DNA from: Akkermansiaceae bacterium
GTDB taxonomy: Bacteria > Verrucomicrobiota > Verrucomicrobiia > Verrucomicrobiales > Akkermansiaceae
Direction of reading: 5' to 3'
Assembly (NCBI GenBank): GCA_029252325.1
Contig: JAQXBQ010000072.1
Span: 1-33,457 of the forward strand
Length of the DNA: 33,457 bases
The notes beneath the pieces are model-generated. The model was not told the DNA's origin. It searched no databases and saw only the letters and a list, made by a program, of their open reading frames with translations. Position numbers and translations under genes: made by a program. Below are positions 1 through 33,457 of this stretch, in pieces. Positions within the stretch are counted from its first letter, which is position 1. Each line of letters starts with the position of its first letter.

Positions 1-55
1 ACGAATATTATTGCACTCTTTAGCTTTTTTATTAAAATAATCACCAGTCCAGCCA

Positions 56-451
56 ATGAATCAAATGAACGACGATAATTTCCAGTCACTCAGGAATCTG
101 ATTTCGCTCAAGCGTTATGAGCAACCAGATGATGCTTATTTTGATGAGTTGCTTGATGAATTCCATCGTCGTCAACAGCAAGATCACCTCAAGCCATCAA
201 AGCGAAAGGAAATTTTTGACTGTGTAGCTACTTGGTTTGCAGGCACTAGTCGCTGGAATTATGTCATGGGAGCAGGAGCTGCATATGCATTAATTTTCTT
301 TGCTGTGATATTTTTCTGGCCCAAGCCAGATGTAACACCAGTTTTCAACACTGCGCCTATCCAGCATGAGGAGCTGGCAAATAGCCCCGAGTCCGAAGAT
401 AAGGCACTCGAGGCTGATGAAGAGGAGGCTGCTGAGCCCGACCTTTACTAA
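56..451 (+). CDS. Small single-TM protein of unknown function
   Basis: A 131-residue protein that I do not recognise as a characterised family. The first 55 residues are hydrophilic and charged, with an LRNLISLKRYEQPDDAYF-type opening followed by a helix rich in Q, H and R. One strong membrane segment spans roughly residues 70-90 (GAGAAYALIFFAVIFFW). The C-terminal 35 residues are very acidic (runs of E and D after residue 110). This points to a bitopic inner-membrane protein with a cytoplasmic N-terminus, the general architecture of anti-sigma-like or regulatory membrane proteins. That role is only a guess, and I cannot see the gene upstream. The ATG at 56 is chosen as the first in frame; a second ATG four codons later is also possible. 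Confidence 0.7.
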   Translation: MNQMNDDNFQSLRNLISLKRYEQPDDAYFDELLDEFHRRQQQDHLKPSKRKEIFDCVATWFAGTSRWNYVMGAGAAYALIFFAVIFFWPKPDVTPVFNTAPIQHEELANSPESEDKALEADEEEAAEPDLY

Positions 452-508
452 GGCAAGGCAGTTATAGTTTTAGATCGTCGATTTTGCGACACCTTTAGCA
501 TCATCGAG

Positions 509-527
509 AAATCTAAAAGATTTTTTT
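509..527 (+). terminator. Weak candidate terminator
   Basis: A short AT-rich inverted repeat (AAATCT, 3-base loop, AGATTT) runs directly into a T tract about 60 bases after the stop of the small membrane protein. The stem has only one G-C pair, so intrinsic termination would be weak. The rest of the 289-base gap up to the helicase start at 741 shows no other structure I can support. Confidence 0.3.
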
Positions 528-740
528 AGTGGGTTAGCTTGTTTGCCTGCGAAAGCTGCCGACCACTCTGCGCAACAAAGCTGGATTGTTCGCCTCAGAT
601 GCTAGTGGTTTGAGCTCTCTATGACTCAGCGAGTGCTGATTCGTTCGATACTTGAATGGTTTTTGATATTTGGTGTTGGAAACCTCGGTGCTTGCGGCTA
701 TCTCTCCGCGCACCTTTGTTACCCGGTAGCACAAATTTAC

Positions 741-2729
741 ATGGCATTTGATTTCTCTAGTCTTAATTCCGCTCAGGCTGAAGCCGTAAGTGCACTTGAT
801 GGTCCAGTATTAATTTTAGCCGGGGCAGGAACGGGGAAAACACGTACGGTCACGTGCCGTATTTCTCATATGGTTGAGCGCGGAATTGCGCCTGAAAATA
901 TTTTGGCGGTGACCTTTACTAACAAAGCTGCGAGTGAAATGCGTGAGCGGGTTGGTGATATGGTCAGCAAAACAGCTGGCAAGGAAATTACAGTATGTAC
1001 TTTTCACTCACTCTGCGTGCGTATTCTGCGCACTGGAATCGACCGGCTTGGCTACAAAGATAACTTCACGATCTATAGTGGCAACGATCAGACGGGGCTT
1101 ATCAAGCAAATCATTATCCGTAAGGGTGGCGCCCAAGAAAAGATAGAGCCTGGTATGGTGTTATCTATCATCTCAAAGGCGAAGAATGCCGGTGGCGATG
1201 CAGACTCGATTGATGACCCTTTTATTGCTGATATAGCACGCGCCTATCAAAACGAGTTAAGAGCTCAGAATGCGGTAGACTTTGATGATTTGTTGTTGCT
1301 TGCTGAACGACTATTGAGGGAATTTCCCGATGTTTGCGAAATTTGTCGAAAGCGCTGGACTCGAGTCACGGTGGATGAGTTTCAGGATACGAATGGTTTG
1401 CAGATGCGCTTACTGCAGCAACTCGTGGGTGAGCCCTATCACGTCTGTGTTGTTGGTGACGATGATCAAAGTATCTACGGATGGCGCGGAGCTGAAGTGG
1501 AGAACATTTTGCAATTCGAAAAGTTTTTCCCGAATCCTAAGGTAATAAGACTGGAGCACAACTATCGTAGCTCAGAAGCTATTATCCACACTGCGAACTC
1601 GCTGATCATACACAATATCGGCCGGCGTGAGAAACAACTCAGATCAGTGAAGCCCGCAGGAGATCCGCTACGTATTATCTCAATGCCTGGCGACGAGGAG
1701 GAGGCTGAATTTATTTCTCATGAGATTACTGAATTGCACCGCGTGGAGAAAAAGCCACTTGAAGACATAGCAATTTTATTTCGAACCAACTCACAGTGTC
1801 GTCACCTTGAACTTGCTTTGCGCAAAGAGCAGATTCCGTATCGGATGATTGGGGCTCAAAGTTTCTATGATAAGCGAGAGGTACGGGATATGTTGGCGTA
1901 TTTGCAGGTGCTTGCCAACCCAAGCGCGGATGTGCCTCTGTTGCGCATTATGAACGCGCCGCCACGGGGTATAGGTCAAGCTGCAGCTGTATTACTCACA
2001 AATACATCAAGCGAACGTGGAGGCAGTGTTTGGGAGGCGATGGGTGTAGCATCTGATCAGCTATCTACACGTGCTCAGAAATCGGTTCATGCCTTCACGG
2101 AAATGATACTCAGCTACCGCGAGAAGATGACCTCAAAGGAGGAAAACATGGGGACTGTCATGATGGCGATGCTCGAAGAGATGGGCTACATTGATTGGGT
2201 TAAGCGCAATAGTAAGAATGAGAGTGAAGCTGATCAAAGGCGAGACAGTATCGATACGGTGATTCAGGATTTAAAGGATGCCTCTAAGAAAAAGCTCTCG
2301 CTTCAAAAGTATCTTGATATGTCGGCGCTGGCTCGTGAACGAGAAAGTGATGATGATATCGATAAGCAGCGTGGGGTGACCTTAATTACCCTGCACGCGT
2401 CTAAGGGTTTGGAATATCCAATCGTTTACCTTGTTGGGCTAGAAGAAGGGATCTTACCACATAAGAGAAGTATTGATGAGGGCACTTCTGATGAGGAGCG
2501 TCGATTGCTTTATGTAGGTATTACTAGGGCCCAGGATCGCTGCACTCTAACATGGTGTTCCGTCAGAACCAAATGGGGGCAACAGCATGCTGGGGAAGCT
2601 AGTAAGTTCTTGATGGAGCTTGATGACAAACATGTCGAGCATCACGATTACGATGATATTATGGGTGCAGAGGTTACTGAGGAGGAGACAGAAAACTTTT
2701 TTGCTGATCTGAAAAGCATGTTTGATTGA
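741..2729 (+). CDS. UvrD/Rep-family superfamily 1 DNA helicase
   Basis: ATP-dependent 3'-5' DNA helicase of the UvrD/Rep/PcrA group, expected to act in repair and replication restart. All superfamily 1A motifs are visible: the Q motif (LNSAQAEAV, Gln12), Walker A GAGTGKT (residues 28-34), Walker B VDEFQDTN, motif III GDDDQSIYGWRG, motif IV HNYRSSEAI, motif V TLHASKGLEYPIVYL and motif VI EERRLLYVGITRAQ. The reading frame is open from an ATG at 621, but the family begins at the MAFDFSSLNSAQAEAV stretch, so I place the start at 741 (662 residues). The 40 residues between 621 and 741 have no family counterpart. The protein is slightly shorter than UvrD (about 720) and close to Rep (about 670), and lacks a long C-terminal tail. 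No clear Shine-Dalgarno sequence precedes 741. Whether it is uvrD, rep or pcrA cannot be decided from motifs alone. Confidence 0.93.
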   Translation: MAFDFSSLNSAQAEAVSALDGPVLILAGAGTGKTRTVTCRISHMVERGIAPENILAVTFTNKAASEMRERVGDMVSKTAGKEITVCTFHSLCVRILRTGIDRLGYKDNFTIYSGNDQTGLIKQIIIRKGGAQEKIEPGMVLSIISKAKNAGGDADSIDDPFIADIARAYQNELRAQNAVDFDDLLLLAERLLREFPDVCEICRKRWTRVTVDEFQDTNGLQMRLLQQLVGEPYHVCVVGDDDQSIYGWRGAEVENILQFEKFFPNPKVIRLEHNYRSSEAIIHTANSLIIHNIGRREKQLRSVKPAGDPLRIISMPGDEEEAEFISHEITELHRVEKKPLEDIAILFRTNSQCRHLELALRKEQIPYRMIGAQSFYDKREVRDMLAYLQVLANPSADVPLLRIMNAPPRGIGQAAAVLLTNTSSERGGSVWEAMGVASDQLSTRAQKSVHAFTEMILSYREKMTSKEENMGTVMMAMLEEMGYIDWVKRNSKNESEADQRRDSIDTVIQDLKDASKKKLSLQKYLDMSALARERESDDDIDKQRGVTLITLHASKGLEYPIVYLVGLEEGILPHKRSIDEGTSDEERRLLYVGITRAQDRCTLTWCSVRTKWGQQHAGEASKFLMELDDKHVEHHDYDDIMGAEVTEEETENFFADLKSMFD

Positions 2730-2806
2730 CTGAGAGCTTATCTGTTGACATGGAGGGTTTGACTTTTCGCGATATTAAGTTGTGATCACCATCAATAATT
2801 TCTGCT

Positions 2807-3316
2807 ATGAACTCTTACATTCTGAAAATCTTTCTTTACGAAACTGAGCCCCAAGTTTGGAGGCGGTTTGTCGTGCCCGAGACGGCCACTTTTTCTGATC
2901 TACATCAAATCATTCAGAAGGTGATGGGCTGGAACGACGAGCAGGCACACCAGTTCCGCTATGGTAAAGGGCGCCACTTGAAGCAGGTGATTTCTAATGC
3001 CAGAGACGAAGTAGGGCCCAGTGATGAGTTCACTGACGAAAAAGAGATTACCTTAGCTCAATTCGCAGGCCGCAGAAAGTTGCCAGTTCGGCTGATGTAT
3101 CGCTACGATTTTTTCGACGAGTGGACGCATGAGATCGTCATCGAAGAAAAAACCGAAGATATTGAGCCCCTCAAGATTCTGGGTGGCGAGCGTGCGTGTC
3201 CACCCGAAGATTGTGGCGGTCCATTTGGTTACAAGGAGTGCCTCGCCGGCCACGCTGAGTGGATGGACGATGATTATGATCCTGAGGTCTTTGATCTAGG
3301 ATCTATTCAGCTCTGA
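2807..3316 (+). CDS. Plasmid pRiA4b ORF-3-like family protein
   Basis: A 169-residue protein matching the pRiA4b ORF-3-like family (also called the IS1096 TnpR-like fold). Family hallmarks seen are the N-terminal YILKIFLYETEPQVWRRF strand with a conserved PxVWRR-like motif, the FSDLHQIIQKVMGW helix, the YRYDFFDEWTHEI strand and the C-terminal Cys-containing GGERACPPEDCGGPFGY loop followed by DYDPEVFDL. The family is widespread in bacteria, and its molecular role is not established. Despite the plasmid/IS name, no transposase or repeat flanks it here. It lies 77 bases after the helicase and is convergent with the SDR gene. Family confidence is high; function is unknown. Confidence 0.85.
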   Translation: MNSYILKIFLYETEPQVWRRFVVPETATFSDLHQIIQKVMGWNDEQAHQFRYGKGRHLKQVISNARDEVGPSDEFTDEKEITLAQFAGRRKLPVRLMYRYDFFDEWTHEIVIEEKTEDIEPLKILGGERACPPEDCGGPFGYKECLAGHAEWMDDDYDPEVFDLGSIQL

Positions 3317-3374
3317 GCTTAGAGGCGCATGCTAAATTATTCGATTTGAGGCGTCTGAGTCTACAACTTTAGAA

Positions 3375-4076
3375 TCAGGACTTTTGCTCCACACTTCGCA
3401 TTTGAATATCGGTGATCTCAACGTGTAGTGGAGTGCTCAGAATGTGCAGCATAGAGCTGGCAACGTCATCCGCCTCAAGCATCTGCATGCTAGACCTTGT
3501 CTGAGAGAGTTGCTCTTCGCGTCCTTTGAAGTAGTTATCGAGTAAGGGGGTGTCTACGAAACCAGGAGAGACGGTAGCGACACGGGTTGGGTTGCCATCA
3601 GCACGAAGCTCAAGACGTAAGGCATCACTGACCCCTCGAACTGCGAATTTGGTAGGAGAGTAAAACCCGCCACTGGGTGGAACGCGGTGGCCACTCATAC
3701 TCGATGTATTAACGATTTGGCCGCCTGACTTGGGAAAGAGCGGAAGGGATTTCTGGCAACAGATTGTGAGTGCCTGCACATTAAGTTGCCACATGGTGTC
3801 CCAATCAGCGGGGTCTCCATCTGAAATGCGGGAGAGCAGAGCAAGGCCCGCGTTGTTGACCAGGATGTCGAGTTGGTTTATGGCGCCGAAGACCGTATCA
3901 ATTTGCGTTGAGTCAGAGAGATCACATTCGATTGGTGTCACACCTTCAGGAAGCTTGGATGTGTCGCGGCAGAGACCTAGAACGTTCGCGCCAGCATCTA
4001 GCAATTTCACGGCAATTGCATGACCGATGCCTGAGGATGCTCCAGTAACAAGAGCTGTTTTGTTGGAGAGTGACAT
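3375..4076 (-). CDS. Short-chain dehydrogenase/reductase (SDR)
   Basis: A 233-residue classical SDR oxidoreductase using NAD(P)H. It has the cofactor-binding TGASSGIG motif (residues 11-18), NNAG (74-77), catalytic Ser126 and the Tyr139-xxx-Lys143 pair in YSPTK. The PG after the active site (VSPGFVDTPLL) is also typical. Cys36/Arg37 after the second strand (LGLCRD) suggests NADP preference, which is an inference. It resembles the YdfG/serine-dehydrogenase-like branch, but the substrate cannot be deduced. An AGGA ribosome binding site lies about 8 bases before the ATG. It is the last gene of a leuS-VOC-SDR run on the minus strand, 28 bases after the VOC gene. Confidence 0.92.
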   Translation of the reverse strand: MSLSNKTALVTGASSGIGHAIAVKLLDAGANVLGLCRDTSKLPEGVTPIECDLSDSTQIDTVFGAINQLDILVNNAGLALLSRISDGDPADWDTMWQLNVQALTICCQKSLPLFPKSGGQIVNTSSMSGHRVPPSGGFYSPTKFAVRGVSDALRLELRADGNPTRVATVSPGFVDTPLLDNYFKGREEQLSQTRSSMQMLEADDVASSMLHILSTPLHVEITDIQMRSVEQKS

Positions 4077-4104
4077 GCAGTTTCCTGGTTGGTGTTGTGG
4101 ATCT

Positions 4105-4458
4105 CTAGTCAGTAGGGCGGCTGCAAGTGATCATGAACTCATTGCCGTCAGGGTCGATGCACATGGCGAGATGAAGAGGGTCTTCGGGGGTATCAGTGGG
4201 CTCTCTGGTGAGTGAGCCTCCGAGCTCCTTGAGCCGTGCAATGCCTGCATGGATGTCATCAACACGGAAGCTCAGGCCTGTCCATGTGCGTTTGCCTTCA
4301 CCGCCTCCGTGGATGCCTATGGTGGCACCGGCGATGACCACTTCGCTCCATGGTTCAGATGCGAAAGAGATTTCTCCGTCGAATAGATCGCGGTAGAAGT
4401 GGAGGCAGCGTTCCCAGTCGGCGGCCCAGAGTGCGTATTTGACTTTTTCTACCTTCAT
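4105..4458 (-). CDS. VOC/glyoxalase-fold protein
   Basis: A 117-residue protein of the vicinal oxygen chelate superfamily (glyoxalase/bleomycin-resistance/dioxygenase fold). The N-terminal strand and helix VKYALWAADWERCLHFYRD, the central LSFRVDDIHAGIARLKELGG and the C-terminal MCIDPDGNEFMI are the standard two-beta-alpha-beta-beta-beta-module signatures. PDGNEF places the usual C-terminal metal-ligand Glu. The reaction cannot be told from sequence: these small single-domain members include lyases, isomerases and resistance proteins. It starts only 4 bases after the leuS stop, so it is almost certainly co-transcribed with leuS and translated from the same message. Confidence 0.88.
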   Translation of the reverse strand: MKVEKVKYALWAADWERCLHFYRDLFDGEISFASEPWSEVVIAGATIGIHGGGEGKRTWTGLSFRVDDIHAGIARLKELGGSLTREPTDTPEDPLHLAMCIDPDGNEFMITCSRPTD

Positions 4459-4462
4459 AATG

Positions 4463-7033
4463 TTAGTTAGCTACAATATTGACCAATCGGCCGGGGACAA
4501 CAATGATCTTGCGAATCGTTTTACCCTCGACGTGTTGTTGTACATTCTCGTCCTGTTGAGCCAGTGTTTCGATATCTTCCTTGGTGGCATCCTTGGTAAC
4601 GGTGATTTTGCCACGTAGCTTACCGTTGACCTGAACTACAATCTCCACCTCGTCTTCAACCAGATAGGCCTCGTTGTATTTCGGCCAATCTTGATCGCAT
4701 AGCATGATGCCTGAGTCCGGCACTTGGAGTTTTGAGTTTATTTCTTCGGTCAGGTGTGGTGCAAAGGGGTTTAAGCACTTGAGTAGATCGCGAACGAGCT
4801 CAGCTGGTAGTTGGTCTACTTTGCCAAAGGCATTAGTGCAGATCATCATTTGCGAAATCGCGGTGTTAAATGATAGGCGCTCGATATCGTCACTGACTTT
4901 TTTGATGGTTTCGTGGAGTACCTTAAGCAAGTTTTTATCTTTGTCCACTGACGCGTCTTCATGGGTGAGCTTGGTGGACAAAATCCATTCCCCTTCTTGA
5001 TTTTGCTCAAAAGCAAGGCGCCAGACTTTAGCGAGGAAGCGAGATACTCCCTCAACACCTTTCATCTGCCATGGTTTGACTTGTTCGAGTGGCCCCATGA
5101 ACATTTCGTAGAGGCGAAGGGCATCAGCTCCATACTCCAACACAACATCGTCTGGGTTGACAACATTGCCAAGAGACTTGGACATTTTGGCTCCATCTTC
5201 ACCGAGGATGAGTCCTTGGTTGACCAGTTTTTGAAAGGGTTCGATGGTCGAGACGTGGCCTAGATCGTGGAGAACTTTGTGCCAGAAACGGGCGTAAAGT
5301 AGATGGAGCACAGCGTGTTCTGTGCCCCCTACGTAGAGGTCGACCATGCCATTGTTTTCCGACGCATTACTTGTGCCTGACCAATACTCTTCTGCTTCTT
5401 TAGAGATGAATCGCTCGGTATTGCCGGGATCGCAGTAGCGCATGTAATACCAGCATGAACCGGCCCACTGAGGCATCGTGTTGGTTTCTCTCTTTGAGCT
5501 TTCGGAGTAGTTGATCCAATCGGTAGCCTTTGCCAAAGGGCCTTCTGGCGATCCAGTGGGCTTGAAGTCCTCCATATCTGGCTGCAGCAAAGGAAGCTCT
5601 GATTCGGGCACGGCTTTGTGGTTGCCATCTTCCCAGAGAATAGGAAAGGGTTCGCCCCAGTAGCGCTGGCGGGAGAAGAGCCAGTCGCGAAGCTTAAAGT
5701 TTACTTTGAAGGAGCCTTTGTTGTTGTCGCGCAGCCATTGAATAATAGCTTTTTTGGCATCCTTGGTTTTCATTCCGTCTAGGAAGCCTGAATTGATCGA
5801 GATACCATTGCCGGTAAAGCCTTGCCAGTTATCGTCATTTTTTGGCTGAACGACCTGCGTAATGGGAAGATCAAATTTGGTGGCAAATTCGAAGTCACGC
5901 TCATCATGAGCTGGGACTGCCATGATGGCACCCGTGCCATAGCCCGTCATTACGTAGTCCGCGATCCAGACTGGGATTTTTTCACCGTTGACTGGGTTGG
6001 TGGCAGTAGCTCCTGTGGGTACACCTGACTTGTCCTTGTTGAGATCGCCTCGTTCGAGGTCGGACTTGGATGCGCAGGATGCGATGTAAGCGTCGACGGT
6101 TTCTTTCTGGTTTGAGCTGGTGATTTCTCCCACCAGTGGGTGCTCAGGGGCGAGAACCATGTAGGTGGCGCCAAAGAGTGTATCTGGTCGAGTTGTGAAG
6201 ACAGTGACCTCGTGGCCGTGGATGTCGAAGTGGACCTCTGCACCGGTTGATTTGCCAATCCAATTTTTCTGTAGGAGTTTGATGGACTCAGGCCAGTCGA
6301 GGGGATCAAGCTCGTTGATTAAGCGATCAGCGTATTTGGTGATACGCAGCATCCACTGACGTAGAGGCCGGCGCTCAACGGTTTCCCCTTTAGATTTCCA
6401 TTCTTCAACCTCTTCATTGGCCAGCACTGTGCCCATGGAAGGGGACCAGTTCACGGGTGCTTCATGAATGAATGCAAGGCGGACATCGTCGACTTGGTCG
6501 CGGCTCCAGCCCTTGGCTTCTAGCTCAGAAACGGGACGTGCTTTCTTTGTTTCCTCATCAAAGTATGAATTGTAAAGTTGGATGAAGATCCACTGGGTCC
6601 AGCGCACGTACTTAGGGTCTGTGGTGTTGACTTCGCGGTCCCAGTCATAACCGAAGCCGAGTGACTTAAGCTGGCGTCGGAAGTTGTCGACATTCTGCTC
6701 AGTAGTGATACGCGGGTGTTGTCCGGTTTTAATAGCGTATTGTTCGGCAGGTAGACCAAATGCGTCCCAGCCCATTGGATGAAGGACGTTGTGACCATTC
6801 ATCTTTTTGTAGCGACCTAGGATGTCAGTCGCGGTATAGCCCTCGGGGTGGCCAACGTGCAGGCCAGCACCCGATGGATAGGGGAACATATCCAAAATAA
6901 AATACTTTGGCTTAGTTGCATCAAAGTCTTCGTCGCCTGGGTTGGGAGTCCGAAAGGTTTTGTTCTCGTCCCAATGCTGTTGCCACTTGGATTCGAAGTC
7001 AGCAAAGGGAAATGGTTTACGTTGATCAGACAT
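4463..7033 (-). CDS. leuS: Leucyl-tRNA synthetase
   Basis: Charges tRNA-Leu with leucine in the cytoplasm. The 856 residues match the bacterial LeuRS length. The class I signatures are HVGH (the HIGH motif, residues 59-62) within [17 protein letters not shown], and KMSKS at 616-620. The CP1 editing domain is present, with TTRPDTLFG and [19 protein letters not shown] carrying the editing-site residues. The C-terminal anticodon-binding and tail domains ([13 protein letters not shown]) are complete. It heads a minus-strand run with the VOC and SDR genes. No Shine-Dalgarno-like sequence and no T-box is visible in the short leader between the pseudogene stop (7060) and the ATG. Confidence 0.98.
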
Positions 7034-7059
7034 TGTGAGTGAGCTTGGGGTAGCATTTT

Positions 7060-7325
7060 TTAGCCGCGGTCTCTTTCGAGGAGTAGCATCATTAAAAATG
7101 AATAGATGAGGTTGAGTTCTTCTTCAGGTCTAAGATCAGCTATTTTTTCGATCTTAAATTTACCCTCAAAGAAAGCGGGTTTTTTTTGAACACGCATAAC
7201 AGGAGTCCCTTCAGCTTGAATAGCTTTTGTTTGACGAAGCACACGGGTGAACCCTGCGCGTCGTTGACATAAATCTGTGGCGCGATCGCAACGATTTTAA
7301 AGCTGAGATTTAGCGGGTAGTTCAC
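7060..7325 (-). pseudogene. Decayed LURP-one/tubby-like gene with internal deletion
   Basis: Two minus-strand reading frames meet here. Reading from 7325, MNYPLNLSFKIVAIAPQIYV followed by a CFVKQKLFKLK stretch looks like the start of a LURP-one-related (tubby C-terminal-like) protein. In another frame, from about 7212 to the stop at 7060, EGTPVMRVQKKPAFFEGKF and then [21 protein letters not shown] looks like the end of the same family. Intact members are about 190-200 residues, so roughly 100 middle residues are missing and the two ends are out of frame. The join lies near 7207-7212, where the coding strand reads CTGAAGGG. The family identification is from memory of such proteins and is moderately sure. 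The alternative is a real 60-residue protein at 7060-7242. Confidence 0.5.
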
Positions 7326-7387
7326 GGCACGATGAGACGGTTGCTTGCTGAGTTTAGCATTCTCAACAAATATCTTGAAGTAATCTA

Positions 7388-8767
7388 TTAGAAGTGGATG
7401 GCGTGTCCGTCAGCATCGAGAGTTGCCTCGTGAATAGCTTCCGCAAGCGTCGGGTGAGCGTGGATGGTAGAATGTATCTCCTCTGAGGTGAGTTCCATTT
7501 CCAGAGCGAGACCCATTTCGGCGATCAGTTCAGTCGCGTTGTCTCCGATGATATGCGCTCCCAGGAGTTCGCCATGCTCCTTGCCGAAGAGCAGTTTAAC
7601 AAAGCCTTCTGCATCAGCTGCGGCTTGTGCTTTGCCGATGGCGGCATATGGAAATTTGCCTACTTTGTAATCGACTCCCTCTTCTTTCAGGGCGCGCTCG
7701 GTTTTGCCAACCGATGCAACTTGTGGGTGGCAGTAGGTGCAGCCGGGGAAGTTGCCTACCTGGCGTGGAGTGTGACCATCTACAAAGAGACCTTCGACAC
7801 ACTGCACAGCTTCAAAGCTTGCTGTATGGGCAAGCCATGGGGGACCGGAAATGTCACCACAGGCGTAAACATTAGGAATAGATGTTTGGTAGCGTGCGTC
7901 AACATTGATGAAGCCTCGCTCATCAAGCTCGGGTTGAATTCCTCCTGGTAGCACTGGGGTCACTCCGATCGCAACGAGACAGACGTCAGCGGTAATGGTC
8001 TCATTACCTTTTGGACCCTCGACATCAATAGAGACTGAGTTGCCGTTATCTTGGAAGTTGACACATTTGGTGTCTGTCAGGCTGCGGACTCCTTGCTTGG
8101 TGAATGATTTTTGAAGTTCTTGACCGACTTCTTCGTCTTCAACAGGAAGTAGATTTGGCTGCATCTCGATGATGGTTACCTTTGTGCCATAGGCATTGTA
8201 AACATAGGCAAACTCAACACCAATAGCTCCGGCGCCAATGATGACCATGCTCTCTGGTTGTTTTTCCAAAACCATGGCCTCTTTCGAGCTAATTACGGAA
8301 TTACCATTGAAGGGCAAAGGTGGAAGTTCACGGCTTTTGCACCCAGTCGCAACAAGAATATTTGCGGCTTCGTGTAGCTGCTTGGAGCCGTCAGCTGCGG
8401 TGACTTCAACATGGTTGCCATCTACGAGCTCTCCAAATCCACGAATGTAATCTATTTTGTTTTTTTTGAAGAGGAATTCGATGCCTCCTGCGAGACGGTC
8501 TGAAACTTGGCGAGATCGGCCGACGACCTTAGACCAGTCATAGGTCAGGTTATCAAAGGAAATGCCAAAGGTGTCTGCTTTCTTGGTCAGTGTTTGAAAA
8601 AGTTCGGCATTCTTCAGCAAGGCTTTGGTAGGAATACAGCCCCAATTTAAGCAGGTGCCTCCTGCACGGTCGGCTTCGATGACGGCGACTTTTTTTCCGA
8701 GTTGGGCTCCGCGGATGGCTCCGACGTATCCGGCGGGTCCGCCGCCGATGACAATAAGATCGTACAT
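7388..8767 (-). CDS. lpd: Dihydrolipoyl dehydrogenase (E3)
   Basis: FAD flavoenzyme that reoxidises the dihydrolipoyl arm of 2-oxoacid dehydrogenase complexes (and of the glycine cleavage system) with NAD+. At 459 residues it has the usual length. The N-terminal FAD motif is GGGPAGYVGAIRGAQLG, the redox-active disulfide is Cys39/Cys44 in GGTCLNWGCIPTKALL, the NAD-binding fold is MVIIGAGAIGVEFAYVY and the second FAD motif is NVYACGDISG. The catalytic His438-Glu443 dyad is in HAHPTLAEAIHE near the C-terminus. No E1 or E2 gene lies in the window, so the partner complex is unknown. It stands alone between two minus-strand genes. Confidence 0.96.
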   Translation of the reverse strand: MYDLIVIGGGPAGYVGAIRGAQLGKKVAVIEADRAGGTCLNWGCIPTKALLKNAELFQTLTKKADTFGISFDNLTYDWSKVVGRSRQVSDRLAGGIEFLFKKNKIDYIRGFGELVDGNHVEVTAADGSKQLHEAANILVATGCKSRELPPLPFNGNSVISSKEAMVLEKQPESMVIIGAGAIGVEFAYVYNAYGTKVTIIEMQPNLLPVEDEEVGQELQKSFTKQGVRSLTDTKCVNFQDNGNSVSIDVEGPKGNETITADVCLVAIGVTPVLPGGIQPELDERGFINVDARYQTSIPNVYACGDISGPPWLAHTASFEAVQCVEGLFVDGHTPRQVGNFPGCTYCHPQVASVGKTERALKEEGVDYKVGKFPYAAIGKAQAAADAEGFVKLLFGKEHGELLGAHIIGDNATELIAEMGLALEMELTSEEIHSTIHAHPTLAEAIHEATLDADGHAIHF

Positions 8768-8911
8768 AATGGTATGGGTAGTTGGAATTGAGTAGTTGGG
8801 AGTTGAAAGTGGCAGTGAGGTGCTGTGGCCTCAGCCAATGTAGCAGTGATTGGTGGGACGTTGGGCAGAAAGGGGTGGAAATGTCAATGGCTGGGCGGGT
8901 CAGTGGGCGTG

Positions 8912-8941
8912 AAAAAAAGCCAGTCCCAGGCAGGCCTGACT
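8912..8941 (-). terminator. Probable terminator after the two-TM protein gene
   Basis: On the minus strand an AGTC...GACT outer stem enclosing an AGG/CCT inner stem is followed by GGC and seven T residues. This is about 45 bases beyond the stop of the 187-residue membrane protein gene and before lpd. The stem is imperfect, so this is a moderate call. Apart from it, I see nothing else in 8768-8983. Confidence 0.45.
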
Positions 8942-8983
8942 TGATTAGTGTAAATGGGTGCCCGTCATGAGGCCGGCATGGCC

Positions 8984-9547
8984 CTATTCGGGAGTTCTCT
9001 TTGAACTGAGAAACTTGACCAAGCCGATGATGCCGAAGATCAGGGCAAGGAGTCCAAAGATGCCGAAGCTGACGATGGCACCGAAGCCTTTGCCGACCAT
9101 TGATATCGCCGTGCCGGTTGATACACTGGTGATGGTGAAGTGCCGACCATCCTCAATACCGGATGCCTTGACTTGATAGGTTTTTCCTTGTTCGACCGTG
9201 AATGCGGCAACGAGGTTCTTGCTGTTGAATTGAGCTGAGCCGGATGGCTTAGTGGCAGTGGTGGTTTTGTTGGTGGTGGTGTCGGTGACATGAATAACGA
9301 TGTTGCTCATGTCTGTGTCATCACCTGCCAACCAGACGCTTACTGAACCGTCTTCATTTGTCTCATCGGCTACATAGGTTGCGGTTTCAGGAGTGGTAAA
9401 GCTAATACCGGTTTCTCTGATTTCATCGACCAAGTCTTTTCCAGAGGTGAATGCACTTTTTCCGAGCATGGCGGCGATGATGCCACCAGCGATGAGTAAG
9501 ATCAGCGCGGTGATGAGGAATCCGCATCCTTTTTTTGAGTTAGCCAT
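8984..9547 (-). CDS. Two-TM protein with extracytoplasmic beta-rich domain
   Basis: A 187-residue protein that I cannot assign to a named family. It begins MANSKKGCGFLITALILLIA, giving a TM helix at about residues 8-28. A polar, Thr-rich, probably beta-sandwich segment follows (residues 30-140, with a TTTNKTTTATKPSGSAQF-type stretch). A second TM helix lies near residues 153-180 (GFGAIVSFGIFGLLALIFGI), with a short basic tail (KFLSSKRTPE). The topology predicts both ends in the cytoplasm and the middle domain outside the inner membrane. The Gly/Ala-rich second helix and the polar domain resemble small membrane proteins seen in Verrucomicrobiota and Planctomycetota, but the role is unknown. 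It is followed by a probable terminator. Confidence 0.75.
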   Translation of the reverse strand: MANSKKGCGFLITALILLIAGGIIAAMLGKSAFTSGKDLVDEIRETGISFTTPETATYVADETNEDGSVSVWLAGDDTDMSNIVIHVTDTTTNKTTTATKPSGSAQFNSKNLVAAFTVEQGKTYQVKASGIEDGRHFTITSVSTGTAISMVGKGFGAIVSFGIFGLLALIFGIIGLVKFLSSKRTPE

Positions 9548-9641
9548 GGTATTGTGCTAGTGGATGGATGATCGGTGTATACGGGTTGTCGATTGTCTGA
9601 GCCCTTACCTTCCATGGCGAAATAAGATAATGTCGGACAGG

Positions 9642-11900
<2,259 letters not shown>

Positions 11901-11980
11901 CTAAATAGCCGAAAATAGGGCGGCAAGAGCACACTCTAGCTAAATCAGCCCCTGGTGGTTGCTGGGAGGATTCGGGCTTT

Positions 11981-11998
11981 CGACCCTGTCTGGGGTCG
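11981..11998. repeat. Perfect 6-bp inverted repeat between thiD and icd
   Basis: CGACCC and GGGTCG are separated by a six-base loop, just beyond the thiD stop on the minus strand. The hairpin is GC-rich but no T run follows on either strand. It could be a 3'-end structure for thiD, a rho-type end, or a site for a regulator of icd. No further structure is evident in 11838-12007. Confidence 0.45.
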
Positions 11999-12007
11999 AG
12001 CTAGGGT

Positions 12008-12805
12008 TTACCAGCCGAGACAGCGTATGTTGTGATGATCGTGCTCCCATGTGTGAGCTGATCGAATCAATTTCTGAACATAACTGATGGCATGAGTAAC
12101 GGCGTCTACCATGCACTGGTTGTTGGCGAGTCCTGATGTGATAGCCGCGGATAAAGTGCAACCTGTGCCATGGACGCCAGATGGCAGAGCCAAGTATGGA
12201 TGCCGAAAATGATGAGCTTGGTTGCCGTGCCAGAGCACGTCGAGGCACTCGTTATCACCCGGCAGGTGGCCACCTTTCAGTAGGCATGAAATATTGTAGC
12301 ATTGTGCAATATCACGAGCAGCGTCGACAAATTCATCCTTGGATTTGATCCTGCGCTCTAGGATAGCTTCGGCTTCCGGCAGATTGGGTGTGGCCACTGT
12401 GGCTAACGGCAACAATATGCTAGTCATACTGTGCAGGGTGTCCTCGCCCAATAGGTTGGCCCCTGTGGATGCAATCATTACGGGGTCAACGACCAGCGGG
12501 ATGTCATGTTGCTCGATGGTTTTAGCGGCAGAGCGAATACTTGATACGGAGGGTAGTAGACCAGTTTTAGCCGCATTGATAGGGTAGCTTTCTGAGAGGA
12601 TATTGAGTTGGGCATCGAACGTTGTGGAGTCGATTTGTTCGATGTGCCTGACTTCGAGGGGGGTCTCGGCAACAATGCAGCTCACGGCGCTCAATCCATG
12701 AACACGGTGATCATGAAATGTTTTCAGATCAGCTTGTATACCAGCACCTCCGGAACAGTCCGAGCCAGCGATAGTGAGGGCTACTGGGATGTTGACGTTT
12801 TCCAT
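12008..12805 (-). CDS. thiD: Hydroxymethylpyrimidine/phosphomethylpyrimidine kinase
   Basis: Phosphorylates 4-amino-5-hydroxymethyl-2-methylpyrimidine (HMP) and then HMP-phosphate to HMP-diphosphate for thiamine synthesis; ribokinase fold. The 265-residue length is standard. Seen are the substrate-binding [18 protein letters not shown] (residues 13-30), [13 protein letters not shown], the [11 protein letters not shown] strand-turn and the anion-hole motif GTGC (213-216) in [12 protein letters not shown] with a catalytic Cys216 position. No TPP riboswitch is visible in the 43 bases before the start, and no other thi gene is nearby. It may therefore be read with the prenyltransferase-repeat gene just upstream, and may serve salvage. 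A pyridoxal-kinase role of ThiD-like proteins cannot be excluded. Confidence 0.95.
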
Positions 12806-12848
12806 TAGAGCATGGCTGCAGCTAGGCCAAGCCCGCTAGCTGAAAAGG

Positions 12849-14303
12849 TTAGCGGCTTTTTGAACCTGTTGCAGGCAAGAAACGGTAATAAACTTCGAGC
12901 ATAAAAGTGGCCAGGCAAGTTGCCATGTGGGTATCCTTAGAACCGTGATGAATTCTTTGTTTGCGGCTCCATGAGCCATTGTCACTTTGAGCGGCTAGTA
13001 GCTTGTCTCGAAATAAGTCATTGTAATCCTCCCAAGCACCTCCGCTTCTGTTGATCATGGCTTGTGCGTTGTAATAATGGTAGTAGAGATTAGATGATTG
13101 GTCAGCCCAATCAAACTCGGCATTTTTTTCAATGTATTTGATGCCGTTGCGAACGACTGAGTGGCTGCTTTTACCCCACATTTGGAATGCGAGTACACCG
13201 CCACCGGTAAGACCAGGACTTTTTGAGGCATTTCTTCTGTAGCCGATAGCTCCATTAGACCCTTGTACGTCCTCAATATAATCGAGGGCATTGTCTATCA
13301 CTTTATCAAAGTATTTTTCATTCCAGAGCCCGGTGTGTTTACAGGCTTTGAGTGCTTGAATTTGCCAGAAACCAACTGAGTTATCGCCATCATTGGAGCT
13401 TACATCGAAGTTGTAAACCCAGCCGCCGCTTCGTGCTTGCCCTCCTGCAATCGCATCACCAGCTTGCTTGGTGACGACGTCAAGATTGGGAATATTAATA
13501 CCTAGTTTGCTGCAGAACGTGTATGCTTCAGCCAGGGCGTAGGCGGCGATGCCGTGCTCGTAAACCCATCCATGCCCCACAGATTTTGAGCGGAGAAGGC
13601 CGTTATCTTTCATGCCTTTATCGATAAGGTATAGAATGCCATTAAGAACGGAGTCTCCAAATTCTTCTGAATCAGGGGTTTCGCAATGGCCAAGATATGC
13701 GAGGATGGAAAATCCTGTATATGCGACTGGATAAGTTGATCCCCAGCTACCGTTGGGTTTTTGTGTGCTCTTGATCCAGCGCAAAGCCTTGACGACTGCT
13801 TCTTCACATTGCTCGTTGCCGCCATTGTTAGCGAGACGTTGAAGCCGGTCTTCTCTCGAGCATCGCTCACGCATGGTAGCAGGAATACTTGAAAATCCTG
13901 CGCCGTTTTCTTCTCCGCTGCCCCAGCCGTCGCCAAAATCATTTCCATCCCCAAAGTCCGCGGATGGATCGGGTGTGTCCACCTCAGGAATGGGAACAGC
14001 AGTCAAGGAAGTTGTATTTGCTGCAATCACTTTAGCCATTGAGCTCGATGGAGCGGCAGGCTTGCGTTGTACGGCTCGATTCATTTCGCGTTTCGTAATC
14101 TTCTTCTCTTCTTCGGCTCCAGCCTGGTAGGAGACGATTTCTGGAGTGAAGGTCTCAACAGTAGGAAGCAGAATCCAAAGCAGCAAAATCCCAATGAGGA
14201 CCACAGACAATATAGAGATGATAATGCTCGTAATCGTCGAGTTGCGCTGCTGTGCACGCAGGCGTGCTTGAGCTTCTGGAGATAGTTGTGCGTGTAGGCT
14301 CAT
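12849..14303 (-). CDS. Membrane-anchored prenyltransferase/squalene-oxidase repeat protein
   Basis: A 484-residue protein with four parts. A basic cytoplasmic N-terminus (residues 1-22) leads to one TM helix at about 23-46 (IIISILSVVLIGILLLWILL). A low-complexity linker (47-140) is charged, then Pro/Ser-rich, then Gly/Asp-rich with an FGDGNDFGDGWGSG stretch. The C-terminal domain (about 165-475) is an alpha/alpha-barrel of prenyltransferase/squalene-oxidase repeats with QW-like motifs QKPNGSWG (181-188) and QSDNGSW (439-445) and several GGW or GAIGYR turns. The DXDD motif of squalene-hopene cyclases is not evident, so cyclase activity is unlikely. The barrel should sit outside the inner membrane. 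Such proteins recur in Verrucomicrobiota and Planctomycetota, but their role is not established. It ends 43 bases before thiD. Confidence 0.85.
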   Translation of the reverse strand: MSLHAQLSPEAQARLRAQQRNSTITSIIISILSVVLIGILLLWILLPTVETFTPEIVSYQAGAEEEKKITKREMNRAVQRKPAAPSSSMAKVIAANTTSLTAVPIPEVDTPDPSADFGDGNDFGDGWGSGEENGAGFSSIPATMRERCSREDRLQRLANNGGNEQCEEAVVKALRWIKSTQKPNGSWGSTYPVAYTGFSILAYLGHCETPDSEEFGDSVLNGILYLIDKGMKDNGLLRSKSVGHGWVYEHGIAAYALAEAYTFCSKLGINIPNLDVVTKQAGDAIAGGQARSGGWVYNFDVSSNDGDNSVGFWQIQALKACKHTGLWNEKYFDKVIDNALDYIEDVQGSNGAIGYRRNASKSPGLTGGGVLAFQMWGKSSHSVVRNGIKYIEKNAEFDWADQSSNLYYHYYNAQAMINRSGGAWEDYNDLFRDKLLAAQSDNGSWSRKQRIHHGSKDTHMATCLATFMLEVYYRFLPATGSKSR

Positions 14304-14631
14304 GGCGATTTAAATAATATTAGGTTTGGAGAGGATTTAAGAACTTTTTAGGACGATAAAGAAACTAGTAAAAAAACAAAGGTAATTATGCACTCTACAT
14401 TTGAATGGTATTGAGCACTCTTAAGGTAAGCCATACTTGTTTGTTTTTCCAGTGTTAAAGTCTAGTTCTCAGCTTGTTTTGTCAGCCAATGGGAGCTTTG
14501 CCAGTGTTTTTTGTCAAACAGCCTTGTTTAAACAGCTTTGTTTAGGATCAAAGTAGCTATGTTTAACTCATTCGACTGAGATTCGCATGAGTTCCTTGCC
14601 ATGATGACAAGATTCGATTAGGTCTTGGCGC
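14304..14631. other. 328-base divergent intergenic region
   Basis: This separates the minus-strand prenyltransferase-repeat gene from the plus-strand Gfo/Idh gene and must carry both promoters. No clear sigma-70 pair with good spacing is visible. The only structure I can support is the 14-base tandem repeat at 14517-14544. The segment is AT-rich with several T and A runs, and no RNA gene or small ORF with coding character is seen. Confidence 0.6.
14517..14544. repeat. Tandem 14-base repeat containing a TGTTTAAACA palindrome
   Basis: Two head-to-tail copies, AACAGCCTTGTTTA and AACAGCTTTGTTTA, differ at one base. The junction creates the perfect palindrome TGTTTAAACA at 14525-14534. A third, weaker copy (AGTAGCTATGTTTA) starts at 14552. 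The placement 90-115 bases before the Gfo/Idh start suggests a regulator-binding array, which is an inference. It does not match the Rex operator pattern with its spaced TTGTGA half sites. Confidence 0.6.
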
Positions 14632-15543
14632 ATGAAATTACGTGCAGGAGTGGCGGGAGCTGGGGCAATGGGAAGAAATCACGCGAGGGTTTTCTCCCTA
14701 CTTGATGATGTCGATATGGTTGCTGTTTATGACCGAGACAAGGGCCAGGCGGAGTCGGTGGCGGCCGAATTTGGTGCTGTTGCTGTTGATTCCCTTGATG
14801 AATTTGCCAAAGTCGTTGATGCGGCAACGGTCGCTGTGCCGACCATTGCTCACCGGGATGTAGGTTGCCATCTTATGGAACAAGGTGTGCATGTGTTGAT
14901 GGAAAAGCCAATTGCTGATTCACTCGACGATGCTCGAGCTTTGATTGAAACTTCTCACAGGTGTGAGAAAATACTCCAAGTGGGTCATATTGAGCGGTTT
15001 AATCCAGTTATGAAGGAGCTTGAGGATCGCCTCACAGAGCCAACATTTATCGAAGCTCATCGGCTTTCACCCTTTCCCAACCGCAGTATCGATATTGGTG
15101 TTGTGTTGGATTTAATGATCCATGATTTGGAGATTATTCTCCATTTAGTTAAATCTCCGGTTGAGAGTGTAGATGCTGTCGGTGTGCCAGTGATGACATC
15201 TCGCGAGGATATTGCCAATGCGCGCATTCGATTTGAGAATGGTTGTGTTGCCAATGTGACCTCTAGCCGAATTAGCCCTGAGCGGATGCGTAAAATCAGG
15301 GTGTTTCAGGGGGATTGTTATTTGTCTCTCGATTACCAAGACCAGAGTGCTGAAATGTATCGTATGGGTGGTGCTGGTATCGAAAAGGTGGAGGTGAATG
15401 TGGAAAAAGATGAGCCTCTTAAACGTGAGCTGGCAGCTTTTGTCGAATGTGCTCGTGTAGGGTCAACGCCTGCTGTCTCTGGCCAGCAAGGAGCAGCAGC
15501 GCTTGATTTAGCCCTAGAGATTACTAATTTGATCAACAAGTAA
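14632..15543 (+). CDS. Gfo/Idh/MocA family NAD(P)-dependent oxidoreductase
   Basis: A 303-residue sugar or inositol dehydrogenase-like enzyme. The N-terminal Rossmann fold has GAGAMGRNHARVF (residues 9-21), and the family signature EKPIA follows in VLMEKPIADSLDDA. GHIERFNPV and the HDLEIILHLV helix carry the usual active-site His/Asp positions of the C-terminal alpha/beta domain. The GHIERFNP form is common in UDP-N-acetylglucosamine 3-dehydrogenase-like members linked to lipid A variants or surface sugar synthesis, but the substrate is not provable here. Rex begins about 75 bases downstream and probably shares the transcript, ending at the terminator near 16300. The ATG has no strong Shine-Dalgarno sequence. 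Confidence 0.9.
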   Translation: MKLRAGVAGAGAMGRNHARVFSLLDDVDMVAVYDRDKGQAESVAAEFGAVAVDSLDEFAKVVDAATVAVPTIAHRDVGCHLMEQGVHVLMEKPIADSLDDARALIETSHRCEKILQVGHIERFNPVMKELEDRLTEPTFIEAHRLSPFPNRSIDIGVVLDLMIHDLEIILHLVKSPVESVDAVGVPVMTSREDIANARIRFENGCVANVTSSRISPERMRKIRVFQGDCYLSLDYQDQSAEMYRMGGAGIEKVEVNVEKDEPLKRELAAFVECARVGSTPAVSGQQGAAALDLALEITNLINK

Positions 15544-15617
15544 AGGTTTGTGGGTGGTTGTGGTGGCGCCCTATTTCATTTCTTGACCTTAATCACCTGA
15601 GCCTACAACATTACAAG

Positions 15618-16244
15618 GTGGATAAAGTTGAAATACCGCAAAAGTCAATTTACCGGATATCGTTGTATGGCAGATGCTTGGAGCGCCTGCATGAAAATGG
15701 TCGAGACATGGTTAGTTCGGCGGCATTAGCTACTGCAGCTGGAGTGAAACCATCACAGTTGAGACGCGACTTAGCTTATTTTGGTACGTTTGGCACCCGT
15801 GGTCGGGGTTATCCCGTGGAGGCGCTTCGTCAGGCCATCCATGATGGTCTGGGTCGGGCTAAATTTCAACCAGTGATCATGGTCGGTGCTGGAAACTTAG
15901 GGCGGGCCTTGCTGCGATACGATGGATTTAAAAAAGAGGGTTACGAGATTTTAGCGGCATTTGATTCTGCGGCTGAAAGCTTGAGAGATAGAGATATTCC
16001 CGTTCCTTTACATTCGACGGATGGCATGGAGGATTTTGTCAAAGAGCATAAGGTGCAGATGGCTGTGCTCTGCGTGCCTGCTAACTTCGCCCAACAAGTT
16101 GCAAACAACCTGATCAAGGCCGGTATTCAGGGGATTCTTAATTTCTCACCAGTTGTTCTTGAGGTGCCCGCTGAGGTGACTGTGAATAATGTAGATTTGG
16201 CTCTTGAGCTGGAAAACTTAAATTACTTTATCCGTCGAAAGTGA
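15618..16244 (+). CDS. rex: Redox-sensing transcriptional repressor Rex
   Basis: DNA-binding repressor that senses the NADH/NAD+ ratio. The N-terminal winged helix covers IPQKSIYRISLYGRCLERLH and GVKPSQLRRDLAYFGTFGTRGRGYPVEAL, with the recognition helix PSQLRRDLAYFG. The C-terminal Rossmann domain has VGAGNLGRALLRYDGF, followed by IPVPLHSTDGMEDFV and NFSPVVLEVP. The frame is open from an ATG at 15558, but the first 20 residues (tryptophan-rich, no family counterpart) are unlikely. I therefore choose the in-frame GTG at 15618, which gives 208 residues, the family norm. The longer ATG form (228 residues) remains possible. It follows the Gfo/Idh gene closely, and its targets are not visible here. 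Confidence 0.93.
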   Translation: MDKVEIPQKSIYRISLYGRCLERLHENGRDMVSSAALATAAGVKPSQLRRDLAYFGTFGTRGRGYPVEALRQAIHDGLGRAKFQPVIMVGAGNLGRALLRYDGFKKEGYEILAAFDSAAESLRDRDIPVPLHSTDGMEDFVKEHKVQMAVLCVPANFAQQVANNLIKAGIQGILNFSPVVLEVPAEVTVNNVDLALELENLNYFIRRK

Positions 16245-16286
16245 AATGATGGGCTTTCAGGGGATGGAGTCAGGTTGCGTGACATG

Positions 16287-16313
16287 GCCTACGCTACTTC
16301 GTATGGCTTTTTT
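16287..16313 (+). terminator. Rho-independent terminator after rex
   Basis: GCCTACG pairs with CGTATGGC (one bulged T) around a six-base loop, followed by TTTTTT and more pyrimidines. It lies 43 bases after the rex stop and 70 bases before map, so it should end the Gfo/Idh-rex transcript. Confidence 0.6.
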
Positions 16314-16385
16314 CTTTTCATCTTAGTCAAAGAGCGTATCCATTCGTCAACTTTCTCTCACAAACAACTGAGGATTTAATAAGTC

Positions 16386-17192
16386 ATGGCCAAGAAAATA
16401 AGGATACCTCTCAAGAGCTCAGCCGACATCAAAAAGATGCGTGTAGCCTGTGAAACGGCGAGTGAAATTCTCCAGCTATGTGCTAAGGCTGTGCAGCCGG
16501 GCAAGACAACGGGCGAAATTGATGCCTACGCAGCTGAGTTGATGAAAGAGCGTGAGTGCAAAAGCGCCTTCCTTGGCTATCGTGGATTTCCAGGCCAAAT
16601 TTGTATTTCTCGCAATGAAGAGGTGGTGCATGGGATTGGTTCCGATACGGTCATTACTGAGGGCGATATTTTGAAAATCGACGTTGGTATTACCAAAGGT
16701 GGCTGGATTGGCGACAATGCAACGACGGTGGCGGCAGGTGAGATCGACCTTGAGACCAAACGCCTAATGTGTGCGACTGAGCAGTCACTCTATGATGCCA
16801 TTGAACAGGCTCGAGCGGGCAATTTGCTCGCTGACGTATGTGGGGCTGTCGAGGCTCATGTTCAACCCTATGGGTTTACCGTGGTTCGTGAATTCGTTGG
16901 CCACGGTGTAGGTCGTGATTTGCACGAGGAACCACAGGTGCCTAATTATCGCCCATCCGGTAGATCCCCCAAACTGCGTCCAGGTATGGTTTTGGCAATT
17001 GAACCGATGGTCAATGCCGGCGTGGCTGGGGTTACTATTCTGAGTGATGGCTGGACGGTTATCACCAATGATCGCAAAAACTCATCTCACTTTGAGCACA
17101 CGGTTTTAGTGACTAATGGCAAGCCCGATATTTTGACTGCGCGTCCCCGCGAAGCTACCGCGGAGTTATTGGGAATTAAGATGGAGGGGTAA
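16386..17192 (+). CDS. map: Type I methionine aminopeptidase
   Basis: Removes the initiator methionine from nascent proteins. At 268 residues it fits the type I class. All five metal ligands are visible: Asp99 and Asp110 (KIDVGITKGGWIGDNA), His173 (VGHGVGRDLHEEP), Glu206 (LAIEPMVN) and Glu237 (HFEHTVLV). The substrate His82 is in VVHGIG. No N-terminal SEC-C zinc extension is present. The stop overlaps the next start in a TAATG junction, so the epimerase downstream is translationally coupled. It is preceded by the rex terminator and starts its own unit. Confidence 0.97.
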   Translation: MAKKIRIPLKSSADIKKMRVACETASEILQLCAKAVQPGKTTGEIDAYAAELMKERECKSAFLGYRGFPGQICISRNEEVVHGIGSDTVITEGDILKIDVGITKGGWIGDNATTVAAGEIDLETKRLMCATEQSLYDAIEQARAGNLLADVCGAVEAHVQPYGFTVVREFVGHGVGRDLHEEPQVPNYRPSGRSPKLRPGMVLAIEPMVNAGVAGVTILSDGWTVITNDRKNSSHFEHTVLVTNGKPDILTARPREATAELLGIKMEG

Positions 17193-18007
17193 TGGCAAAG
17201 TTACTCATTGCTGGTTACGGTTTTTTAGGGCGTGCGCTGGAGCGCAAGTTTGAAGAAGCTGGCTGGGAGGTAACTAAGCTCAATCGCAGTGGTGACAATG
17301 GTGCGATTGCGTGTGATGTATCTTCTGCTGAGGAGTTGGCGTCTTTGCCTGAGGGTTATGATCTAGTCATTCACTGCGCAGCTTCCGGCGGGGGTGGCGA
17401 GCCGGCATACCGCAAGGTGTATTTGCAAGGTGCTCGATGTTTAATCGAGCGATACCCAGAAACTAGGCTGATATTCACCTCAAGTACTTCAGTGTATCCA
17501 CAAGAAGATCATTCTTTGGTTACTGAGCTTAGTGCCGCGAATCCCTCTAGTTCAGGGGCACAGGTGCTTCGAGAAACTGAGCAAAATGTGATCAATGCAG
17601 GCGGTTTAGTGGCTCGCTTATCGGGTCTCTATGGTCCCAACAGATGCCATGTTTTGAAAAATTTATTGTCTGGTGATGCTCGAATAGATGGTGCGGGGGA
17701 GCGGATTATGAATTACGTGCACCGCGATGATGTTGCAAATGCCATGCTGATGCTCGCTGAATTGGATGTTTTTCCGAGTGGGGAGATCTACAATATAACG
17801 GCAGAGCCAGTAAGTCAGCGCGATTGTTATGCAATGCTCGCGGAGCATTTTGCTGTGCCAATGCCTGAGCAGCAGCGCCAAGAAGTGAAGCGCAAGCGCG
17901 GCAATAGCAGTAAGAGAGTGTCAAATACCAAGCTCAAGAGCTTGGGTTGGCAGCCAGAGTATGACGATTTTTTGTCGCTCTCACTCGCGTGCCAAAGGTG
18001 TCAGTAG
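17192..18007 (+). CDS. YeeZ-like NAD-dependent epimerase/dehydratase family protein
   Basis: A 271-residue extended-SDR protein. The cofactor motif GYGFLGRALERKFEEAGW lies near the N-terminus, followed by VIHCAASGGGG and FTSSTSVYPQ. The rest (LSGLYGPNR, NYVHRDDVANAMLML, GEIYNITAEPVSQRD, LGWQPEYDDF) matches the YeeZ-type epimerase-like group. The usual YxxxK catalytic lysine is not seen at its expected place (SSSGAQVLRETEQ replaces it), as in YeeZ-like proteins, so classical epimerase chemistry is doubtful. It is coupled to map by a one-base TAATG overlap. Its stop (18005-18007) lies one base from the stop of the convergent L,D-transpeptidase gene. Confidence 0.85.
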   Translation: MAKLLIAGYGFLGRALERKFEEAGWEVTKLNRSGDNGAIACDVSSAEELASLPEGYDLVIHCAASGGGGEPAYRKVYLQGARCLIERYPETRLIFTSSTSVYPQEDHSLVTELSAANPSSSGAQVLRETEQNVINAGGLVARLSGLYGPNRCHVLKNLLSGDARIDGAGERIMNYVHRDDVANAMLMLAELDVFPSGEIYNITAEPVSQRDCYAMLAEHFAVPMPEQQRQEVKRKRGNSSKRVSNTKLKSLGWQPEYDDFLSLSLACQRCQ

Positions 18008-18008
18008 T

Positions 18009-18695
18009 TTAGTTGTAAACAGGCTTGTTGTGCCTGTGAAAGTAACCATCACTGAGCATCATTGATGCAGGGTAGTTTGGCAATGGGCTAGCATCTGGGG
18101 GGCGAGGAACGTTTCTGCCGATGGTCGCATCTTCAGGCTGAGTGTAGGAGATGTAAACAGGGGTACCGTTTTTAACGAGTTGGAAGAATTTTGGGGATAG
18201 GTTTTCGTGCATGCGGATACAACCAAGAGTACAGGGGCTGTTTTTCATCCAGCCGGTGTGAAAACCATAGTTAGCTTTGAACTCACACCAATAGGGCATG
18301 GGGGTGCCTTTGAAGCTCCATCCTGATGGCTTAGTGCGAAGATAGCAGCCTCGAACTTGGTTGCCTCGATATGCGAAGCCATGGCTGTTGGCACGGTGTT
18401 TGTGGTCCTTTTTGAAAATCCGAAAATGGCCTTTGGGAGTTGGTGTCGATGATGTTCCCACGGAGACAGGCATGACAAGGAGGGGCTTTGAGCCCTCCAT
18501 CACATAGACCATTTGGTTATTGGTTGATACCTTTACTCTGACTTTGGATCGATCCTTCGGTAGAGATGCGGGTAGGTCGTATGACTGATAGCCTGATAGA
18601 CCCTGACTACTGAGGGAGGAGCTGGTGCCGCAGGAGCTGAGGCTAACGCAGAAAATACCAGTAGCGAGGATGCTGATGAGAGAAATACATTTCAT
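18009..18695 (-). CDS. Lipoprotein L,D-transpeptidase (YkuD domain)
   Basis: A cell-wall enzyme that would form 3-3 cross-links or attach proteins to peptidoglycan. The 228-residue protein has a type II signal peptide MKCISLISILATGIFCVSLS with lipobox LSSC (Cys22). The YkuD domain shows strands VKVSTNNQMVYVMEG and MPVSVGTSSTPTPKGHFRI, and the active site HTGWMKNSPCTLGCIRMHE, with catalytic Cys159 and His146. An ATG eight codons upstream (18719) is in frame, but the lipoprotein signal fits the later start better. It is divergent from leuA. A 6-bp hairpin (ACAGGC/GCCTGT) sits inside its last codons at 18019-18037, possibly aiding termination between the abutting convergent genes. Confidence 0.92.
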   Translation of the reverse strand: MKCISLISILATGIFCVSLSSCGTSSSLSSQGLSGYQSYDLPASLPKDRSKVRVKVSTNNQMVYVMEGSKPLLVMPVSVGTSSTPTPKGHFRIFKKDHKHRANSHGFAYRGNQVRGCYLRTKPSGWSFKGTPMPYWCEFKANYGFHTGWMKNSPCTLGCIRMHENLSPKFFQLVKNGTPVYISYTQPEDATIGRNVPRPPDASPLPNYPASMMLSDGYFHRHNKPVYN

Positions 18696-18725
18696 AGTAA
18701 TAACGACCATGCCCCTCATCGATGA

Positions 18726-18741
18726 TTCCTACAAGTAGGAA
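18726..18741. repeat. 16-bp perfect inverted repeat in the leuA/L,D-transpeptidase intergenic region
   Basis: TTCCTAC, two bases, GTAGGAA. It lies 31 bases before the L,D-transpeptidase ATG and 83 bases before the leuA ATG. The compact, perfect dyad with a 2-base centre fits a dimeric regulator site better than an RNA hairpin, but the regulator is unknown. Confidence 0.55.
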
Positions 18742-18823
18742 AAGTGGGGTGCAACTGAAGAATAGCGTGAGATATTAGCTTGAAGCTTGCAATTACGCTC
18801 AAAAAACCGCATCAAGCTGCGTC

Positions 18824-20518
18824 ATGAAGACCGAAAGCATCCATAAATACCGTGCCTTTCCAGCGGTGGACCTGCCTGACAGAGAATGGCCTGATCGCAG
18901 CATCACAAGCGCCCCTGTATGGGCGAGCGTAGATTTGCGAGACGGCAACCAAGCTTTGCCTGTGCCCATGTCTATTGAGGAGAAGCTCGAGTTTTTTCAG
19001 CTCTTGTGTCGCATCGGTTTTAAGCAAATCGAAATTGGTTTTCCATCAGCCGCTGACACTGAATTTAATTTTTGCCGGCATCTCATAGATAACGACTTAA
19101 TTCCCGAGGATGTCACTATTCAGCTCTTGGTGCAGACACGTGAACATCTTATTCGCAGGTCTTTCGAAGCGATTAAAGGCGCTAAACAGGTCATCGTGCA
19201 CATTTATAATTCTACCTCGCCATTGCAGCGGCGAGTCACCTTTGGCAATGCCAGCCGTGAGGATATCAAGCAGCTTGCTATTGATGGGGCTAAGCTTGTT
19301 AAAGAATTAGCACCAACCATTCCAGAGACCGAAGTATTACTGCAATATTCTCCAGAATCATTTTCAGACACTGAGCTCGATTTTGCCCTCGAGTGTTGCA
19401 ATGCTGTTATCGATATCTGGCAGCCAAGCCCGGAGAAGAAGATGATCATCAATCTTCCTGATACTGTGCAGTGGGCTACACCTAACGTTCATGCAGATAT
19501 GATTGAGTGGATGAGTCGCAATCTTAATCGCAGAGATTCGCTGCTTGTGTCTTTGCACACACACAATGATCGAGGTACGGGCACTGCTGCCACTGAGCTT
19601 GGATTGATGGCTGGAGCGGATCGTGTCGAAGGTACGCTCTTTGGCAATGGTGAGCGCACAGGAAACCTCGATATTGCCAATGTGGCACTCAATATGAATA
19701 GCCATGGTATACAGACAGGGCTTGATTTTTCTGATTTGTCCGCCATCCGTGCCGTCTACGAACGAGTCACTCGCATGACTGTGCCTGAACGATATCCGTA
19801 TGCTGGAGAGCTTGTCTTTACCGCATTTTCTGGGTCGCACCAGGATGCTATCAAGAAGGGCTTAGATTTACGTGAGAAGGATCTGAAAAATGACCCAAAC
19901 ACGTCATGGGCAGTTCCATACCTGACAATTGATCCACAAGATATTGGGCGTTCTTACGAGGCAATCATTCGCATCAATTCACAGTCGGGTAAAGGGGGGG
20001 TTGCCTATGTGCTGGATCGTGAGCACGGCTTTGATTTACCAAAAACGATGCATCCAACGGTGGGCATGCTTGTCTATGCCTTGGCTGACGAACTCGGGAG
20101 AGAGCTTACACCAGATGAAATTCGGGATGTGTTTTTCGAGAAGTTTGTTAATCTGTCTGAGCCTATGTCTCTTTGTGATTACGAACTTGATCATCATGCA
20201 GGTAAGAAGGGTGAAGTGGCATGTCATGCTGATCTCGTATTAGAGGGCAAGTCACAAAAAATTAGCGGTTTGGGCAATGGCCCGATCAACGCTTTTGTTC
20301 AGGCACTGGAGCAAGTGGGCCTGAAAAACTTCACTCTTACCGATTATAGGTCACACGCTGTAAGTGGAGGCTCTGATGCCGATTCAGCAGCATATGTGCA
20401 GTTGCAAAGTAAGGATGATCAGAACTTGGTGTGGGGCTGTGGTGTCGATCCTTCGATTGAAATGGCGGGCCTTAAGGCACTTGTCTCCGCGGTTAATTTA
20501 CTTACTTCTAAGGACTAG
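18824..20518 (+). CDS. leuA: 2-isopropylmalate synthase (long type)
   Basis: First committed step of leucine synthesis: acetyl-CoA plus 2-oxoisovalerate to 2-isopropylmalate. The 564 residues and the opening HKYRAFPAVDLPDREWPDR are those of the long form, typified by actinobacterial and fungal enzymes. The catalytic LRDGNQAL is at residues 38-45, the metal-binding His245 and His247 are in LHTHNDRGTG, and GNGERTGN follows. The C-terminal LeuA dimer/allosteric domain is complete (SGLGNGPINAFVQALE, SDADSAAYVQLQ), so leucine feedback inhibition is expected. No leader peptide with leucine codons is visible upstream. No other leu gene adjoins it. The M50-like gene starts 12 bases after the stop and is probably co-transcribed. 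Confidence 0.97.
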   Translation: MKTESIHKYRAFPAVDLPDREWPDRSITSAPVWASVDLRDGNQALPVPMSIEEKLEFFQLLCRIGFKQIEIGFPSAADTEFNFCRHLIDNDLIPEDVTIQLLVQTREHLIRRSFEAIKGAKQVIVHIYNSTSPLQRRVTFGNASREDIKQLAIDGAKLVKELAPTIPETEVLLQYSPESFSDTELDFALECCNAVIDIWQPSPEKKMIINLPDTVQWATPNVHADMIEWMSRNLNRRDSLLVSLHTHNDRGTGTAATELGLMAGADRVEGTLFGNGERTGNLDIANVALNMNSHGIQTGLDFSDLSAIRAVYERVTRMTVPERYPYAGELVFTAFSGSHQDAIKKGLDLREKDLKNDPNTSWAVPYLTIDPQDIGRSYEAIIRINSQSGKGGVAYVLDREHGFDLPKTMHPTVGMLVYALADELGRELTPDEIRDVFFEKFVNLSEPMSLCDYELDHHAGKKGEVACHADLVLEGKSQKISGLGNGPINAFVQALEQVGLKNFTLTDYRSHAVSGGSDADSAAYVQLQSKDDQNLVWGCGVDPSIEMAGLKALVSAVNLLTSKD

Positions 20519-20530
20519 CTTAATTCGACT

Positions 20531-21160
20531 ATGATTCAATTTACACTCTTTGGTATCCCTGTGAGGGTAGAGCTTTGGTTTTGGGTGACGACGGCATTAA
20601 TAGGCGGTGCGCTGAATGCAACTAACCAAGAAGACATGCTCAGAACAGCGATGTTTATGCTGGCAGCATTTGTATCGGTGTTAGTACATGAAATGGGTCA
20701 CGCGCTAACGATCAAAAAGTTCAAACTACCCACCAATGTCGTTCTTACCTTCATGGGGGGGTATGCGACACATCCTCCCGGTGTTCTGACACGCAGAAGA
20801 TCTTTTTTTGTAACACTTGCTGGTCCAGCCGTGCAGTTTACGTTCGGTATTGCCGTGCTGTATCTTAAGAATTATTTGCCAGTTCAAGGAATGCAGATTG
20901 ATAGTTTTTTTGCCGGTCTGATATGGATTAGCCTAGCGTGGGCGATTTTCAACTGCCTGCCAATTTACCCCATGGATGGAGGTCAGATGCTTGCAGCGGT
21001 CCTCGGCCCTAGGCGAGCAACAGCACTTCACATAACGGGAATTGTCACGTCCGCGGCGATCGCTATTCTAGCGTTGAAATTTGGTCTGTATTTCATCGCC
21101 GTTTTTATGTGCATATTTGCCTATCAGAATTATCAATCCTATAAGCAGGTAAGCAGGTAA
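20531..21160 (+). CDS. M50-family (site-2 protease-like) membrane metalloprotease
   Basis: A 209-residue polytopic protein with about five or six TM helices. The zinc motif HEMGH (residues 53-57) is in a hydrophobic helix (VSVLVHEMGHALTIKKF). The third ligand, Asp149, is in LPIYPMDGGQML, equivalent to the family NxxPxxxLDG. No PDZ or CBS domain is present, so this is the short rhomboid-unrelated SpoIVFB/S2P-like type. The substrate is unknown. It follows leuA by 12 bases. The end of the gene has a short direct repeat (AAGCAGGT twice) encoding the last residues. Confidence 0.88.
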   Translation: MIQFTLFGIPVRVELWFWVTTALIGGALNATNQEDMLRTAMFMLAAFVSVLVHEMGHALTIKKFKLPTNVVLTFMGGYATHPPGVLTRRRSFFVTLAGPAVQFTFGIAVLYLKNYLPVQGMQIDSFFAGLIWISLAWAIFNCLPIYPMDGGQMLAAVLGPRRATALHITGIVTSAAIAILALKFGLYFIAVFMCIFAYQNYQSYKQVSR

Positions 21161-21168
21161 GCGACCAG

Positions 21169-21188
21169 AAGTAGCTTGCTCGCTACTT
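21169..21188. repeat. Perfect 7-bp hairpin after the M50 gene
   Basis: AAGTAGC, six bases, GCTACTT, starting nine bases after the M50 stop. No T tract follows, so it is not a canonical intrinsic terminator. It may be an mRNA 3'-end stabiliser between this gene and the next one. Confidence 0.5.
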
Positions 21189-21233
21189 GACGATAGTCCT
21201 TGGAAAATAATTTGAGTTAATTAGTCTCAGGCT

Positions 21234-21758
21234 ATGGAAACATTTATGCTTATCGTGTCAGAGCCTTTCACTTGGGGGCTTGTCGTTGGGCTGTTTCTTT
21301 TGGCTATGGTTTGGCGCCTGATGCGTAAGGATATCGTCACGTTGCGTAGCGAAAAGAAGCGCCTTCAGCAGGAAGGCGAAGAACTGCAGGGCCACCTCAA
21401 TACGCAGCTTAAAATAAATGCGAAGGGTAACGATCAGCTTGAGGTCGATCTCAGGGAGTTGCGTGAGCAGAATGAAAATTTAAGATCCAACTTGAATGTC
21501 GCTAAGCAGAAGCCGGGAAGAGCTGAGCTTCGTCACCTTCATTTGATGGAAAATGCCGTGAGTGTGATGCGCGAGCAAGCGCCTGGATTTGCCCCGGCTT
21601 GGGAAAAGGCGATGCGTGATGCGGAAGCCGCAGAACTCGCGGCGGAGAGTGGCTTGAAGAAGCTAATGCGTAAAGTTCTCCCCACTGGTAAATCAGCACC
21701 AGCTATTGGCACTAAAGACGCAGTCGATGGCGACGCTCAAACCAAGGATATAGAATAA
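21234..21758 (+). CDS. TM plus coiled-coil protein of unknown function
   Basis: A 174-residue protein with an N-terminal TM helix (about residues 13-27, WGLVVGLFLLAMVWRLM). A long charged coiled coil follows (about 30-95: LRSEKKRLQQEGEELQGHL, then DLRELREQNENLRSNL). A helical Ala/Glu-rich segment (FAPAWEKAMRDAEAAELAAE) and a polar tail end the protein. It most likely projects a cytoplasmic coiled coil from the inner membrane. It is not recognised as a specific family. It lies between the M50 gene and argG on the same strand, with gaps of 73 and 155 bases, and has no visible enzymatic motif. Confidence 0.72.
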   Translation: METFMLIVSEPFTWGLVVGLFLLAMVWRLMRKDIVTLRSEKKRLQQEGEELQGHLNTQLKINAKGNDQLEVDLRELREQNENLRSNLNVAKQKPGRAELRHLHLMENAVSVMREQAPGFAPAWEKAMRDAEAAELAAESGLKKLMRKVLPTGKSAPAIGTKDAVDGDAQTKDIE

Positions 21759-21913
21759 ATAGAGCCACGTTGCACCCGATGGCTATCTTGACTCTTGTCT
21801 CTTGGAGTCGATTGTGCTTTTCTGCGCCCGTCTCGTTGGCATTGCTATCATGGCAGACGAGTCTATTTTTGTCGTAATTCTAATCACTAGCCCAGCTATC
21901 ACTAAATATCGTT

Positions 21914-23197
21914 ATGAAAATCGTCGTCGCATATTCCGGAGGTTTAGATACCTCAGTTCTTCTTCTTTGGCTCAAAGAGAAATATAATGCTGAAATTATC
22001 GCTTACTGTGCAGATGTTGGTCAGGGTGAGGAGCTGGACGGTCTCGAAGAGAAAGCTTTGAGCACTGGAGCAAGTAAGTGCTATATTGGCGACCTCAAGG
22101 AAGAGTTCGCCGCTGATTACATTTACCCCATGTTTCAGGCTAATGCTCTCTATGAGGGCCGCTATTTATTAGGAACATCGATTGCGCGCCCTTGTATTTC
22201 GAAGGGCATGGTTGATGTGGCGATCAAGGAGGGCGCCGATGCCATTGCTCACGGTGCAACGGGTAAAGGAAACGACCAGGTCCGATTTGAACTTTCTGTG
22301 GCCGCTCTTGCTCCTGATCTGAAGATGATTGCTCCATGGCGTGATGCTGAGTTCCGAGCTGAATTCCCAGGTCGTTCAGAGATGATCGCCTACTGCGAAG
22401 AACACGGCATCGATGTCACAGCATCGAAAAAGAAACCATACTCGATGGATCGTAATTTATTGCACATCTCATTCGAGGCAGGGGCGCTCGAAGACACATG
22501 GTATGACGCAACGGGCGAGGCTGATCGTGATATGTATGTGCTTTCAGTTTCTCCTGAGGAGGCACCAGACACGCCTGAGTATGTCGAGTTTTTGTTCGAG
22601 AAAGGTGATATTGTGGGTCTCAAATACGACGGGATCGATCAAATCATCTCCGACCTCGGTGACTTCAAAGTCGAAGGCGAAAAAGACGGTTACACCCTGC
22701 TCAGCCCATACGGCGTGATGCGGGTGCTTAATTTCCTGGGTGGTAAGCATGGTATCGGCCGCGTTGATATTGTTGAAAACCGTTTTGTTGGGATGAAATC
22801 TCGTGGTGTTTACGAGACCCCCGGTGGGACCATCATTTTGGCGGCTCACCGAGATCTTGAGACGCTGACGGTAGATCGTGAGGCACAGTATGTGCGCGAC
22901 AGTCTGATCACTAAGTATTCCCAATTGGTTTACAATGGATTCTGGTTCGCTCCAGAGCGTGATGCTATTCAGGCATTGGTCACGGAGACACAAAAGACGG
23001 TATCCGGTGAGGTAAGGCTTAAGCTCTACAAAGGGAACTGCATGCAGGCTGGTCGTCGCTCGCCATTCACACTCTATTCTGAGGATGTAGCGACGATGGA
23101 GGGCGGTGCTGAGGAGGCATACAACCAAGATGATGCAACTGGCTTCATCGCGTTGAATGCTCTCCGTCTTAAGGCAAGCGCCCGTCAGGGTGAGTAA
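21914..23197 (+). CDS. argG: Argininosuccinate synthase
   Basis: Joins citrulline and aspartate with ATP in arginine synthesis. The N-terminal PP-loop [12 protein letters not shown] (SGGLDTS at residues 8-14) binds ATP. The signature stretches [17 protein letters not shown] and [15 protein letters not shown] follow. The 427 residues are slightly longer than the about 400-residue E. coli-unrelated main bacterial type, owing to the C-terminus ([20 protein letters not shown]). No ARG box is evident in the 155-base upstream gap, though that gap contains imperfect inverted repeats around 21829-21864. The globin gene follows after 44 bases. Confidence 0.97.
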
Positions 23198-23241
23198 TGT
23201 CCATAGTCTCTTTTTAACCAGATCCTTATTAATAAACTGCC

Positions 23242-23619
23242 ATGGATGAAGCCGTTATTTACACCATTCTCGGTGAAGTTGGATTCACCAAGATGGTGGC
23301 CGCATTTTACCGAAGAATTAAGGAAGATGATTTGATCGGGCCGATGTATCCAGAGGAGGATTTGGTCGGTGCTGAAGAGCGTTTGCGCGATTTTTTGCTG
23401 TTTCGTTTTGGTAATGATCCCCGTTACCAAGAGAAGCGAGGTCACCCTCGGTTGCGAATGCGTCACGCTCCTTTTTCTATTGGTGAAGCAGAAGCAGTGC
23501 GTTGGCTCGAATTGATGGATGAAGCTATGGATGAAACAAAGGTCCCCAAGTCCATTAAGCTAGAGCTCAATTCTTTCTTCACGATGGTCGCTCATAATAT
23601 GCGCAATAAGTCGGAATAA
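23242..23619 (+). CDS. Group II truncated haemoglobin
   Basis: A 125-residue 2/2-fold globin of group II (TrHbO/GlbO-like). The sequence shows Tyr23 at B10 (AAFYRRI), the proximal His75 at F8 in RMRHAPFSIG and Trp88 at G8 in RWLELM. GHPRLRMRHAPF is the group II signature. Such proteins bind O2 and other small ligands; proposed roles include oxygen delivery, peroxide chemistry and NO or sulfide handling. It follows argG closely and may share its transcript, ending at the strong terminator near 23985. The link to argG is probably only positional. Confidence 0.93.
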   Translation: MDEAVIYTILGEVGFTKMVAAFYRRIKEDDLIGPMYPEEDLVGAEERLRDFLLFRFGNDPRYQEKRGHPRLRMRHAPFSIGEAEAVRWLELMDEAMDETKVPKSIKLELNSFFTMVAHNMRNKSE

Positions 23620-23645
23620 AAAGAGATCTGGCAACTCATAAAGAT

Positions 23646-23933
23646 ATGAACAGTATATGGATTTTTATTGGTCTGTATTTTTCTCTGCAGCTTTGGATTC
23701 TTCCTGCCTGCGGTATTCCGACATGAATGTCTGGAAGAAATTCTCCGGGTGAGAATAAAAGCAAGCCAGTAGAGGCAAGCGGTGAGGCCAAAACTTCAAA
23801 AACGCTAGATGAGACAGAGCCATCTAGCATTAAGAGCTCAGCTACTGTTACTCCACCTCAATTAGCGGGTGAGATCGAACAAGATGAGCCTATCAACAAG
23901 GATAAAGTGCACGATCGAGATCAGGCTCAATAG
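23646..23933 (+). pseudogene. Small lipoprotein gene split by an in-frame TGA
   Basis: From the ATG at 23646 the frame encodes MNSIWIFIGLYFSLQLWILP followed by ACGIPT, a lipoprotein signal with lipobox LPAC. It is then stopped by TGA at 23724-23726. The same frame resumes immediately at an ATG (23727) and runs 68 residues (SGRNSPGENKSK onward), polar and rich in E, K, S, P and D, like a periplasmic lipoprotein tail, to the stop at 23933. Removing the single TGA gives a normal lipoprotein of about 95 residues. Possible explanations are a nonsense mutation, a sequencing error, or stop-codon readthrough or restart at the adjacent ATG. The family is not recognised. It follows the globin gene by 26 bases. 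Confidence 0.55.
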
Positions 23934-23970
23934 CTCTGAACTTATCCATAATTCTTAGATAAAGAGCGCA

Positions 23971-24003
23971 AAAAAGGGGCTTCCTTGTGAGGAGCCCCTT
24001 TTT
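23971..24003. terminator. Strong bidirectional terminator
   Basis: AAAAAGGGGCTTCC pairs with GGAGCCCCTTTTT (one bulged T) around a TTGTGA loop. The A tract on one side and T tract on the other make it work on both strands. It sits between the convergent globin/lipoprotein transcript and hpf, 19 bases from the hpf stop. Confidence 0.92.
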
Positions 24004-24022
24004 GGTGGTTTGGGTGAGACGC

Positions 24023-24616
24023 TTAAGGCTCAATGATAGCGTAATCGCCATCTTTACGACGATAGAGGATTTGGAGCACATCACGGCGTTCGTTGTTGTA
24101 GACGATAAATGGCTTGTCCGAGAGCTCGAGCTCCATGATGGCCTCTTCCTTGAGTAAGGTTCTAAGGCGGTATGATTCGCGGTGAATGATCATCGGCTCA
24201 GGATCAGCTTCTGGCTCTTCGACTGCTGGAATATCATCTAGAATACTTGATGAGAATATTTTCTCATCAAGGTGACGTATGGTATCCTTTCTTCTGTTAG
24301 GTCTATGCTTTCTGAGTAAGCGGGTCTTGTGCTTGCGCATGCGACGAGCAATTTTATCAATCGTCTCATCAATGGCGGCATACATGTCCTTGCTCTCAGA
24401 TGAGGCATCAATGACGATATGGTTGGCGCAGAAGAGAATGATTTCAGCATGATGGCGGTTTTTGTGTGCATCGAGGATAGCCTTGGCTTCGATGATTTTT
24501 GGGTAATCCAGGTGTAAACCTTGAATTTTTTTGGTGGCGTAATCGCGTAGGGCATCAGTGATTTCCTCGTGACGTACGGTAACCGTAATTTGCGTATTAG
24601 CATTAGCTGATTGCAT
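24023..24616 (-). CDS. hpf: Ribosome hibernation-promoting factor, long form
   Basis: Binds the 30S decoding centre and promotes inactive 100S ribosome dimers in slow growth. The N-terminal S30AE domain (residues 1-100) shows ITVTVRHEEITDALRDYATKK and AKAILDAHKNRHHAEIIL. The C-terminal dimerisation domain ends in LSDKPFIVYNNERRDVLQIL and YRRKDGDYAIIEP, defining the long form. The frame is open to 24652, but the ATG at 24616 has a good AAAGGA ribosome binding site about 10 bases upstream and starts at MQSANANTQITV, so I use it (197 residues). It is the last gene of the coaX-to-hpf run, 59 bases after lptB, matching the lptB-rpoN-hpf order of enterobacteria but without rpoN. Confidence 0.94.
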   Translation of the reverse strand: MQSANANTQITVTVRHEEITDALRDYATKKIQGLHLDYPKIIEAKAILDAHKNRHHAEIILFCANHIVIDASSESKDMYAAIDETIDKIARRMRKHKTRLLRKHRPNRRKDTIRHLDEKIFSSSILDDIPAVEEPEADPEPMIIHRESYRLRTLLKEEAIMELELSDKPFIVYNNERRDVLQILYRRKDGDYAIIEP

Positions 24617-24675
24617 CTTGTTGTTTCCTTTCTTGTTTATGTTATGTAGCACTAGGCTACGAAGTAATGATTTTT

Positions 24676-25512
24676 TTAGAGCACAAAATCCTCGCCGAGG
24701 TAGTGTTTACGGGCGAGTGGATTGTCGGCAATATCTTTTGCCTCGCCTTCCAGAATGAGTTGTCCTTCATGAAGTAGGTAGGCGTGATCGGTAATGTGCA
24801 GAGTTTCACGGACATTGTGGTCAGTGATTAAAATAGAGAGTCCATCTTGATCGCGTAAATCTCTGACAATGGTTTGAATGTCCCCAACAGCAATCGGATC
24901 AACTCCACTGAAGGGCTCATCAAGCATGAGTAGTGTTGGGTCAGTGCATAGCGAGCGGGCAATAGTGAGGCGGCGTTTCTCACCCCCAGAAAGGGATAAG
25001 GCTTCAGACTTACGAAGCTTGGAAATATTGAAGCGCTCGAGTAGCTGGTCGGCACGATGGTGGCGTTCTTTACGGCTCAGGTCTTTCCGGGTTTCGAGAA
25101 CAGCGAGGAGATTTTCAATTACACTGAGATTGCGAAAGATAGATTCTTCTTGGGGGAGGTAGCCCATGCCTAATCTGGCGCGTTTGTGCATCGGGAGCGT
25201 CGAAATATCATTGCCCGAAAAATGCACAACGCCGGTGTCTGCTGGAATAAGACCAGCGATCATATAAAAACTGGTGGTCTTACCGGCGCCGTTTGGGCCG
25301 AGTAAGCCAACAATTTCGCCCTCACGTACACTCAGGTTGACGTCGTTGACCACAGTGCGACCAGCATAAGATTTCATTAAGCCACGAGCCTCAAGTAGGG
25401 TGGGTGAGTTGCGGCGCGCTGCTGTGTCTAGGTGTAGTGTAGTATGATCTGACGGTGGAGCCAGTGCTGGCGATTTTTCTGCCGGTAACTCGTTTGACAT
25501 AATTTCTGACAT
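24676..25512 (-). CDS. lptB: LPS export ABC transporter ATP-binding protein
   Basis: ATPase of the LptB2FGC complex that extracts LPS from the inner membrane. Walker A is GPNGAGKTT (residues 72-80), the Q loop lies in GYLPQEESIFRNLSV, the signature is LSGGEKRR, Walker B is LLMLDEPFSGVDP and the switch His is in ITDHNVRET. GYLPQEESIFRNLSVIENL is diagnostic of LptB. The 278 residues include about 38 extra N-terminal residues with no fold signal (Pro/Ala-rich), longer than E. coli LptB (241). A second ATG four codons in (residue 5) may be the real start. An AGGG precedes the first. It lies 40 bases after lptA. Confidence 0.96.
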   Translation of the reverse strand: MSEIMSNELPAEKSPALAPPSDHTTLHLDTAARRNSPTLLEARGLMKSYAGRTVVNDVNLSVREGEIVGLLGPNGAGKTTSFYMIAGLIPADTGVVHFSGNDISTLPMHKRARLGMGYLPQEESIFRNLSVIENLLAVLETRKDLSRKERHHRADQLLERFNISKLRKSEALSLSGGEKRRLTIARSLCTDPTLLMLDEPFSGVDPIAVGDIQTIVRDLRDQDGLSILITDHNVRETLHITDHAYLLHEGQLILEGEAKDIADNPLARKHYLGEDFVL

Positions 25513-25552
25513 ATTCCCTAATTTAATATAGCGAGATTCTTTCTAGCGAGAA

Positions 25553-26458
25553 TTATTTTTTGGGGACGGCTTGCATGACCCATTTTCCCTGACTGGTAAT
25601 GATGCTCTCGATATCTTTGTCTCTCATGATGAGCCTAATCCATTGGCCGTCTTCCGCGGCCTGCAGGTATTCGTTAGCACTTTGTTGCAGTGTTGGGCGC
25701 CCACCTTTAAGTATCATTTCACCAGTTTTTGCATTGTAGCTGGCAGTGTTGCCTGACGCAAGAAAGGATTGGCCATCGTTGTTTTCACCCGTAATTCTCA
25801 CGTTTCCTGAGGCGATGATTTCTTTGAGGTCTCCTCGGCTTGAGAAGCTATTGGCTGATTGATCGGCTTGATTTTTTTGCGTAACGTCGGTTTTTTTCGC
25901 TGACGTGTTCTGTTTCTTTTTTTTAGGTTTATTATTGAATAAGATTTTGAGTTCATCATCGCATCTCAGCTTGAACGCTGAGTTGGACTCATCAAGTCTG
26001 ATGTTTTTGAGATAAGTCAGAATACCGTTTTCGTTATCAAAATAAATACCGCCATCACACTTTATTTTGATAGTGGCTGGCTCTTCCTCGGTGTCGGCTT
26101 TCTTATTATCGGCCGTTTCTTTTTTTGAAGCTGGGGGAGGTGTTTGATTTGGTTTTGCTGATGAGCCTTTGTTGGCCTGTTGCGCTTGATTGCTACGCTT
26201 GAGGAAAGAGCGCATTTTTTTGTCGGCAACAGCGGACTGTTCATCGCTCTGCTTGATGGTGGTCTCTACATTTTTTTGGCGCTGGTTATGGCTATCAGTA
26301 TTAGTGGTCGATAGGCTGTCAATTTGTTTGAGTTTGTTATCTGAAGGGGATGCTGGTGGAGCTGCCGTCGAAAATGGTGATTGAACGATTAATAGCACAA
26401 TCATAACCGCTGCAGGAGGTATCCATTTGGTTGTTGTAGTTAAGCGGTAGTATTGCAT
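25553..26458 (-). CDS. lptA: LptA/OstA-like periplasmic LPS transport protein
   Basis: The periplasmic bridge protein that carries LPS between membranes. A signal peptide (about residues 1-32: a basic start, then PPAAVMIVLLIVQSPFSTAA) precedes a long low-complexity segment rich in Q, S, N and K (about 35-130). The OstA domain follows (about 130-300), with IKIKCDGGIYFDNENGILTY, LKEIIASGNVRITGEN and FLASGNTASYNAKTGEMILK, whose repeated GNV/GNT-strand pattern is typical of the LptA beta-jellyroll. At 301 residues it is much longer than E. coli LptA (185) because of the linker and a Lys-rich insertion. The position between lptC and lptB supports the call. Confidence 0.86.
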   Translation of the reverse strand: MQYYRLTTTTKWIPPAAVMIVLLIVQSPFSTAAPPASPSDNKLKQIDSLSTTNTDSHNQRQKNVETTIKQSDEQSAVADKKMRSFLKRSNQAQQANKGSSAKPNQTPPPASKKETADNKKADTEEEPATIKIKCDGGIYFDNENGILTYLKNIRLDESNSAFKLRCDDELKILFNNKPKKKKQNTSAKKTDVTQKNQADQSANSFSSRGDLKEIIASGNVRITGENNDGQSFLASGNTASYNAKTGEMILKGGRPTLQQSANEYLQAAEDGQWIRLIMRDKDIESIITSQGKWVMQAVPKK

Positions 26459-26504
26459 GGGTTGTGGTAAAAAAAGAGTGTTGTTCAGCCGAAGTTACTG
26501 AAGG

Positions 26505-27071
26505 TTATCGTTGGCTTTCTGGGACAGGTTTTGATTTGAGGTAAAAAAGCGAGGCTGCCGGGCCGATAATGAAGCCTTGCCCAGTATTGATATCGTAGAC
26601 CATGCCTGCGCCTGATGTTTGAAAGTCTTTACCGCTGATGTATATAGCTTCTTCGGCTTTAAGAATTGCATCGTTTTCCTTGTAGGTAGCCCGTTTGACT
26701 TTCGTGCGAGCCTGAATGTCACCGTTTTCGTCGTATAATTCTAGGGACACGTCACGTGCTTCAACAGTGTTGCCTTTAATGATTTCCATTCTGTCTGCAT
26801 GAAGGAGCGACAAGGGCTTAAAGTTTTCGTCGTAGCGAGGGAGTCTTACTTGCCTCAGAACAGTATCGCTATGCATTTGTCCTAACAGGGAGAGGCTTGA
26901 TTTCTTTTTCTTTGGCTTCGATTGTGAGCTTAAATTCGTAGCTTTGGCTTCAATCTTGTTGGGCTCCTTCTCAGTTTGACTGAGTGAAGAAGTTTGTGTT
27001 TGTTTGCCGTTTTTACATGCGACAAGCGCAAAAATTGTCATGACAACCACGAAACATGGCCGAAGGGCCAA
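26505..27071 (-). CDS. lptC: LptC-like lipoprotein, LPS export component
   Basis: A 188-residue protein with a lipoprotein-type signal (PCFVVVMTIFALVAC, lipobox LVAC at Cys19). A polar linker and a beta-jellyroll-like domain follow (LLHADRMEIIKGNTVEARDV, ENGDIQARTKVKRATY, FQTSGAGMVYDINTGQGFI). LptC is normally anchored by a TM helix, so lipid anchoring is a variation. The start is TTG at 27071: the frame is open further upstream but has no ATG, and the first internal ATG would cut the signal peptide. The assignment rests on domain pattern and on the kdsA-lptA-lptB context, so it is somewhat less certain than its neighbours. Confidence 0.78.
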   Translation of the reverse strand: MALRPCFVVVMTIFALVACKNGKQTQTSSLSQTEKEPNKIEAKATNLSSQSKPKKKKSSLSLLGQMHSDTVLRQVRLPRYDENFKPLSLLHADRMEIIKGNTVEARDVSLELYDENGDIQARTKVKRATYKENDAILKAEEAIYISGKDFQTSGAGMVYDINTGQGFIIGPAASLFYLKSKPVPESQR

Positions 27072-27139
27072 GTTGGCTGAGCTATGGTGATGACGGAAGG
27101 TTTTCGTAATGGTGATCTGTAGAATTGAGAACGTATCAC

Positions 27140-27955
27140 TTAGCCAACATCGTGGGCAGCGTGATGCACGGCAAGTAAACGAGTAAGAACAGCTTCAATC
27201 TCATTAAGCGGAATCTGGTTGGGACCATCCGAAAATGCTTTTTTAGGATTAATGTGAGTTTCCATAAACACACCATCGACACCTGTAGCAATCGCTGCCC
27301 TTGCCAATACAGGAGCAAGTTCGCCATCTCCACCTGTGGTGCCTCCATCTCCGCCTGGACGTTGCACAGAGTGGGTAGCATCAAAAATAACTTTCATGCC
27401 CATGTCGCGCATCCAGTAGAGTGAGCGCATATCAGCGACGAGATTGTTGTAACCAAAGGTGGAGCCTCGCTCGGTGATGTAGAAGTGTTCGCAGTTGAAG
27501 TGCTTCATCTTTCCTGCGATGGGCTTTACATCCCAAGGTGCTAAAAATTGTCCCTTTTTGATGTTAATAGGACGTCCCGTTTTGGCACAAGCTTCCAGTA
27601 AATCAGTCTGGCGACACAGGAATGCCGGAACCTGCAACATATCTACGGTTTCAGCTGCGATGGAAGCCTCCTCGGGGGTGTGTATATCTGTGCTAACGGG
27701 AATGCCGAGCTCCTTGCCTATTTCTCCAAGAATGCGACAGCCTTCTACGACTCCTGGGCCGCGAAAGGAATCAACGGAGGTGCGATTAGCCTTGTCATAG
27801 GAAGCTTTAAAAATGAACTGAATGCCAGTGCGCTGTGCAATCTCTTTGAGAGATCGTGCCATTTGCCATGCAAATTCCTCAGACTCGAGAGCACATGGAC
27901 CAAGGATAAAAAAAGGGGCGGAGGGATCAAGGGTAAGGTTGCCGATTTGACTCAT
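27140..27955 (-). CDS. kdsA: Kdo-8-phosphate synthase
   Basis: Condenses phosphoenolpyruvate with arabinose-5-phosphate to make 3-deoxy-D-manno-octulosonate 8-phosphate for the LPS inner core. The 271-residue TIM barrel has FILGPCALESEEFAWQM, FIFKASYDKANRTSVDSFRG, DATHSVQRPGGDGG and the metal-site ETHINPKKAFSDGPNQIPL. Cys21 in GPC marks the metal-dependent class (E. coli has Asn here), with His, Glu and Asp ligands all present. It lies 78 bases after the ROK gene and 68 bases before lptC, tying Kdo synthesis to LPS export. Confidence 0.97.
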   Translation of the reverse strand: MSQIGNLTLDPSAPFFILGPCALESEEFAWQMARSLKEIAQRTGIQFIFKASYDKANRTSVDSFRGPGVVEGCRILGEIGKELGIPVSTDIHTPEEASIAAETVDMLQVPAFLCRQTDLLEACAKTGRPINIKKGQFLAPWDVKPIAGKMKHFNCEHFYITERGSTFGYNNLVADMRSLYWMRDMGMKVIFDATHSVQRPGGDGGTTGGDGELAPVLARAAIATGVDGVFMETHINPKKAFSDGPNQIPLNEIEAVLTRLLAVHHAAHDVG

Positions 27956-28033
27956 GATTAAATGTAACTAGGACGATTCAAGTTAAGCATGAACAGGGCA
28001 AATGGCACGTTAAAACTCAAGCCATGTTGTTTT

Positions 28034-28987
28034 TTATGTCTCTGCAGATGTTTCTTCGAGCGCCAAGGTAGCAGCCCCGATGATGCCAGCATCATTACTG
28101 AATTGAGCAGGGATAATTTCGAGCCCATTAAGAAAGGCTGGAGCCAGTTGTTTTTGGATGCTTTCTTTGAGCGGGTCAAAAAGAAGCTCAGCAGCCTTGG
28201 CAACACCTCCGCCAATGATGATGGCGGCTGGGTTGAGAAGCCAGCAAGCGTTGACTACTGTGCATGCAAGTTTTTGGGCGATACCCTGCCATATTTCTAC
28301 TGCCAGCTGATCTCCTTGAGCGGCTGCTTGAGACAGAGCCACTGGGCTACATTCAGTAACGCTTTTATCGATATTGTGGTTAGCGTAGAATTGTCGAGCA
28401 TCGGCTGCTATCTCATTGTTTCCAATGTAGTCTTCCAGTGAGCCGAGGTTTCCATATGCACCTTCTCTGCCTGCGTGGTCGATCGATGTCTGGCCTAACT
28501 CACCGGCAACGGATTGGGCGCCGCGCAGCATATGGCCGTGAGTGATAATGCCACCACCAACACCGGTGCCTAGAGTGATGCAGACAAGGTGATCCTTGCC
28601 CATGCCAGCTCCTACTTTCCACTCGGCATAGGCCATGCAATTGGCATCATTTTCCACCGCAACGGGGAGCTTGGTGCGATCTTGTAGAATATCGCGCAAA
28701 GCAATGTTGGTCCAACCCCTGACGTTGGTCAGATTGTGAATGGTGCCCGTCTTGAAATCAACAAAGCCAGGGACACCTACTCCTATGGCACTTATCTCGG
28801 GGTGGTGTGCGCGCAAATCATCGATGACATAGATGATAGCTTCGATTAGAGGTTCGGCTTCGTTGAAGTCCTCAGTGGCAATAGCAGGTGCTTGGGCAAT
28901 GACTTCATGGCCTCGAACAACACCGAATTTGACGCTGGTTCCGCCAAAATCGATACCGAGGGAGAGGGGTGTGAGTGCTTGATTCAT
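28034..28987 (-). CDS. ROK-family sugar kinase lacking zinc ligands
   Basis: A 317-residue ROK kinase (glucokinase or N-acetyl-sugar kinase type). It has the ATP-binding DFGGTSVK (residues 13-20), catalytic Asp114 in VENDANCMAY, the GTGVGGGI loop (140-147) and a C-terminal IIIGGGVAKAAELL. The family zinc site (GHxxxxx plus CxCGxxGC) is absent: GELGQTSIDHAGREGAYGN replaces it, with Gln for His and no cysteines. Such polyphosphate-glucokinase-like members exist, so it may still be active. Substrate preference cannot be read. Its ATG overlaps the coaX stop by four bases (ATGA), so it is translationally coupled to coaX. Confidence 0.93.
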   Translation of the reverse strand: MNQALTPLSLGIDFGGTSVKFGVVRGHEVIAQAPAIATEDFNEAEPLIEAIIYVIDDLRAHHPEISAIGVGVPGFVDFKTGTIHNLTNVRGWTNIALRDILQDRTKLPVAVENDANCMAYAEWKVGAGMGKDHLVCITLGTGVGGGIITHGHMLRGAQSVAGELGQTSIDHAGREGAYGNLGSLEDYIGNNEIAADARQFYANHNIDKSVTECSPVALSQAAAQGDQLAVEIWQGIAQKLACTVVNACWLLNPAAIIIGGGVAKAAELLFDPLKESIQKQLAPAFLNGLEIIPAQFSNDAGIIGAATLALEETSAET

Positions 28988-29796
28988 GAGTATGAGATAT
29001 TGAGATTTGCGATGATCCTCAGGCCGTCTAGTGTGAGGTCTGGGGCAAGTTGATCGATTTCACTGAGTCCGTTAATGATCAGCGGGGCGTCGCCACCTGT
29101 AGCTACAACAAGTGGCTTGGTGGAGAATTCTTTATACAGATTGCGAAGGATTTCACGCACTAAGCCGCGATATCCATAAACTGCGCCTGCTAGCATAGCT
29201 TGTTCGGTTGATTTGCCGATGACTTGTTGGGGCTCCTGAAGAGTAATGTGGGGGAGTAGGGCAGTGCGATTTGCTAGTCCCTCGGTCATCGAGGCAAGAC
29301 CGGGGGCAATGACTCCTCCCTGGTAGGATGATAATTGTGCGTCTCCAGTTTTCTTCTTAATCTCACCGTCGTTCGTGTTAGCTTGCACTCCTTTATAGTC
29401 GTTCGCTGAAGCCACTACATCGAAGGTTACCGCCGTGCCAAAATCTAGCACGATGCAGGGGCTGTTATACTTTGAATGTGCTCCGACTGCGTTGGCGAGC
29501 CGGTCAGCACCGATCTGTTCGGGTTTGGGGTAATTAATACCGATGGGTAAGTTGCTGAGGTGGCTGAGCTGGTGGCAGGGTTTGCTGCTGAGGTATGATG
29601 CCAGCGTGGCTGCTTTGTCGGGAACAACGGAACTGATAATCGACGCATCCCAGCTGATCTCATTAAGTGCATCAGCTAACGACTGTTGAGAAATTTCTGG
29701 AGTAGGGATGATGGCACGCCACGATTCAAGACAGTCACCATTAGCAAGGGCCAGTTTGGTGCGTGTATTTGAGTTGTCTACAATGAGAGTGCGCAT
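28984..29796 (-). CDS. coaX: Type III pantothenate kinase
   Basis: First step of coenzyme A synthesis: ATP-dependent phosphorylation of pantothenate. The 270 residues carry the class III motifs: N-terminal phosphate-binding VDNSNTRTK (residues 6-14), GADR (96-99, catalytic Asp98), DFGTAVTFDVV (118-128) and YQGGVIAPGLASM (158-170). Between the DFGTAVT strand and YQGGVI there is an insertion of about 25 polar residues (130-157, NDYKGVQANTNDGEIKKK-type) that ordinary CoaX lacks. Ser9 replaces the usual Gly of DxGNT. It is the first gene of the minus-strand cluster, coupled to the ROK kinase by a 4-base overlap. A terminator upstream isolates it from amt. Confidence 0.93.
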   Translation of the reverse strand: MRTLIVDNSNTRTKLALANGDCLESWRAIIPTPEISQQSLADALNEISWDASIISSVVPDKAATLASYLSSKPCHQLSHLSNLPIGINYPKPEQIGADRLANAVGAHSKYNSPCIVLDFGTAVTFDVVASANDYKGVQANTNDGEIKKKTGDAQLSSYQGGVIAPGLASMTEGLANRTALLPHITLQEPQQVIGKSTEQAMLAGAVYGYRGLVREILRNLYKEFSTKPLVVATGGDAPLIINGLSEIDQLAPDLTLDGLRIIANLNISYS

Positions 29797-29894
29797 GAGG
29801 TATGGGTGATGAGTCAGTGCTCGCTGAGAATATAGAGTGAGTTCAAGGGGTATGGAAAGTACTGGATAGAGAAAAGGACAGAAAAATAGGACAG

Positions 29895-29925
29895 AAAAAA
29901 GCCGGAGGAGCAGTGCTCCCCCGGC
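29895..29925 (-). terminator. Strong terminator of the minus-strand amt gene
   Basis: On the minus strand GCCGGGGGAGC pairs with GCTCCTCCGGC around a three-base loop, with one internal mismatch, followed by six T residues. It lies about 22 bases after the amt stop and separates amt from the coaX cluster. Confidence 0.92.
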
Positions 29926-29947
29926 TATTCGTTGTTATGATGGTTAA

Positions 29948-31294
29948 TTAGTCGTTGTAAGCTGGTGAACCGTGTTCTGCCACGTCGAGACCTTCGTGCT
30001 CCTCTTTCTCGTCAACTCTCACGCCAATAGTGAGCTTGATAATAGAGAAGACAATGATCGAGAAGATGAATGCGGCAGCCGCTACGGCGAGCACTCCTAC
30101 AAGCTGACCACCGATGGTGAATCCACTGTCAGTGGTGTCGAAAAGCGCACAGGCCAAGATTCCCCATACACCGCAGATGCCGTGAACTGAGATAGCACCT
30201 ACTGGATCATCGATCTTTATCTTATCGAAGAAGAGGATAGAGAATACTACGATAACACCTGCAACCAGTCCGATCAGTAAGGCGCCGTTGGTTGACACGA
30301 TGTCAGCGTTAGCCGTGATGCCAACGAGGCCAGCTAGGAATCCGTTGAGTGCCATGGATAGGTCTGGCTTTTTGAGAACAATCCACGAAGTGAACATGGA
30401 ACCAAGAGCACCTGTGCAAGCGGCAAGAGTAGTTGTTGTAAATACTAGGCCGAGGGGTCCAGGGGCTGCAGAAAGAACGGAACCTCCGTTGAATCCAAAC
30501 CATCCGAAGAAGAGTAAGAATACACCGATTGTGGCAAGAGGTAGGTTTGATGGCAGGATTGGCTTCATGCCGTTCTTAGTATACTTGCCCTTCCGTGGTC
30601 CGAGGATGATAACGCAAGCAAGAGCTGCGAATCCACCAAAGGCGTGAACAACTGCGGAACCGGCAAAATCCTTAAAGCCGTTGCCATCGTTGAGGCTGGC
30701 CATCCAGCCGCCGCCCCAGTGCCAGGAACCGACAATTGGGTATGCGAGACCTACGAGCACTGTCGCAAAGATCATGAAGCTTGGAAGCTTTACGCGTTCG
30801 GCTACAGCTCCAGAAACAATAGTGGCAGCGGTGGCGGCGAACATAGCCTGGAAAATGAAGTCTCCATATCCGGTCATTGCAAGGCCTACGCCTCCGTAGC
30901 CGAAGGTATCATCGATATTCCCTTCGCCAAATGGTCCGCCAATACTAAACCAGCCGTTAAAGTCGCCTGGGTAGTGAGTGTTGAACCCAACAAGGCAGTA
31001 GGTTACGATACCAATTGCAATGATGAAGCAGTTTTTGAATAGAATGTTTACCGTGTTTTTCCGTTGAGTCAGACCAGCTTCGAGAGAAGCAAATCCTAGG
31101 TGCATGAGAAAAACAAGGGCTGCAGCAATACATGTCCAAAGCATGGATGTGGTGAAAAAGTCGAAAGCGTAGGCGTAATCGCCTTGGCCTGCAACTAGCT
31201 CATCATAACCTGCTTTTGTTTCAGCATCGTCAGCTAACAAAGATCCTGTTCCTATTGCTAGGATGGATAAGGGTAATATTGATTTAGTAATCAT
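29948..31294 (-). CDS. amt: Ammonium transporter, Amt family (minus-strand copy)
   Basis: Inner-membrane ammonium channel. The 448 residues begin with a cleavable signal-like segment (ILPLSILAIGTGSLLAD) followed by 11 TM helices. The pore twin histidines are in SAVVHAFGG and AISVHGICGVWG, the external Trp site is in SWHWGGGW and the DFAG turn is in FKDFAGSAVVH. The C-terminal regulatory tail EHEGLDVAEHGSPAYND is the PII-contact motif of Amt proteins. It is a clearly different paralogue from the plus-strand copy (its C-terminal half is less E. coli AmtB-like). Its promoter is a sigma-54 sequence, with a CA-rich 31-base leader and no Shine-Dalgarno sequence. No glnK/glnB gene lies beside it in the window. 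Confidence 0.97.
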   Translation of the reverse strand: MITKSILPLSILAIGTGSLLADDAETKAGYDELVAGQGDYAYAFDFFTTSMLWTCIAAALVFLMHLGFASLEAGLTQRKNTVNILFKNCFIIAIGIVTYCLVGFNTHYPGDFNGWFSIGGPFGEGNIDDTFGYGGVGLAMTGYGDFIFQAMFAATAATIVSGAVAERVKLPSFMIFATVLVGLAYPIVGSWHWGGGWMASLNDGNGFKDFAGSAVVHAFGGFAALACVIILGPRKGKYTKNGMKPILPSNLPLATIGVFLLFFGWFGFNGGSVLSAAPGPLGLVFTTTTLAACTGALGSMFTSWIVLKKPDLSMALNGFLAGLVGITANADIVSTNGALLIGLVAGVIVVFSILFFDKIKIDDPVGAISVHGICGVWGILACALFDTTDSGFTIGGQLVGVLAVAAAAFIFSIIVFSIIKLTIGVRVDEKEEHEGLDVAEHGSPAYND

Positions 31295-31336
31295 AGGTTG
31301 TTGGTTGTTGTTTGGTAGTTTGAAAAAACAACTTCA

Positions 31337-31351
31337 GCATGTGGCGTGCCA
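31337..31351 (-). promoter_or_regulatory. Sigma-54 promoter of the minus-strand amt
   Basis: On the minus strand TTGGCAC, five bases, ATGCT: the GG and GC of the -24 and -12 elements are present at the correct 12-base offset. The only mismatch is A for T in the -12 box. The predicted start is near 31325, 31 bases before the ATG. It is back to back with the plus-strand promoter. Confidence 0.75.
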
Positions 31352-31391
31352 AGAACGAAAACAGGAGCGGTAAAATTAGAACGGAGAGAGT

Positions 31392-31406
31392 TGGCACGCA
31401 TATTGC
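31392..31406 (+). promoter_or_regulatory. Sigma-54 promoter of the plus-strand amt
   Basis: TGGCAC, five bases, TTGC: a perfect match to the -24/-12 consensus, with GG and GC 12 bases apart. The predicted start is near 31418, which gives a leader of about 95 bases. RpoN promoters need an enhancer-binding activator such as NtrC, and I see no classical TGCAC-N-GTGCA site in the intergenic region. Confidence 0.9.
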
Positions 31407-31416
31407 TTAAATTATC

Positions 31417-31428
31417 TCGCGCGCGCGA
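31417..31428. repeat. 12-bp CG palindrome at the predicted amt start site
   Basis: TCGCGCGCGCGA is a perfect palindrome of alternating C and G, directly at the predicted transcription start (about 31418) of the plus-strand amt. Nothing else in this AT-rich 218-base region is as GC-rich. Confidence 0.6.
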
Positions 31429-31512
31429 AAGACCTGATAAAATCAACAAATATTTTTTTGATTCGGCGCACAAACAACGCAAACCAGATAAAAAACTGAA
31501 ACTATACTTAAT

Positions 31513-32826
31513 ATGATGAAACTAATTAAAACCTACTGTATGCCGTTGTTCCTTTTGGCGCTCACGACCTCCCATGCCTGTGCGGCAGATGATACCCTTG
31601 ATACGGGTGATACCGCGTGGATGCTAACTTCCACCGTGCTTGTGTTAATGATGTGTTTGCCTGGTCTGGCATTATTCTATGGTGGACTCGTTCGTGCGAA
31701 GAACGTTCTCAGTATATTTGTTCAGTGTTTTGCCATGGCTGGAGTAATGTCGATCTTATGGGTTGCGTTTGGATATGCCGTTGCTGCAGGTGAGGGTGGC
31801 AATGCTTATTTTGGCTGGGACAAGTCGTTTGCCTTTTTGAATCATATCCAAGAAGCAACACTTAGTGGTACCATCCCCGAAAGTGTCTGGGTAACTTTCC
31901 AGATGACTTTTATTATTATCAGCCCCGCGATTATTGTGGGTGCCTTTGCCGAGCGGATGAAGTTTTCTGCCATGTTAGTCTTTACCGTAATCTGGACGAT
32001 CCTCTCCTACTTGCCGATGTGGCACATGGCATGGGGCGGTAACGGGTTATTCCACAATGCTGGCTGGTTGATGTCGGAGGGCGAGGCTGCGATTGACTTT
32101 GCCGGAGGAAACGTGGTGCATATCAACGCTGGCATCGCTGGTTTGGTGGCATGTATTTTTATCGGAAAACGTAGGGGCTATCCCGGTCCAGCGTTGGTTC
32201 CTCACAACGTGCCCTTCGTACTCGTTGGTGCCGCATTGCTTTGGGTAGGTTGGTTTGGTTTTAATGCTGGGTCTGCTGCTGGAGCAAGTGCTGGTGCTGG
32301 CATGGCGATGCTGACTACCCAGGTGGCATCGGCTGTTGCAGTCGTGGTTTGGATGGCTCTTGAGTGGATTGTTTCTAAGAAGCCCACTGCTGTGGGTGTC
32401 GCTACTGGTGCCGTGGCAGGACTGGTGGCAATCACCCCAGCCGCTGGATCAACTAACGTGGTAGGGGCCCTCATCATTGGCGCAGTCGCCAGTGCAGTAT
32501 GTTATCTCGCAGCTACTAAGCTTAAGCATGCTTTCGGCTATGACGATAGCCTAGATGTCTTTGGTGTGCATGGTGTCGGTGGTATCGTAGGGGCTTTGCT
32601 GACTGGAGTATTTATTCGCGAAGGCGCTGGGGATGGTGGTCTCGCTCAGTTCATCGTGCAGGCCAAGAGTGTGATCTTAACTATCGTCTGGAGCGGTGTA
32701 GCTTCTGTGATCGCCATCTTCGCAGCAAAGATTCTCTGCCGAGGTATTCGGGTGGAAGAGGAGCTTGAGCATGACGGCTTGGACCGCGATGAACATGGCG
32801 AGGAAGCTTACAACTGGGAGGCATAA
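31513..32826 (+). CDS. amt: Ammonium transporter, AmtB-like (plus-strand copy)
   Basis: Inner-membrane ammonium channel of 437 residues, close to E. coli AmtB. A signal peptide (about residues 1-24, LFLLALTTSHACAADD) is followed by 11 TM helices. The twin His motifs are GNVVHINAGIAGL and VFGVHGVGGIVGAL, the gating and periplasmic Trp region is WHMAWGGNGLF, and HNVPFVLVGAALLWVGWFGF is the family signature. The tail EEELEHDGLDRDEHGEEAYN is the PII-binding region. Two adjacent ATGs (31513 and 31516) are possible starts. A perfect sigma-54 promoter precedes it and a strong terminator follows, so it is a single-gene transcript. The pairing with a divergent paralogue suggests different affinities or a sensor/transporter split, which is an inference. 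Confidence 0.97.
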   Translation: MMKLIKTYCMPLFLLALTTSHACAADDTLDTGDTAWMLTSTVLVLMMCLPGLALFYGGLVRAKNVLSIFVQCFAMAGVMSILWVAFGYAVAAGEGGNAYFGWDKSFAFLNHIQEATLSGTIPESVWVTFQMTFIIISPAIIVGAFAERMKFSAMLVFTVIWTILSYLPMWHMAWGGNGLFHNAGWLMSEGEAAIDFAGGNVVHINAGIAGLVACIFIGKRRGYPGPALVPHNVPFVLVGAALLWVGWFGFNAGSAAGASAGAGMAMLTTQVASAVAVVVWMALEWIVSKKPTAVGVATGAVAGLVAITPAAGSTNVVGALIIGAVASAVCYLAATKLKHAFGYDDSLDVFGVHGVGGIVGALLTGVFIREGAGDGGLAQFIVQAKSVILTIVWSGVASVIAIFAAKILCRGIRVEEELEHDGLDRDEHGEEAYNWEA

Positions 32827-32845
32827 ATAACACTCACTGATCTAA

Positions 32846-32875
32846 GTCGGGGCCCGATGGGCCTCGGCTTTTTTT
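32846..32875 (+). terminator. Terminator after the plus-strand amt
   Basis: GTCGGGGCCC pairs with GGGCCTCGGC (two G-T wobbles) around a three-base loop, followed by seven T residues, 20 bases after the amt stop. Confidence 0.88.
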
Positions 32876-32900
32876 GTGCATATTTTCTATGTCAGAAAAT

Positions 32901-32915
32901 TGGCACGCTATTTGC
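32901..32915 (+). promoter_or_regulatory. Sigma-54 promoter of the porin gene
   Basis: TGGCAC, five bases, TTGC: a perfect -24/-12 element with the GG-to-GC spacing of 12 and a preceding T. The predicted start is near 32927, only about six bases before the porin ATG. Confidence 0.9.
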
Positions 32916-32932
32916 TCAACGTTATTTTGATT

Positions 32933-33457
32933 ATGAAAACTACAATCAAGTCACTACTAATAGGCAGCAGTTTACTAACAGCAACTACCGCATTCGCAGA
33001 AATTGAATCTGAAATCTACACAGGATACCATTCCATCTACGAGTTTCGTGGTGTTGATTTTGGGGATGACCTAGTAGACATAGGTGTTGATCTCAACTAC
33101 GAACTCGCTGAGGGTCTATCTTTGAATGGAGGTTTATGGTATGCTAGCTGGGACGAAGCGGGTGGTGAAGGTGATGAGCTTGACCTCTATATAGGCCTAA
33201 CAAAAACGTTGGGTGATTTTGACCTCAGTGTGGGTTACACCAAGTACATGTTTCCGGGTGAAAGTGATATCAACACGGAAGAAGTTTCAGTTGGTATTTC
33301 AACCGAATTGGCATGTGGTCTTGGGTTATCGCTAACCTACTTTGAAGACATTGACGCCATTGATGGTGGTTATCTCGAGTTCGAGGCAGCAAAGAGTGTG
33401 TCGCTCACTGATTCTCTCACCGTAGATTTGGCTGCTGGAGCAGCATGGAGTTATGAT
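32933..33457 (+). CDS. TorF-like outer-membrane porin, cut by the window end
   Basis: A partial gene: 175 codons with no stop before the window ends. A clear signal peptide MKTTIKSLLIGSSLLTATTA ends at AFA, with cleavage after residue 22. The mature part is a chain of short amphipathic strands (SEIYTGYHSIYEFRGVDFG, LSLNGGLWYASWDE, DELDLYIGLTKTLGDFDLSV, EEVSVGISTELACGLGLSLT), as in TorF-family putative porins. It starts 58 bases after the amt terminator from its own sigma-54 promoter. Its location and control suggest it passes ammonium or another nitrogen compound across the outer membrane, which is inferred. Confidence 0.85.
   Translation, partial: MKTTIKSLLIGSSLLTATTAFAEIESEIYTGYHSIYEFRGVDFGDDLVDIGVDLNYELAEGLSLNGGLWYASWDEAGGEGDELDLYIGLTKTLGDFDLSVGYTKYMFPGESDINTEEVSVGISTELACGLGLSLTYFEDIDAIDGGYLEFEAAKSVSLTDSLTVDLAAGAAWSYD

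Follow-up and report, generated by a model that had tools for sequence, protein, structure and literature searches.

Gene order at the end of the contig

The window analyzed here, a stretch of 33,457 nucleotides, is a whole contig (C125) of an Akkermansiaceae genome of 2.49 Mb that is 96% complete. Its right end holds two divergent ammonium transporter genes, amtA and amtB, followed by torF, which encodes a putative porin (Table 1). Pfam assigns these three products to Ammonium_transp, twice, and Gcw_chp. AmtA scores above the cut-off of TIGR00836, and its closest NCBIfam model is the "marine subtype" TIGR03644, whose cut-off it does not reach. For amtB, alignment places the start used in relatives at the second ATG, 31516; its best named matches, Akkermansiaceae bacterium (71%) and Verrucomicrobiaceae bacterium E54 (67%), both belong to the Verrucomicrobiota. 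A preliminary description of this DNA had found no glnK/glnB, ntrB or ntrC in the window. Pfam analysis of eight proteins (24676-33457) agrees, and a genome search places the P-II gene on another contig (C77) and two activator genes on C172 and C190. No RNA families were found by an Rfam scan of the window.

Between the amtB and torF genes is an intrinsic terminator; torF would therefore need to be transcribed from a promoter of its own. Because the window is the whole contig, torF is incomplete, with 175 of about 255 codons present. Even so truncated, its product matches PF09694 with 43.4 bits (cut-off 24); against TIGR02001, with a cut-off of 47.15, the incomplete protein scores 37.7 bits. 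A second torF copy (L184:7831-8514, contig C235), 82% identical to window positions 32933-33457, is also cut off at a contig end and scores 47.4 bits with TIGR02001. Both contigs break inside torF, perhaps as a result of the duplication.

Table 1. Features of the amtA-amtB-torF region and the gene of the candidate activator
Feature	Position	Strand	Description
amtA	29948..31294	-	ammonium transporter, 448 aa; PF00909 E 8e-109
amtA -24/-12 element TGGCACGCCACATGCT	31336..31351	-	1 mismatch: A for first T of TTGC
amtB -24/-12 element TGGCACGCATATTGCT	31392..31407	+	0 mismatches; predicted +1 about 31418
CGCGCGCGCG tract	31418..31427		begins at predicted amtB +1
amtB	31513..32826	+	ammonium transporter, 437 aa; PF00909 E 1e-109
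intrinsic terminator amtB/torF	32844..32870	+	12-pair stem then T run
torF -24/-12 element TGGCACGCTATTTGCT	32901..32916	+	0 mismatches; predicted +1 about 32927, 6 nt before ATG
torF	32933..33457	+	Gcw_chp/TorF-family putative porin, signal peptide; incomplete at contig end; PF09694 E 5e-11
EBP1	C172:11143-12462 (L181)	-	receiver and AAA+ with GAFTGA; no HTH_8

Sigma-54 elements precede all three genes

We scored sigma-54 promoters with the pattern TGGCAC-N5-TTGCW, in which GG and GC are invariant, and expected transcription to start about 12 nt past the C of the -12 half. The preliminary description had proposed a -24/-12 element before each of the amt paralogues and torF, two of them perfect and one with a single mismatch, and we located all three. 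The GG-to-GC distance is 12 bases in these elements, as had been reported. At amtA, the predicted +1 falls at about 31325, giving a leader of about 31 nt. The divergent amt promoters, described earlier as lying back to back, together span 72 bp, with 40 bp separating their two -24 ends.

Matches with up to two mismatches show no excess over chance in the window (27, against 22 expected), and its only perfect matches are the amtB and torF elements. In the whole 2.49 Mb genome there are eight perfect matches, and 131 with at most one mismatch compared to 69 in a reversed-pattern control. Given the density of sites in this genome, the chance that three given genes would each have such a site no more than 150 bp away is about 1e-9. 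As expected for sigma-54 promoters, the sites carry the pattern with its GG and GC, and the genome encodes RpoN (contig C114, from the genome search) and at least one activator.

The earlier statement that no classical NtrC site is present was also borne out: the palindrome TGCACY-N5-RGTGCA gave three matches with two mismatches, against a chance mean of 5.3, and none lies near these promoters. Upstream alignments of P-II, amtA/amtB and torF revealed no common motif apart from the element itself. A CGCGCGCG tract, found only at amtB/amtA and only in the window's genus (g1), sits 11-15 nt past the -12 C of amtB and is kept in 9/9 genomes of that genus with divergent amtA-amtB. Seen from amtA, its center is about 85 bp upstream of the -12, at a distance common for upstream activator sites. 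From its position and conservation, the tract might serve as an operator or as a site for an activator.

Conservation of the elements in the family

To place these sites in the family, 145 genomes were searched and 60 regions, mostly amt/torF, were fetched. When one mismatch at most is allowed, an element precedes 27/30 amtA, 30/40 amtB and 29/65 torF ORFs. The reversed pattern gave none, and such an element precedes 3/286 other ORFs. Within g1, TGGCAC-N6-TGCT is essentially invariant at amtA, amtB and torF, and the spacer and flanks vary: the element columns hold 1.95-2.0 bits of information, the spacer 0.7-1.1 and the flanks 0.4-0.8. The amtA element is kept in 10 of 12 cases in this genus, and all nine amtB elements have at most one mismatch. 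Measured start to start, the divergent amt elements are 54-56 bp apart in g1 and 40-41 bp apart in g9. In one genome that has lost amtB (G012), the element facing the lost gene is reduced to TGGCACGCTACGTG, its -12 half missing. Loss of the elements in close relatives that keep the gene order had been named beforehand as grounds for rejecting the proposal; close relatives with amt-amt-torF instead keep all three, with spacer and flanks changed.

Conservation also bears on the idea that the torF match is a chance or sigma-70-type sequence, with torF read through from amtB or served by a vegetative promoter. A weak sigma-70-like pair, TTGGCA-17-TATTTT (9 of 12), does overlap the torF element. 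However, the columns that are conserved are those of -24/-12 rather than -10/-35, and a strong terminator separates amtB from torF, leaving this account very improbable.

The torF element is characteristic of certain genera (g1, g9, g10 and g14) rather than of the family as a whole. It precedes 12/13 amt-linked torF genes in g1 and 4/4 in g9, compared to 4/10 in g7, 4/20 in g13 and 0/5 in g11; most g13 copies and all g11 copies lack it despite adjoining amt. Two sequences specific to single genera were seen nearby. In g9 (L226, L227, L238, L239), the stretch separating the two divergent amt promoters contains a palindrome-like ATGAATNNNATTCAT, a possible candidate for a regulator site specific to that genus. 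In g13, TGTCCAG occurs upstream of amtB, and its opposite strand is a possible -35 of torF there.

Where the torF element is present in g1, g9, g10, g14 and g16, the ATG follows 13-16 nt past it (exceptions in g1 are G012 and G044), and the predicted leader is therefore about 3-6 nt. Such short leaders were seen in the window (32901-32933) and at L186, L187, L189-L191, L193-L195, L198, L207, L222, L225-L227 and L238-L240. Judging by this spacing, the torF message is possibly a near-leaderless sigma-54 transcript.

TorF is predicted to form a small outer-membrane barrel

Because the window copy is incomplete, we modelled a homologue instead: the TorF of a gammaproteobacterial torF-P-II-amtB locus (L090), 27% identical, using an alignment of nine sequences that included the window's. 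The model is a twelve-stranded barrel with a mean pLDDT of 84. Its best match among solved structures is KdgM (Z 19.1, rmsd 2.0 over 167 residues), followed by VhGalP and NanC. A TorF profile found no porin among PDB sequences at E <= 1. TorF is modelled as a 12-stranded KdgM/NanC-like barrel.

Linkage to ammonium uptake genes extends beyond the family. In a wider sample of 80 amt loci from diverse species, with stretches of up to 11 kb, torF lies within the stretch at eight, and at five of these loci (L086, L090, L092, L100 and L114) it is directly 5' of P-II and amtB. In four of the five, L086, L090 and L092 among them, an element (two mismatches at most) is found close to the start of torF; at L086 it falls slightly within the longest reading frame and 5' of the probable start codon. 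Blocks of this kind with an element occur in proteobacteria, beyond the Verrucomicrobiota. Our literature searches for TorF together with nitrogen or ammonium returned nothing relevant. The shared, preserved promoter suggests that this uncharacterised channel family helps these bacteria scavenge nitrogen.

The earlier proposal of a coregulated porin is supported by the barrel model of a family member and by the torF-P-II-amtB blocks in other phyla, with the correction that the torF element is not family-wide. TorF might instead be a mere neighbor of amt, its element serving a general envelope or growth program and its channel carrying a cargo other than nitrogen, such as sugar acids. The model's nearest folds, KdgM and NanC, are sugar-acid channels, the element is missing in g11 and most of g13, and sigma-54 has been described as a general controller of the bacterial exterior (PMC3162934). 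Yet nearly all torF genes fetched at family loci lie no more than 2.5 kb from amt, the gene adjoins P-II and amtB in unrelated phyla as well, and its element is almost always present in g1 and g9. We therefore regard the neighbor explanation as unlikely, though it keeps real weight, and favor a TorF that would let ammonium or small nitrogen compounds through the outer membrane; the barrel fold leaves the substrate unspecified.

The P-II gene and other candidate targets

In front of the genome's only P-II gene, a perfect element lies 44 nt from the ATG, and an element precedes this gene at 28 of 30 loci, at a distance of 25-57 nt from the ATG. By its promoter sequence, then, the P-II gene on C77 is also a predicted member of the regulon. 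Both amt and P-II genes stand behind -24/-12 promoters, one of the features by which we recognize an NtrC regulon. When glnA was considered as another possible target, the genome gave a single, weak match to glutamine synthetase.

Perfect elements were also seen elsewhere. On C43 (L008:1501-1516), the gene of a lysine-rich histone H1-like protein (MPKKTAKKATKK...) has one 37 nt ahead of its ATG and is possibly a further sigma-54 target. Two more are found on C120 (L013:1501-1516) and C71 (L009:1501-1516); one immediately precedes a small lipoprotein ORF, and the other is about 535 nt upstream of a gyrB-like ORF, an interval that contains no long ORF.

An orphan NtrC-like protein is the likely activator

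The genome search identified two bona fide sigma-54 activators, EBP1 (C172) and EBP2 (C190). EBP1 is encoded next to uppS and is an orphan, with no kinase gene beside it. Its best NCBIfam match is ntrC, at 438 bits, below the cut-off of 558.6, and the match stops at position 408 of the 463 in the model, the point from which a DNA-binding part would be expected. EBP1 therefore has neither the equivalog score nor the helix-turn-helix (HTH) of NtrC; by its domains it is predicted to work like NtrC, but it is not a canonical NtrC. The HTH tail is missing in all 14 EBP1 orthologues of g1, and a Fis-like tail is kept in g7, g13, g14 and g16. Lacking it, the g1 protein probably acts from solution, with no fixed upstream site, and this loss would explain the missing NtrC site.

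Across the 145 genomes, the presence of EBP1 follows that of Amt. An orthologue is missing from 25 genomes, 21 of which also lack Amt, and four genomes have Amt without EBP1. All 19 genomes of g3 lack EBP1, Amt and P-II and retain rpoN and EBP2. The association between EBP1 and Amt has a Fisher p of 2e-18, which becomes 0.018 without g3; between EBP1 and P-II, there is none outside g3 among these genomes. Since g3 is a single clade, its 19 genomes count as one strong loss event rather than 19 independent losses, to which G005 and G106 add one or two weaker events.

The sigma-54 promoters could be real and yet be served by EBP2, an AtoSC/NtrBC-like activator, at a site we did not recognize. EBP2 has a receiver, AAA+ and HTH_8 and adjoins a PAS histidine kinase; no other complete pair of the NtrBC type was seen in this genome. 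The closest model of EBP2, however, is AtoC, and its presence does not track the regulon: nearly all of the 145 genomes retain it, among them the 19 that lack amt, P-II and EBP1. Since it is kept where the regulon is absent, we rank EBP2 second and consider its role as activator rather improbable. The likely activator, on the evidence of domains and co-occurrence, is EBP1, encoded outside the window.

A model for nitrogen scavenging across both membranes

Given the promoter, conservation and genome-wide analyses, we consider it probable that this region belongs to a nitrogen-scavenging regulon that depends on sigma-54, is driven by EBP1 and includes TorF. RNA polymerase with sigma-54 would bind the conserved -24/-12 promoters of amtA, amtB, torF and P-II, a step supported by sequence. 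Gene content suggests that nitrogen limitation is the trigger. When nitrogen is scarce, phosphorylated EBP1, an NtrC-like AAA+ protein, would then remodel the closed complexes. The two Amt channels would be placed in the inner membrane, with P-II gating them and reporting nitrogen status. TorF, predicted to be a small KdgM/NanC-like barrel, probably makes the outer membrane more permeable to ammonium or small organic nitrogen compounds.

A broader version of this model is one we advance tentatively and rate somewhat below even. In several phyla, TorF would be the partner of Amt in the outer membrane, a sigma-54-controlled channel dedicated to ammonium or small nitrogen compounds; the g1 activator, having no DNA-binding domain, would find its promoters only via sigma-54; and torF would be near-leaderless.

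Little has been described of nitrogen regulation outside the Proteobacteria, and the literature searched here assigns the TorF family no function. The conserved promoters allow a specific proposal for TorF, that it takes part in bringing nitrogen through the outer membrane, and the likely activator can be named. Additionally, the HTH of EBP1, lost in one genus and kept in its sisters, offers a natural experiment on sigma-54 activators without upstream sites. The preliminary description was correct both in what it observed and in its main interpretation. To it, this analysis adds P-II as another member, a likely activator and its HTH loss, a co-regulation of torF restricted to some genera, the modelled barrel fold of TorF and a torF-P-II-amtB linkage that reaches beyond the family.

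Comparison with known systems

The enterobacterial NtrC/sigma-54 regulon includes glnK-amtB. The system described here resembles that regulon in its -24/-12 promoters before amt and P-II, its rpoN and its NtrC-like activator. It differs in that the amt and P-II genes are on separate contigs, the g1 activator is an orphan without HTH, no NtrC palindrome is present, and the gene for an outer-membrane barrel joins the set.

Type Ic activators without a DNA-binding domain include CtcC of Chlamydia and FlgR of Helicobacter (PMC3162934, PMC7482065). Like them, EBP1 has a receiver and an AAA+ domain with GAFTGA and no HTH. In contrast to theirs, its predicted targets are nitrogen uptake genes rather than late developmental or flagellar genes, and its sister genera still have the HTH, indicating that the loss is lineage-specific.

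TorF belongs with the TorF/Gcw_chp family (PF09694, TIGR02001) by its Pfam match above the cut-off, and a member of the family is modelled as a 12-stranded barrel. What sets the present case apart is that gene position and promoter tie torF to amt and P-II; a role in nitrogen uptake was not found in the literature searched. With KdgM and NanC, the TorF model shares its fold (Z 17-19, rmsd 2.0-2.8), but sequence identity is 9-13% and the genomic context is ammonium uptake, not acidic sugars.
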